A stretch of DNA of 54,775 nucleotides from Aphanizomenon flos-aquae FACHB-1287 (GTDB lineage Bacteria > Cyanobacteriota > Cyanobacteriia > Cyanobacteriales > Nostocaceae), in the NCBI RefSeq assembly GCF_014698755.1, contig NZ_JACJTO010000030.1:1-54775 (forward strand), in the 5' to 3' direction. Below, in pieces: positions 1 through 54,775 of the stretch. The stretch's first letter is position 1, and every line of letters begins with the position of its first letter. The position numbers were made by a program, and so were the translations under genes. The notes below the pieces were generated by a model. It saw only the letters and a list, made by a program, of their open reading frames with translations. It did not search any database and had not been told where the DNA came from.

Positions 1-37
1 TTAGATATTGGTAATTGCTACCACCGATAGTTAAAGT
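1..37. repeat. In-frame 37-bp direct repeat, copy 1 (copy 2 at 544-580)
   Basis: The 37 bases at 1-37 match 544-580 exactly. The spacing of 543 bases is a multiple of three, so both copies encode the same peptide (TLTIGGSNYQYLN). This indicates internal module duplication in the adhesin-like gene. Confidence 0.85.
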
Positions 38-679
38 ACCACTATTAGTAATAATGTTTGAACTTACGAGCCATCCTCCATTCCATGTGCTAATTGTCGG
101 TAAAGTCCAATTTTCATCTATTTTCAGTGTTCCACCACTAACCAAAAGCTTGCCACTACCGTTAATTTTTGTTCCATTACTAAAGGTATAAACTGAATTA
201 TCAATTTGCAGAGTTTGACCGCTAGTGAGGTTGAAAGTTCCACCATTACTAACTCCTCCACCAGAAAGGGTTAAAGTTCCTGCTTCGACATTGACTATTC
301 CCGTATTGTTAAAAGCTACATCAATTGTAGCTGTATATGCGGTAGTTTTCTTGAAAGTTCCAGAATTGTTAAATGTGCCAACACTACTACTACTGTAATT
401 GTCAATTAACCCTTGTTGAAATTCATAAGTGCCGGAGTTATTGAGGATAGAACCATTTTGAAAGTATAGAGAATAATAGCTGGAATTGGAGAAGTTGTAA
501 GAGTGATTCTCAACAATAGTTCCGGTATTATTGAGTTGAGCATTTAGATATTGGTAATTGCTACCACCGATAGTTAAAGTGCCTATTTGGGTAATAGGAG
601 TCACTGAAGATAGAGTTCCATTGTCCCAAAGAGTACCATTTAAGGTAGTTGCGTTAACCCAGTTAAAATTGTTAGCCAT
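1..679 (-). CDS. Repetitive beta-helix/adhesin-like protein, N-terminal part (runs off left edge)
   Basis: Reading leftward from an ATG at 677-679, the frame stays open to the window edge (at least 226 residues). AGGAG lies about 8 bases before the ATG, which supports this start. The product is rich in Asn, Ser, Thr and Gly and repeats motifs such as NNTGT, NNSGT and GGTFN at irregular intervals, a pattern typical of parallel beta-helix adhesin or hemagglutinin-like proteins. A 37-base stretch at 1-37 recurs exactly at 544-580, 543 bases (181 codons) away and in the same frame, so the gene is probably built of repeated modules of about 181 residues. There is no obvious signal peptide at this start. 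Function is inferred only from composition; surface exposure is likely but unproven. Confidence 0.6.
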   Translation of the reverse strand, partial: MANNFNWVNATTLNGTLWDNGTLSSVTPITQIGTLTIGGSNYQYLNAQLNNTGTIVENHSYNFSNSSYYSLYFQNGSILNNSGTYEFQQGLIDNYSSSSVGTFNNSGTFKKTTAYTATIDVAFNNTGIVNVEAGTLTLSGGGVSNGGTFNLTSGQTLQIDNSVYTFSNGTKINGSGKLLVSGGTLKIDENWTLPTISTWNGGWLVSSNIITNSGTLTIGGSNYQYL

Positions 680-780
680 GATAGATGCTCCTATATTTTA
701 GAGTTTTTTTGTTCAAGAATTGATTAACTAAATTATTTGATACTGAATTACTGAGATCACGAAGGTGAATCTATCCTGAA

Positions 781-942
781 TTATTCACCAATTTGCCATT
801 GAGTACGAAGAATTTCGGCTGCGCTACGATTGTATTGTGTGCCAAATGTAGTATCGAATAGATTTCAGAAGTTGTCTAAACCAGAAAAAGTGCTGAGTTG
901 ATTGTATGTCAGCGTCAGGGCAGAGTTGAGTATGGTATTCAT
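781..942 (-). pseudogene. Small broken gene with an in-frame TGA
   Basis: From an ATG at 940-942 the frame reads MNTILNSALTLTYNQLSTF, meets TGA at 865-867, and continues with equally protein-like sequence (NLFDTTFGTQYNR, LRTQWQIGE) to TAA at 781-783, 53 codons in all. The segment resembles, from memory, the N-terminus of large secreted or calcium-binding proteins of Nostocales, in which a Trp would sit where the TGA is; TGG to TGA is a one-base change. It lies 101 bases upstream of the adhesin-like gene on the same strand and may once have been its leader or a paralogue's start. A sequencing error is the main alternative. Confidence 0.5.
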
Positions 943-1467
943 AGATTTAATTAGTTATTGGTATTAATGATGCCCGAAGGCGATAGGAGGTGTCACAACT
1001 TGTAACACTTTTGAGTTAAAAACTATACAAACACAAGTTTGACACAAATACTTACAAGTGTCAAGCCCTATATCTATGCGACAAGTTAGAATTTTTTTAA
1101 AATTGGTGGTCCCCAATGTCAAGACGACTATCAATTTTTAACAGCTTATATTCCCTTCAAATATGCAATTCAAAGATTAGAGTATGTTTAAAAAGTCTAA
1201 TTTATGACTAAAATGGAAGATTAAAAGGTTTAGCTCTGCTCATTGGTGTCAACGCTACGCTATCAGTAACCCATATTTATACGGAAAACGGTTCATAGTT
1301 TAACCAAATATGAAACCGCTCTGGTAAACCTCTCCCCAACGCTCTCCTAAGAGGAGAGGGAAAAGGAATAATATTTAATACTGGAGAGGCTTTAAACTTG
1401 TTCTTTGTATGATAAAAAAGTCCAACTTCTAGCCGTTTTGAGTATATAAGAAAGTAAAAAAGAAAAA
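943..1467. other. Intergenic region, no gene seen
   Basis: No credible reading frame on either strand. The stretch is AT-rich, with a short hairpin at 1342-1358 (CTCTCCT/AGGAGAG) inside a purine-rich phrase of the kind scattered through Nostocales genomes. It should also contain the promoter for the leftward genes below 942, but I could not identify boxes with confidence. Confidence 0.4.
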
Positions 1468-1500
1468 AGATACCCGACTCTTTAAAGAAATCGGGTATCT
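1468..1500 (-). terminator. Rho-independent terminator of the CAAD gene
   Basis: A perfect 10-bp inverted repeat (AGATACCCGA at 1468-1477 and TCGGGTATCT at 1491-1500) with a 13-base loop lies 21 bases past the stop of the leftward gene. On the minus strand it is followed by a T-rich run (complement of 1451-1467), the standard intrinsic terminator layout. Confidence 0.85.
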
Positions 1501-1521
1501 AAAATGATCTAAATTTGCGAG

Positions 1522-1971
1522 TTAAGATTGAGAAGTGTTTTTACCCACAACTTGGGATTTGAGGGTGGTGATTTCACCGGATAATTCCTGTCTAGTGGAA
1601 GCTTTGAGTAAATAGCGGTAGACAAACCACACAGAATAACCAATTCCAATTAATTCAAAAGCAGGTGCTACTAAAGGAACATCATTAAGAGCATCTAATA
1701 CAGCCAATAGTACCTTAACTGTGACTACTGCTGTTACTACTAAACCAATACTAACAATAGGTTGCTGATATTGACCAAAAAACTTACCTACATAATCTGG
1801 TAATGTACCAAAAAAAGCAGAAACTTGCTGCCCGTATTTCAGCCATTGTTCTTGAGGTTGGGAAGGAGGCTGAAGTTTGGTCAGATTTCCAATTTGGGTG
1901 TTAATTTCAGGTATGGTTTTTTCTTTGGACTCGGTTTCTTTAAATTCTGGTTCTGGCATTTTTGCTTCCAT
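1522..1971 (-). CDS. CAAD-domain (CurT/CURT1-like) thylakoid membrane protein
   Basis: A 149-residue protein with a charged, Pro/Glu-rich N-terminus (about 1-45), an amphipathic stretch (about 45-65), two closely spaced membrane segments (about 70-92 and 100-122) and a short C-terminal helix. This is the layout of stand-alone CAAD-domain proteins, which include cyanobacterial CurT and plant CURT1 proteins that shape thylakoid curvature. The sequence around the two helices (VKVLLAVLDALNDVPLVAPAFELIGIGY) fits the family. Two starts are possible: the ATG at 1969-1971, or the fifth codon at 1957-1959, which has GGAAG four bases upstream. It is monocistronic with its own terminator. Whether it is the main CurT or a paralogue cannot be told here. 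Confidence 0.8.
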   Translation of the reverse strand: MEAKMPEPEFKETESKEKTIPEINTQIGNLTKLQPPSQPQEQWLKYGQQVSAFFGTLPDYVGKFFGQYQQPIVSIGLVVTAVVTVKVLLAVLDALNDVPLVAPAFELIGIGYSVWFVYRYLLKASTRQELSGEITTLKSQVVGKNTSQS

Positions 1972-2351
1972 ATTTTCAAAAGTTGAGTTTCTTACTCAGA
2001 TATCTACAGCCAAAAGGCTGTTAATTGACACTTATACCACTGATAAGGGTGAGAAAGTAGAGATTATTATTTGATCTTAATCCAGAGTTATTCACAAGTA
2101 TGACAAAACTTGACGCAAAATCTAGTAACATGAGTTGCTATAGTACCCCATTTTGATTTTTTGATTTTTTGATTTTTAAAATTAGGGTGGGTATTGTCTA
2201 CCGTAGATAAATATTATATTGTACTAGCGAATACAATATTAATATTTTCCGATTTAACAGAGATTGCTTAATATATGTTGGTTTTGCTTGGTAATACCGA
2301 CTATACTACTTGATATTTTTCAGTGATTTTACCTTGAAATTTTTATAATTT
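1972..2351. other. Intergenic region between divergent CAAD and pcrA genes
   Basis: It should hold the promoters of both divergent genes. There is a T-rich tandem run at about 2151-2177 (unit near TTTTTGA, three copies) and otherwise AT-rich sequence. I see no further gene. Confidence 0.4.
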
Positions 2352-4679
2352 ATGACCACAAATATTGATTTTCTTAGTCATCTTAACCCTAATCAACGTC
2401 AAGCGGTCGAACACTACTGTGGACCATTGTTAGTGGTAGCTGGTGCTGGTTCAGGAAAAACCCGGGCACTTACCTACCGTATTGCTAATTTAATTATAAA
2501 ACATCGTGTTAATCCTGAAAATATCCTCGCGGTGACATTTACTAATAAAGCTGCTAGGGAAATGAAGGAAAGAATTCAAAGGATATTTGCTGAACAATTA
2601 GCAATTTCACAACATGGTAAAAAGTTTGATTTGCTAACAGAATATGAACAAAGTTTAATTAAATCACAGGTTTACCGCACAACTATCAAAGATATGTGGT
2701 GTGGAACTTTTCACAGTTTATTTTCTCGGATTTTGCGGTTTGATATCGAAAAATATCAAGATGAAAAAGGCAGAAAATGGAATAAAAACTTTTCTATTTT
2801 TGATGAATCAGATGTCCAAAGTGTAATTAAAGAAATTGTCACCAAAGATCTAAATTTAGATGGTAAAAAATTTGAACCAAAGTCTATTCGCTACGCTATT
2901 AGTAATGCCAAAAATCAAGGACTTTCTCCCCAAGAATTTGAAAATGAACAACCAAATTATCGCGGTAGGGTAATCGCTGATGTTTATAATCGCTATCAGG
3001 ATAAACTGGCTCAAAATAATGCTTTAGATTTTGATGATTTAATTTTAATTCCTACTAGATTATTTCAACAAAATGAACAGGTTTTGAGTTATTGGTATCG
3101 CAAATTCTGTCATGTTTTAGTTGATGAATATCAAGATACAAACCGCACTCAATATACTTTAATTCAGCTTTTGGTGACTAATGGAGAAAATCGTAAACGT
3201 GAATTAACATGGCAAAATCGGTCTGTGTTTGTTGTCGGTGATGCTGACCAGTCAATTTACAGTTTTAGAATGGCAGATTTTACCATTTTACTGGAATTTC
3301 AAGAAGATTTTGGTGATGGTTTGGCAGATGATGATACCCGTTCAATGGTAAAGTTAGAAGAAAATTATCGCTCATGTGAAAATATTCTTCAAGCTGCTAA
3401 TGAATTAATTGAAAATAACACTCAACGCATTGATAAAATTCTTAAGGCCACAAGAGAACCAGGGGAGGAAATTTATTGTCATAAAGCTGACGAAGAAATG
3501 GCCGAAGCGGCTTTTGTCATTAATCAAATTCGCAATTTAGAACATCAAAACCCGGAATTAAATTGGGGTAACTTTGCTATTTTATATCGAACTAATGCCC
3601 AATCTCGACCTTTTGAGGAATTATTAGTTAAATATCAAATTCCTTATACAGTTGTGGGAGGAATGAAGTTTTATGATCGCAAAGAAATTAAAGATGCTGT
3701 TGCATATTTAAGAGTGATTAATAATCCAGCGGATACTGTAAGTCTATTACGAGTTATTAACACGCCTAGACGAGGAATCGGTAAAGCGACTATTGATGCT
3801 TTAGTGAACGCTTCCCAGCAATTAGGAACAACTTTATGGGAAATATTAAGTGATGAAACCTCTGTAAATACTTTAGCAGGACGTTCTTCAAAAGCGGTAA
3901 ATAATTTTGCCGCAATGATTCAAAATCGTCAAGAACAAATCAAAATAGTCCCTGGTTCGGAGATATTACAAGGCATTTTAGAAGATTCGGGTTATATTAA
4001 AGAATTGCAAGATCAAACTACAGATGAAGCTGATAATAGAATTAGCAACGTTAATGAGTTGTATAATGCTATGCTGCAATTCCAAGAGGAAAATGCCGGA
4101 GAAAATATTTCTTTAGAAGCATTTTTACAAAGTGCAGCGCTTAGTTCTGATTTAGATAATTTAAAAGAAGGACAAACAGCAGTTTCTTTAATGACCTTAC
4201 ACGCTTCTAAGGGTTTAGAATTTCCCGTGGTATTTTTAGTAGGATTAGAGCAGGGACTCTTTCCGGGCTATCGTTCTTTACAAGATCCTTTATTGTTAGA
4301 AGAAGAACGGCGTTTGTGCTATGTTGGCATTACCCGCGCTAAAGAAAGATTGTTTTTATCCCATGCAAGAGAAAGACGTTTATATGGGTCCAGAGAACCG
4401 GCAATGCGATCGCAATTTCTCGATGAATTGCCAGCGGAATTAATAAATACACAAAATAAAGTTACCCGTAGTTTTACTAAAACAAATTCGGAAAACTCAA
4501 GTAAACAAGGAACTACAGGGAATTGGCAGGTAGGTGATAGAGTATTACATAAGTCATTCGGCATTGGTGAAATTACTCATGTTTTTGGAGAAGGAAATAA
4601 GATTTCTGTAGCGATTAAATTTGTTAGTTTAGGACAGAAAATTATAGACCCCAGAGTAGCACAATTACAAAAAGTCTAA
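2352..4679 (+). CDS. pcrA: UvrD/PcrA-type ATP-dependent DNA helicase
   Basis: Superfamily 1A 3'-5' DNA helicase of 775 residues, a normal length for PcrA/UvrD. Visible motifs in order: Q-motif LNPNQRQAV (about 11-19), Walker A AGAGSGKT (30-37), TFTNKAAREMKER (motif Ia), DEYQDTN (about 258; Walker B/motif II), GDADQSIYSFR (about 296; motif III), the motif V/VI region LMTLHASKGLEFPVVF and YVGITRAKERL. The last 50 residues (from VGDRVLHKSFGIGEI) form the Tudor-like C-terminal domain of PcrA, which binds RNA polymerase in other bacteria. The family acts in DNA repair and in clearing conflicts on DNA. It begins with ATG and stands alone. Confidence 0.95.
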   Translation: MTTNIDFLSHLNPNQRQAVEHYCGPLLVVAGAGSGKTRALTYRIANLIIKHRVNPENILAVTFTNKAAREMKERIQRIFAEQLAISQHGKKFDLLTEYEQSLIKSQVYRTTIKDMWCGTFHSLFSRILRFDIEKYQDEKGRKWNKNFSIFDESDVQSVIKEIVTKDLNLDGKKFEPKSIRYAISNAKNQGLSPQEFENEQPNYRGRVIADVYNRYQDKLAQNNALDFDDLILIPTRLFQQNEQVLSYWYRKFCHVLVDEYQDTNRTQYTLIQLLVTNGENRKRELTWQNRSVFVVGDADQSIYSFRMADFTILLEFQEDFGDGLADDDTRSMVKLEENYRSCENILQAANELIENNTQRIDKILKATREPGEEIYCHKADEEMAEAAFVINQIRNLEHQNPELNWGNFAILYRTNAQSRPFEELLVKYQIPYTVVGGMKFYDRKEIKDAVAYLRVINNPADTVSLLRVINTPRRGIGKATIDALVNASQQLGTTLWEILSDETSVNTLAGRSSKAVNNFAAMIQNRQEQIKIVPGSEILQGILEDSGYIKELQDQTTDEADNRISNVNELYNAMLQFQEENAGENISLEAFLQSAALSSDLDNLKEGQTAVSLMTLHASKGLEFPVVFLVGLEQGLFPGYRSLQDPLLLEEERRLCYVGITRAKERLFLSHARERRLYGSREPAMRSQFLDELPAELINTQNKVTRSFTKTNSENSSKQGTTGNWQVGDRVLHKSFGIGEITHVFGEGNKISVAIKFVSLGQKIIDPRVAQLQKV

Positions 4680-4682
4680 TTA

Positions 4683-4706
4683 AGCTGTTATGCAGCTAGT
4701 TTTTAT
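4683..4706 (+). terminator. Probable weak terminator of pcrA
   Basis: A short stem AGCTG (4683-4687) and CAGCT (4693-4697) followed by AGTTTTTATAT lies just after the pcrA stop and between convergent genes. The stem is only 5 bp, so the call is tentative. Confidence 0.35.
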
Positions 4707-4990
4707 ATATTCGCGCTTAAACTCTGGGCATAAATAACTTCAATATTGTGAGCAAATTCCAATTTGTCTAAGGATTCTGTAAAAAATACAAAACCCTTAT
4801 AAGCCGTCACATACTTGTATATTTTCGTAAAATAACCCTCACTGGTGACAATGACCAGCGGCGCTTCACCTTGAGAGAGAACATCTAAAAAAGCATCTAA
4901 TTTTACACATACACCAGTACTTCGATAAGTGAAAATACTCCCTCCAATAGCAGCAGGTTGGGCAGCCGCGTCACCACTGTAATAGCTCAT
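4703..4990 (-). CDS. Conserved hypothetical protein, 95 aa
   Basis: I do not recognise a characterised family. The 95-residue product has no signal peptide or membrane segment; it alternates short hydrophobic strands (APLVIVTSEGYF, GFVFFTESL, IEVIYAQSL) with charged segments and looks like a small folded soluble protein. It reads from ATG to TAA and ends 24 bases from the convergent helicase gene. The next gene on the same strand (AroH) ends 39 bases upstream, so co-transcription with aroH and sppA is possible. From memory, similar short proteins are common in filamentous cyanobacteria. Confidence 0.6.
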   Translation of the reverse strand: MSYYSGDAAAQPAAIGGSIFTYRSTGVCVKLDAFLDVLSQGEAPLVIVTSEGYFTKIYKYVTAYKGFVFFTESLDKLEFAHNIEVIYAQSLSANI

Positions 4991-5029
4991 TTGGTGCTAA
5001 CTTTTACTTATGTTATTGACCTGCCAATT

Positions 5030-5443
5030 TTAAACTTTCGTCTCCATTGCGTGCTGTGAAGTTTGTAACGTTTGGGGTAAACTCCAATCTGGACGCAGTT
5101 TAGCAGCTTGACGTAAATAAATGTGGTGAATTGGGGTAGAAATCGGTAAATTGGCGTGAATTAGAAAGCGAATGCAGCGGGGTAAACTCCCTTCAACGTG
5201 CATTTGTTGGACATCTAACATAGCTACATTATCCCATAAAGGACGACTGCGAGCGATCGCTGCTGGGAAAATAGCATCTAAATCCTTCGTCACAGAAAAA
5301 GTCACACTAATTATATCCTCCGGTTGTAATTTATTTCTTTGTTCTAACTCATCTAATAATTCCGTGACTGAATCTTGAATTGCTTCGACGCTGTTTTCTG
5401 CAACAGTTGTTGCACCACGAATTGCTCGCATTTGCCATTTCAC
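5030..5443 (-). CDS. aroH: Chorismate mutase, AroH class
   Basis: A 137-residue monofunctional chorismate mutase of the trimeric AroH fold, which converts chorismate to prephenate in Phe/Tyr synthesis. Hallmarks are the N-terminal RAIRGATT with the active-site Arg, the Phe/Ala segment LDAIFPAAIARS, and VEGSLPRCIRFLIH, which carries the Glu and Arg that correspond to Glu78 and Arg90 of the Bacillus enzyme. The start is a GTG at 5441-5443 preceded by a strong AGGAGG with 9-base spacing; the downstream in-frame ATG at 5429-5431 would be 21 bases from that site, so GTG is preferred. The last 20 residues extend beyond the core. Confidence 0.93.
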   Translation of the reverse strand: MKWQMRAIRGATTVAENSVEAIQDSVTELLDELEQRNKLQPEDIISVTFSVTKDLDAIFPAAIARSRPLWDNVAMLDVQQMHVEGSLPRCIRFLIHANLPISTPIHHIYLRQAAKLRPDWSLPQTLQTSQHAMETKV

Positions 5444-5522
5444 TACTAAAATCCTCCTTTTGTATTTGTTTAGTTATTAGTTGTTCGTGGTCAGTTGTTC
5501 GTTGTCAATTTTTGGTTTTTAC

Positions 5523-5550
5523 CACTGACCATTGACCACTGACCATTGAC
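5523..5550. repeat. Short tandem repeat between sppA and aroH
   Basis: The phrase ACTGACCATTGACC occurs twice back to back, the second copy slightly diverged. Similar GACCATTGACCACTGACC runs are common intergenic filler in Nostocales (from memory). The right-hand end touches the sppA stop codon. Confidence 0.5.
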
Positions 5551-6371
5551 TATGGACGATATAACCACATAGGTAAACCACTTGTAGATATTTCAAATTC
5601 TAGCCAATCAATTCCCGCTCCAATAACCGATTTAGTTTGACGACTTCCCGGTAGAACACGACTCAAAAATGGTTTTCGTTCTTCTAGCGTATAGCAAAGA
5701 GTTTTCTCAGGATCAAGTCCTACTAGTTCCGCTGTCCACCGTCGTGCATCTTCTTCCGTCCCTAATCGGTCTACAACACCTAATTCTAAGGCTTGCTGTC
5801 CAGTAAAAATCCTGCCGTCAGCAAAGCTTTTTACCTTTTCTACAGTCAGTGAACGGGCCTGTGCCACAGTTTCCACAAATTGCTGATAGCTATAATCAAT
5901 CAATTCTTGCAGAATAGTTTGTTCCGGTTCTGTTAGTTGCCGATCAAAAGCTAAGATATCCTTGTAGGGACCTGACTTAATAACTTTAAAGGAAACACCA
6001 ATTTTCTCCAGTAGCACTTCTAGGTTGTTTCCCCGCAAAATTACACCAATACTGCCTGTAATTGTACCTGGATTCGCCATTATATGTTCTGCACCCATAC
6101 CAATGTAAACCCCACCAGAGGCGGAAATATTGCCAAAACTGGCGACAATCTTGGTTTTTTTGGCTAATCTCTTCAAAGCACTGTAAATTTCTTGGGAATC
6201 TCCTACCGTACCCCCAGGGCTATCAATGCGTAGCAGTAAAGCCGGAAATTTACTTTCCTCTACGGTTTTCAGAGCTTCTAGGACGTGCCTACGGGTTGCA
6301 CCAGCGATCGCACCGCTGACTTCAATCCGCGCAATCTGTTTACGAAAGTTGGGTTTAAATGGCCAAATCAT
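5550..6371 (-). CDS. sppA: Signal peptide peptidase SppA, short form
   Basis: A 273-residue serine peptidase of the S49 family, which degrades leftover signal peptides at the membrane. From the ATG at 6369-6371 the protein shows RIDSPGGTV (about 48-56), the catalytic serine in NISASGGVYI (Ser85), TGSIGVI (about 105-111) and the KSGPYKD motif (132-138) carrying the catalytic lysine. This is the single-domain form, about half the length of E. coli SppA. The long hydrophobic N-terminal anchor of many homologues is absent, so it may be peripheral or soluble. A TTG two codons upstream is possible, but ATG is more usual. A second, longer SppA elsewhere in the genome is likely. Confidence 0.9.
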   Translation of the reverse strand: MIWPFKPNFRKQIARIEVSGAIAGATRRHVLEALKTVEESKFPALLLRIDSPGGTVGDSQEIYSALKRLAKKTKIVASFGNISASGGVYIGMGAEHIMANPGTITGSIGVILRGNNLEVLLEKIGVSFKVIKSGPYKDILAFDRQLTEPEQTILQELIDYSYQQFVETVAQARSLTVEKVKSFADGRIFTGQQALELGVVDRLGTEEDARRWTAELVGLDPEKTLCYTLEERKPFLSRVLPGSRQTKSVIGAGIDWLEFEISTSGLPMWLYRP

Positions 6372-6577
6372 GAGCAATCAATAACTTTTTAATCTTTTGA
6401 ATATCTTTAATATAGAACCCCCAGCATTAAGCTAACCAGCTTTAAGTAAGTTAGGGTTAAAATTGTCGTTATAGCAAGGCAAAAGACAAAAGTAAAAAAG
6501 TTTTCAGTAATTTTAGGTTTCTTAAAAGAGATTGGTTTTATTGTATTAAATTGTATTAATTTACTTATACTCCTTTC

Positions 6578-6612
6578 CTCCTCTCTGTGCCTGGAGCGTC
6601 TCTGCGTGAGCC
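6578..6612. repeat. Interspersed repeat (CTCTGTGCCTGGAGCGTCTCTGCGTGAG type)
   Basis: This stretch, read on the minus strand, matches the family CTCACGCAGAGGCGC...CAGAG also seen near 7751-7787, 9348-9376 and 16580-16610. The copy at 7751-7787 is on the opposite strand, so copies bracket the formaldehyde dehydrogenase gene in inverted orientation. Confidence 0.6.
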
Positions 6613-6619
6613 ATAAAAC

Positions 6620-7735
<1,116 letters not shown>

Positions 7736-7750
7736 CTACCTTTAATTGTA

Positions 7751-7787
7751 TCTCACGCTCCAGGCGCAGAGTCCCAGAGAGAGGAGA
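7751..7787. repeat. Interspersed repeat (CTCACGCTCCAGGCGCAGAG type)
   Basis: Same family as 6578-6612 but inverted, sitting directly upstream of the frmA start codon. It may overlap the frmA promoter or leader. Confidence 0.55.
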
Positions 7788-7850
7788 ATTTTTAATTACT
7801 TGTCAAATTATTCTCTGTATAGTACATTAGTATCTATCACATGAGAAATC

Positions 7851-7870
7851 CCCCACCTTTACCAGTGGGG
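7851..7870. other. Hairpin in the divergent frmA/avtA intergenic region
   Basis: CCCCAC (7851-7856) pairs with GTGGGG (7865-7870), followed by CTTTATT and, 18 bases later, GTTAAAAT. It cannot terminate either neighbour because both genes read away from it. The same order (GC hairpin, GGCTTTAT, then GTTAAAAT) occurs at 16404-16433, so this may be a remnant end of the same kind of small transposon. Confidence 0.4.
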
Positions 7871-8022
7871 CTTTATTAACTGTTATATTTTGTTAAAATC
7901 GCATTCATTGGTTTAGATTGGTGAAAGGTAGTGGTTGTTTTGGCAACTATAATTAATTTTGTCTTAACTGCAACCACTCAATCAACTATCCACTTTGGCG
8001 ATTAATTCAGTCTGTAATAAAC

Positions 8023-9309
8023 ATGATAAAACCTGCCCTTACTAAAATTGGCGCTCAAATGTCCAACTTAACTGGCGTAAGAGCGATTATGAAAGATATT
8101 AATGAAACCCTCAGAGCTAGTAAGGGAAAGGAATTATATAATTTGAGCGCTGGTAATCCCTTGATTTTACCAGAGGTGGAACAGTTATGGCGCGATTGTA
8201 CGGCGGATTTATTAGCTAGTTCTGAATATGGTGAGGTTGTTTGTCGTTATGGTTCAAGTCAAGGTTATTCACCATTAATTGAGGCTATTGTCCAGGATTT
8301 TAACCAGCGTTATGGGTTAAGCTTAACTGACCGGAATATTTTAATTACTGCGGGTAGTCAAACTATCTATTTTTATGCGGCTAACGCTTTTGGTGGCTAT
8401 ACTGAAGATGGTAATTTGAAAGAGATTGTCTTGCCGTTAAGTCCAGATTATACTGGTTATGGTGGTGTTTGTTTGTTCCCTGAAGCTTTGGTTGCTTACA
8501 AGCCAACTTTAGATATTGACGCGGACTCACACAGATTTAAATATCGTCCTGATTTTAACCAACTTTCGATTACAGAAAGTACGGGTTGTGTGATTTTCTC
8601 TCGTCCTTGTAATCCTACGGGTAATGTTTTAACTAATGATGAGGTAAATAAAATCACTGATTTAGCAGCACCCCATCATGTACCTGTATTAATAGATTCC
8701 GCTTATGCACCACCTTTCCCGGCGTTGAATTTTACGGAAATGACTCCGGTATTTGGGGAAAATATCCTCCACTGTATGAGTTTATCAAAGGCGGGATTAC
8801 CTGGGGAACGCATTGGGGTGGCTATTGGTGATGAAAACCTGATTCAAGTTTTGGAATGTTTCCAAACTAATGTGGGAATTCATTCTTCTCGATATGGTCA
8901 AGCGATCGCAGCTAGAGCGATAGAATCAGGTATACTAGCAAATATTGCGGAAAATGTGATTCGTCCTTTCTACCAGCAAAAGTTTGATGTCTTGGAAAGT
9001 ACATTAGAAGCAGCAATGCCTAAAAATATACCTTGGTTTTTACATCGCGGTGAAGGGGCTATTTTTGGCTGGTTGTGGTTAAAAGATTTACCTATGACTG
9101 ATTGGGAATTTTACCAGGAATTAAAGAAGGTGGGTGTAATTCTTGTTCCTGGTAGTAGTTTCTTCCCTGGTTTGCAGGAGGAATGGGAACATAAACACCA
9201 ATGTCTGAGAATTAGTTTAACAGGTAGTGATGAGGAAATTACTATTGGTATGCAGCGTTTAGCGAAGGTTGCTGAACGAGTTTATCAAAATGCGGCTGTA
9301 AGTGTGTAA
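8023..9309 (+). CDS. avtA: Valine--pyruvate aminotransferase-type PLP enzyme
   Basis: A fold-type I PLP-dependent aminotransferase of 428 residues that transfers the amino group between valine/2-oxoisovalerate and alanine/pyruvate in the AvtA subgroup. Visible features: YNLSAGNPLILPEV near the start, substrate-side RYGSSQGYSPL, ITAGSQTIYFY at the cofactor phosphate site, SRPCNPTGNVL with the conserved Asn, DSAYAPPFP with the Asp/Tyr pair, and the Schiff-base lysine in SLSKAGLPGERIG (Lys256). CLRISLTG near the end carries the carboxylate-binding Arg. It starts with ATG and stands alone. The exact substrate is inferred from family resemblance; a related aromatic or broad-range aminotransferase is the alternative. 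Confidence 0.85.
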   Translation: MIKPALTKIGAQMSNLTGVRAIMKDINETLRASKGKELYNLSAGNPLILPEVEQLWRDCTADLLASSEYGEVVCRYGSSQGYSPLIEAIVQDFNQRYGLSLTDRNILITAGSQTIYFYAANAFGGYTEDGNLKEIVLPLSPDYTGYGGVCLFPEALVAYKPTLDIDADSHRFKYRPDFNQLSITESTGCVIFSRPCNPTGNVLTNDEVNKITDLAAPHHVPVLIDSAYAPPFPALNFTEMTPVFGENILHCMSLSKAGLPGERIGVAIGDENLIQVLECFQTNVGIHSSRYGQAIAARAIESGILANIAENVIRPFYQQKFDVLESTLEAAMPKNIPWFLHRGEGAIFGWLWLKDLPMTDWEFYQELKKVGVILVPGSSFFPGLQEEWEHKHQCLRISLTGSDEEITIGMQRLAKVAERVYQNAAVSV

Positions 9310-9347
9310 GAGATAATGGTGTTGCTGAATGAAGGTATGATTTTTTT

Positions 9348-9454
9348 CTCACGCAGAGGCGCGGAGGACGCTGAGAGTAAGAGTTTAAGAACTAGAATAT
9401 TTGATTTTTATACCTCAATTCAGCAATGCCGAGATAATGAACCACGAAGACGCA
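9348..9454. repeat. Two interspersed-repeat phrases downstream of avtA
   Basis: CTCACGCAGAGGCGCGGAGGACGCTGAGAG at about 9348-9376 and AATGAACCACGAAGACGCAAAAAATG at about 9435-9460 are members of two repeat families. The second is nearly identical to the sequence that forms the start of the rimM gene at 10112-10132. Confidence 0.6.
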
Positions 9455-9504
9455 AAAAATGTTGATTATCTGCAACAATATTGTTAAAATATAACATACC
9501 CCCC

Positions 9505-9533
9505 CCGCTATAGTCGTTAGATTGACATAGCGG
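9505..9533 (-). terminator. Possible terminator of the 116-aa secreted protein gene
   Basis: CCGCTAT (9505-9511) pairs with ATAGCGG (9527-9533); on the minus strand it follows the stop at 9549 and leads into GGGG, then TATGTTATATTTT. The stem is 7 bp with a 15-base loop, and the T-run is imperfect. Confidence 0.5.
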
Positions 9534-9548
9534 AGGTTTGTTGAATTA

Positions 9549-9899
9549 TTACTGTTTAGCTAGTAAAGCTTTCTTATCTTTAATTAGAGCATTAATTTCG
9601 GAATTGATTTCTTTCAACTGTGCTTTTTTTGCCTCTATTGATAGTTTGGTGTTTTCAGCAATACCGTTTTTTTGGTCTCTATAAAATGCAATTAGTTCGT
9701 CAATTTCTTCAACGCTTTGGGTTGGTGTAGCATAAGCAATATACTGTACAGGAGCAGTATATACTGAAGCAGCAAGAGCGGTAGGTACGTTTAATAGCAA
9801 ACTACAGAATGCGAATAATAACACGATTGAATGTAAAAATGCGCGTTTGGCGGTAGTGAAAAGTTTTATTTTTTGATGATCATAATTTCCAATTAGCAT
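9549..9899 (-). CDS. Small secreted protein with coiled-coil tail
   Basis: A 116-residue protein with a classical Sec signal peptide: basic start (about 1-20), hydrophobic core SIVLLFAFCSLLL (about 24-37) and probable cleavage after TALA at about 43. The mature part is about 73 residues, with a Glu/Lys-rich, probably helical C-terminal half (EEIDELIAFYRDQKNG, KAQLKEINSEINALIKDKKALLAK). I do not recognise the family. It is likely exported to the periplasm or lumen. A downstream hairpin and 215 empty bases upstream suggest a single-gene unit. Confidence 0.6.
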   Translation of the reverse strand: MLIGNYDHQKIKLFTTAKRAFLHSIVLLFAFCSLLLNVPTALAASVYTAPVQYIAYATPTQSVEEIDELIAFYRDQKNGIAENTKLSIEAKKAQLKEINSEINALIKDKKALLAKQ

Positions 9900-10114
9900 A
9901 CTATTATCTTGTCAGTGATATTACTTCAAATCTTCAAATAATTTAACAATTGAGATTTTTTACTCAGTCCCTGTATTTTCTATTATAAGTAGTCTGACAA
10001 AATTAAATTCACTGATTGAGAGAGAGAACAGAGAACAAAAAAATTAGTGCCAATTAACTTAATTTACAACCGTGAAGTGGTAAAATGTAAACAAAGTGAG
10101 CAATTAACTAATTA

Positions 10115-10771
10115 ATGAACCACGAAGACGCGAAAAAGAAGCAGGGGAGCAAAGAACCGGGAGTAGAGGGAAAAGTCAAAAACTCTTCAGTTCCCAATCT
10201 TGATGATTGGTTAGAAATTGGTAAAATTGTCTCACCTCAAGGTTTAATTGGGGAGTTGCGGGTTTATCCTAATACTGACTTTCCTGAACGCTTTGAAGAA
10301 CCGGGAAAACGCTGGTTGTTACGTCCAGGAGAAACGGAACTGCAACCTGTGGAATTATTACATGGACGATATCTTGACGGCAAGAATCTTTATGTGATTA
10401 AATTAAAGGGAGTGAGCGATCGCCATCAAGCTGAAAATATGCGTGATTGTCGGTTCTTTGTGCCTATAAGCGATCGCCCAGAATTAGCAGCAGGTGAATT
10501 TCATGTGGTAGACTTGTTAGGGTTGTCAGTTTTTATGCAATCATCTGGGGAATTTGTGGGAACGGTGGTGGATATATTACCTTCAGGTCATGATTTATTG
10601 GAAGTTAAATTTGATCCTGCTTTTATCGCTAAAAATGAAGAATTGACCACTGGTAAACCACAAAAAACTGTTTTAATTCCTTTTGTGATGGAAATTGTCC
10701 CTGTTGTAGACTTAGAAACCCGTCGAGTGGAAATTACTCCTCCTCCCGGTTTGTTATCTATTAACAGTTAA
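10115..10771 (+). CDS. rimM: Ribosome maturation factor RimM, with repeat-derived N-terminus
   Basis: RimM assists 16S rRNA processing and 30S assembly by binding protein S19. The RimM N-domain begins at DDWLEIGKIVSPQGLIGELRV (about residue 30) and the PRC-barrel domain at FHVVDLLGLSV (about 128), ending ETRRVEITPPPGLL. The first 12 or so codons (NHEDAKKKQGS) lie in an AACCACGAAGACGCGAAAAAG repeat that also occurs near 9437, so the true family sequence starts about 25-30 residues in. No other in-frame ATG or GTG occurs before the core, so either the repeat supplied the start codon or a TTG is used. Two HIP1 sites lie inside the gene. Confidence 0.9.
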   Translation: MNHEDAKKKQGSKEPGVEGKVKNSSVPNLDDWLEIGKIVSPQGLIGELRVYPNTDFPERFEEPGKRWLLRPGETELQPVELLHGRYLDGKNLYVIKLKGVSDRHQAENMRDCRFFVPISDRPELAAGEFHVVDLLGLSVFMQSSGEFVGTVVDILPSGHDLLEVKFDPAFIAKNEELTTGKPQKTVLIPFVMEIVPVVDLETRRVEITPPPGLLSINS

Positions 10772-10821
10772 CGGATGCTACCTAACATAATTGACACTTG
10801 ATTTCTATGGGAATATACAAA

Positions 10822-11271
10822 TTATAACTGTTGTAAAGTTTTTAATGTTTCTTCAACGTGACCTTTAAAATTGAACATGGAATCAAATACATATTGAACA
10901 ATCCCATTTTTGTCAATTACGTAGGTTACTCGTCCAGGAAGAAAACCAAGAGCAGTAGCGCCATATTGTTTACGGATTTTGTCACCTTGATCACTTAGAA
11001 GTGTAAAAGGTAAATTGTATTTATTCGCAAACTTTTGATGAGAGTCCTGAGAATCACCACTCACACCGATAACTTCAGCGCCAGCGGCCTTAAAGACTTG
11101 ATACTGATCTCGAAAAGCACAAGATTCTACGGTGCATCCTGGTGTATCATCTTTGGGGTAAAAATAGAGGACAACGGATTTTTGACCACGAAAGTCTACC
11201 AGACTGACATTTTCGCCATTTTGGGCAGGTAGACTAAAATCAGGTGCGGTATCTCCAACTTTGATAGACAT
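10822..11271 (-). CDS. prxQ: Peroxiredoxin Q / BCP-type thiol peroxidase
   Basis: A 149-residue atypical 2-Cys peroxiredoxin that reduces hydrogen peroxide and organic hydroperoxides, usually with thioredoxin. Residues 39-51 ([13 protein letters not shown]) hold the peroxidatic Cys46 and the resolving Cys51 five residues later, the PrxQ/BCP signature. [22 protein letters not shown] and the C-terminal [11 protein letters not shown] agree. No signal peptide, so cytoplasmic. It converges on rimM with 50 bases between the stops. Confidence 0.93.
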
Positions 11272-11570
11272 ATTAAAATTTCGCTATTTATAATATTATA
11301 CTGCTGATGTGAGTTAGCTGTTAAAAAGCTTGTAATTCTCTTGATAATTGCCAAAATATCATTTTAGGCAACCCTGGAAGATTAAATCAAATAATAAGAT
11401 TGTTTAACTTACAAAGAGGTTATGGGTAAAATTTTGAATTGTGATATTAGACACTTAATTTATCTATAAACTACCTAAAAAAGGGGGCTAAATTTCTAAA
11501 AATCGGGAATCTAAGATGTGTGAATACATTATAATTGACAACCAGCAACAGACAACCAACAATTGACAAT
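11272..11570. other. Intergenic region upstream of mtnA
   Basis: About 300 AT-rich bases between divergent prxQ and mtnA. The last part (about 11534-11570) is a low-complexity CAACAATTGACAA-type run that keeps the mtnA frame open without looking like protein. No gene or clear regulatory structure seen. Confidence 0.4.
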
Positions 11571-12617
11571 ATGGTTTATCCCGTTATTTGGCGCAATAAT
11601 TCGGTTCTATTGATTGATCAAACACGCTTACCTAGTGAATATACAGTGGTGGAGATTCACCGCAGTGAAGATATGGCACAGGCCATTACAACCATGATTG
11701 TTAGAGGTGCGCCAGCAATTGGAGTGGCCGCCGCGTATGGAATGTATTTAGGGGCGAGGGAAATTGAAACAAGTGATAACCAGGAGTTTTTAAGTAAACT
11801 GGAAAAGGCCGCCAATTTGTTACGTTCTACCCGTCCTACTGCGGTAAATTTATTTTGGGCGATTGGTAAAATGATGCAAACGGCCTATGAAACCGTGGGA
11901 ACAGTGGCCGAAATTCAACAAACTCTTTTAGAAACCGCCCAAAAGATACATGAGGAAGATCTGCAAACCTGTCAAGCTATAGGTGATCATGGTTTAGCAG
12001 CTTTACCGAAAACCCCAGAAAAACTAATTATTCTTACTCATTGCAATGCTGGGGCTCTAGCAACTGCTGGTTATGGCACAGCTTTAGGTGTAGTGCGTTC
12101 TGCTTGGAAAGAAGGACGTTTAGCCAGGGTATTTGCAGATGAAACTCGTCCTCGCTTACAAGGTGCAAAGCTCACCACATGGGAATGTGTACAAGAAGGT
12201 ATTCCGGTAACAGTGATTACTGATAATATGGCCGCCCATTGTATGAAACAAGGTTTAATTGATGCTGTAGTTGTGGGTGCTGACAGAATTGCGGTTAATG
12301 GTGACACTGCTAATAAAATTGGGACATATAGTTTAGCAATTGTGGCCAAAGCTCATAATATTCCTTTTTTTGTGGCTGCACCTTTATCGACGGTAGATTT
12401 TCAATTAGTTAATGGTACTCAAATTCCCATTGAGGAACGTCACCCGGCGGAAATTTATCAAATTGGTGAAACTATCCTCACACCTCCAGGAGTGGAATTT
12501 TATAACCCTGCTTTTGATGTTACACCTGCGGAGTTAATTACGGCAATTATTACTGAAAATGGCGTTTTTTCTCCTGGTGATTTATTAAGTGCTAGAGGAA
12601 AAATGGCTATGGTTTAA
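11571..12617 (+). CDS. mtnA: S-methyl-5-thioribose-1-phosphate isomerase
   Basis: A methionine-salvage enzyme that isomerises methylthioribose-1-phosphate to the ribulose form. Typical motifs: [44 protein letters not shown] with the catalytic Cys, [25 protein letters not shown] with the catalytic Asp, and [10 protein letters not shown]. The frame is open from TTG at 11535, but those 12 codons are low-complexity repeat, so the ATG at 11571 (348 residues, [10 protein letters not shown]) is the better start. No other salvage gene is adjacent. The eIF2B-alpha-like fold makes annotation as an eIF2B subunit a common mistake. Confidence 0.93.
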
Positions 12618-12742
12618 TATAGTTTGCAAGTCAAGTAATTGCTACTTCCTGCTTATTGACTACAATTTTTTAAGCAGGATCATTTGTCAGATTATGATTA
12701 AAAGAAAGAAACTCAAAGTTATCAGGCAAAAATAAATTTTTT

Positions 12743-13723
12743 ATGTCAATTATCATAGCAGAAAATCTGAATAAATCCTATCCAGTAGCCATTAAAAATC
12801 CAGGAATAGGAGGAACAATTACGCACTTTTTTCGTCGGACTTATCGCCAGATTAAAGCTGTTCAGGATGTTTCTTTTACTATTGAACCTGGGGAGATTGT
12901 CGGTTTTTTAGGTCCCAATGGTGCCGGAAAAACGACAACTTTAAAAATGCTGACAGGATTAATTCATCCTTCTAGTGGTATAGTTAAAGTTGGTGGTTTT
13001 GTTCCTTTTCGTCGTCAAGCAGTATTTTTGCAAAAAATCACCTTAGTTATGGGACAAAAACAGCAATTAATGTGGGATTTACCAGCATTAGATTCTTTAA
13101 AAATTAACGCCGCAGTTTATAATATTTCTGATAAAGATTTTCAGCGTCGTGTTGGGGAATTAACAGAAATGTTGGCTTTAGAAGGTAAGCTAACTCAACC
13201 AGTGCGAAAATTATCATTGGGAGAAAGAATGAAGGCTGAAATATTAGCAGCACTTTTACACCGTCCCCAAGTTTTATTTTTAGACGAACCAACTTTAGGT
13301 TTAGATATTAATGCTCAAGTGGGAGTACGTGACTTTTTAAAAGAATATAATCAACTTTATCAAGCTACAATATTATTAACAAGTCATTACATGGCTGATA
13401 TTACAGCTTTGTGTCAACGGGTTTTATTAATTCACGAAGGAAAATTAATGTATGATGGTATTTTAGATGAATTATTAGAAAGTTTTGCTCCTTATCGAGA
13501 AATTTATGTCGAGTTAGCTCAAGCATTACCATTAGAAAAACTTATGTCCTATGGTGATGTTCAAATGGTTGAAGGAAGAACAGTTAGATTTATTGTCCAA
13601 CAGGAAGAACTAACTCGCACTGTTTCCCAGATTTTAGCTGATTTAGAAGTGGTAGATTTAACAGTTACAGAACCACCTGTAGAAGAGGTAATTGGCCGAG
13701 TTTTTGAAAAAGGATTTATTTGA
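12743..13723 (+). CDS. ABC-2 type exporter, ATP-binding subunit
   Basis: A 326-residue ABC ATPase of the drug/polysaccharide exporter type (COG4586-like). It shows Walker A GPNGAGKT (57-64), Q-loop region VMGQKQQLMWDLP, the variant signature LSLGERMK, Walker B VLFLDEPTLGLD, and switch His in LLTSHYMADI. The 60-residue C-terminal extension after the nucleotide-binding domain is typical. The permease gene starts 33 bases after the stop, so the two are an operon. Substrate unknown. Confidence 0.9.
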   Translation: MSIIIAENLNKSYPVAIKNPGIGGTITHFFRRTYRQIKAVQDVSFTIEPGEIVGFLGPNGAGKTTTLKMLTGLIHPSSGIVKVGGFVPFRRQAVFLQKITLVMGQKQQLMWDLPALDSLKINAAVYNISDKDFQRRVGELTEMLALEGKLTQPVRKLSLGERMKAEILAALLHRPQVLFLDEPTLGLDINAQVGVRDFLKEYNQLYQATILLTSHYMADITALCQRVLLIHEGKLMYDGILDELLESFAPYREIYVELAQALPLEKLMSYGDVQMVEGRTVRFIVQQEELTRTVSQILADLEVVDLTVTEPPVEEVIGRVFEKGFI

Positions 13724-13756
13724 TAAAACCCCACCCCCATGTCCCTATAAATAACC

Positions 13757-14545
13757 ATGAAAAAAGCAATTAAAAGAGCCTTAACATTATTGTCCGTTTA
13801 CTATGCTTATATGCTGGAATATCGCTCAGAATTAATCCTATGGGTTCTAGCAGGTTCTCTACCAATGATTATGATGGGTGTTTGGGTACAAGCAGCCGAA
13901 AGTGGTCAATTTGGGGTTAAACCTGTAGATTTTGCTCGATATTTCTTCGCTGTTTTTCTGGCTAGACAAATTAGTACGGTTTGGGTAATTTATGACTTTG
14001 AAAAAGAAGTATTAGAAGGTAAACTTTCCACAAAATTATTACAGCCTTTAGATCCAATTTGGCATCATATTAGTAATCATTTAGGTGAAAGAGTCGCTCG
14101 AATGCCTTTTGTATTAATTTTATCAATATTCTTTTTTGTTCTCTATCCCCAAGCTTTTTGGGTTCCTAGTATGGCGAATTTATTACTATTTATCTTAGCA
14201 GTAATTATGGCTTTTGCTTTAAGATTTATCATACAATATACCATTGCTATGGTTGCATTTTGGACAGAAAGAGCCGCAGCTTTAGAAAATTTATGGATGT
14301 TGTTTTTTCTATTTTTATCGGGTTATATAGCACCTTTAGATGTCTTTCCCGAAAATATTAGAAATATAGTTATGTTAACACCTTTTCCCTACATGATTAA
14401 TTTCCCGGCGAGTATTTTGGTAGGACTACCTGTCGATTTAACCAGAGGATTTTTAGCAATTATCGGTTGGTTTCTCATATTTTTAGGTGCTAATCGTTTT
14501 TTATGGCGTATGGGTTTAAAACGATATTCAGGTATGGGGGCTTGA
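13757..14545 (+). CDS. ABC-2 type exporter, membrane subunit
   Basis: A 262-residue integral membrane protein with about six hydrophobic segments (for example LILWVLAGSLPMIMMGVWV, FVLILSIFFFVLYP, LLLFILAVIMAFALRF, MLFFLFLSGYIAPL, GFLAIIGWFLIFLGA). The IAPLDVFPENIRNI loop is characteristic of the family that partners COG4586 ATPases. In many genomes this transporter has a second permease gene next to it; only one is present here, so the partner is elsewhere or the pump is a homodimer. It directly follows its ATPase. Confidence 0.85.
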   Translation: MKKAIKRALTLLSVYYAYMLEYRSELILWVLAGSLPMIMMGVWVQAAESGQFGVKPVDFARYFFAVFLARQISTVWVIYDFEKEVLEGKLSTKLLQPLDPIWHHISNHLGERVARMPFVLILSIFFFVLYPQAFWVPSMANLLLFILAVIMAFALRFIIQYTIAMVAFWTERAAALENLWMLFFLFLSGYIAPLDVFPENIRNIVMLTPFPYMINFPASILVGLPVDLTRGFLAIIGWFLIFLGANRFLWRMGLKRYSGMGA

Positions 14546-14601
14546 CGCGGTCTTGATTTATCAGGATTTTAGCTTTATTAAGTGAGTTATAAATAAACTA
14601 T

Positions 14602-14619
14602 AGTCGTTTAAAACCGACT
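14602..14619. repeat. AGTCG...CGACT hairpin repeat downstream of the exporter
   Basis: AGTCG (14602-14606) pairs with CGACT (14615-14619). The same phrase type (AGTCGGGTTTAACCGACTTT) occurs near 16627-16646. It could terminate the exporter operon but has no strong T-run. The rest of 14546-14813 shows no gene. Confidence 0.4.
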
Positions 14620-14813
14620 TTGGTTAATGAAAAAGTAATTTTCTTATATTACTAAATTACCGCATTAGAAAGAAATTAATCTAGTTTTACCCCCAGACCA
14701 CTTTAAAAATGGCCGTGGGTAAGTTGGTTTAGGGATTTGACTTACCATCTACTTACGATTAAACTAAAAATTAACTAATCAATAAAGTCTATAATAAGGC
14801 AGTCTAAATTCAA

Positions 14814-15020
14814 ATGTTTGATGGATTTTGGGATAACGTCTTTCGCTACCCTCGATACTTGGTTAGTATCGTCTTGGGTATTTTTCTAAACACCCTTGAA
14901 CCGCTATTTCCATTGTTAAAGCGTCCTGTGGCACTGATTGCTATTTTAGGTTTGTTTATTGGTGGTCTTTTTTTCGTAACCCTGACCGTGCGGGCTATGC
15001 TGGGGTTAAATACAATCTAG
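14814..15020 (+). CDS. DUF751/Ycf33-like small membrane protein
   Basis: A 68-residue protein with an amphipathic start (MFDGFWDNVFRYPRYL) and two hydrophobic helices (about 17-32 and 41-60). This matches, from memory, the DUF751 family, which includes plastid Ycf33 and is confined to cyanobacteria and plastids; its function is unknown. It lies 108 bases before rbfA on the same strand, a pairing I recall from other cyanobacteria. Confidence 0.75.
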   Translation: MFDGFWDNVFRYPRYLVSIVLGIFLNTLEPLFPLLKRPVALIAILGLFIGGLFFVTLTVRAMLGLNTI

Positions 15021-15128
15021 TTAAAGCCAGGAAAAAGTCGAGTTTACGGTTGATGATCTTAACCACCGTCTACTCTGATTTGTATTTAGAATCATGTTAT
15101 TAAACCTCTGTGAGAAGGCGGAATTTAT

Positions 15129-15527
15129 ATGGCTACAAATCGCCGCGTTTCCCGCGTTGCTGAATTAATTAAACGGGAAGTTAGCCAAATGCTACTTAAC
15201 GGTATCAAAGATGACCGTGTAGGTGCGGGAATAATCAGTGTTACTGATGTAGATGTTTCTGGAGATCTACAACACGCTACCATATTTGTCAGTATTTATG
15301 GAACGGAGGAAGCCAAGACGGAAACAATGGCTGGTTTAAAATCAGCTACAGGTTATATTCGCAGTGAATTGGGGGCTAGAATTAGATTACGGCGGACCCC
15401 AGAAGTGATATTTGTAGAAGACCATTCTATAGAACGCGGTACTAAGGTGCTGAGTTTATTAAACCAACTGGAGCAAAAACGAACATTATCAAGTAGAGAT
15501 GAGGTAGCAGAAGAAATGGCTGAATGA
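15129..15527 (+). CDS. rbfA: 30S ribosome-binding factor RbfA
   Basis: A 132-residue KH-fold protein that binds the immature 30S subunit and helps mature the 16S rRNA 5' end. It begins [21 protein letters not shown] and has the family motifs [48 protein letters not shown] and the family-typical end region. The acidic tail ([12 protein letters not shown]) is disordered. The upstream GAGAAGGCGGAATTTAT provides a possible ribosome site. Confidence 0.95.
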
Positions 15528-16038
15528 TTGCCACAAAACTGCCAAAAATCTCTAGAAATCTGCAAATTTTTACCTGTTGGTGCAGCTTAGACAGAGATAA
15601 TCAGCAATGCCATAATTCCCTATGTTTAGAGAATTATAGGTGTTGCCAATTTTGTATCTGAGGATAGAGGTAAAAATCTGTAAATCTATATTAACCTGTA
15701 TAGTTAACATCACAACCAATATGATATGATTTTAGTATTTATTTTTATCCAAAATATTGAAAATATAAATATCTAGGTTTGATTAGTACGCTTAACTCCT
15801 GTTATCTTAAAAATATGAAGTTCAATTACCATAAATGTCATACTTTGTTGACAAACTTAACATTTCTTTAGATAATTTGGAGGTTTATGGGGTCAGAATG
15901 ATAATAGTTCCGTATAGCAAACTACAAAACTCTGAACGCAGGTTTAATTATTGCCATTTTTGTTCCTAGCGAATAATGGAAACCCTATCTAAATGTAATT
16001 TTGATGTAATTTTGATGTAATTTTGTGAGAAAAAAACC
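15528..16038. other. Intergenic region between rbfA and the DUF4327 gene
   Basis: No gene seen. A long imperfect hairpin lies at about 15603-15646 (ATAATTC/GAATTAT core with flanking GCAATGCC/GGTGTTGC), plausibly the rbfA terminator although no T-run follows. An 11-bp unit (ATGTAATTTTG) is repeated three times exactly at 15993-16025, ending 13 bases before the next start codon, where it would affect the leader of that gene. Confidence 0.5.
15993..16025. repeat. Three perfect copies of an 11-bp tandem repeat
   Basis: ATGTAATTTTG occurs at 15993-16003, 16004-16014 and 16015-16025. It sits in the 5' leader of the DUF4327 gene; copy number could vary between strains by slippage. Confidence 0.85.
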
Positions 16039-16281
16039 ATGAGTGTGAATACGGTGCCTTCTATCAATTACAATTACTACTCTCTGAATATCATTCAGGA
16101 AGAAGCCCGCCAACTGGTGGAAAAGGGAATGGTTGGTCGTCAACAGCCAATTTATACACTTTGCCAGTTCATTCCCGCTAGAGAGTGGGTTTATGTAGAA
16201 TGTGAATTAGAAAAGTGTGATTTTTTACTACGCGATCGCATTGGTGATTTAATCGGACGCGAAGAATGGGATAACGACTAA
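16039..16281 (+). CDS. DUF4327 family protein
   Basis: An 80-residue soluble protein matching, from memory, the cyanobacteria-specific DUF4327 family: IIQEEARQLVEKGMVGRQQPIYTLCQFIPAREWVYVECELE, then LRDRIGDLIGREEW. No known function. A HIP1 site lies within the gene. It reads alone, with AGAAAAAAACC before the ATG as a weak purine-rich ribosome site. Confidence 0.85.
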   Translation: MSVNTVPSINYNYYSLNIIQEEARQLVEKGMVGRQQPIYTLCQFIPAREWVYVECELEKCDFLLRDRIGDLIGREEWDND

Positions 16282-16766
16282 TAATTTTATTTTTTTAATA
16301 AACTACTGTTATTTTTTACTGTACTTGTTTGTAGTTTTTTCTATAGACAAGTATATTTTTTCTATTTTATTGGATTTGTGACCGAAAAGACGGGACACAA
16401 GCCCCGTCCTTCTAGGACGGCTTTATGTTAAAATTTGGTCATAGTCGCCATAGGGCATTGGGAGACTTTAAACGGACATGGAGGGACGATAAGACCACTT
16501 GTGGCGTGTTTCATTGAAGTGTCAAGAATCACCGCACCTTCAGGTCGGTGAGTATGTCAATGAGTATTTCTGAAATGGTTTTCTCACGCGGAGGCGCGAA
16601 GAGGAAGAAAATATAATTTTATTATTAGTCGGGTTTAACCGACTTTTGCTTTTAGAGAGGGGATTTATTTTAACAATAAATATAGATTATGTAGGGACAG
16701 GATTAGCTGTTATCCCTACATAAACAATGTTTAACGCAAAATACAGCTATATATGCTGTAATAGCA
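16282..16766. other. Repeat-filled intergenic region
   Basis: It contains the IS200/IS605-like remnant (16371-16560, listed separately), a CTCACGCGGAGGCGCG repeat phrase at about 16582-16605, and an AGTCGGGTTTAACCGACTTTTGC hairpin phrase at about 16627-16650. No protein-coding gene seen. Confidence 0.6.
16371..16560 (+). mobile_element. Solo IS200/IS605-type ends with omega-RNA-like right end, no transposase
   Basis: A GC hairpin CCGTCCT/AGGACGG (16404-16420) lies at the left. At the right, 16526-16560 reads GAATCACCG...CGGTGAGTATGTCAA: CACCG (16530-16534) pairs with CGGTG (16546-16550), extended by ACCT/AGGT. Hairpin shape, the leading GAATCAC and the terminal TCAA closely parallel what I recall of the ISDra2 right end, which is also the 3' end of the TnpB guide (omega) RNA scaffold. 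About 110 bases between the hairpins have no open frame. This looks like an internally deleted element or a stand-alone omega-RNA-like locus. Exact left boundary unknown. Confidence 0.5.
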
Positions 16767-16928
16767 TTATTTTCGTTTGCTAGTGCTACGTCGAGTTTGG
16801 CGGGTTTCGTCTTCGAGTCGACGGCGATCACGCCAATCTGCTAATGTTAGATAAACAACACCACCAGTGACTCCTATTAGCAGCACTACGCCAAATAAGG
16901 CCAAAACACCCAAAAATGGACTTTCCAC
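16767..16928 (-). CDS. Small single-span membrane protein downstream of petN
   Basis: A 53-residue frame from GTG (16926-16928) to TAA. It has one hydrophobic helix (LGVLALFGVVLLIGVTGGVVYLTL, about residues 6-29) and a strongly charged tail (DWRDRRRLEDETRQTRR). AGAGGAATC directly precedes the GTG, a good ribosome site. It starts 7 bases after the petN stop on the same strand, so the two are almost certainly co-transcribed. I do not know a name for it, but I recall similar short proteins in cyanobacteria; a cytochrome b6f or thylakoid link is inference from position only. Confidence 0.65.
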   Translation of the reverse strand: MESPFLGVLALFGVVLLIGVTGGVVYLTLADWRDRRRLEDETRQTRRSTSKRK

Positions 16929-16935
16929 GATTCCT

Positions 16936-17022
16936 CTATAGTCCGTTGCGTCCCCAAACTACCATAGAAATCGACCAAGTAAACACAACTAACAGTGATA
17001 CCCAACCCAGTGTCAAAATCAT
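16936..17022 (-). CDS. petN: Cytochrome b6f complex subunit PetN
   Basis: A 28-residue single-helix protein, from ATG (17020-17022) to [22 protein letters not shown] followed by VVWGRNGL. This is the unmistakable PetN sequence (about 29 residues in plants and cyanobacteria; here one N-terminal residue shorter). PetN is a small essential subunit of the thylakoid cytochrome b6f complex, which moves electrons from plastoquinol to plastocyanin or cytochrome c6. It is easily missed because of its size. Divergently transcribed from the membrane protein at 17124. Confidence 0.95.
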
Positions 17023-17123
17023 AGTTCTACTTTTCAAATAATTACAAAAGGTCTCTAATATTTATCATACTGGGAAAATGCGGTTGATTCATTAACTATA
17101 TTGATGGGAGGTTTGGCAAGATT

Positions 17124-17564
17124 ATGGAACTAATGGCAGAAAGGTTAGAATCTCTCAAAGCGGGAGTAATTGGCAGTATATCTTTAGGTTTGGCTTTCTT
17201 TGGCACTAGCTTCATTAATGTTTTATGGTTGGATAAGTATTTTCCCTTGGTTATTTATGATGGAGTTGATATAGTAAATTTACAGATGTTATTAAATGGT
17301 GTTATAGCAGGTTTTTCTGGTTTTCTCTTTGGTGTCACCTATCGTTATATTATCCGCGTAGATGCTAATCCTCACCTCAAAACTGGTGGAGTTTGGGCTT
17401 TTGGTTTGGTGCGGGGTTTAACTCAAATAGAAGTTGGTTGGCATCTAAATAATCCGATTTTACCTTTTTTAATTTTAGCAGGAGAAAGTATATTATGGTT
17501 TGCTCTTGCTGCTTTTGCTCTCGATATTGCTATTTTCCGAAAATGGCTGAAACCTTTTTCATGA
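17124..17564 (+). CDS. Conserved membrane protein, 146 aa
   Basis: Four hydrophobic stretches: about 14-34, 50-75, 88-100 (weaker) and 110-137. Conserved-looking charged signatures occur between them (TYRYIIRVDANPHLKTGGV, FGLVRGLTQIEVGW). No known functional domain recognised; I recall it as a conserved cyanobacterial protein of unknown function. Two starts are possible: ATG 17124 (with GGGAGG about 13 bases upstream) or the fourth codon ATG at 17133. It is the divergent neighbour of petN. Confidence 0.65.
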   Translation: MELMAERLESLKAGVIGSISLGLAFFGTSFINVLWLDKYFPLVIYDGVDIVNLQMLLNGVIAGFSGFLFGVTYRYIIRVDANPHLKTGGVWAFGLVRGLTQIEVGWHLNNPILPFLILAGESILWFALAAFALDIAIFRKWLKPFS

Positions 17565-17678
17565 ATTTATTGTCAGTATCAGGCAGGATGAAAATAGGTA
17601 TTTGATCACCTATTACTAGTCTCAATTTGATTATTAGCAACTTGAACTAATATCTAATTTACAAATTTATCTAAAAAT

Positions 17679-17695
17679 GGTGGGCACTGCCCACC
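17679..17695. repeat. GGTGGGCACTGCCCACC hairpin repeat
   Basis: GGTGGGC (17679-17685) pairs with GCCCACC (17689-17695). Similar GGTGGGCA...TGCCC phrases occur near 43248-43268, 48664-48684 and 54513-54532. It lies between convergent genes and could act as a terminator. Confidence 0.5.
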
Positions 17696-17757
17696 CTACT
17701 GAAAACCGATTATATTTAAATGTTGTCCAATTTAAAATTATTGGATTTGAGATTTTA

Positions 17758-18183
17758 TCAAGACTTAGAAATGGTATTAATTGTTTTTTCTAATGATTGC
17801 AATGCTGTGATTAATTTGTCTTTTTGGGGTTTAGCAGCTTTCAGTTCTCCAGAAATTTCGTCCATACTTTTTTCTACATTTTCATAGTTATCAGGAGATT
17901 TAGTTTTTATACCATCTTCTACTTCTTCCCATACATCCTCAAATTTATCAAATTCTTTTTTAGCTTCCACAAAATTACCAGATTTAACTGCGGTTTCTGT
18001 TTTGGAGACTACAGTGAGTAAATCTGTATTACCTGCTGCAGATGTTTTAGTTGGGGCTTTTTCTGTAGAATTGTAAGCCGGTGCTGGGATAGTTTCGGTG
18101 GCAGCTTGTTTAGGTTTATTACAAGCTACTAAAGTCAGTAAGCTGATACTTGCAATAATTAACATTCGTTTGAAATTCTTCAT
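17758..18183 (-). CDS. Lipoprotein, possibly DUF4363-like
   Basis: A 141-residue protein from ATG 18181-18183, preceded by AGGAG with 6-base spacing; this favours it over the TTG two codons upstream. The N-terminus is a lipoprotein signal (MKNFKRMLIIASISLLTLVAC) with lipobox LVAC and the lipidated Cys at residue 21. A Thr/Pro/Ala-rich linker follows, then an alpha-helical domain (about 55-141: VSKTETAVKSGNFVEAKKEF, WEEVEDGIKTKSPDNYENVE). The helical part resembles DUF4363-type domains from memory; role unknown. Probably anchored in the plasma or outer membrane. Confidence 0.7.
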   Translation of the reverse strand: MKNFKRMLIIASISLLTLVACNKPKQAATETIPAPAYNSTEKAPTKTSAAGNTDLLTVVSKTETAVKSGNFVEAKKEFDKFEDVWEEVEDGIKTKSPDNYENVEKSMDEISGELKAAKPQKDKLITALQSLEKTINTISKS

Positions 18184-18359
18184 TGTCAACTCCTAATGGA
18201 TATTTTTTTCACGGTTAATGTTTCCCAGGCTAGAACAGCAAAGTAAAGAACTTGAAAAGAACAGGCAATTTATTGGGAAATACTTTGCAATATTCGTCTA
18301 ATGGCAGTCTAATCAGGGTAAAATCGTTAAATGGGATGATTTTGTAGTTATGGAAGTAA

Positions 18360-18506
18360 TGGATTGTGGTGTTTATGGGACTAGTGCTTTATGTTCCTTT
18401 GTTATACCATTTATTCCGGTTCTCTTTTTTGCATTTTGATGATTTATTAGTTAGTCTTATTGCTGGGGTGTTTAGTATTTTGTGGTTGGAAGGATTGAAG
18501 GTTTAA
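18360..18506 (+). pseudogene. C-terminal remnant of a P-type cation ATPase
   Basis: The frame reads WIVVFMGLVLYVPLLYHLF, then RFSFLHFDDLLVSLIAGVFSILWLEGLKV and stop; an ATG at 18375 gives a 43-residue frame. The pattern (hydrophobic helix, YVP, short loop, LHFDDLLVSL, second helix, LEGLK) is that of the last two transmembrane helices of P2-type Ca/Na/K ATPases. A stop codon lies directly upstream and nothing else of the enzyme is seen, so this is a fragment. It sits just before a PepSY gene. It is not obviously a copy of the intact ATPase at 51323, whose C-terminus differs. Confidence 0.6.
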
Positions 18507-18545
18507 CTACGTAGAAATTGAATTTAACAATACTAAGGAATAAAC

Positions 18546-18830
18546 ATGAAAAAAGCATTTCGTAAATATCATCGTGTTATTGGTATTATTGTTTGTTTAC
18601 CGCTGTTGTTAACTGTGTTAACGGGAATGTTAGTAACTGTTGTTAAGGAATGGCCGATTAATACTGGAATTTCATCTAACTTAATGTTGAAAATTCATAC
18701 TGGGGAAATTTTGCATTTAGAAGCAATTTATCCAATTTTAAATGGCTTGGGATTGATTGGTCTGTTGGTAACGGGTATGAGTATGTCTGGTTTGTTTAAT
18801 CAAAGAACTAATACAATTAAACGCAGATAA
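18546..18830 (+). CDS. Short PepSY-associated transmembrane protein
   Basis: A 94-residue protein: basic start MKKAFRKYHRVIGIIVCLPLLL (helix about 10-30), a periplasmic or lumenal loop with a Trp (KEWPINTGIS), a HTGEILHLEAIYPILNGLGLIGLLVTGMSM segment (helix about 62-82) and a short tail. The H-x-x-x-G start and HTG...EAIYP motif are typical of the membrane part of PepSY-TM proteins (COG3182/3295-like). The last codons (TIKRR stop) are encoded inside a TAAACGCAGATAAACGCGGAT repeat, so the native C-terminus has been replaced. AAGGAATAAAC upstream gives a ribosome site. Confidence 0.7.
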   Translation: MKKAFRKYHRVIGIIVCLPLLLTVLTGMLVTVVKEWPINTGISSNLMLKIHTGEILHLEAIYPILNGLGLIGLLVTGMSMSGLFNQRTNTIKRR

Positions 18831-18850
18831 ACGCGGATAAACGCAGATGA
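18815..18850. repeat. Tandem 12-bp repeat (AAACGCAGATAA type) overlapping a gene end
   Basis: Three near-identical units AAACGC(A/G)GAT run from the last codons of the PepSY gene into the spacer. The reverse complement of the same unit (TTTATCTGCG) forms arrays at about 47530-47564 and 48550-48596. Confidence 0.75.
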
Positions 18851-18860
18851 GTTAATGGAT

Positions 18861-20096
18861 TTATTTGACTTCTGTGACTCGCCAGCTTAGTTTTAGGTTA
18901 ACCCAAAAGTTCCAAATTGTGGCTACTGCGATCGCTATTAATTTGGCCATATATTGGTTCATACCCAAGCTATTGAATAGAAAATTGACTACTAGGGTTT
19001 GGATGATTATCCCAGCTAAACAGACTATATTGAACTTTAAGAATCTTTTGAAACGCTGTCGCTTTCCTGTCTGTTTTCGGGAAATATCCCCAAATGTCCA
19101 CAAATCATTCCAAAGAAAATTATTGAGAATTGCTATTTCGGCGGATAAAATTGTACTGCGAGTTAACCCCAAATTAATCACGGTACGCATGAGGTGAAAT
19201 ATGGTTAAATCTACAAATACACCACTAAATCCTACCGCACCAAAACGGAGAAATCGCTCAATGGGAAAGTTGATTTTTTGACGAATTTTTCCTAGTCTCC
19301 CAGTAGATACCCGTAATCTAATTAAATGTTGAATATAGTCTAGATATTGTTTCCACGTTACCTTGCTTTCTCCTTCTGTGCGTTCTCGGAAGACATAACC
19401 AGCTTCAGCAATTTCTCCCACCTGTCCCCGGCCAATAACTTCTAAAAGAATTTTATACCCTATGGGATTAAGTGTAGTATTAGCGATCGCCTTTCGTCGT
19501 ACCATAAAATAACCACTCATTGGGTCACTAACTCTACCCAATACCCCTGGTAAAATCACTAATCCTAACACCTGGGCTCCACGTGATAAAAAGCGTCTGA
19601 CTATACTCCAGCTACTTACACCACCACCGTCGACATGACGACTAGCTACTGCTAAATCTGCTCCTTGCTCAATTTTCTGCAATAATTGTGTGAGCACTTC
19701 TGGAGGATGTTGCAGATCTCCGTCAATTACACCTAATATACTGCCTCTGGCGGCTTGCCAGCCACGAATTACCGCCGAAGATAGTCCCCGTTCTTCTTGA
19801 CGACGCATGACCCGTAATTGGGGATAATCTGGAATGAGATTTTCCGCTACTTCCCATGTTCGGTCTGGGCTATCATCATCCACTATAATCAGTTCATAAT
19901 TACCAGAAATAGCCTTATCCAATAACCCACTCAAGATATTAACTACATTTTGGATATTTTCACGTTCTTTATAGGTAGGGATAACTAAAGATAGGAGAAT
20001 GGGATTGTTTTCAGTTATTTCCTGGGGTGTAAATTCGGAAATTCTCAACACACCTGTAGGAACTGTTAATAAGGAATTAGATGAGCTTGTCTTCAT
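18861..20096 (-). CDS. Dolichol-phosphate mannosyltransferase-like GT2 fused to GtrA domain
   Basis: A 411-residue fusion. Residues about 35-260 are a GT-A fold family 2 glycosyltransferase: LSLVIPTYKERENI, DDDSPDRTW, the metal-binding DGDLQHPPE, and VSDPMSGYFMVRR. Residues about 285-405 form a GtrA domain with four transmembrane helices (FLRFGAVGFSGVFVDLTIF, EIAILNNFLWNDLWTF, IVCLAGIIIQTLVVNFL, IAVATIWNFWVNLKLSW). Such proteins make polyprenyl-phosphate sugars and may flip them for cell-envelope glycosylation. The DPM1-GtrA fusion is common in cyanobacteria. Sugar and acceptor are unknown. Confidence 0.9.
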   Translation of the reverse strand: MKTSSSNSLLTVPTGVLRISEFTPQEITENNPILLSLVIPTYKERENIQNVVNILSGLLDKAISGNYELIIVDDDSPDRTWEVAENLIPDYPQLRVMRRQEERGLSSAVIRGWQAARGSILGVIDGDLQHPPEVLTQLLQKIEQGADLAVASRHVDGGGVSSWSIVRRFLSRGAQVLGLVILPGVLGRVSDPMSGYFMVRRKAIANTTLNPIGYKILLEVIGRGQVGEIAEAGYVFRERTEGESKVTWKQYLDYIQHLIRLRVSTGRLGKIRQKINFPIERFLRFGAVGFSGVFVDLTIFHLMRTVINLGLTRSTILSAEIAILNNFLWNDLWTFGDISRKQTGKRQRFKRFLKFNIVCLAGIIIQTLVVNFLFNSLGMNQYMAKLIAIAVATIWNFWVNLKLSWRVTEVK

Positions 20097-20375
20097 AAGG
20101 TACGTGGTAAATCTTAAATTGCCAAATTGTCTGTATAAAGGTTAGTTTTCCATAGAGTATCATACACTTAGTATGATCCAAACAATTATTCAATATTTCC
20201 TTTGCTCAAAGGTGTCTCTCAAGCTCGTTGCTCTACTACTCCACTACCAAGCTAGTGGTTGTTTGACCCCTCCCCCCGTCTTCCTAAAAGAGCCGCACCC
20301 AAATAATATTTAAAGGTTGCAAATTTCAATTTATTATGAAACTTAAATAAGTCTTTTATATTTGATTGATCACCA

Positions 20376-21518
20376 ATGACTAATATAACTGTTGATTCTA
20401 TCCTTGAGTCTGCTTTAACAGATACTAATATATCCCCGAATGATGCGATATTTTTATTAAAACAGACCAATCCAGACGCAGTTACACAAATTCAAGCTAC
20501 AGCGGATAAATTAAGGCAAAAACAAGTCGGAAATACAGTTACTTACGTTATTAACCGCAATATTAATTTTACTAACATTTGTGAACAACATTGTAGTTTT
20601 TGTGCTTTTCGGCGCGATGATGGTGATCAGGATGCTTACTGGTTAAACTGGGGGCAGATTTTGGAAAAAGCTACGGATGCGGTGCGTCGAGGAGCAACGG
20701 AAATATGTATGCAAGGGGGATTACACCCACAAGCGCAAATCAACGGTAAGTCCTTACCCTATTATCTCAAACTGGTAGAAACCATCAAAAGCGAATTTCC
20801 TCACCTACATTTACACGCTTTTTCACCCCAGGAAATCCAATTTATCGCCAGATTAGACGGAATTTCCTATACTGATGTAATTATAGCTTTGCGAGATGCT
20901 GGTGTCGGTTCTATGCCCGGAACAGCCGCAGAAGTGTTAGATGATGATGTGAGACGGGTATTATGTCCAGAAAAAATTGATACTGCAACTTGGTTAGAAA
21001 TTGTCAGTACAGCCCATCAATTAGGTGTACCAACTACTAGTACAATGTTATCTGGACATATTGAAACTCAAGAACAACAAATTGGACATTTAGAAAAATT
21101 GCGATCGCTCCAACAAAAGGCAATAGAAACAGGATATCCTGCTAGAATTACCGAATTTATTGTTTTACCATTTGTGGGACAAGAAGCCCCCAAATCCTTA
21201 CGGAGACGGGTAGGAAGAAATCAACCGATTTTAGCTGATTCTCTATTATTAACCGCTGTGGCGAGAATTTACCTCGGAAATTACATACCCAATCATCAAC
21301 CAAGTTGGGTAAAATTAGGGCTGGCTGGTGCTACAACGGCCTTAAATTGGGGTTGTAATGATCTTGGTGGCACATTAATGGAAGAACATATTACCACCAT
21401 GGCCGGGGCTATTGGTGGTACTTGCATGGAAGTGGAAACTTTACAAAATGCAATAACTTCTTTGAAAAGACCTTACCAACAACGGGATACTTTATATAGT
21501 CTAATTGGTAATGGGTAA
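20376..21518 (+). CDS. cofH: FO synthase subunit 2 (radical SAM), CofH
   Basis: A 380-residue radical SAM enzyme. The CX3CX2C cluster motif [12 protein letters not shown] (Cys69, 73, 76) is followed by [45 protein letters not shown] and [12 protein letters not shown], which match CofH. With CofG it makes 7,8-didemethyl-8-hydroxy-5-deazariboflavin, in cyanobacteria used as the antenna pigment of DNA photolyase. cofG is not next to it, which is usual in cyanobacteria. The start ATG at 20376 follows 279 bases without a gene. Confidence 0.95.
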
Positions 21519-21623
21519 GGGTTTTCTGGAATTTTTAATTTTGCATTGATTTGTCCCATATCCTCCATATACCAATCCAAGATAGGATGGATTTTGATTT
21601 ACTTGTTTTTTTGCTTAATGTTT

Positions 21624-22022
21624 ATGAAAAGCTATTGGTCGCGTCTGCTTTCTCTGGTTTTAATTTTAGTTATCGGTTTAGTTGGCTGTGGTGGGAGTCC
21701 AGATAGTTTAAGTGGTGATTATCGTCAAGATACTTTAGCCGTAGTCAATACTTTGAGACAAGCCCTAGAAGTATCTCAGGATTCTCCTGATAAAGCCGCT
21801 CTACAAGCAGAAGCCCGTGAGAAAATTAATGATTTCTCGGCTCGCTATCAACGGAATAGTTCTGTAGCAAATCTTAGCTCTTTTACAACTATGCGAACAG
21901 CCCTAAATTCTCTCGCAGGACACTACAGTTCTTATCCTAATCGTCCCGTTCCTGAAAAGCTGAAAAAACGTCTAGATACAGAATTTAAACAAGTAGAACT
22001 ATCTTTAAGACGTGGTGCTTAA
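21624..22022 (+). CDS. psb27: Photosystem II assembly lipoprotein Psb27
   Basis: From the ATG at 21624 the product has 132 residues: signal MKSYWSRLLSLVLILVIG with lipobox LVGC (Cys22), then GDYRQDTLAVVNTLRQALEVSQD, the helical bundle, SSYPNRPVPEKLKKRL and RRGA. This is Psb27, a lumenal lipoprotein that binds CP43 on partly assembled photosystem II before the manganese cluster forms. The frame is open upstream from a TTG at 21546, but only the start at 21624 (or ATG 21618, two codons earlier) places the signal peptide correctly. A terminator follows at 22122. Confidence 0.93.
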   Translation: MKSYWSRLLSLVLILVIGLVGCGGSPDSLSGDYRQDTLAVVNTLRQALEVSQDSPDKAALQAEAREKINDFSARYQRNSSVANLSSFTTMRTALNSLAGHYSSYPNRPVPEKLKKRLDTEFKQVELSLRRGA

Positions 22023-22121
22023 TTTATTCTTCAAGGATTATTTTTTGATAATTAATTGATAATTAACATTAAATATAAACTTCCTTGAAATCAGGAATTA
22101 AGACCGTTAAAATGGGAATTA

Positions 22122-22148
22122 GGGGATCTCACACACCCAAAGATCCCC
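22122..22148 (+). terminator. Terminator downstream of psb27
   Basis: GGGGATCT (22122-22129) pairs perfectly with AGATCCCC (22141-22148), loop of 11 bases, followed by AAATTTAGTTATT. The T-run is weak but the stem is strong and it lies 100 bases past the psb27 stop. Confidence 0.6.
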
Positions 22149-22197
22149 AAATTTAGTTATTATAAAAGTCGGGAAGATTAATCCCTTCAAACTAACT

Positions 22198-22773
22198 ATG
22201 AATCAAGTAAAACTTAAGCTGACTGTTGAAGAATTTCTCGCACTTCCTGAAAATGATACTACCTATGAGTTTGTTGACGGTGAAGCTGTACCTAAATATA
22301 AAAATGAGCAAATGTCTCCTAAATTCTTTCATGGCTCAACCACAGGAGCGTTATTTATATTATTATCTACATGGGCGCAATATCAAGGTCGTGTTGTTGT
22401 AGAATGGGGGGTAAAATTAACCAGAAATCAAGAAATTTGGATACCCATACCTGATTTAATTTATATTTCCTATCACCGTCTTTCTGCTGACTGGCTTGAA
22501 GATGAAGTTTGTCCTGTTATACCAGAATTAGTTATCGAAATTATTTCTCCTGGTCAAACTTTCGGAGATATGATTGATAAAGCTACTTATTATCTACAAG
22601 CTGGTATTTTATTGGTTTGGATAGTAGATACAATATCTCAAACTATCACTGTTTTTACATTATCTTCTCTTCCTGTAACTTTTCGAGAACATCAAATTAT
22701 CAGTCATGAAATATTACCAGGATTAGAAATTACTCCTCATGCTATCTTTCAACGGGCTGGTTTAATTCGTTAG
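22198..22773 (+). CDS. Uma2 family (DUF820) putative endonuclease
   Basis: A 191-residue PD-(D/E)XK-fold protein of the large cyanobacterial Uma2 family. Pattern: LTVEEFLALPENDTTYEFVDGEAV at the start, VEWGVKLT, then the nuclease core IPDLIYIS...CPVIPELVIEIISPGQTFGDMIDKATYYLQAGILLVWIVD. The core acidic residues (PDL, E in LVIEII) are present, but the usual lysine of ExK is replaced, as in many Uma2 members (VIEIISP). Biological role of the family is unresolved; nuclease activity is assumed from the fold. The full-length form contrasts with the broken copy at 26278. Confidence 0.85.
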   Translation: MNQVKLKLTVEEFLALPENDTTYEFVDGEAVPKYKNEQMSPKFFHGSTTGALFILLSTWAQYQGRVVVEWGVKLTRNQEIWIPIPDLIYISYHRLSADWLEDEVCPVIPELVIEIISPGQTFGDMIDKATYYLQAGILLVWIVDTISQTITVFTLSSLPVTFREHQIISHEILPGLEITPHAIFQRAGLIR

Positions 22774-22906
22774 TTCCAAGATACAGCAGGAGTCAGGAAT
22801 CATGAGTAAAACTGGCTTGCTATCTGGCTTTGAATTTACATCCTGTACCCTATAGCTAAAGCCAAATAACTAATTATTTTTACTGCTTTTACCCTTTTTC
22901 CGTTGT

Positions 22907-23569
22907 TCATGTACCCCCAGAATCTAAAATTTCAGTTTTCTTTCTAAATAAAGCCCTATATACTGGTTCACCTTTATTGTAGGTGGCTATTTCCCGTTCT
23001 GTGGGAACTGGAAGGGGATTTTCGGTCAACCATGTTGTTGTTCCTAGCTTTTCAAATGCGGGATGTTCATAAAAGCGATCGCACATTTCCACTACTACAA
23101 ATTGTATATCAGATTGGAGAAAAACAACACCACCCACAGCTAAATAATTAGCTAATTCTGTAACTAATTCCGGTTGGACTACCCGACGTTTAGCGTGACG
23201 ATTTTTAAACCAAGGATCAGGAAATTGAATTGTCACTTTTTGTAATCTTCCTGATGGTAAATTGGATAACAAAGAAACTAGGGAATTATTCACATTTGCA
23301 AACATATAATGTAAATTTTTTAAACCCATTTCCTCGCGGATTCTATTGGCTTCTACTACTAACGGTTCTCGAATTTCTAAGCCTAAAAAATTCCAATTTG
23401 GTTCTATTTGCGCCATTTTCAAAACAAATCTACCCTTAGCACAACCAATATCTAAATGTAGTGGTAGGTTTGGTTGTGTATAAATACTTTCCCAGTCTGG
23501 AGAAGCGGTTGGGGTTTGAAATTTACTCGCAAGGGGGTTAACGTGCTGACGAACTCGAACAGGTGACAA
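22907..23569 (-). CDS. trmB: tRNA (guanine-N7-)-methyltransferase
   Basis: A 220-residue SAM-dependent enzyme that makes m7G46 in tRNA variable loops. Motif I is [17 protein letters not shown], followed by [12 protein letters not shown], the FANVN segment, [23 protein letters not shown] (the diagnostic TrmB PDPW-K-HxKRR motif) and [19 protein letters not shown]. All family landmarks are present. Convergent with the Uma2 gene and divergent from the metallophosphoesterase. Confidence 0.95.
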
Positions 23570-23717
23570 AATTTACTCTCCTAAAAAAATAAAATCTTTA
23601 ATAAATGTATACAAATATTATTAAGTCTAAATATTCCCACACTAGTATACACAGTCAGGGTTATACTTTGAGAATAATAATTTTTTCCAACTAGATTTTT
23701 AACATTTTCTTAACCCA

Positions 23718-24821
23718 ATGAAACTCAATTTTCGGTTTGCTATAGTTAGTGACTTACACATTGCACTTCCTGAAACAATCTGGGATCATCCTAGTCGCTT
23801 CCATTTGGTGGAAGTGAGTATTCCGGCTTTTGATAGTGTATTAGCACATTTAACCCAATTAGATCTAGATTTTCTGTTGATCCCTGGAGACTTAACCCAA
23901 CATGGTGAACCGATAAATCACCGTTGGTTACAAAACCGATTGTCTCAGTTACCTTTTCCATCTTATGTGATTCCTGGTAATCATGATATCCCTGTGTTAA
24001 TAGCTAATGAACAATCTATTGGCTTTGCAGATTTTCCCTATTTTTACCAGCAGTTTGGTTATGAAAATCCTCAACAACATTATTATAATCTTCAGATATT
24101 TCCAGGGGTAAGGTTAATCGGTCTTAATTCTAACTCTTATGATCATCAAGGGCAGCAAATAGGACAGTTAGATAGTCAACAATTTCAGTGGCTAGAAGGG
24201 GAGTTAGCCGCAATTAAGGATGAATTAGTTTTAGTAATGATCCATCACAATGTAGTTGAACATTTACCGAATCAATCATGTCATCCGATGGCCAATCGTT
24301 ATATGCTGAAAAATGCTCCAGAACTCCGGCAATTATTACAACGCTATGGAGTTAAATTAGTATTTACGGGACATTTGCACGTTCAAGATGTGGCCTACGC
24401 AGAAGGTATATATGATATTACTACTGGTTCTTTAGTTAGTTATCCTCATCCTTATCGAGTATTGGAATTTAACCGCGATAAATTGGGTAGTGAATCGTTG
24501 AAAGTGGTTTCTCACCGTGTAGAATCACTTCCAGATTTCCCCGATTTACAAACATTATCACGGCAATGGATGGGCGATCGCTCTTATCCTTTTGTGTTGA
24601 AGTTATTAACTTTACCACCTTTAAGTTTACCACTAGCACAGGCAGAAACACTAGCGCCGGGTTTACGGGACTTTTGGGCAACTATTGCCGATGGTGATGC
24701 AATGTTAGAATATCCTCATTTTCCCATTCATGTGCGTCGTTACATTGAAAAATATAGCGCGGTTAATGATGGGAATAAGTCTTTGATTGATAATCATAGT
24801 ACGCTTTTAATTGGAAAATAG
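23718..24821 (+). CDS. Calcineurin-like metallophosphoesterase
   Basis: A 367-residue two-metal phosphoesterase. Metal ligands can be read in order: SDLH (Asp12, His14), PGDLTQHG (Asp), PGNHDIP (Asn, His-Asp), VMIHHN (His), FTGHLHVQD (GHLH). This is the cpdA/ICC-type arrangement, so cyclic nucleotide or other phosphodiester substrates are possible. The C-terminal 110 residues extend past the catalytic domain and are not assigned. No signal peptide, so probably cytoplasmic. Starts at ATG 23718 after a 148-base divergent spacer with trmB. Confidence 0.85.
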   Translation: MKLNFRFAIVSDLHIALPETIWDHPSRFHLVEVSIPAFDSVLAHLTQLDLDFLLIPGDLTQHGEPINHRWLQNRLSQLPFPSYVIPGNHDIPVLIANEQSIGFADFPYFYQQFGYENPQQHYYNLQIFPGVRLIGLNSNSYDHQGQQIGQLDSQQFQWLEGELAAIKDELVLVMIHHNVVEHLPNQSCHPMANRYMLKNAPELRQLLQRYGVKLVFTGHLHVQDVAYAEGIYDITTGSLVSYPHPYRVLEFNRDKLGSESLKVVSHRVESLPDFPDLQTLSRQWMGDRSYPFVLKLLTLPPLSLPLAQAETLAPGLRDFWATIADGDAMLEYPHFPIHVRRYIEKYSAVNDGNKSLIDNHSTLLIGK

Positions 24822-24855
24822 ACAAGGGTAAATAAAAAAGATATTTTTCCATTCC

Positions 24856-26067
24856 CTATTCCCTGGAACGACAAATAACAAATACAGAAGTATAACCATG
24901 TAGAAAAGTTCTACCGCTAACAGGACCTATTTCACCGTCGCAGAAAAAGCCACTTATGGGCAGATTATGGAGATAACGGCTGAATAGTTGAGAATCGACA
25001 TTAGGTCGGCCATAAAGTCCTTTTCCTCGTCCTAAACAGGTAAATATCAAAGATCCCACAGGAGAGCAAGTTCCGGTATTTTGACTTTGATATTTTTGGA
25101 GTAAAATTTCTAGATCTTGGGCGGAAGCTGAGGCATCTCTGAGATGAAATTGTAACCTTTGACCGACACGAATGCGATCGCCAATTGCAATCACCCCAGC
25201 ATTAGGTTCTACTCCTAAAATATTACGAATTAGAAAATCTCCTGAATGTAAATTCAGCCGAAATTCATCCATTGCTAAACCCACAAACAAAGAATCTTGG
25301 GCTAAATTTCGATCATATTCACTCAAACTACCAATTAAATCCCGCAATACCATTAAGGGTTTTTTCTCATCCAACTCGATAATAATATTCCGTTCAGCCT
25401 TAGTGATTTGCAATGGTTCACCAATAGGACGACATCCCTGGGCAACAATAGTATCTAAGACAATATTGCCAGTTAAAGTTATTCCTATGATACCTTCCCT
25501 TAATAACTGATCATTACAAAATAAACCAATGCGGCCATTCATAAAGCCGCTGCTGGCCTGTCCTCCCACGACTACCGAACCAGGATAGGCAAAATCTAAA
25601 CCTGCTAACAAATCATTAATTTCTGAACCAAAAGGACTAGACAAGAGAATAAATTGGGGTGCTGGTGACGCTGGTACACCCATTAAGTCAATCCAAGCCT
25701 TGGGGGAACTATCGGAATCTGGCAAGTCTTCGACTAGAATGTGAAAAGGCCGGATTTCCACGCCGGGAAGATGGGCTAAGGTCAGACTGAGTGCTGATTC
25801 TGCTTCTATTTCTTCAGTTTCTTCTGCTTTTTTTCTGCCAATGATACCTCCAGCACTACAACCAATTAATACAGGTACAGAAAGTTTTTCCGCCAATAAG
25901 GGTAAAAGTCGGGGATACTCACTCATGAAGGCAGAAGAAATGAATACGAATCCTAAATCCGCAGGTGCGGTTAAAGATGCTGTTGCTTGTTCTACGACAT
26001 CATTAATTGCTGCTTCTAAGGAAGCACGAGTTGATAGGGCGTTTGTCCACTGCATTTGGTCTGACAT
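24856..26067 (-). CDS. FIST N/C domain sensory protein
   Basis: A 403-residue protein with FIST_N (about 25-215: LGFVFISSAFMSEYPRLLPLLAEKLSVPVLIGCSAGGIIG, LLAGLDFAYPGSVVVGGQASSG) and FIST_C (about 225-390: LMVLRDLIGSL, RNILGVEPNAGVIAIGDRIRVGQRLQFHLRDA, LIFTCLGRGKGLYG, GFFCDGEIGPVSGRTFLHGYTSVFVI). FIST domains are predicted small-ligand sensors, often fused to signalling domains; here none is fused, so it may act with a separate partner. Ligand unknown. Confidence 0.9.
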   Translation of the reverse strand: MSDQMQWTNALSTRASLEAAINDVVEQATASLTAPADLGFVFISSAFMSEYPRLLPLLAEKLSVPVLIGCSAGGIIGRKKAEETEEIEAESALSLTLAHLPGVEIRPFHILVEDLPDSDSSPKAWIDLMGVPASPAPQFILLSSPFGSEINDLLAGLDFAYPGSVVVGGQASSGFMNGRIGLFCNDQLLREGIIGITLTGNIVLDTIVAQGCRPIGEPLQITKAERNIIIELDEKKPLMVLRDLIGSLSEYDRNLAQDSLFVGLAMDEFRLNLHSGDFLIRNILGVEPNAGVIAIGDRIRVGQRLQFHLRDASASAQDLEILLQKYQSQNTGTCSPVGSLIFTCLGRGKGLYGRPNVDSQLFSRYLHNLPISGFFCDGEIGPVSGRTFLHGYTSVFVICRSRE

Positions 26068-26277
26068 GAGTTTTTGTGTGTTTCTGTTTTAGGGTCAATG
26101 GATAATTTTAACTAAGTTTGTCCTATGGTTGCAGGAAATTGATAATTTGTACAATACAATACGTTTGGTACAAGAGCCAAAAATTAGGTTAAGGAATGTT
26201 CACAATTTGTGGTAAAGCTATAAACCAAGAATGGTTAATATTTATGATTTAAGATCAAAAATTGCGGACATAAACAC

Positions 26278-26639
26278 CTATTCAAATACAGGAGGACTTA
26301 ATTCAGAAATAGCAATTTCCCAACCAGGAAATAATTCAGTTAGTGTTAATTGATCATCTTCTGTTAATAATGTAATTTTACCATCAGGATGATAAAGATT
26401 AACAATTAATTCATCAGAATTGATGAGAATTGCTACTTTTGCACCTAATTCTAAAAACAATTTAAGTTGATCTTCTAATTTAGAAACTCTATCAGTTTTT
26501 GATTTAATTTCTACTACTAAATCAGGAACTAAATTCCCAAAATCTCTCACAGTTCGTTTTAATATTTGGGCAAAAATAAAGGAAACATGGGAGCGCGTAA
26601 ATCAGTATTTGACATCATAAACCCACCCCTGGAGTCAAA
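26278..26639 (-). pseudogene. Uma2 family (DUF820) gene broken by a one-base deletion
   Basis: The intact 90-residue frame (26278-26550) is only the C-terminal half of a Uma2 protein (VRDFGNLVPDLVVEIKSKTDRVSKLEDQLKLFLELGAKVAILI). Upstream DNA still encodes the missing middle in two frames: FDSRGGFMMSNTDLRAP, then VSFIFAQILKR joined directly to TVRDF. Inserting one G between 26588 and 26589 would restore the family phrase LRAPDVSFIFA. Further upstream the similarity fades and stops appear. So this is a frameshifted and decayed Uma2 gene. It lies between FIST and the ferredoxin gene on the same strand. Confidence 0.75.
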
Positions 26640-26702
26640 TATTCACCCTAATTTAAGAGGTTTTATCTAATTACCTATGTAAGCTCTAAAACTAGTCTAG
26701 AA

Positions 26703-26729
26703 ATGATAAAACTCTTGTGGTGCGGGCAC
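26703..26729. repeat. Partial copy of the 110-bp palindromic repeat (MITE-like)
   Basis: ATGATAAAACTCTTGTGGTGCGGGCA-type sequence here matches the centre of the elements at 48611-48720 and 54457-54569, but the flanks are lost. Confidence 0.55.
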
Positions 26730-26776
26730 TTATACATAAATTTTACCTCACTCAAGCGGAATGTGCTATATGATCA

Positions 26777-27016
26777 TTACCAAGTTGGATCACTAAAAAG
26801 ATGAATCGTTAATTTCTCCTTTCCCGGTGGAACTACGGTAATACAAGCCCGGACAATTTCCCCATTATCTAATTCTACAGTACAAGCGTGACAACTCCCC
26901 ATAAGACAACCCGTAGAAATTGATACTCCAGCCCGTTCTGCTACATCTAATAAGGATTCTCCCACTTGAGCATTTACAGTAACATCATCTGGTAAAAAAT
27001 TAATTTGCATAGTCAT
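26777..27016 (-). CDS. Plant-type [2Fe-2S] ferredoxin-like protein
   Basis: A 79-residue protein with the cluster motif GCLMGSCHACTVEL (Cys37, 42, 45) and the fourth ligand Cys58 (VRACIT). The C-x4-C-x2-C spacing and an N-terminal beta-grasp fold (INFLPDDVTVNAQVGESLLDVAERAGV) define the plant-type 2Fe-2S family. It is shorter and less acidic than photosynthetic ferredoxin PetF, so it is one of the accessory ferredoxins. ATG at 27014-27016 or two codons later. It begins 48 bases after the stop of the WD40 gene on the same strand; a functional link is unproven. Confidence 0.88.
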   Translation of the reverse strand: MTMQINFLPDDVTVNAQVGESLLDVAERAGVSISTGCLMGSCHACTVELDNGEIVRACITVVPPGKEKLTIHLFSDPTW

Positions 27017-27064
27017 AGGTAAATTTTTATTCGCTAAAAAATGGGTAAATAAATAGTAATTCTC

Positions 27065-30000
27065 TCAATCATTTTCACACAAATTTTTATGAATTTTATC
27101 GCCATAACCATTATTTCTAGTCATAGTTTGATTATATAGTAGATAGTCTTTTAATATCTCACAATTACTTCTAAGTAATCTTTCTAAAGTAATATCTGAT
27201 AACCTACGTAAAATTATATTACCTTTACCACTACCAGCAGCCAATATTTTACCATCTGGACTAAAACTAACACTGGTTAATTCTTCTTCATCACCTTTTA
27301 AAGCCATGAGTAAAACACCTTCTTGATTCCACAACCTAAGCTGATTATCACTGCTAACCGCCAAAGTTTTACCATCTGGACTAAAATTAATACTAATAAA
27401 ACCATCACCATATCCCATCAGTGTTTGCTTTAATTCACCAGTCGTGCTCCAAATTTTGACGGTACTATCCAGACTAGCTGAGGCTAAAACATCACCATTA
27501 GGCGACCATGCGACACCATTTACTCTGCGAGTATGACCAGTTAGATCTTTGATTATTTGACCATCAATTGTCCATAATTTCACTAGTTTATCATCACTAG
27601 CAGAAGCTAATAATTTACCATTCGGACTAAAACTAACCCAATTAACAGCATCAGTATGACCATTTAAAGTTTTTAGTAATTTACCATTTCGATTCCACAA
27701 TTTTATTGTTTTATCCTTACTAGCAGAAGCGAGAATATTACCATCAGGCGACCAAGCTACAGCTAAAACCGTATCATGATGACCATATAATGTTTGTAGT
27801 AACCTACCTTCTTGACTCCACAATTTGACTGTTTTATCCTCACTAGCAGAGGCTAAAATGCTTCCATTTTTACGAAATCCTAAAGGAATAGGCGACCATG
27901 CTACACCCCAAACTTGATTATCATGACCGGTGAGTGTTTTTAGTAATTTACCTTCTCGATTCCAAATTTTTATTTTCTGATCTCGACTAGCACCAGCAAT
28001 AGTATTATTATCAGGACTAAAACTAATACTTGTTACCCAATCATGATTAACTTGGGGATCACGCAAAATTAGATTATCCCAACGCCACAAAATAATAGTT
28101 TTATCTCTACCAGCAGAGGCTAAAGTTAGTCCGTCAGGACTAAAATTAACGCTATATACCCAACTATTATGTCCTCGTAAAGTTCCTAGTAAATTACCAT
28201 CAAGACCCCAAAGTTTAACTGTTTCGTCCATACTAGCAGAGGCTAAAGTATTACCATCATGACTAAAATTGATACTAATAACACCGTTACTATGTCCAGA
28301 GAGAGTTTTCAGTAATCGACCTTCCTGATTCCATAATTTAATTTGTTTATCTAAACTTGCAGAAGCAATAATTCTCTTATTAGGAGACCAAGCTATAGCG
28401 ACTACAGCATCTTTATGAGCTAATAAAGTTTTTAATAATTCACCTTTCCGACTCCATAATTTGATTGTTTTATCAGCACCACTAGAAGCCAAAATTTCAC
28501 CATCACTAGACCAAGCTACAGCTAAAACAGCACCTTTATGACCTAGCAAAGTTTTTAGTAATTTACCTTTTTTACTCCACAATTTTATGGTCTGGTCTGT
28601 GCTTGCAGATGCGATAATTTGACTATCAGGACGAAAACTAACGCTATTTACTGAATCTTTATGACCTAATAAAGTTTTTAGTAGTTTACCTTTTTTACTC
28701 CACAATTTAATTGTTGTATCTTGACTAGCAGAAACTAACATTTTATTATCAGGGCTAAAATTCACACTATTGACTATATCTTCGTGGCCTGATAAAGTTT
28801 TGACTAAACGACCATTAGGACTCCAAATATTAATTGTTGTATCTGCACTAGCCGAAGCTATTAAAGATTTATCAGGACTGAATATCACCATTCTCACTCC
28901 CGATAAATGACCTTCTAAACGGTTACGTTCTTTGACTCCATAAACCGCTTGATACAGTGCACTTAGTACCTTTTCTTTGGTGGAAGTATTTATCCATAGA
29001 GTTTTTTCTAAATTTTTCCCTGCTTTTAAACTTTCTTTGAGAGCATCAAGACCTTTTTGAGAAGCAAATAAAGCCTCACTAGATGCACTAAGGGTTTGCA
29101 TTTCACTATCTTTGGCTGTAATCACCGAAATAGTTAAACCAAACATAGCAATAATAGAAGCGGTTAAAGCTATTTTCAGTGCAATATTTAATCTAATTGC
29201 ACTCAAGCGTTGTTTTTCTTGACTATCGGCTAATTTTGTAATTAGCTCTTTTTCTTTTAGTTCTGTTTTTAGGTGTTCAATTTCTATTTGACTTTCTTCT
29301 TCTCGTTTGCGTAATTCTCTCAATTCTGTTAGTAAGTTATCTCCTTCTTGGTTATAAGTCTGTCCTAAAGTTACGCTGTATTGCGTTTTCTTTAATTCAC
29401 TTTTAAGACGTTCGATTTCTTCAAAACTATTTCTAACTTTATCCCGTAATCTATTAATTTGTGTTTTGAGTCCAGATTCCTGTTGTTGCAGATAACGAAT
29501 TAAGTTTACTAAATAATCATGAATTAATTGATAGCGTTCAGGAATATTAGGAAAGAGAACAACCAACCCTGAGCGCACTAAAATATCTAAGATTAACTCT
29601 AATTTTTTAGCATCTTCTACTTCTGAGAGTTCTGATTTTAATTCTGCACGAGTTTTAAAAGGTCTTTTATTATGATCATCAGTTAATAGATATAAAACTA
29701 GCAGAGCAGCACGTTCATTTTCTTTTCCACATTCTTTAATTAATTCTTTGATATATCCTATAATTAACTGATTTGGGCGATAGGGTTGATATTGTGCAAG
29801 AGTAGTAATATATTTATCTTGTAATTGTGTACCTACCAATTGTAATTCTATGGGACGAACTTCGCCAAGTTCTGAGGACAAATCAGCAACTAGAGCATCA
29901 ATTAAATCCGGTTCTAATTTAAATTTTAATTCTTGATGTGAACGTTCAGTTAATTTTTGAATAATTTTTCTCGCATTTTCAGGAGAAAAGTTATTAATTT

Positions 30001-32173
30001 GATAACGAATATTTTTGTCAAGGATATTATTATTAATAGCTTCAACTGATGAAAGATATTGAAATTCTAGGAGGCGATGTAAATAATCTTCACGCAATGT
30101 CAAGATAACTTTTACAAAAGATATACCCAAACAATCACTAATAAATTGATCAAATTCTTGTTTTTTATGAATATCTGTATAACCAAAGAAAAATTCTTCA
30201 AATTGGTCAAAAATCAAGACTGTAATTAAATGATTATCTGCATTTTTCCGTAGTTGTTGCAAAATCAAATTAATAGTTGTGGGTGGAGAAGAACTTACTA
30301 AAGATTCTGTTTCTATAGCTGATATTTTTTGCAATTCTAACATGGCTCTGGTTAAGGATTTTCCTAATTCTCCTAACCAATCTGTATACACTTGTAACAC
30401 CACCGGGATAGCAATTTGATCGCCTATAGCGCGGTTTTGCAGCGCGGGAACTAAACCAGCCGTAACAATAGAACTTTTACCTACACCTGATTGTCCATGA
30501 ATAACGATCAATTTTTGGTCAGCACGACTAATTCTACCAATTAAATTATTAACATCATATTCTCGGCCAGAACCAGTAATTTCTAAAGCTATACTACTAT
30601 TTCCAAATGTAGACATTAAAGCCGGATTAGTGACTTGTCTTTGAGGTTGTAAAGGTCCAGCACCAATAAATGGCACAAACCCATATTGTTGTTCTACAGA
30701 ATGAAGTTTTTGTTTAATAATGTAGGCTTGAAGATATTGACCTGCTTGAAAGTATAATGATCTGAGAATATGTAATAAGCGAATATAACGATGGGCATCA
30801 TATTGATGTTCACTATTTTCTAAAGCTAATGATAGTTGTTCAGCCGCCTTATCTATATGTTCTTTTGCTATTGTTATTCGTGTGATATTCTTGAGGGCTT
30901 TAACTAGAGTTAATAACCAAATTTGTTCTAATAGTAAAGGAAATAAACAATGATCTGATTCATATTGATTTTTGGCTTGTTCTAATTGGAGTAATGATAT
31001 ATGAGCTAAAATACTAGCTTCCATCCAGTTTGAATTATGTACAGCTATCTGTGCTAAGAAACCATAATCACAAGCTAATTGAATTTTATTACCATAAATT
31101 TGATGTAATTCTAGAGATTTTTGAGCGACAACCTGCAATTCAGACCATGATTTTAAAGTATATAAAACCTCTGATAATTGCCCAATATATTCAGAAACTA
31201 ATTCTAAATATCCAATGATTTCTAATATTTCTAAACATTCTTGAAAATATATTTTTGCTGATTGCCAATATCCCTCACTCGTTCTTTTGTCTTGTTCAGC
31301 AAGACGACAAAAACATAGTCCAATATGCAGTAATAAAATTGCCTTTTTAAAACGATAAAGATGATCAAGGGAAGAATCATATCCTTTTCTGAGAATTGGA
31401 TCTTCTATCTCGTTTAATCTTTCTTGTAAATGCCAAAATTGCAAACTTTGCTGAAAATTAGTTAAAGCAGAACTAATGCGATTATTAATATAATTATCTA
31501 TACCAAAGATAAACTCTAAACTGATATTTAATTCAGCTTCTATTGTCATACCATGGTCTTGCAATTCTTTAATTGCATAATTGAGTTGGTTACTACTAAC
31601 CCATATTTTTTCCAGGGTAAAATAATTACCTTGAGGATGATTATTTTGTAAAAATCTAGTAAATAAATCCTCTGTTTCCTGTTGCAGAAATTCTAGTAAC
31701 CCCAGAGAAGTCATTTCAAATCTAATTGGTGTAGCAGCCCAACTAGCAAAGTCTGGAGCTAACCGCAGAATTTTTTGTAAGACTTCATCATTTACCCATA
31801 AAATCATGGGAATTTGATAACATTTACGAAATTCATCCCGGACTTGATTAATGGCACGGAGGAGGTCATCTATTTCATAGACTGACTCAAACCCCATAAT
31901 CATTAATCCTGCAGGTTCATTAATAGTAAGTTGTGATTGAATTATGTTATATAAACTGGTGGTATTTTTGGCTAGGGTAATATTTTGAATCCTCTGATTA
32001 CCCCAACCTTTAACTGCTAGTTGCTCTAAGATCAACTCTCGCAAAAATTCGTAGTTACAGCACAGAAAGATGACTGAAAACTGATTTTTAGAAAAGGTAA
32101 TTGCTCTTTCTAAACTACGTAAAGACTGTTCGTTAGCAGTAATTATATTCTCTGCTTGCTGTCTTTTAACCAT
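27065..32173 (-). CDS. Giant TPR / nSTAND-like NTPase / transmembrane / WD40 protein
   Basis: 1702 residues. (1) About 1-190: an alpha/beta domain (FSVIFLCCNYEFLRELILEQL, GLMIMGFESV, PMILWVNDEV) without Walker A. (2) About 210-500: helical, TPR-like repeats. (3) About 545-900: STAND-type NTPase with Walker A GQSGVGKSS (about 561-569), Walker B-like VLIFDQFEEFF and winged-helix-like RSGLVVLFPNIPERYQLIHDYL. (4) About 905-985: coiled coil. (5) About 995-1018: one transmembrane helix (IALTASIIAMFGLTISVI). (6) About 1085-1680: 14 WD40 repeats, enough for two seven-bladed propellers. STAND proteins are signal switches, and several act as phage sensors. It overlaps the upstream ATPase gene by 31 bases. 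The N-terminal effector, if any, is unassigned. Confidence 0.85.
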   Translation of the reverse strand: MVKRQQAENIITANEQSLRSLERAITFSKNQFSVIFLCCNYEFLRELILEQLAVKGWGNQRIQNITLAKNTTSLYNIIQSQLTINEPAGLMIMGFESVYEIDDLLRAINQVRDEFRKCYQIPMILWVNDEVLQKILRLAPDFASWAATPIRFEMTSLGLLEFLQQETEDLFTRFLQNNHPQGNYFTLEKIWVSSNQLNYAIKELQDHGMTIEAELNISLEFIFGIDNYINNRISSALTNFQQSLQFWHLQERLNEIEDPILRKGYDSSLDHLYRFKKAILLLHIGLCFCRLAEQDKRTSEGYWQSAKIYFQECLEILEIIGYLELVSEYIGQLSEVLYTLKSWSELQVVAQKSLELHQIYGNKIQLACDYGFLAQIAVHNSNWMEASILAHISLLQLEQAKNQYESDHCLFPLLLEQIWLLTLVKALKNITRITIAKEHIDKAAEQLSLALENSEHQYDAHRYIRLLHILRSLYFQAGQYLQAYIIKQKLHSVEQQYGFVPFIGAGPLQPQRQVTNPALMSTFGNSSIALEITGSGREYDVNNLIGRISRADQKLIVIHGQSGVGKSSIVTAGLVPALQNRAIGDQIAIPVVLQVYTDWLGELGKSLTRAMLELQKISAIETESLVSSSPPTTINLILQQLRKNADNHLITVLIFDQFEEFFFGYTDIHKKQEFDQFISDCLGISFVKVILTLREDYLHRLLEFQYLSSVEAINNNILDKNIRYQINNFSPENARKIIQKLTERSHQELKFKLEPDLIDALVADLSSELGEVRPIELQLVGTQLQDKYITTLAQYQPYRPNQLIIGYIKELIKECGKENERAALLVLYLLTDDHNKRPFKTRAELKSELSEVEDAKKLELILDILVRSGLVVLFPNIPERYQLIHDYLVNLIRYLQQQESGLKTQINRLRDKVRNSFEEIERLKSELKKTQYSVTLGQTYNQEGDNLLTELRELRKREEESQIEIEHLKTELKEKELITKLADSQEKQRLSAIRLNIALKIALTASIIAMFGLTISVITAKDSEMQTLSASSEALFASQKGLDALKESLKAGKNLEKTLWINTSTKEKVLSALYQAVYGVKERNRLEGHLSGVRMVIFSPDKSLIASASADTTINIWSPNGRLVKTLSGHEDIVNSVNFSPDNKMLVSASQDTTIKLWSKKGKLLKTLLGHKDSVNSVSFRPDSQIIASASTDQTIKLWSKKGKLLKTLLGHKGAVLAVAWSSDGEILASSGADKTIKLWSRKGELLKTLLAHKDAVVAIAWSPNKRIIASASLDKQIKLWNQEGRLLKTLSGHSNGVISINFSHDGNTLASASMDETVKLWGLDGNLLGTLRGHNSWVYSVNFSPDGLTLASAGRDKTIILWRWDNLILRDPQVNHDWVTSISFSPDNNTIAGASRDQKIKIWNREGKLLKTLTGHDNQVWGVAWSPIPLGFRKNGSILASASEDKTVKLWSQEGRLLQTLYGHHDTVLAVAWSPDGNILASASKDKTIKLWNRNGKLLKTLNGHTDAVNWVSFSPNGKLLASASDDKLVKLWTIDGQIIKDLTGHTRRVNGVAWSPNGDVLASASLDSTVKIWSTTGELKQTLMGYGDGFISINFSPDGKTLAVSSDNQLRLWNQEGVLLMALKGDEEELTSVSFSPDGKILAAGSGKGNIILRRLSDITLERLLRSNCEILKDYLLYNQTMTRNNGYGDKIHKNLCEND
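28540..28770. repeat. Near-identical WD40 repeat units within the STAND gene
   Basis: Units of about 120-126 bases encode adjacent blades; the two encoding SKKGKLLKTLLGHK are nearly identical at DNA level over about 55 bases (starting near 28541 and near 28661). High DNA identity between blades points to recent duplication or ongoing gene conversion. Confidence 0.75.
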
Positions 32174-33480
32174 AATTGAAATTTTTCAGTTTCTGCTAAA
32201 ACCGGATTAAGTGCAAACCAAACACCTTGGTGATCACGATATTCAAATACGAATAAACTCCTTAATAAAATATCATACTCTACATTGCCTCTGACTCGTT
32301 GATCTTGAATCACCTGAAAGATTAATTCACTTTCATCCATATCAATAGCATTAGATCGGTAATCTCTTTGTCTTTGAATCACCAATTCAACACACTTACG
32401 ATCAAAAGGTGGATCTTGTTCTCTTAAACAATCAAATAATAGTCCTAATAAGTCGCGGACATGACCACCACTAATCAGACACAAACGATCTAGAGTGTTC
32501 ACATGATCAAACAATTGAGTAACTAAATTTAAACGATCTGTTGGTAAAATTTCAGGAAAGGCTCTTGCTAATACCATTTGTTTCATTAGCCCTAGCCCTT
32601 CAGGATTAATTTCTCCAGAGCGCTTTCGTACGGGAATCATTGGTAATACTTTCGGCGCGACTCCACCCCCTAAACGATGTTGTAGTTCGGCACTATCGTT
32701 AGAAAATGTCAATGCTAGGGGAATTGTGTAAACTATATGGCAATTTAGCTTGCGTAATTGTTCCCCCCGATCAATAAATAAGTATTCTGGTAACGAGCGC
32801 CCAGAAGGTAAGGGACGTATCGCCACCCTATCCAGGTTATCAACGATAACCACTAATCCTTTTTTACCCCGAGCTTTAAATTCTGCATTGGCATGGTCTA
32901 ATAGTTCCTTGTTGATTGATTGTAATATATTTTCTGTCCGTGGTTCTAAATAGTCTCTTAACCTTCTTCGCAAATGTGGGCTTTCTTTGGTTTTTGCAGT
33001 GATTTTAGCAATACCTACGGACAATTCCGCTTCTAAACCCAATTCTAGGGGCGTTTGTAAAAATTCTAGCACCTCCCTAAATAATTTGGTGAAGTAACTA
33101 GGTTGAACACTTAGTTTCATCGCTTCCAAGTTTTCACTGACTAAACCAGCGATTGCTAACAAGATATCTGTAACATCTATATCTACCATTTCTAAGACGT
33201 GGGTAGATTCAAAATAGATAACATGAAAATCTTGCGCTTCTAACTCGGCTTTGAGTCGTAACAATTCCGTAGATTTTCCACAACCTAAATGTCCCGTAAA
33301 TAATTGACAAGTTGGTATATTTGGCGAAATTTTAGTAATAGTCCGTAGCAAAGCCTCAATAATTTTACCACCACGAACTAAGGTAAAATCAGTATAATAC
33401 ATCCGGTCGTCTACATTCTCAATCATCAACGGACGGGAAGGATTACAGGCTTGATAAAATCTTTCTAAATTAAAGATCAT
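32143..33480 (-). CDS. AAA-type ATPase, first gene of the STAND-WD40 module
   Basis: A 445-residue P-loop ATPase. Walker A is GHLGCGKST (63-71), Walker B is VVIVDNLDR (about 209-217), and PMIPVRKRSGEINPEGL plus ISGGHVRDLLGLLF (a sensor/lid-like segment) follow, giving an ORC/Cdc6-like or KAP-like flavour. The N-terminal 50 residues (FYQACNPSRPLMIENVDDRMYYTDFTLVRGG) precede the core and look like a conserved leader. No membrane helix. Its last codons overlap the start of the 1702-residue STAND gene by 31 bases, so translation is probably coupled and the two proteins likely act together. Family name not certain. Confidence 0.8.
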   Translation of the reverse strand: MIFNLERFYQACNPSRPLMIENVDDRMYYTDFTLVRGGKIIEALLRTITKISPNIPTCQLFTGHLGCGKSTELLRLKAELEAQDFHVIYFESTHVLEMVDIDVTDILLAIAGLVSENLEAMKLSVQPSYFTKLFREVLEFLQTPLELGLEAELSVGIAKITAKTKESPHLRRRLRDYLEPRTENILQSINKELLDHANAEFKARGKKGLVVIVDNLDRVAIRPLPSGRSLPEYLFIDRGEQLRKLNCHIVYTIPLALTFSNDSAELQHRLGGGVAPKVLPMIPVRKRSGEINPEGLGLMKQMVLARAFPEILPTDRLNLVTQLFDHVNTLDRLCLISGGHVRDLLGLLFDCLREQDPPFDRKCVELVIQRQRDYRSNAIDMDESELIFQVIQDQRVRGNVEYDILLRSLFVFEYRDHQGVWFALNPVLAETEKFQLWLKDSKQRI

Positions 33481-33751
33481 AAAAAATCAATTCACACTGT
33501 TATGGTAATCACATAATCTGTCACAATCCCTTTTACAGTCGAAAATGAGACTTATCCGCAAAAATTAGTACCAGAATCGGAAATTGTGGACTGATACTGA
33601 TTCCCCCGTGCGTCCTGTGCCATCCGTAGTGGTAAATATCACCAAACACAATGGGTCATAAAGGTGAGGTCTGAATAACTAATGAAGTATTGCTAGATTT
33701 CAGGACATTTTGTATAATTTTATTTAATCTTGGAAATCACGAGGGAATTTT

Positions 33752-34645
33752 ATGGCTGAGAAAAAATCGCAGTGGTTTGAAATTGCTTTACAAACGAAAG
33801 GTTCAGTAATTTCTGCTATTTACAAACGGGTGCTTTTGTCTGGTATTTTTGGGGTATTAGTTTCTATACTTTATCATTTTAAAATCCCTGTTTCTCAACC
33901 TATTTTAAGTACAGTAATTCCCAGTATTGTTTTAGGTTTATTATTAGTATTTCGTACCAATACAGCTTATGATCGGTTTTGGGAAGGTAGAAAATCCTGG
34001 GGTGCAATAGTTAATACTACCCGTAATTTAGCTCGACAAATTTGGATATCTGTTGATGAAAAAGAATTAAAAGATAAAGATCATAAAATTGCTGCATTAA
34101 ACTTACTTGTGGCCTTTGGAGTAGCGACAAAACTACATTTACGAGGTGAACCTGTTAATAGTGATTTAGAAGCACTAATTCCAGCAAATAAATTTACCAA
34201 GTTAAAGATGATGAATAATCCTCCCTTGGATATATCTATCTGGATTGGAGATTATTTACAAGAACAGTATCAGCGCCATTGCATCAATAATTATCAATGT
34301 GCAAATATGCAAGAATTATTGAATATATTAGTAGATAATTTAGGAACTTGTGAAAGAATTTTAAAAACCCCCATGCCTCTAGCTTATGCTATTCACCTCA
34401 AACAATTATTGTTACTATATTGCTTTCTCTTGCCATTTCAAATAGTAGATGATCTTCATTGGTGGACTGGATTAATTTCTGCTTTAGTTAGCTTTACTTT
34501 GCTAGGGATTGAAGCCATTGGTTTAGAAATTGAAAACCCCTTTGGTTATGATGCAAACGACTTACCTTTAGACACGATTTGCAAAGTGATGAAACGGAAT
34601 ATTGATGATTTAATCAGCATTACTCCTACTGTGCATAAATCATGA
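33752..34645 (+). CDS. Bestrophin family (UPF0187) channel protein
   Basis: A 297-residue membrane protein of the bestrophin family. Signatures: GSVISAIYKRVLLSGIFGVL (first helix), LGLLLVFRTNTAYDRFWEGRKSWGAIVNTTRNLARQ (the highly conserved channel segment), PMPLAYAIHLKQLLLLYCFLLPF and LLGIEAIGLEIENPFGYDANDLPLD near the end. Bacterial homologues are pentameric anion or cation channels; thylakoid relatives (VCCN1) tune the proton motive force. Which membrane it uses here is unknown. Divergent from the ATPase/STAND operon with a 271-base spacer. Confidence 0.9.
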   Translation: MAEKKSQWFEIALQTKGSVISAIYKRVLLSGIFGVLVSILYHFKIPVSQPILSTVIPSIVLGLLLVFRTNTAYDRFWEGRKSWGAIVNTTRNLARQIWISVDEKELKDKDHKIAALNLLVAFGVATKLHLRGEPVNSDLEALIPANKFTKLKMMNNPPLDISIWIGDYLQEQYQRHCINNYQCANMQELLNILVDNLGTCERILKTPMPLAYAIHLKQLLLLYCFLLPFQIVDDLHWWTGLISALVSFTLLGIEAIGLEIENPFGYDANDLPLDTICKVMKRNIDDLISITPTVHKS

Positions 34646-34692
34646 ATTTTTAACCGGAAATTTTTAATAGCAATGGCAACAAAAAACTTCTC

Positions 34693-35613
34693 TTAGTTAT
34701 CGGAAATAGCAGTGATAAATGGTGAAACTGCTTCAACAAATGCTTGAGTATATTCATAGGGCATGACATTTTTGCCAATGATTTTGACTCCCTGACCTTG
34801 AGGTAAGCAATTTAGATAATATGCTAATCGTTCATCAATTTTTTCTTGTTTACTTTCTTTACTAATACCACGAGCTTGTTCTCCCACAATTAATAATGTT
34901 TGGTGAGGAATTGAGGCAATATCACCGCTGTAATCTCTTTGCCAAAATCTCGCTAAAAAGGCGAATACCGCATAACGTCCATTCATATTTTTAGCGTTTG
35001 CCATAAGAGTATTTAACCATTCATCATCAACATTTTCCTGAACAGCAAACAATTTTTCAGATGAGAAAGAATACAAAAATTTGCGGGTACGGGCATAGCG
35101 AAAAAATGCATTACCTATGGGAGATATAAAAATACTCCAAAGTAGGTTTTGTTGCCATTTAGGGACATTTTTAGTAATTACAGGCCAAGATGTAGGATCA
35201 GAAAATACTAACCCGGAAATTAAGTCTGGTTCGAGTTTTACTAATTCAATCGCAACTGGCAACAAAGCTCCTTGTACTACTATAATAACCGGTTGTTTAA
35301 CGACGTTTTTCAAAAACCATTGTAACTGTTTTGCCCAGTTAATTGGTGTATGGGCTAAAACTGGCATATCACTTTCACCACATCCCAATAAGTCGGGGTT
35401 ATAAATAGGATTTTGGTGTTTTTTATCATACCATTCTCTGCAAAATCTTTGCCAAAATTGCCGTGATAATCCTACTCCTATGGGATGAATTAACAGTAGG
35501 GGAATACCAGTTGCTGGAGAATTAACAGGTTGATGAATTTCATAGGCACAACTGTAGTTTTGCCAGGTATAATACTGGGTTGGAGATGCTGTGAAATGAT
35601 GAGAATTTTGCAT
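34693..35613 (-). CDS. Alpha/beta hydrolase-fold protein lacking the catalytic serine
   Basis: A 306-residue protein with the alpha/beta hydrolase opening LLLIHPIGVGLSRQFWQRF (oxyanion region) and NPDLLGCGESDMP. The nucleophile elbow, normally GxSxG, reads VVQGALLP, so Ala occupies the Ser position, and the usual C-terminal catalytic His region reads NVMPYEYTQAF with no His. It is therefore probably non-hydrolytic, perhaps a binding or scaffold protein. The SDR gene ends only 5 bases upstream of its start, so they are co-transcribed. Similar proteins occur widely in cyanobacteria (from memory), which argues against recent decay. Confidence 0.8.
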   Translation of the reverse strand: MQNSHHFTASPTQYYTWQNYSCAYEIHQPVNSPATGIPLLLIHPIGVGLSRQFWQRFCREWYDKKHQNPIYNPDLLGCGESDMPVLAHTPINWAKQLQWFLKNVVKQPVIIVVQGALLPVAIELVKLEPDLISGLVFSDPTSWPVITKNVPKWQQNLLWSIFISPIGNAFFRYARTRKFLYSFSSEKLFAVQENVDDEWLNTLMANAKNMNGRYAVFAFLARFWQRDYSGDIASIPHQTLLIVGEQARGISKESKQEKIDERLAYYLNCLPQGQGVKIIGKNVMPYEYTQAFVEAVSPFITAISDN

Positions 35614-35618
35614 AGTGA

Positions 35619-36443
35619 CTAAAAAATTATTTGTGGATGAATGAATTGATATCCAGCATCTTTAAGCTTTTGATTGGATACCCAGGCATTATATGGGCGT
35701 ATACTTTTACTATCTGCATCCCAAATAACATTAGGTAAATTATTTTTTGTCATCACATTATCAATTAATTCTTTATTTGTCAAATGACTATCATTTACAA
35801 GATTATAAATACCTTCTAAGCGATGCTTACGGGCAAATTCTATTGCCCCAACAATATCATCAAGGTGAATCCAATTGGTAATATCTTCTCCATTGCCGGG
35901 ACGGGTTGTTCCTGCGATTCTACCAAATATTTTTTCCAGATCTCTACCCGCTCCATAAATACCCCCTAAACGTAAAATACAAATGCGAGTATTCTCGTTA
36001 TTTGCTGATAATAATATATCCTCTGTTTTTCGCAGTAGTTGAGAATTGCGATTAGCTGGTGCTGGTGGGCTTTCTTCGTCTACCCAGATACCATTTCTAT
36101 CCCCATAAATTGAATAACTACCTGTATATATAACTTGTTGAATATTCAGAAATTTGGGTAAAAGAGAAACTAAAGTTTTGGCAGTATTTACATAGGTTTC
36201 TTCGTAAGAATCAGCGGTTTTTGCCCCTACACTTAACAAAACAACTTGCTGATCTTTTAATACAGTTTGCAAATTTTCTAGATCATTGCCTAAAGTGACT
36301 ACAACCTTTTGCGCTACTGTTTCTAAACTAGGGACACGTTGGGGATTAGTTGTAGTTACAGTTAGGATCAAATTACTATTTGACTGCCAATATTTGCTAA
36401 CTGCATAACCTACATAACCACAGCCAATAATTGCAATTTTCAT
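35619..36443 (-). CDS. Extended-SDR NAD(P)-dependent epimerase-like protein
   Basis: A 274-residue Rossmann-fold protein: GCGYVGYAV (7-15) is the dinucleotide motif, GNDLENLQTVLKDQQVVLLSVGA follows, then YTGSYSIYGDRNGIWVDEESPPAPANR with YG at the family's structural position, and LRLGGIYGAGRDLEKIF. The GxYGxxRxLE pattern is that of YeeZ-type SDRs (COG0451 group). The canonical YxxxK is not evident; the segment around NRNSQLLRKTED may substitute. It heads an operon with the hydrolase-fold gene. Substrate unknown. Confidence 0.8.
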   Translation of the reverse strand: MKIAIIGCGYVGYAVSKYWQSNSNLILTVTTTNPQRVPSLETVAQKVVVTLGNDLENLQTVLKDQQVVLLSVGAKTADSYEETYVNTAKTLVSLLPKFLNIQQVIYTGSYSIYGDRNGIWVDEESPPAPANRNSQLLRKTEDILLSANNENTRICILRLGGIYGAGRDLEKIFGRIAGTTRPGNGEDITNWIHLDDIVGAIEFARKHRLEGIYNLVNDSHLTNKELIDNVMTKNNLPNVIWDADSKSIRPYNAWVSNQKLKDAGYQFIHPQIIF

Positions 36444-36500
36444 GATGATTAATAGAACTAAAATAAATTATTTTTAACAATTACCAATCAATAATCAGAG

Positions 36501-36524
36501 CAGGGAACAGGGAACAGGGAACAG
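36501..36524. repeat. GGAACAG tandem repeat
   Basis: CAGGGAACAGGGAACAGGGAACAG repeats a 7-8 base unit and is followed by AATAAATTAGTGTGTATTTGATTA; a related phrase recurs at about 39606-39640. Both are in spacers. Confidence 0.55.
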
Positions 36525-36589
36525 AGAATAAATTAGTGTGTATTTGATTAGACTGGGAAACGATATACTTTTTGCCCGTGATATGATTA

Positions 36590-37243
36590 TTAAGTGTGAA
36601 TTATACCATCTGGCATGATCGCTCCCGCTAATTTAGCACCAATCAATTTTACCAGTAGGCGATCGCCTGAACGAATTCTCGCTCCTGTCAAATCAGCCCC
36701 CCGCAAGTCAGCACCGCTAAAATCCGCACCAATCAAATTGGATGAGCGTAAATTAGCATCTCTTAAATCTGCTAAAAGTAAATTAGCTCTGAATAAATTA
36801 GCTTCTGACAGGTCTGCACCCCTAAGAATCACCTTGTGCATAAAAGCATCACTAAGGTTAGAGCCGCTTAAGTTCGCATAACTCAAATTCCTACCTGATA
36901 GGTCACGATTACTTAAATTAGCGTGGCTAAAATCTTTACCACTTAAATCTGAATTTGGCTTTTGTGGTGAGTAGGCATAAGTAGATGATGGTTTAGGGGC
37001 TGGAGGTGGTGGAGAATAGGAGGAAGGTGGCTGTCTATCTCGTAAAGAGCGTAACTGATCACGAGCTTCATTAAAGGATTTCAGCTTTTCCTGTGCTTTG
37101 TGTTGTAAGCGCAGGTTATCTTTAGGGAGACGGTCTGGATGCCAAACAAACACTAAATCTTTATAGGCCTGGTTGATCTCTTCGAGTGTAGCCCCTAGCT
37201 CTAATTCTAAGATTCTGTAGTATCGCTCCAGTTCGCTCGTCAT
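36590..37243 (-). CDS. J-domain protein with pentapeptide repeats
   Basis: 217 residues. Residues about 6-70 are a DnaJ domain with the HPD motif (35-37, in VWHPDRL), which stimulates Hsp70 ATPase. A Pro/Ser linker (about 72-98) leads to about 20 pentapeptide repeats of the A(D/N)LxX type (DLSGKDFSHANLSNRDLSGR and on), expected to form a right-handed quadrilateral beta-helix. The combination is common in cyanobacteria and probably brings DnaK to a specific target. Monocistronic. Confidence 0.9.
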   Translation of the reverse strand: MTSELERYYRILELELGATLEEINQAYKDLVFVWHPDRLPKDNLRLQHKAQEKLKSFNEARDQLRSLRDRQPPSSYSPPPPAPKPSSTYAYSPQKPNSDLSGKDFSHANLSNRDLSGRNLSYANLSGSNLSDAFMHKVILRGADLSEANLFRANLLLADLRDANLRSSNLIGADFSGADLRGADLTGARIRSGDRLLVKLIGAKLAGAIMPDGIIHT

Positions 37244-37590
37244 GGTGTCTTGATGAAATGAATTAATAATTGAACAAATGATGAATTATGCGGTTATTTG
37301 TTAAGTATAGCCATTGATTACCTTAGAGTAGAAGGAAAGTTAACGCTTGGGAAAATACCGCAAGGGATCTAAGCTAAGTGGACTCGTTAAACAAAGAATT
37401 TTAGCGTCTTTAATATTGCTATCTCCATTAAAGATAAATTGAGGGAGCTTATTTTTGTCAGAAAAATTTTAGGCTAAAATTTAACATTTAATTGGTAACA
37501 AATCTGTCAGAATTACTATATTCTATAAGCTCAGATTAAAGTTAATTCTCAACTGAGTAAGAATAAACACATTTGTCAGATGGACGTTCT
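37244..37590. other. Leader and promoter region of the APC permease gene
   Basis: No gene. The stretch 37339-37397 has a pairing GTTAACG (37339-37345)/CGTTAA (37387-37392) enclosing about 40 bases with purine-rich internal segments (ACCGCAAGGGATCTAAGC), which could be a structured leader. I could not match it to a known riboswitch class. Confidence 0.3.
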
Positions 37591-39426
37591 ATGTTCTTCT
37601 ACCCTCAGATTAAGCAATTTTTTCTCGGTAAATCTCTGCCAACCAGTGCCCATAGTGAAGAACGATTGAGTAATGCCGCAGCTTTAGCGGTACTTTCCTC
37701 AGATGCTCTTTCCTCCGTGGCTTATGCAACAGAAGAGATCTTACTAGTTTTAGTCGCAGCAGGAAGTGGTGCTCTTGGCTTGTCTTTACCTATTGCTATA
37801 GCAATTATTGGCCTTTTAGGTATAGTTGTTCTTTCCTATCGACAAACCATTCGCGCTTATCCACAAGGTGGTGGTTCTTACATTGTTGCGAGGGAAAACC
37901 TGGGTCTTTATCCAGGGCTGGTGGCTGGTGGTTCGCTGATGATTGACTATATTTTAACTGTAACCGTCAGTATATCTGCTGGTACAGCCGCGTTAACATC
38001 AGCAATTCCTGTACTTAAATCTCACACAGTTCTCCTGTGTTTGATTTTTATTTTCTTGTTAATGCTGGCAAATCTCAGGGGTGTTAAGGAGTCGGGACAG
38101 ATATTTATGGTTCCTACCTTTGCCTTTATTGTGAGTATTTTTCTGTTAATTGGCGTTGGCTTGTTTAAATATAGCACTGGACAAGTGATTACAGAATATC
38201 CTTCTCTTCCTGCGACGGAAGGCATTAGTGTATTCTTCATTTTACGGGCTTTTTCGGCTGGATGTACAGCATTAACAGGAGTAGAAGCAATATCTGATGG
38301 GGTATTAGCTTTTAAAGCCCCAGAATGGAAAAATGCTCGTCTCACTTTGTTGTATTTGGGAGTAATCTTGGGATTCATGTTTGTAGGTATTACTTACTTA
38401 GCAAATATTTATCATGTTGTTCCCGAAGAAGGACAAACTGTAGTTTCCCTTTTGGGTAGAGTCATTGTGGGAACAGGACCTATTTACTATTTCCTGCAAA
38501 TTGTTACCCTGTTGGTTTTAATGTTAGCTGCTAATACCAGTTATGCGGATTTTCCTAGACTGTGTTATTTTTTAGCACGAGATGGGTTTTTACCTCGCCA
38601 ATTGTCCCTTTTGGGCGATCGCTTGGTCTATTCTAATGGTATTATCCTTCTGAGTACCTGTGCGGGCATTTTAGCAATTATTTTCAAAGGTCAAGTTAAC
38701 GCCATTATTCCTCTGTACGCAGTTGGTGTCTTTACTTCCTTTACCCTTTCCCAAGCGGGTATGGTACGTCGCTGGTTTCACGAAAAAACCGAGAATTGGC
38801 GTGCAAGTGCCCTAATGAATGGTTTAGGCGCATTTGCTACTTTAGTGGTATTAATAGTAATCATTTGTACTAAGTTCCTATTAGGGGCTTGGTTAGTAGT
38901 TGTAGCAATTCCCTTAGTAGTGACTTTATTTGCAGCTATTCATCAACATTATCAATATGTAAGTCAACGTCTAAGTATCCATGATTTAGCCCCTCGGAGT
39001 TATATCTCCGTTCCCAAACCAGCAGTTATCACTCACCCTGCTGTGGTAGTGGTAGGACAACTAAACCGAGGAACGGTAGAAGCTTTAGACTATGCACGTA
39101 CCATTGCTGATGAAATTGTTGCTATTCATGTAGATATTGGTTCTACAGACCGGGAAGAACTGCAAAGAAAATGGCAGAATCTAGAATCGGATATTCCCTT
39201 GGAAATTATCGAATCTCCTTATCGTTCTGTAATTGACCCAATTGTTGATTTTGTTGGTCAGTTCCAAAAATCTCACCCAGATGTTTTCACAACTATCATT
39301 ATTCCCGTTTTTGTGCCTCGGAATTGGTGGGATAGTATTTTACATAATCAAACAACTTTGTTTTTGAAGAATGCTTTACGAGCTAACAAAAGTCGCATTG
39401 TCACAACTGTTAGATATTACTTGTAG
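37591..39426 (+). CDS. APC superfamily amino acid/cation permease
   Basis: About 611 residues from ATG 37591 (the frame is also open from TTG 37573). It has 12 transmembrane helices from ERLSNAAALAVLSSDALSSVAYATEEILLVLV onward, including QGGGSYIVARENLG and TALTGVEAISDGV, the APC signatures. The 130-residue C-terminal soluble domain (VVVVGQLNRGTVEALDYARTIADEIVAIHVDI) has a USP/Rossmann-like look, as in KimA-like and related potassium or amino acid permeases. Some of these are regulated by c-di-AMP through that domain. Substrate not assigned. Confidence 0.88.
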   Translation: MFFYPQIKQFFLGKSLPTSAHSEERLSNAAALAVLSSDALSSVAYATEEILLVLVAAGSGALGLSLPIAIAIIGLLGIVVLSYRQTIRAYPQGGGSYIVARENLGLYPGLVAGGSLMIDYILTVTVSISAGTAALTSAIPVLKSHTVLLCLIFIFLLMLANLRGVKESGQIFMVPTFAFIVSIFLLIGVGLFKYSTGQVITEYPSLPATEGISVFFILRAFSAGCTALTGVEAISDGVLAFKAPEWKNARLTLLYLGVILGFMFVGITYLANIYHVVPEEGQTVVSLLGRVIVGTGPIYYFLQIVTLLVLMLAANTSYADFPRLCYFLARDGFLPRQLSLLGDRLVYSNGIILLSTCAGILAIIFKGQVNAIIPLYAVGVFTSFTLSQAGMVRRWFHEKTENWRASALMNGLGAFATLVVLIVIICTKFLLGAWLVVVAIPLVVTLFAAIHQHYQYVSQRLSIHDLAPRSYISVPKPAVITHPAVVVVGQLNRGTVEALDYARTIADEIVAIHVDIGSTDREELQRKWQNLESDIPLEIIESPYRSVIDPIVDFVGQFQKSHPDVFTTIIIPVFVPRNWWDSILHNQTTLFLKNALRANKSRIVTTVRYYL

Positions 39427-39779
39427 GGAGCATAGGTGATAGACATTATACCCCTCTTCCGTTAGTTTTAGAATAAAGCAAGTAGTGAATAAACTAAATT
39501 ATCCGATTTTCCTATCTTGTATTTTATCTATCACTACGCTAACCAATACTTTCTTGATTCTATAGTAGTTCCCGTGGTTGTGAGGAAAAAATTTTTTTAG
39601 TTTTAGGGAATAGGGAACAGATTAGTGTGTACTTCATTTATTTAATCTTCGGCTCTTTAATTTATTTACTGACCAATCTAAGTTAGCGATAAAATGTTTG
39701 AGAATTTGCACTTGTAGAGTTTGATTTTTTGATTCTCTGATAGACCCGGAAAGTTATAGAAGAGGGATATTTTAGGCTT
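39427..39779. other. Intergenic region, no gene seen
   Basis: AT-rich with an AATAGGGAACAGATTAGTGTGTACTTCATTTATT phrase (about 39606-39640) like that at 36505-36550. No reading frame of interest. Confidence 0.4.
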
Positions 39780-40208
39780 TTAATTTTCGTGAACACATTT
39801 ATCTACAAAATGATGTGCTAAATCCAATAATTGCAGATCATCAATATCAATATCATTTGCTAATACATCCTTCACCGCAGATATTTTATCACTGTCCTGA
39901 GTAATTCTTAAACACTCTTCTAAATCCACCGCTAAATCAAATAACGATATGTCCCCCACATACTTTCTAATTTTCGTTGCTACATGATCATCACTAACTA
40001 AAAAATCCTTAATAACATTAAATAAAGGATTAGATATTTCATCATCTCCCCAAGTTTCTAACCAGTCACTCTCCACATCTTCTACGTAAATATGAACAAA
40101 ATTTAGCCCATAATTTAGCCAATCTTGCTGCATATTCCGGGCTGCTGCTAACGCTTCTGTCAGGTTTTCGAGTTGAGCGCTATTATTGGTCTGTTGTTGA
40201 TTAACCAT
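39780..40208 (-). CDS. Hypothetical acidic protein, 142 aa
   Basis: Not recognised. From ATG 40206-40208 the 142-residue product is acidic (runs such as ESDWLETWGDDEISN and ANDIDIDDLQLLD) and helical, with no membrane segment. The frame is open up to 40274, next to the stop of the upstream gene, but the extra residues look unlike protein. It is the second gene of a pair with the 230-residue protein on the same strand (67-base gap, or none if the TTG start is used). Function unknown. Confidence 0.5.
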   Translation of the reverse strand: MVNQQQTNNSAQLENLTEALAAARNMQQDWLNYGLNFVHIYVEDVESDWLETWGDDEISNPLFNVIKDFLVSDDHVATKIRKYVGDISLFDLAVDLEECLRITQDSDKISAVKDVLANDIDIDDLQLLDLAHHFVDKCVHEN

Positions 40209-40274
40209 AAATGGTGTTTTTGGCGGATTAATGATGTTGGGTAAGATACAGAGTTCGATTTTAGGATTTAGCAA

Positions 40275-40967
40275 TCAGGAAAAATTTATATATTTACCGT
40301 CTGCAAGATGATCACTATTATACAGTGCAACATTGACTAATTGATGAACAAAATCATTTTCTTGAGGATTGTAACTTAAGAATAATCCCCTTTCTATTTT
40401 CCACAATTGCAGTGCATTTTCCCACTTTTGATATTTTTGGCCATGAAATTCCTCGCTAACACTTGTAACTTGAATACAGAGAGGTTTATTTTGATGACTA
40501 CTAACAATTAGGTCTGTTGCCATAGAAAGGTCAGCTATATAACGTCGCCAAAAATCTCCTTTTCTATCAACAACATCCTGCGCTATATACTTAATAATAT
40601 CACTATCAGTCTGATTAAATTCCCCGGCCATCATTTTTTTCTTCCAAATATGAAATTTGGTATCTGTGGCATTTATCCATTTAGGAAATAGATAACCATA
40701 CCAATATTTTTCATTGGCAGTCATTTTCTCAAACTGTAATTTTTGCTCTTCTTCCGAAGATAAAGATCTAATTGCCAACCAAACCTGAGAATCGGTAATT
40801 ACTTCTAATAAAAAAGCGACAACGATAGGTTTAGACATCAGCGAACCAAGCTTGATATATTTAATCCAACGGTTTATCTCCCTTAATTTTCTTGTGAGAT
40901 TCGGATCTATGTCAGAGGCTTGCTCAATTAATAAATTTAGTTTATCCTTAATTTCTTTAGCTTGCAA
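40275..40967 (-). CDS. Hypothetical protein, possibly with a nuclease-like core
   Basis: 230 residues, no signal peptide or membrane span. N-terminal half helical and charged; the middle carries YWYGYLFPKWINATDTKFHIWKKKMMAGEF. The segment MATDLIVSSHQNKPLCIQVTSVSEEFHGQKYQKWENAL has the strand-Asp-strand-(Q)xT spacing of PD-(D/E)XK nuclease folds, but the key Lys is absent (IQVTS), so the assignment is speculative. Paired with the downstream 142-residue gene. Its location between conserved genes and near the accessory island suggests an accessory role. Confidence 0.5.
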   Translation of the reverse strand: MQAKEIKDKLNLLIEQASDIDPNLTRKLREINRWIKYIKLGSLMSKPIVVAFLLEVITDSQVWLAIRSLSSEEEQKLQFEKMTANEKYWYGYLFPKWINATDTKFHIWKKKMMAGEFNQTDSDIIKYIAQDVVDRKGDFWRRYIADLSMATDLIVSSHQNKPLCIQVTSVSEEFHGQKYQKWENALQLWKIERGLFLSYNPQENDFVHQLVNVALYNSDHLADGKYINFS

Positions 40968-41238
40968 ACTATACCCTATTGTAAAACACTAACACAGCAT
41001 CAAAAGAGTGATATCCTACTAAATCGGTAAATGAGTTTGTTAACAACATGATCATTATTTTACCTTATTATGGTACTGAACAATTTGGCATTGATTCATT
41101 GTCGTACTAAAGTAGGAACAGACGAGCAAATCAGTAAATAATCTTTACATGGGGTCAACTTCATGAAAATCTAAATATTGTTTGCTACAACTTCGTTAAA
41201 AACAGTTTTCAGTCATCCTATCATTTGCATCCATTATC

Positions 41239-43209
41239 ATGTCTCAACCAACCATAGAATCTATTTTACAGGAAAAGCGGCTATTTCCGCCTACCAGTGA
41301 TTTTTCGCAAAATGCCCATATCAAGAGTTTAGCAGATTATCAGCGTCTTTACGACAAAGCCAAAGCCGATCCTCAGCAATTTTGGGCAGAATTGGCTGAA
41401 AGTGAGTTACACTGGGTTCAAAAGTGGGATACTGTGCTAGATTGGCAACCACCTTTTGCCAAATGGTTTGTTAATGGTAAGATTAACATTTCTTATAACT
41501 GTCTTGATAGACATCTTACCACTTGGCGTAAAAATAAAGCTGCGTTGATTTGGGAAGGAGAACCGGGAGATTCTCGCACTCTTACATACTCGCAATTACA
41601 TCGAGAAGTTTGTCAATTTGCCAATGTACTAAAACAATTAGGCGCGAAAAAGGGCGATCGCATTGGTATTTATATGCCGATGATTCCCGAAGCCGCAATA
41701 GCTATGTTAGCCTGTGCTAGAATTGGCGCACCTCATAGCGTTGTCTTTGGTGGTTTTAGTGCTGAAGCCTTACGCGATCGCTTGAATGATGCAGAAGCAA
41801 AGATAGTAATCACAGCGGATGGTGGTTGGCGTAAGGATGCAATTGTACCCCTTAAAGAACAGGTAGATAAAGCTTTAGAAAACAATGCAGTTCCCAGTAT
41901 TACAGATGTGCTAGTTGTCAAACGCACAAATCAAATAATACAAATGGTAGCCGGTCGTGATCATTGGTGGCACGATTTACAAAAAGGCGTTTCTGCGGAT
42001 TGTCCTCCAGAACCAATGGACAGCGAAGATATGCTGTTTGTTCTCTACACTTCCGGTAGTACAGGCAAACCGAAAGGAGTAGTTCACACCACAGGAGGTT
42101 ATAACTTATACAGTCATATCACTACCAAATGGATTTTTGATCTTCAGGATACAGATGTATATTGGTGTACTGCCGATGTCGGTTGGATTACGGGACATAG
42201 CTATATAGTTTATGGACCCCTTTCCAACGGTGCAACGACTCTCATGTATGAAGGCGCGCCCCGTGCTTCTAATCCTGGTTGCTTCTGGGATGTAATTGAG
42301 AAATACGGTGTTAATATTTTTTATACTGCACCAACAGCGATTCGCGCCTTTATCAAAATGGGTGAACACCATCCTAAATCTCGTAATCTTTCTTCTCTGC
42401 GATTACTGGGAAGTGTGGGTGAACCCATTAACCCCGAAGCTTGGATGTGGTATCAAAAAATTATCGGTGGTAAACGTTGCCCAATAGTTGATACCTGGTG
42501 GCAAACGGAAACCGGTGGAATTATGATTACACCCTTACCTGGGGCAATTGCTACTAAACCAGGTTCAGCGACTCTACCTTTTCCTGGTATTATTGCGGAT
42601 GTTGTGGATTTAGATGGAAACAATGTCCCTGATAACGAAGGTGGTTATTTAGCAATTCGTCATCCTTGGCCGGGAATGATGCGGACGGTGTACGGTGATC
42701 CTGATCGCTTCCGTCGTACCTATTGGGAACATATTCCGCCCACAAATGGTAAATATACGTACTTTGCTGGCGATGGTGCAAGAAAGGATGAGGACGGCTA
42801 TTTCTGGGTCATGGGGCGCGTGGATGATGTCCTGAATGTCTCTGGACACCGTTTAGGAACGATGGAGGTAGAATCTGCCCTAGTGTCTCATCCAGCGGTG
42901 GCTGAGGCTGCTGTAGTGGGTAAACCGGATGAATTGAAGGGTGAGGAGGTTGTAGCTTTTGTGACTTTGGAGGGGACTTATCAAGCCAGTGAGGAGTTGA
43001 GTAAGGAACTGAAAAAGCACGTTGTGAATGAGATTGGAGCGATCGCCCGTCCTGGTGAAATCAGGTTTACTGATGCTTTGCCGAAAACCCGTTCTGGTAA
43101 GATTATGCGGCGTTTGTTGCGGAATTTGGCATCAGGACAGGAAATATCGGGGGATACTTCGACTTTGGAAGATCGCAGTGTTTTGGATAAGTTGCGGGAA
43201 GGGAATTAA
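41239..43209 (+). CDS. acs: Acetyl-CoA synthetase
   Basis: 656 residues, the normal length for AMP-forming acetate:CoA ligase. Signatures: [17 protein letters not shown], the P-loop-like [34 protein letters not shown] (acetate pocket with Trp), [40 protein letters not shown], and the catalytic acylatable Lys in [13 protein letters not shown] near 620. It activates acetate and scavenges it into acetyl-CoA. Monocistronic. The Lys is commonly acetylated for control in other bacteria. Confidence 0.97.
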
Positions 43210-43324
43210 TTTAGGTTAGTTTTTCATAACTGTGTAAAATTTGTATGGGGTGGGCAAAATTGCCTACCCTATATTGTGTGAAGAAAATTATAACTTGAAT
43301 TATGATAGGGGTATATATAAGAAA

Positions 43325-43810
43325 ATGAGGGATGCACTAGGACGAAGAGGTGAATCGCTATTTGACGTTTTAATAACAGAATTTCATTCTGATGATGGTC
43401 CAATTTTCAAACCGCAGTTTTTAGGAGAGAAATGGCAGTATGTTGATTTTATTGTTGAGTTAGTAGGTGCTGGTTCTTATATTCCTTATTTTTTTGTACA
43501 AGTTAAAACTACTAGGCAAGGTTATACTAAAAAAGATAAACGTCTGAAGGTGAAAGTAGAAAAGGAATCTATAATTGGTATAGCATCTTATCTAGCACCA
43601 ACTTATATAGTTGGAATTGATGACATTCAAGGAACAGGTTATATAGTTTCTGCTAATGGAGAAAATTTAAAATCTCTCTCAAGCCTATCTACTGAATTTC
43701 CTATTAATAAACAAAATAGAGAAATCCTTTGGAATGAAGTCAATGATTTCTGGAAACCTTATACACAGAATAAACAAAAAAATTTAAGTTCCAAGTTCAA
43801 ATGGAGATGA
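43325..43810 (+). CDS. DUF4365-like PD-(D/E)XK protein, first of a pair
   Basis: 161 residues from ATG 43325; the frame is open to 43241, but those 28 codons contain an interspersed repeat (GGGGTGGGCAAAATTGCC) and are unlikely to be protein. GRRGESLFDVLI opens a compact alpha/beta core with YVDFIVELV (Asp) and YFFVQVKTTRQG (Q-x-K), the DUF4365/restriction-like nuclease pattern, then IGIASYLAPTYIVGIDD. The protein ends 4 bases before the next gene, which carries a related core, so the two form an operon. DUF4365 proteins occur in defence contexts; direct evidence of activity is lacking. Confidence 0.7.
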   Translation: MRDALGRRGESLFDVLITEFHSDDGPIFKPQFLGEKWQYVDFIVELVGAGSYIPYFFVQVKTTRQGYTKKDKRLKVKVEKESIIGIASYLAPTYIVGIDDIQGTGYIVSANGENLKSLSSLSTEFPINKQNREILWNEVNDFWKPYTQNKQKNLSSKFKWR

Positions 43811-43814
43811 AACA

Positions 43815-44411
43815 ATGCAAATAGAACAACCTTGGTATATTGGTTTACGTTCAAAAGCTTTAGCAATAGTATCTTTAACTGAACGTGATGATTTGATTGT
43901 TTATAGAGATACAAAAGATTATGATTTAGATGTTCTAGTTTCCATTAGCAAAAATGGTGAGGATATTAATAGGCTTTTTGGTGTGGAAATAAAAGCTGTA
44001 AAATCTACACCTAAGATAATTCAAAATGAGGATATTTTCAATATAGAAGGAGCAGATATAAATGTTCTGCAATCACGATTTACAAAGTGTAATTTTCCAA
44101 TATGTCTATTTTTCTTTACTCTGGATAATGATAATGGGTATTACAAATGGATTCTCGAACCAATTATTGATAACGAAAACGGTAACAAATTAAAACGTAA
44201 TGGAAGTCCAGAATTTAGAAAATTAACCAATGAATCAATAAATAATATTGTTGATTTAGTGAATCAATGGTACAATAATGCACGAATTGATTATAAAATA
44301 CCTGATGTAATACCAAAACCTTTACTATCAAAGCGTAAAGTGAAACGGTTTTTAAAACAAATGGAAAAAATTACAAAACAGCAGAAATCGCAAGATAATA
44401 TCAATCATTAA
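43815..44411 (+). CDS. PD-(D/E)XK-like protein, second of a pair
   Basis: 198 residues. The core is YDLDVLVSISKNGEDINRLFGVEIKAVKS: Asp in LDVLV and Glu-x-Lys in VEIKA give a complete D...ExK nuclease triad. After it come ADINVLQSRFTKCNFPICLFFFTL and a Lys-rich basic tail (LSKRKVKRFLKQMEKITKQQ) suited to nucleic acid contact. It starts 4 bases after the preceding gene. Unlike its partner it has ExK rather than QxK, so one or both may be active. No known family name from memory. Confidence 0.65.
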   Translation: MQIEQPWYIGLRSKALAIVSLTERDDLIVYRDTKDYDLDVLVSISKNGEDINRLFGVEIKAVKSTPKIIQNEDIFNIEGADINVLQSRFTKCNFPICLFFFTLDNDNGYYKWILEPIIDNENGNKLKRNGSPEFRKLTNESINNIVDLVNQWYNNARIDYKIPDVIPKPLLSKRKVKRFLKQMEKITKQQKSQDNINH

Positions 44412-44453
44412 GTACATAAAAGGTGGCTTTTACCAGTGAAGCATCATAATCAA

Positions 44454-44617
44454 TTGTCTGAATCAGGATGTCCAGGATTTAAGGATTTGCAGGATGTGAT
44501 TGAATGATTGTTTGTGAGGATGTTGGGTATTTTATTTGTCTGAATCAGGATGTCCAGGATTTGAGGATTTTCAGGATGTGATTGAATGATTGTTTGTGAG
44601 GATGTTGGGTATTTTCA
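44454..44617. repeat. Two tandem 82-bp copies of the GTCTGAATCAGGATG repeat
   Basis: TTGTCTGAATCAGGATGTCC starts at 44454 and again at 44536; the 82-base period includes GGATGTGATTGAATGATTGTTTGTGAGGATGTTGGG. The two units differ at only a few bases. Confidence 0.85.
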
Positions 44618-44669
44618 GGATGTTTTTTGATAATTTTATTTAAATGATTATAAACCATCTAAAAATTAC

Positions 44670-44711
44670 CATCCTGTACATCCTTTAATCCTGGATATCC
44701 TGATTCAGACT
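44670..44711. repeat. Inverted copy of the GTCTGAATCAGGATG repeat
   Basis: CATCCTGTACATCC...CCTGATTCAGAC is the reverse complement of the 44454 unit (about 40 bases, a few mismatches). With the forward copies it could form a long hairpin between the nuclease pair and the TIR gene, and may terminate transcription from both sides. Confidence 0.8.
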
Positions 44712-44730
44712 TAATAATTTTCTAAAAGCT

Positions 44731-45840
44731 TTAGATGTTACAGTTTACAAGTCTCGATACAAGAGAAAATATGCGAACAACGCGACTCTGAAAATCCCCT
44801 AAAAAAAATACCCTTCCATAGATACTAAAGGGTAAGTGTCCTCTTGGTATCTGATTTTTATGAACATCATACCATCCCACATCCTGAACAAACATATTCC
44901 AGGCTAAAAAATCATATTCATCGCTACTAAACTCACCACCGACACTCAAATAAATTTCCTTTTGGACGCTGAAGCCAAATCTTCCGTTACTGTAATTTAC
45001 CCACAATTGGTCAATTGTGCGAAGGTCTTGGCATGGAAAATTTAATAGTTCATCAATTGTAAAGTTAAAGTAGTTACCTGACTTTTTACCCACAGCTTTA
45101 ATCATAACTTCGTAAGTTTCTTTATCTGCTTCTTCCCAGTTCTGTGCTGCTAGTAAATCGCGTAGTTTGCTGTAGTCTATGCCTTTTTCTGAGCGTAGGT
45201 CGTCTATCTGAGTGGGTGGCTGAATATTAGTAAGTGGCTGAATAATATCTACAGCCTGACTTGCTGAAATTTTTGCAAGATGTGAGCTTAAAAGTTCTAA
45301 TGGCTTAGTAAGTGGCTGAATAATATCTACAGCCTGAGTTGCTGAAATTTTTGCAAGATGTGAGTTTAAAAGTTCTAATGGCTGTTGAGTCTGAACAACG
45401 GGTTGTGACGGTTGCGACTCTGGCTTTATTCCAGTAATACCCCAAATTAACTGCTTCATTGGGTCAGGGTCTTGTTGACGAAAATCAACCCAATGAAAGC
45501 TTCTCAAAAATCTTGGGGTTTGTGTTTTCAGTTCGCTAAGTGTGTATTTGCAACTTGGGAGGATAACTAAGCCCATTCGTAGCTTTCGTTCGACAAACTC
45601 AACCAGAAACTCCCTCATTTCAATATTAGCCCAAGGTCCCACATCAGAAGAACCAACAAATATAGCCGCAGCTTCAATTTGACCAATAATTTCCTCAAGT
45701 TGGTCTTGCCAAAGACGAAACGGCTCAAAGTCATACTTATCTAGCCAGGCATCTATTTCTCTCTGTAATAGCTCTGTTCTAATCTTTTCTACCTCTGGCT
45801 TGTCCTCGCTATTGTGGCAGAGGAAAACATTTTTTGCCAT
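44731..45840 (-). CDS. TIR domain-GUN4 domain fusion protein
   Basis: 369 residues. About 1-140 is a TIR domain: MAKNVFLCHNSEDKPEVEK (box 1), IEAAAIFVGSSDVGPWANIEMREF with Glu74 at the catalytic NADase position, and LRSFHWVDFRQQ. About 150-205 is a linker containing a tandem 26-residue duplication (LELLNSHLAKISATQAVDII, repeated). About 219-360 is a GUN4 domain: DYSKLRDLLAAQNWEEADKET, LLNFPCQDLRTIDQLWVNYS, NGRFGFSVQKEIYLSVGG, GHLPFSI. GUN4 binds porphyrins and activates Mg-chelatase in photosynthetic organisms; TIR domains often cleave NAD. It starts 1 base after the stop of the 165-aa gene, so they form an operon. Confidence 0.87.
   Translation of the reverse strand: MAKNVFLCHNSEDKPEVEKIRTELLQREIDAWLDKYDFEPFRLWQDQLEEIIGQIEAAAIFVGSSDVGPWANIEMREFLVEFVERKLRMGLVILPSCKYTLSELKTQTPRFLRSFHWVDFRQQDPDPMKQLIWGITGIKPESQPSQPVVQTQQPLELLNSHLAKISATQAVDIIQPLTKPLELLSSHLAKISASQAVDIIQPLTNIQPPTQIDDLRSEKGIDYSKLRDLLAAQNWEEADKETYEVMIKAVGKKSGNYFNFTIDELLNFPCQDLRTIDQLWVNYSNGRFGFSVQKEIYLSVGGEFSSDEYDFLAWNMFVQDVGWYDVHKNQIPRGHLPFSIYGRVFFLGDFQSRVVRIFSLVSRLVNCNI
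45227..45382. repeat. In-frame 78-bp tandem duplication in the TIR-GUN4 linker
   Basis: Two adjacent 78-base units (45227-45304 and 45305-45382) differ at only a few bases and encode two copies of a 26-residue helical segment. Confidence 0.85.
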
Positions 45841-45841
45841 T

Positions 45842-46339
45842 CTACTCCTCTACACCTGAAATAACAGCCAAAGCCTTCGCATACTCTTCCAAACCACCTC
45901 GCAACGCAGCTAACTCACTTCGCAACGTTGCTTCTTCTGTCCAACTTACCTCATGTTCTTTAGGACTCACCCCCACAGGTCGTCTTGCTTCCCAAGCCTG
46001 TAACACAGGATGCCATTTAGCCAAAAACGGTCTTAACCCATTATTCAACACCGCAATAGCAATTCCCCCGACCGAGTTCTTAGAAGCACCCACATCAGGT
46101 CCAGCGGCTTTAAGAACTTCGCGGGTAGTTCCGAATAAACTATACAATGAGTTCAATGCTTCCCGGACTAATCCCTGATCCTCTTCTAAGGACTGGACAG
46201 CAATGCGTGTTACCAATTCCACATACAAAGACCAAGCGGCTTTACGTTCCGTTGTATCGGCTTCCCATTCCGCAGAACCAATACCGAAAGGAAGACTAAT
46301 AGCGACTTTTTTTAATTTTGCGGGGTCGTGCTTGGGCAT
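45842..46339 (-). CDS. Unknown protein in operon with TIR-GUN4
   Basis: 165 residues, soluble, mostly helical. Features: VAISLPFGIGSAEWEADTTERKAAWSLYVELVTRIAVQSL, ALNSLYSLFGTTREVLKAAGPDVG, LNNGLRPFLAKWHPVLQAWEARRPVGVSPKEHEVSWTEE, then a helical tail ELAALRGGLEEYAKALAVI. No known enzymatic motif. It sits 1 base ahead of the TIR-GUN4 start, so translation is probably coupled. From memory, similar proteins occur next to TIR or caspase-like genes in other bacteria, suggesting a conserved partner of conflict-system effectors; this is unverified. Confidence 0.75.
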   Translation of the reverse strand: MPKHDPAKLKKVAISLPFGIGSAEWEADTTERKAAWSLYVELVTRIAVQSLEEDQGLVREALNSLYSLFGTTREVLKAAGPDVGASKNSVGGIAIAVLNNGLRPFLAKWHPVLQAWEARRPVGVSPKEHEVSWTEEATLRSELAALRGGLEEYAKALAVISGVEE

Positions 46340-46693
46340 AAACGACTACTGGAAATAAATATCTAAATCATAGTACCTAAAAATTAGCATATTTTAGCCG
46401 CAAAATTAACTGAAACTACTCAATAATGGTCTTTTTTAATAACACGAAATTTTACCATATATGCGCGGACAGATTTCCACTCATAACACAAGTATAGTAG
46501 AAATTTTGCGTCTTGTCAAGTCTAAAAATGTAAAATTCCTTAAAATCATATTTTGTCTGAATCAGGATTCGCTAGGCAGGGTAAAAAACAGATTTCCCCA
46601 ATAGTTTCTTTTTTCTAGCTTGCCTTTTGTTTATACTTTTTGCCAAACTTTTGCTAAAATCGTATTAGACATCCATTAAAATACCATCATCTT
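46340..46693. other. Divergent spacer between the TIR operon and the VapBC-like pair
   Basis: It must hold promoters for both directions. A truncated repeat copy (TTGTCTGAATCAGGATTCGCTAGGCAGGG) lies at about 46554-46582. No gene seen. Confidence 0.45.
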
Positions 46694-46939
46694 ATGCAAA
46701 CCAAAGAATTAATTATACAAGAACTACAGCAAATACCAGAAGTTGAACTAACCCAAATACTTAATTTTATTCGTGCTATCAAAGAAAAAACCAACGCGAA
46801 CCCAAATGAATATAAACCTATTTGGGAAGTAGCTGATGATATTATTAAAGACATTCCTGAAGAAGTCTTAGAAACACTTCCTAGTGATGGAGCAGAAAAA
46901 CATGATTACTATATTTATCAACAAAAATTCATACAATAA
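46694..46939 (+). CDS. Probable antitoxin of a VapBC-like pair
   Basis: An 81-residue acidic protein (MQTKELIIQELQQIPEVELTQILNFIRAIKEK, then PEEVLETLPSDG) of the DUF2281/VapB-like type: an N-terminal helical region followed by an acidic, toxin-binding C-terminus. It lies 13 bases before the PIN-domain gene on the same strand. In such pairs the antitoxin covers the RNase site and represses its own promoter. Confidence 0.75.
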   Translation: MQTKELIIQELQQIPEVELTQILNFIRAIKEKTNANPNEYKPIWEVADDIIKDIPEEVLETLPSDGAEKHDYYIYQQKFIQ

Positions 46940-46952
46940 TAGACAATAAATA

Positions 46953-47363
46953 ATGAAAAGAGTTTTTGCAGATACGTTTTATTGGATAGCGTTAATTAAT
47001 AAAAGTGATTCATGGTATCAGCGTGTAAAAAGCTATAGCGTTAATCTTGAAAATATTGAAATTATTACAACAGAGGAAGTTTTAACAGAAACCATAAATT
47101 TTTTTGCTTCCTTTCCCGCACCAATGAGAGCAGTTTATCAGCTAGTAGTTCAAATTATTCAAGATCATAATATTCAAGTAATACCTCAAACCCATGAATC
47201 ATTTATAGCTGGTTTAGAGTTATTTCAACAAAGATTTGATAAAGAATATAGTTTAACAGACTGTATTTCTATGATAACAATGAAAAATCTCAATATCATA
47301 GATATTTTAACCCATGATAAACATTTTACACAAGAGGGATTTCTCATCTTGTTTAAAGATTAA
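46953..47363 (+). CDS. PIN-domain ribonuclease toxin (VapC-like)
   Basis: 136 residues with the PIN acidic tetrad: Asp7 (RVFADTFYWIAL), Glu42 or Glu46 (EEVLTETINFF), Asp103 (EYSLTDCISM) and Asp122 (ILTHDKHF). These match a metal-dependent single-strand RNase. It directly follows its antitoxin gene. The lethal phenotype and target RNA are unknown. Confidence 0.85.
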   Translation: MKRVFADTFYWIALINKSDSWYQRVKSYSVNLENIEIITTEEVLTETINFFASFPAPMRAVYQLVVQIIQDHNIQVIPQTHESFIAGLELFQQRFDKEYSLTDCISMITMKNLNIIDILTHDKHFTQEGFLILFKD

Positions 47364-47450
47364 AAGTCAACTTATGTATGGGTTTATGAAAAGCGATGAG
47401 GACACAGAGAAAAAATATCAGTTATTAAAATGATGTACTTATCTTGTAAT

Positions 47451-47600
47451 TTGTCAGAATCAGGATGTCCAGGATTTGAGGATTTACAGGATGTTTTTTA
47501 ACAATATCTTGTTTTGATTTTTGATTATTCATCTTTATCTGTGTTTATCCGCGTTTATCTGCGTACCCTTCGGGAAGCAAGCTACAATTATTCTTGGTAT
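47451..47600. repeat. Compound repeat flanking the MNT/HEPN pair, left copy
   Basis: TTGTCAGAATCAGGATGTCCAGG...CAGGATG, then a TGTTTTGATTTTTGATTATTC stretch, then TTTATCTGTG/TTTATCCGCG/TTTATCTGCG units, and a 20-base insertion at 47565-47584 (ACCCTTCGGGAAGCAAGCTA) before AATTATTCTTG. The same compound arrangement without that insertion recurs at 48451-48615. Confidence 0.8.
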
Positions 47601-47654
47601 TACTGTTACATTAGCATTATTTATTTAACTATTGATTTATTTGAATTAGCGAGA

Positions 47655-48023
47655 TTATAGATAGTCTACTAATTCTAGAAACTCTTCGGATCTTTCAATC
47701 AGTAGTTTTGCATCTTCAGCAGTTAAACGTTCAGAACGATCATAATCTCCCTTTAAACGTATCTGTTCTGCATCAATTAGATAACGGTGAAATTTGGGAT
47801 CAATTTTACTAGTTCTGGCAAAAAGTTCGCCAAATTTACTAATTACAGCAGAGTGTTTGCTAAAACTGAGATTTTCACCTACTAGGAATGCTTCAGCTAT
47901 ATAAAACATGGCATAATAAGCACGAGAAGCAGCAAAATCAGGTAGATTTTCACCAGCTAAAATTTTAGCCGCACGCAGGCTATCTTGAGCTTTTTGCACT
48001 AGAAACTCTTGTTCTTTGTTCAT
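47655..48023 (-). CDS. HEPN-domain protein (toxin of MNT/HEPN pair)
   Basis: 122 residues, helical, of the UPF0332/COG1895-type HEPN family: EFLVQKAQDSLRAAKILAGENLPDFAASRAYYAMFYIAEAFLVGENLSFSKHSAVISKFGELFARTSKIDPKFHRYLIDAEQIRLKGDYD. The R/H residues in FARTSKIDPKFHRYL could be the RNase motif, but the canonical Rx4-6H is not clear. Its start overlaps the MNT gene by 44 bases. In known MntA-HepT systems the nucleotidyltransferase AMPylates the HEPN toxin to silence it. Confidence 0.85.
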   Translation of the reverse strand: MNKEQEFLVQKAQDSLRAAKILAGENLPDFAASRAYYAMFYIAEAFLVGENLSFSKHSAVISKFGELFARTSKIDPKFHRYLIDAEQIRLKGDYDRSERLTAEDAKLLIERSEEFLELVDYL

Positions 48024-48345
48024 AAAAATAAATACCTTCTTTTTTGATATTTTGGATTAGCATTGTTTGTTCTTTTTCAAAACGACTGAGGGAGTAAAAC
48101 AGGTTAGAAATTACTACACTATATTTTAAACAAAGGGGACTAAGAAAAAAGCCAATTTTTTCAATTTCTTTGGTTGCTTGCACTAAATCCTTCAGTATAA
48201 CTAATACATCAAAATCTGAATCAGGAGTAGCATCACCACGCGCTTGAGAACCAAAAAGAATCACTGCAATTAGTTGATCTTGGTATGTTTCAAGCAAGTT
48301 ATTACACAATTCATGCATAATTTCTTCTAGTTTTGGGTGTTTCAT
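47980..48345 (-). CDS. MNT-type nucleotidyltransferase (antitoxin)
   Basis: 121 residues of the minimal nucleotidyltransferase family. The catalytic motif is FGSQARGDATPDSDFDVLV: GS-x-ARG (32-37) with Asp44 and Asp46 as metal ligands. The C-terminal half is diverged. It precedes and overlaps the HEPN gene, the order of MNT/HEPN toxin-antitoxin modules. Confidence 0.88.
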   Translation of the reverse strand: MKHPKLEEIMHELCNNLLETYQDQLIAVILFGSQARGDATPDSDFDVLVILKDLVQATKEIEKIGFFLSPLCLKYSVVISNLFYSLSRFEKEQTMLIQNIKKEGIYFYEQRTRVSSAKSSR

Positions 48346-48382
48346 CGTTTAGTAATATTTTCTACTTGGAGATATAGCATTT

Positions 48383-48603
48383 TTTGTCAGAATCAGGATT
48401 TTAGGATTTACGGGATGTTGATTTTATTTGTGCTGTACTAATATTTTAATTTGTCTGATAGCGAAGCGTGGCGTTAGCCATATCAGGATGTCCAGGATTT
48501 TAGGATTTACAGGATGTTATTTGAAAGTATCATGTTTTGATTTTTGATTGTCTATCTTTATCTGTGTTTATCTGCGTTTATCTGCGTTTATCTGCGTTCA
48601 ATT
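48383..48603. repeat. Compound repeats with a nested insertion, right of the MNT gene
   Basis: A short GTCAGAATCAGG unit (48383-48418) is followed at 48451 by TTGTCTGA, a 23-base insertion (TAGCGAAGCGTGGCGTTAGCCAT, 48459-48481) and then TCAGGATGTCCAGG; further on come the TGTTTTGATTTTTGATT stretch and three or more TTTATCTGCG units. The interruption falls inside an otherwise conserved repeat. Confidence 0.8.
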
Positions 48604-48610
48604 ATTCTTG

Positions 48611-48720
48611 ATACAGCATATTTCATTGCTATGAGGTACAAATCATAATCATAAAACTCTTGTGGGGTGGGCATCTTGCCCGCCAATAGTGTACCTTATT
48701 ACACCGTAAATTGCTGTATT
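48611..48720. repeat. 110-bp palindromic MITE-like element, copy 1
   Basis: Outer inverted ends ATACAGCA...ATTT (48611-48623) and AAATTGCTGTAT (about 48709-48720); inner ends TGAGGTAC (48632-48639) and GTACCTTA (48691-48698); the centre is GGGCATCTTGCCCGCC. A second copy lies at 54457-54569 and a partial one near 26703. No coding capacity. Confidence 0.7.
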
Positions 48721-48878
48721 TTTTAAACAATATCATTATGGTGAGAAAAGTTGAGTATGAATGACCGCACAGAGTTCTATAACAAGCATCAGGAAGTTAG
48801 ATTTTTGTCAAGGGGTGGGGAAAATATTTTTTAGATAATAATTCATTCGGAAAATACAAAATCTCCAAATTTTTACAT

Positions 48879-51176
48879 TTATTTAGAAAACCGTTTGAAA
48901 AGCTCTGGATATTCTTCAACTGTAATGTATTCAATATTTGCACCACTACGTTGATAAAATTTTTCATCGTATGATGTGGGGTTTTCTCCAGCTTTTAAAC
49001 AAAAGATCAGTACACTTTTATCGTAATAATCAATTATTTTAATCTCTCTACCTATAGTATCTTTAACTGTTTGAGAAATAGGTTCTGATTTAATTTGTTG
49101 AATTATCCAGCGATAAAAATTATCAATATTTCCCTGTAATCTCTTTGCTTCGTGTTCTATTCCTGTTATTTTAAAATTTTTATACTTCATTGGTTCAATA
49201 TTATATAATTTTTTTATTCTTTTTGCTGTATCATCATTATCTGCTACTCCAACACAAACATAACCAGTTGCACCAGGTGAATGATTTGCCATAGCAGTTA
49301 AAGTTAGAATTATTTTACTAAAACTTTCTTGATCAAATTGTCCTCTTCCATCTAGTTTTGTAAAACCTTGTTTAAAATCATATAAAGTTTGTTCTGTGTT
49401 TGATTGAGTTAGTAGAGTTTCAAACTCTGTTAACCATGAATCTTTAGCAGGATCGTTATTATTTCTTATTTTAAAGAACTCTCTAATAATTCCTTTAACC
49501 TTGTTAATGTTACGTCTTTTATTTTGATAACTCCATGTTTGTCCACTAGTAATATCTATATCTTTATTAATATTTTTTAAAGATTTTATTAATCCATCAT
49601 AATTAGCTATTTCCATTTTCTCCCTAAAGACCAAATCGTAAAAACTGAAAAATATTACTTGAAAAGGACGAGGCATATATTTCAAATTGTTTAAAGTAAT
49701 TAATTCACTAAAATTTCTTTTTGATTCTTGTAATATCTCACGAATATGATTATATATAATCATAAATTCTTTTTTAATAGATTCAGGTTGCTTCGACACT
49801 AATGCAGTTTCTATTTTTTCCTGATTTTTACCATTTTTAAAGCCATAATATTCATCTGAGATAGATGCGCTACTTCCAGGTGTCTCAGGTAACAACATAT
49901 ATGCAATAATATCAGAAACAATTTGTTCATCTCTTGACTCTCTCAGCATTTCTTTTGTTAAAATTTTGTTTTTTACCCAAAAAATATCATCAACTTTAAT
50001 ACCATATTCCAGTTCTTTATTAGTAATACTAATTTTTTTCATCTCATTAAGAAGAACAATATCTGAAGCTGATGCGTCTGATCTTATTTCGCTTGAAATT
50101 ATTCTTACTAAATTAGCAAATTTAGAAGTTGCACCTGCTGAACGTAATTCTTGTTTTGATAAATGTTTACCATTCGCAACTGCTAACATTACCCGTGTTG
50201 TTTCTTCATCTGCTTCTTCCCATTTCTCTGCTTTGAGTAAATCACGCAGGTTATTGTATTCCATTCCTACGGATGATTTTAATTGTATTTCTTGCTCTTT
50301 TTCAATATTAACTAAACCCAAATTTTCCCGAAACTTCAATACTGTCTGAGTCCGGTTTTCCGGTTCTAATTCCATACCCTGCAAAATAGCATCATTCACC
50401 CTCTGACTAAGACTTTGATTATAAAATTTTGGTTTTGCTAAAAGGTCAAATTGTTGACGTTCGTATGCGGGTGCTGGAGTAGATTTTGAGTCTTGTTTCA
50501 GTCCATCAGCAGTGAGAAGATAATATAAGGTTGCAGCTAAAGAGTAAACATCGGTATGATCTCCAAAATTGCCTTTATCCCGATATTGTTCAATAGGTGC
50601 ATAACCATCTGTGAATGATTTAGTCATGCTTGTGTTAGCCATACTGCGAGTTGAACCAAAATCAATTAAAACCGCTTCTTGTTGATTTTGTTCATTTTGG
50701 CGTAAGAGAATATTTTCGGGTTTAATGTCGCGGTGTAAACTTCCTTTGGCGTGAATATATTCTAAAGCCTGACTAATTTGATTTATATATAGTAGTGCTT
50801 CACTTTCGGAAAGTTGTCCTTTATTCTGGACATACTTAAATAAAGTTACCCCATCAATATATTCCATCACCACGCCAACCAATCTAAATTTCTCTTCCTC
50901 AATTACTTCTACTTCTTCGATAACTTCATGGACTTTGACAATGTGTTTATGATCAAAACTTGCTATTTTTAAAGCTTCGTTAATAAACTTAACTTGTTGG
51001 GCTGCAAAGTCGTCTCGCAATTGCATTTCCTGATTGAGCGTTTTAACGGCGTATAATTTACCCGTCTTGGGTTCTAAAGCTTTGTAGGTAATACCAAAAC
51101 CACCGATACCCAAGGGTTTGCCTTGAATGATATATTTACCTTTGTTGATTGGTTGCCCTGGTCGCCAAATTATCAT
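48879..51176 (-). CDS. Ser/Thr kinase fused to GUN4-like and AlbA_2/Schlafen-like domains
   Basis: 765 residues. Kinase about 14-300: Gly loop GIGGFGIT (23-30), VAIK-type Lys45, LHRDIKPENIL (Asp149), IDFGSTRSM (about 171), YAPIEQY and DVYSLAATLYYLL. About 305-345 is a partial GUN4-like segment (EYNNLRDLLKAEKWEEADEETTRVM) close to the one in the TIR-GUN4 protein. About 350-580 is unassigned. About 595-765 resembles an AlbA_2/Schlafen-like domain: LYDFKQGF, LTLTAMANHSPGATGYVCVGVADND, SYDEKFYQRSGANIEYITVEEY. Such domains bind nucleic acid or cleave RNA/tRNA in some defence proteins. It is a stand-alone gene. Confidence 0.85.
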   Translation of the reverse strand: MIIWRPGQPINKGKYIIQGKPLGIGGFGITYKALEPKTGKLYAVKTLNQEMQLRDDFAAQQVKFINEALKIASFDHKHIVKVHEVIEEVEVIEEEKFRLVGVVMEYIDGVTLFKYVQNKGQLSESEALLYINQISQALEYIHAKGSLHRDIKPENILLRQNEQNQQEAVLIDFGSTRSMANTSMTKSFTDGYAPIEQYRDKGNFGDHTDVYSLAATLYYLLTADGLKQDSKSTPAPAYERQQFDLLAKPKFYNQSLSQRVNDAILQGMELEPENRTQTVLKFRENLGLVNIEKEQEIQLKSSVGMEYNNLRDLLKAEKWEEADEETTRVMLAVANGKHLSKQELRSAGATSKFANLVRIISSEIRSDASASDIVLLNEMKKISITNKELEYGIKVDDIFWVKNKILTKEMLRESRDEQIVSDIIAYMLLPETPGSSASISDEYYGFKNGKNQEKIETALVSKQPESIKKEFMIIYNHIREILQESKRNFSELITLNNLKYMPRPFQVIFFSFYDLVFREKMEIANYDGLIKSLKNINKDIDITSGQTWSYQNKRRNINKVKGIIREFFKIRNNNDPAKDSWLTEFETLLTQSNTEQTLYDFKQGFTKLDGRGQFDQESFSKIILTLTAMANHSPGATGYVCVGVADNDDTAKRIKKLYNIEPMKYKNFKITGIEHEAKRLQGNIDNFYRWIIQQIKSEPISQTVKDTIGREIKIIDYYDKSVLIFCLKAGENPTSYDEKFYQRSGANIEYITVEEYPELFKRFSK

Positions 51177-51322
51177 CGGTTCAGAAATATATAAAGATAA
51201 TTATTTTTATAGTGACTCATTTTACCATCTAACCACCCCAAAAAACCCACCCCACACCTCAGACAGATGAAAAGGTATAGACTCAGCATCTAAAATATCG
51301 AAGCCCGATTGATACTAAAAGT

Positions 51323-54151
51323 ATGAATTCCAACTTTCATATTTGGACGCTGACACCTACAGATGTCTACAAAACACTAACAACAACTCCTCAAGGTATC
51401 AGCGAGGCCGAAGCCAATTTAAGATTAAAACAATCTGGTTATAACGAACTACCCGAACCCCAAACACGCCCTTTAATTCTGCGTTTTACCGACCAATTAA
51501 CCCATTTTATGGCCTTGCTGTTGTGGGTAGCGGGAATATTAGCTTTTATTTCCCAAACACCAGAATTAGGTTGGGCAATTTGGGCAGTAATTTGGATTAA
51601 TGCTATCTTTAGTTTTTGGCAGGAATATCAAGCCGAAAAAGCCTTATCAGCCTTGAAAAAAATCTTACCTTCCCAAGCTAAAGTTTATCGTGATGGAAAA
51701 TTATCTATAATTGCTGCCCGTGAGTTAGTTAGCGGCGATGTCATGCAGTTAGAAGAAGGTGATAAAATCTCCGCTGATGCCAGAATTATTCAAAGTCAAT
51801 CTTTATATGTAGATGTTTCCGTACTCACAGGGGAATCTTTGCCCGTTCCCCGCATTAGTGAACCTGTTACCGCAGCCAATATCCATGCTTCAGAAGCTAG
51901 TAACTTAGTATTTGCCGGTTCTACCGTGGCCGCCGGTCGGGGTTTGGCGGTTGTTTATGCCACAGGCACACATACGGAATTTGGTCAAGTCGCCCATCTT
52001 ACAGCCAATGTCAAGCGCGAAGCCAGCACTTTAGAAGTGCAAATTTCCAGAGTAGTTCACATCATTACCATCATTGCTTTGAGTATGGGGGTGGTGATAT
52101 TTTTATTAACTAAGTTGCTGGTAGGAATGCAACTCAAAGAAAGTTTCATTTTTGCCATTGGTATTATTGTGGCTTTTGTTCCCGAAGGTTTATTACCTAC
52201 TGTCAGTTTAGCCTTAGCTATTGGTGTCAAACGCATGGCTAAACAAAATGCTTTGGTGCGGCGTTTGTCGGCGGTAGAAACTCTGAGTGCAGTTACTGTA
52301 ATTTGCACTGATAAAACGGGGACTTTGACTAAAAATGAAATGACTGTCCGCCAATTGTGGATTCCCAATACTAATATTAACGTCACTGGGGTGGGTTATG
52401 AACCTAAGGGAGAGGTGGAAATTCTTACGGAGGAGTTACGAACCACGGAGGCACAGAGGACGCGGAGAAATGAGGTGCGGTTAATGTTGGCTGGTGCGGC
52501 ACTTTGTTCTAATGCCCGGTTAAATCATCCCCCTAATTCTCATCAATGGCAAGTATTGGGTGATCCTACGGAAGGGGCGTTATTGGTGGCTGCTATTAAG
52601 GCGGGGTTGAAGTTGGAGGAGTTGCAATACCAAGCCCCAAGGGTTCGGGAAATTCCCTTTGATTCCCACCGACGAATGATGACGGTTTTATTACAGGGAA
52701 ATTTGCAGTTAGATGATACCGAAAATTCCCAGTATTTGATTTTTACCAAGGGGTCAACTTTAGATGTATTGCAACATTCGCGGTATTTATGGCATTCAGG
52801 GGAAAGGCTGGAATTGTCTTCAACCCAGCGGGAGGAAGTTGTCGCGGCTAATGATCAATTAGCAAGTCAAGGTTATCGTGTTTTGGGGGTGGCTACTAGG
52901 CACGGTGGGGCGGAATTAAATGACCTGGATGATAAGTTAGAACAGGATTTGACTTTTTTGGGCTTGGTGGCGATGATTGATCCAGCCCGGCCAGAAGTTG
53001 CTGATGCGATCGCTCTTTGTCATCGTGCCGGAATTCAAGTGACGATGATTACGGGTGATTATGGCTTGACAGCGGCAGCAATTGCACAACGTATTGGTTT
53101 AGCCAACGGTAAACCCAGAATCATCACCGGTGAACAATTGGGACATCTTTCTGATACCCAATTGCGGCAAATCCTCCACAAACACAAAACTGGGTTAGTA
53201 TTTGCCAGGGTAATGCCGGAACAGAAACTCAGATTAGTAGAAGCATATAAAACCCTTGGTCATGTCGTCGCTGTTACTGGTGATGGTGTCAACGATGCCC
53301 CCGCCTTACGCGCTGCTAATATCGGCATTGCCATGGGAATTAGCGGTACTGATGTTGCCCGTGAAGCTGCGGATATTGTTCTCATAGATGATAATTTTGC
53401 TACTATTGTTGCTGCCGTTGAACAAGGTCGGTCGGTGTATCAAAACATCCGCAAATTCATGACTTATATTCTCGCTTCTAATATGGCGGAGTTTTTGCCT
53501 TTTTTGGCAATGGTGTTTTTGAAAATACCTCCAGCTTTGGTGATTTTGCAGATATTAGCCATTGACTTAGGTTCAGATATGCTGCCAGCATTGGCTTTAG
53601 GGGCAGAAAAACCGGAAGCTGGTTCAATGGAGTTACCACCCCGGAAGAAATCCCAACCACTCTTAGATTTACCTTTATTGTTACGTGCTTACTGCTTTTT
53701 AGGACTGCTGGAAGGTTTGGCAGGTATGGGGGGATTTTTCTTTGTTTGGTGGACAAATGGTTATAATATTACCCAATTACAGGCACTTAGTGCCAGTATT
53801 TTATCGCACTCGGCTAATGCTACCACAATGGCGATTTATTATCAAGCAACAACAATGACTTTAGCCGTAATTGTGGCTTGTCAAGATGGTAATGTTTTTG
53901 CCTGTCGTTCGGAACGGTTTTCTATTTTGCGTTTGGGCTTTTTTACTAACCGTTTGATTTGGGCAGGAATTGCTGTGGAATGGTTTTTAATTCTCTCTAT
54001 TATTTATTCTCCTACTCTGCAAAAAATCTTTTCTACCGCAGCTTTAAAACCATCATATTTACTAATTTTATTGCTTTGTCCACCGTTGATATTGATGGCT
54101 GATGAACTGAGAAAACGAATTATTAGCAATGTCAACTTTCCAAGAATTTGA
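51323..54151 (+). CDS. P2-type cation-transporting ATPase with repeat-derived insertion
   Basis: 942 residues. TGES motif LTGESLPVPR (about 175), phosphorylated Asp330 in DKTGTLTKNEM, KGS in FTKGSTLDVL, and GDGVNDAPALR (about 650) define a P-type ATPase; the C-terminal six-helix layout fits SERCA/PMR-type Ca or Na/K pumps. About residues 372-384 (ELRTTEAQRTRRNEV), in the nucleotide-binding domain, are encoded by a 39-base interspersed repeat (52436-52474) inserted in frame. The rest looks intact. Ion specificity not determined. Confidence 0.92.
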   Translation: MNSNFHIWTLTPTDVYKTLTTTPQGISEAEANLRLKQSGYNELPEPQTRPLILRFTDQLTHFMALLLWVAGILAFISQTPELGWAIWAVIWINAIFSFWQEYQAEKALSALKKILPSQAKVYRDGKLSIIAARELVSGDVMQLEEGDKISADARIIQSQSLYVDVSVLTGESLPVPRISEPVTAANIHASEASNLVFAGSTVAAGRGLAVVYATGTHTEFGQVAHLTANVKREASTLEVQISRVVHIITIIALSMGVVIFLLTKLLVGMQLKESFIFAIGIIVAFVPEGLLPTVSLALAIGVKRMAKQNALVRRLSAVETLSAVTVICTDKTGTLTKNEMTVRQLWIPNTNINVTGVGYEPKGEVEILTEELRTTEAQRTRRNEVRLMLAGAALCSNARLNHPPNSHQWQVLGDPTEGALLVAAIKAGLKLEELQYQAPRVREIPFDSHRRMMTVLLQGNLQLDDTENSQYLIFTKGSTLDVLQHSRYLWHSGERLELSSTQREEVVAANDQLASQGYRVLGVATRHGGAELNDLDDKLEQDLTFLGLVAMIDPARPEVADAIALCHRAGIQVTMITGDYGLTAAAIAQRIGLANGKPRIITGEQLGHLSDTQLRQILHKHKTGLVFARVMPEQKLRLVEAYKTLGHVVAVTGDGVNDAPALRAANIGIAMGISGTDVAREAADIVLIDDNFATIVAAVEQGRSVYQNIRKFMTYILASNMAEFLPFLAMVFLKIPPALVILQILAIDLGSDMLPALALGAEKPEAGSMELPPRKKSQPLLDLPLLLRAYCFLGLLEGLAGMGGFFFVWWTNGYNITQLQALSASILSHSANATTMAIYYQATTMTLAVIVACQDGNVFACRSERFSILRLGFFTNRLIWAGIAVEWFLILSIIYSPTLQKIFSTAALKPSYLLILLLCPPLILMADELRKRIISNVNFPRI
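52436..52474. repeat. Interspersed repeat inserted in frame in the ATPase gene
   Basis: TTACGAACCACGGAGGCACAGAGG... belongs to the AACCACGAAGACGC/CACGCAGAGGCGC family of spacer repeats seen near 9437 and 10112. It adds about 13 residues without breaking the frame. Confidence 0.75.
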
Positions 54152-54775
54152 GATTTTATGTATTGCTAGTTAAAGCTATGAATTTAGCTTAGGTAGAGGT
54201 GATCTAAGCGCAGATAGTAGGATGTGAAAATCTGGTTTTTAATCAGGATAAAATACGGAATTTATTTGGATATTTCTATAGTAATTTTAATTTATGTCCG
54301 TATTTTTGGAGGGCATTTTTTAAAATATTCAAATTCTTGATCCCGGGGATCACAAGTCACTATGATATTAAGATCAAGGTAACAATTTATTTTTTATTTG
54401 TGCTTTTATGTTTGTCCTATAGACGCAGAAAACTATAGTTTTTCCTGATGTTATGCTATATACATCATTTTCTGCTCTAAGGAGGTACAAAGTTCAATCA
54501 TGAAACTCCTGTGGTGCGGGCATCTTGCCCGCTATATATATACCTCATAACATCAATAAGTGCTGTATTTATGTTTAATTTTGCTAGATTTCTCATCTTC
54601 TAAATATTCTGTTGCAGAAATATAGTATTGATCTTGATTAATAATAATTGTCGTATTTTGATCAGAAATGTTGAATGTCGTTACAAAACTTTACATATTT
54701 AAGTATACTAGTATTATCAAGGGTAAAAATGTCAACATTTCATAATATCTTCCATCCAATGAACATAACTGATTT
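54152..54775. other. Terminal intergenic region
   Basis: No gene found in the last 624 bases, although a gene may begin beyond the edge. It holds the second palindromic element (54457-54569) and AT-rich sequence. Confidence 0.45.
54457..54569. repeat. 110-bp palindromic MITE-like element, copy 2
   Basis: CTATATACATCATTTT and AATAAGTGCTGTATTT at the ends, GAGGTA...TACCTC inside, centre GCGGGCATCTTGCCCGC. It matches 48611-48720 with many differences in the arms but the same order of motifs. Confidence 0.65.

Follow-up and report, generated by a model that had tools for sequence, protein, structure and literature searches.

A short gene beside a TIR–GUN4 fusion gene in the cyanobacterium Aphanizomenon flos-aquae FACHB-1287 encodes a member of an undescribed, widespread and conserved family of TIR partners, here called P0002, which is the novel element of the locus and very probably a dedicated TIR partner. 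We read the gene pair, tentatively and at somewhat below even chances, as one form of a TIR module of two genes, widespread among bacteria, in which the GUN4 domain would act as the trigger, the TIR domain would act on NAD+ and P0002 would read the product; such a module is probably antiviral. Here we report the layout of the pair, the association of P0002 with TIR genes across genomes, the exchange of TIR domains beside P0002 and the alternative explanations for these observations.

The window, a stretch of 54,775 nucleotides, corresponds to contig C24 in a genome of 4.35 Mb. On its minus strand the P0002 gene comes first and the TIR–GUN4 gene (P0001) follows, with a single base between the P0002 stop codon (TAG) and the ATG of P0001. 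Both open reading frames and their Pfam matches agree with the first-pass annotation, which had described a TIR–GUN4 fusion after a 165-aa gene: TIR_2 covers residues 5–132 (E = 1.1e-15) and GUN4 (PF05419) residues 217–327 (E = 1.1e-33) of P0001. The duplicated linker that it had reported is a direct repeat with copies at 45227–45304 and 45305–45382 that are 97% identical, and the two genes form the unit that it had proposed, the partner gene ending one base ahead of the TIR–GUN4 start. P0002 ends in the codons GAG GAG, which are suitably placed to act as a possible ribosome-binding site for P0001, and the junction suggests that translation of the two genes is coupled.

Table 1. Coordinates of the gene pair, its parts and its surroundings in the window
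Feature	Coordinates	Strand	Basis
P0001, TIR–GUN4 protein, 369 aa	44731..45840	-	ORF and Pfam
P0002, 165 aa, undescribed TIR-companion family	45842..46339	-	ORF, homologues and predicted structure
TIR_2 domain	45445..45828	-	Family match and TIR fold in predicted model
Putative catalytic Glu74 codon	45619..45621	-	Alignment of 136 TIR rows
Linker joining TIR to GUN4, a 78-nt (26-aa) direct repeat in two copies	45227..45382	-	
GUN4 domain, lacking two features known from tetrapyrrole contact	44857..45192	-	
P0002/P0001 junction: GAG GAG, TAG, one base, ATG	45838..45850	-	Direct reading
Variable region containing the module, between the DUF4365 gene pair and the P-type ATPase gene	44412..51322	.	

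The host genome carries three P0002 copies and, counting the TIR_2 family only, three TIR_2 domains genome-wide; every P0002 copy lies directly upstream of one TIR gene, giving three adjacent pairs out of three, and the pairing is thus not due to chance. The genus of the window holds 11 P0002 copies in six of its nine members (the P0002-like DNA of G388 and G390 stands outside this count), all near a TIR gene, ten of them immediately and one at 345 bp. The C-terminal part of these 11 TIR proteins is GUN4 in five (L011, L012, L013, L014 and L041), FGS in three (L042, L043 and L044), WD40 in one (L047) and unrecognised or absent in two (L045 and L052). A caspase domain was present in two of ten proteins scanned, and STAND-FGS and WD40 are other modules found among the TIR partners.

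Across 388 genomes drawn from the class, P0002 relatives occur in 45, some as fragments only (for example in G129, G155, G176, G180, G191 and G333). TIR_2 is present in 44 of these 45 genomes as against 178 of the 343 without P0002 (Fisher p = 7e-11, a test that ignores phylogeny and genome size), and the sole exception, G191, has no more than a short, stop-containing piece of P0002. In the other direction, 178 of the 222 TIR_2-positive genomes lack P0002, the same-genus G336 and G357 among them, and TIR–GUN4 genes stand without P0002 at G196:C14 and G375:C3:1032931. Because most TIR-bearing genomes lack P0002, TIRs do not generally depend on it: P0002 goes with TIR, and TIR does not need P0002.

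The association extends well beyond the class. Twelve plasmid records with P0002 relatives come from Calothrix (itself a cyanobacterium), Streptomyces, Photobacterium, Ruegeria, Mesorhizobium, Vibrio, Aureispira, Sinorhizobium and Rhizobium; ten of them entered the counts (H3 and H4 were left out), with a TIR gene within 1.5 kb in eight, farther away in one and none found in Ruegeria. Among 84,980 species genomes scanned, 307 relatives were confirmed. The best 80, ranked by similarity to a Photobacterium relative and hence not a random sample, represent many phyla to judge by the titles of their records. At 42 of these 80 genome-contig loci a same-strand TIR ORF is no more than 150 bp away, and at a further 15 a TIR is within 1.5 kb, a total of 57, with no TIR in the examined stretch of the remaining 23. 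A TIR lies within 150 bp at 20 of 50 cyanobacterial loci, within 1.5 kb at 11 and farther away at one; none was found at 18, many of the flanks reaching only 1.5 kb. All three viral-contig loci have an adjacent TIR. Searches started from the window TIR and from a ThsB-like TIR returned 135 and 132 ORFs, respectively, 132 of them in common. At many loci the P0002 and TIR genes overlap or meet with one base between them, and 22 of 127 loci have at least two TIR ORFs no more than 3 kb away from a single P0002 relative. The first-pass annotation had proposed looking for a conserved association between the 165-aa gene and TIR genes, the absence of which would have counted against it; the association exists and, because it spans phyla, that objection falls away.

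Clustering in defence islands, by which P0002 and TIR genes would be neighbours with no functional coupling, is highly improbable. The locus does lie in a variable region, and some relatives are carried by plasmids or viral contigs. In the 80 genome contigs, however, there are 6.2 TIRs per 10 kb up to 500 bp from P0002, as against 0.09–0.30 at 2–6 kb, so that TIRs are roughly 20–70 times denser close to P0002 than more than 2 kb away. Moreover, when 327 ORFs of at least 100 aa within 3 kb were clustered for 78 plasmid and genome-contig loci (cyanobacterial loci left out), TIR was the only family that recurred beyond synteny: no non-TIR neighbour family appeared in three or more loci except by synteny, in Nitrosomonas and Poribacteria. 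Together with the one-base junctions and the three-of-three pairing in the host genome, these data already disfavour clustering alone.

Two groups of loci merit separate mention. In one cyanobacterial genus (g111; L027, L028, L030, L032, L034 and L050), P0002 relatives have no neighbouring TIR and are followed by the same kind of gene, with TIR_2 domains elsewhere in the genomes. In Nitrosomonas, the P0002 relative occupies one common chromosomal setting at L109, L124, L128 and L132; a TIR gene adjoins it in L128 and L132 and is missing in L109 and L124, which makes these loci a possible natural presence/absence series of the TIR gene.

Searches of Pfam, PADLOC and PHROGs gave no match to P0002 itself at E up to 1, and an NCBIfam search gave one chance-level match and none that was significant. 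The first-pass annotation knew of no characterised TIR–GUN4 system. The fusion is in print, as discussed below; for P0002, a literature search, which is weak evidence of absence, returned no description, and the family seems to be absent from the literature. AlphaFold2, given an alignment with 61 relatives from the 80 genome contigs, predicts four helices and a β hairpin for P0002 (pTM 0.80, mean pLDDT 83.6). Ten residues, E41, T44, R45, S64, R73, N99, R103, P104, W109 and H110, are kept in 97–100% of 127 aligned members (the P0002 and TIR alignments contain some repeated rows from duplicate loci of one record, for example L054/L084), a pattern that would suit a binding or active site better than a mere adaptor. 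In the 165-aa form neither an effector domain nor a transmembrane segment is recognisable, the window P0002 falling below the threshold for a transmembrane helix in a hydropathy scan. By a simple rule, a hydrophobic segment precedes the P0002 domain in 12 of 129 ORFs, at least four of which (L014, L041, L080 and L145) rest on an upstream start that is perhaps false. In four proteins (L066, L069, L070 and L127; the match of L069 is below the Pfam cut-off), a P0002-like domain forms the N terminus of a patatin-like protein; the first three lie near TIR genes, and L127 is directly followed by a second P0002 gene.

The four long helices, together with the near-invariant E41-x3-R45 and R103-x6-H110, which formally resemble the HEPN motifs Ex3[KR] and Rx4-6H (PMC3710099), raise the question of whether P0002 could be a HEPN-like RNase effector that the TIR switches on. 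We consider this very unlikely. An invariant proline takes the place of the typical N, D or H after the arginine, and the motif lies in the middle of a helix instead of at the end of helix 3. Pfam HEPN matches none of 62 P0002 members, and hhalign against the HEPN protein of the window (Pfam HEPN E = 1.9e-16) gave a probability of 0.1%. Fold searches with the predicted structure found no specific relative and returned only generic bundles.

The TIR domain of P0001 keeps the glutamate that the first-pass annotation had noted in WANIE. The motif begins at residue 70, which places the glutamate exactly at position 74, and in the alignment (a few rows of which are duplicates) this position is E in 132 of 136 rows and a gap in the other four. 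The predicted TIR structure is close to the NADase TIRs of SPARTA TIR-APAZ, SARM1 and AbTir, and about equally close to the non-enzymatic MyD88 and IL-1RAcPb. The fold was not counted for activity; our view that the domain is probably an NAD-cutting enzyme draws on the glutamate and on the genomic association. The window TIR matches TIR_2, with no ThsB_TIR match at E up to 1. A KH[VI]DWE motif is found in 28 of 64 TIRs adjacent to P0002, and each of the five such TIRs scanned (L056, L075, L082, L117 and L138) matches ThsB_TIR.

Between P0002 and the C-terminal module, both of them better kept, the TIR domain is swapped as a cassette. In 45 comparisons among ten P0002–TIR loci of the genus and family, mean identity is 89% for P0002 and 41% for the TIR domain, with a P0002 dN/dS of 0.05–0.17. 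Between the window and one locus of G178, P0002 is 98% identical, the C-terminal part 67% and the TIR 24%. A second site, in which L043 is compared with L044 from another species, shows the boundaries at the DNA level: P0002 is 95–100% identical in each 100-bp block, identity drops to 40–63% across 600 bp holding the TIR domain and linker, and it rises to 81–97% in the FGS domain, the downstream DNA being similar as well. From the contrast over the ten loci we infer that P0002 tolerates very different TIR lineages, a tolerance that a shared small molecule would explain more easily than a shared protein surface. Exchange of the TIR between two better-kept partners at one site amounts to a natural experiment on which parts must match.

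On these grounds we propose the following course of events. The C-terminal module, GUN4 here and FGS or WD40 in sister loci, would sense infection or stress and act as the trigger; the triggered TIR domain would act on NAD+; and P0002 would read what the TIR makes by way of a set of conserved polar residues, Glu41, Thr44, Arg45, Arg73, Asn99, Arg103 and His110, and would itself act as, or switch on, a downstream effector, as ThsA does in Thoeris. We hold the receptor/effector step for P0002 to be plausible at a little under an even chance. It draws on the independence of P0002 from TIR lineage, on the several TIRs that accompany one P0002 at some loci (22/127), on the abundance of ThsB-type TIRs (the motif in 28/64, five scanned matching ThsB_TIR) and on the patatin fusions; the N-terminal hydrophobic segments (12/129) and the near-invariant residues of the 127 members also fit. 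Against it stand the loci without a TIR (23 of the 80 genome-contig and 18 of the 50 cyanobacterial loci; six belong to one cyanobacterial genus), the many TIR-bearing genomes and the TIR–GUN4 genes that lack P0002, and the lack of a recognisable effector domain or transmembrane segment in the 165-aa form. A spacing of one base would suit a tight protein complex as well, with P0002 as inhibitor or activator, and TIR exchange is also compatible with a TIR that is the terminal effector.

These last two points lead to the main rival, in which P0002 is a regulatory subunit that sits on TIR–GUN4 and either holds the TIR off or assembles it, and the TIR, as the terminal step, depletes NAD+. The one-base or overlapping junctions at many loci would suit such a subunit, and a terminal effector would easily tolerate exchange of its TIR. 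A constant component with variable effectors is, in addition, the pattern of conflict systems such as EACC1–caspase as described in PMC7159879, and several TIR partners of P0002 carry other modules (caspase, STAND-FGS, WD40). The family nevertheless pairs with two very different TIR types, TIR_2 and ThsB-like, and TIRs only 24% identical stand beside P0002 proteins that are 98% identical, which is harder to reconcile with one contact surface; the patatin fusions point to a downstream position, and P0002 copies without a neighbouring TIR exist. We regard the regulatory-subunit reading as rather unlikely, although the data do not decide between it and the receptor.

Thoeris, in which the TIR protein ThsB makes a signal and ThsA is the effector, is one of the systems nearest to this one. 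Both systems place one or more TIR genes next to one constant second gene, with several TIRs per partner at some P0002 loci, ThsB-type TIRs in many relatives and the TIR glutamate kept. They differ in that P0002 is a predicted helical bundle of 165 aa with no SIR2, SLOG or Macro match, and in that the window TIR is of the TIR_2 type and fused to GUN4, not ThsB_TIR. No ThsA match was found by PADLOC in five window proteins (for the kinase, among the best 25 matches listed), and no third conserved gene that could be ThsA appeared in the 78 relative loci, PADLOC covering nine relative proteins. More doubtfully than the receptor step itself, P0002 may stand for an undescribed class of receptor or effector for TIR-made nucleotide signals: Thoeris-like and free of ThsA, found in many phyla, built on one small helical protein with exchangeable TIRs, with a patatin domain or membrane anchor in some members and with GUN4, FGS or WD40 as the cyanobacterial trigger.

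The EACC1–caspase systems of Kaur et al. (2020; PMC7159879) share with this locus a small constant first gene and a second gene with variable modules. P0002 differs in having no Pfam match at E up to 1, in its hydropathy, which stays below the threshold for a transmembrane helix, and in its partner, which is TIR(–GUN4) and not the caspase described there. A PADLOC profile for the PD-T4-6 kinase (PDLC04062) matches the GUN4 half of P0001; in contrast to that kinase, the match covers only the C-terminal part of the profile (260–448 of 450), Pfam finds no kinase in P0001 and the kinase half is missing.

The same paper describes GUN4 fused in one polypeptide to kinases, caspases, trypsin and TIR and, citing Davison 2005, proposes tetrapyrrole sensing for GUN4 fusions, so that neither the TIR–GUN4 architecture nor the sensing idea is new (PMC7159879). 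The first-pass annotation had likewise suggested that GUN4 may sense tetrapyrroles or redox state. The domain is clear, and it matches solved tetrapyrrole-binding GUN4 structures (1z3x, E = 2e-17) and retains the fold core DQLW, GRFGFSVQ and GHLP, although the GUN4 half of the predicted P0001 model has low confidence. Like the GUN4 cofactor of Mg-chelatase, it thus has a conserved core; unlike that cofactor, it is fused to a TIR and has lost two features reported for ligand contact: Phe196 (Synechocystis numbering) of the Phe196/Arg214 pair reported for tetrapyrrole (porphyrin) binding (PMC8967248), and the LxNxLR motif reported for bilin binding (PMC10156173). In an alignment with the housekeeping GUN4 of this genome (L001), inspected by eye, the window protein lacks the stretch bearing Phe196, and reads GHLPFSIYGR where L001 reads GHLPLSNQLR, keeping only the final arginine of the motif, aligned without a gap. 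The full LxNxLR occurs in L001 only and in no other aligned GUN4 fusion that reaches the region. The loss of the two features weakens the tetrapyrrole-sensing claim for this domain. P0001 could still bind a tetrapyrrole, since F191A in plant GUN4 only about halves affinity (PMC8967248) and the arginine aligns. That GUN4 senses tetrapyrroles or photosynthetic state and thereby gates a TIR NADase is, on balance, unlikely. The FGS or WD40 modules of same-genus proteins would suit such gating by a trigger domain; more generally, because they occupy the GUN4 position in sister loci, GUN4 looks like a trigger or recognition domain.

The module lies in a region that varies within the genus and fits a defence hotspot. 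In G388 and G394 the DUF4365 pair adjoins the P-type ATPase gene, with no ORF of at least 80 aa between them; a kinase–GUN4 protein stands between the two in G357 and follows the DUF4365 pair in G205 (where the ATPase gene falls outside the stretch), and a different small gene adjoins the pair in G178. At 44412–51322, a segment that G388 and G394 lack, the window carries the TIR module, a pair of small genes, a nucleotidyltransferase–HEPN pair (47655–48345) and a kinase. The small pair, at 46694–47363 and without a Pfam match, is presumably an antitoxin with a PIN toxin. In the kinase (48879–51176, minus strand) the GUN4 domain stops after its first third and gives way to a Schlafen AlbA_2 domain; the G357 kinase (L201) has the same first 60 residues and a GUN4 domain at its end, and by this comparison the C-terminal part of GUN4 seems to have been replaced by another module. 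A dispersed repeat around TGTCTGAATCAGGAT lies on both sides of the module (44455–44711, 46554–46568, 47452 and 48385), with six matches against 0.01 expected and many similar copies in same-genus genomes. At 43241–44411 (plus strand), two adjacent DUF4365-like genes, one with a weak match below the Pfam cut-off, are kept beside the hotspot in several same-genus genomes. A protein with GUN4 and a serine/threonine kinase is listed in a table among the genes of the phage-resistant cyanobacterial substrain RE2 (PMC10811720).

TIR domains are common to animal, plant and bacterial immunity. To our knowledge, readers of bacterial TIR products are known for only a few partner families, and P0002 is a short, strongly conserved candidate for a further partner. 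Because its relatives occur in named isolates, for instance of Photobacterium, Vibrio, Nitrosomonas, Clostridium and Streptomyces, the question of what P0002 does beside its TIR is directly testable.
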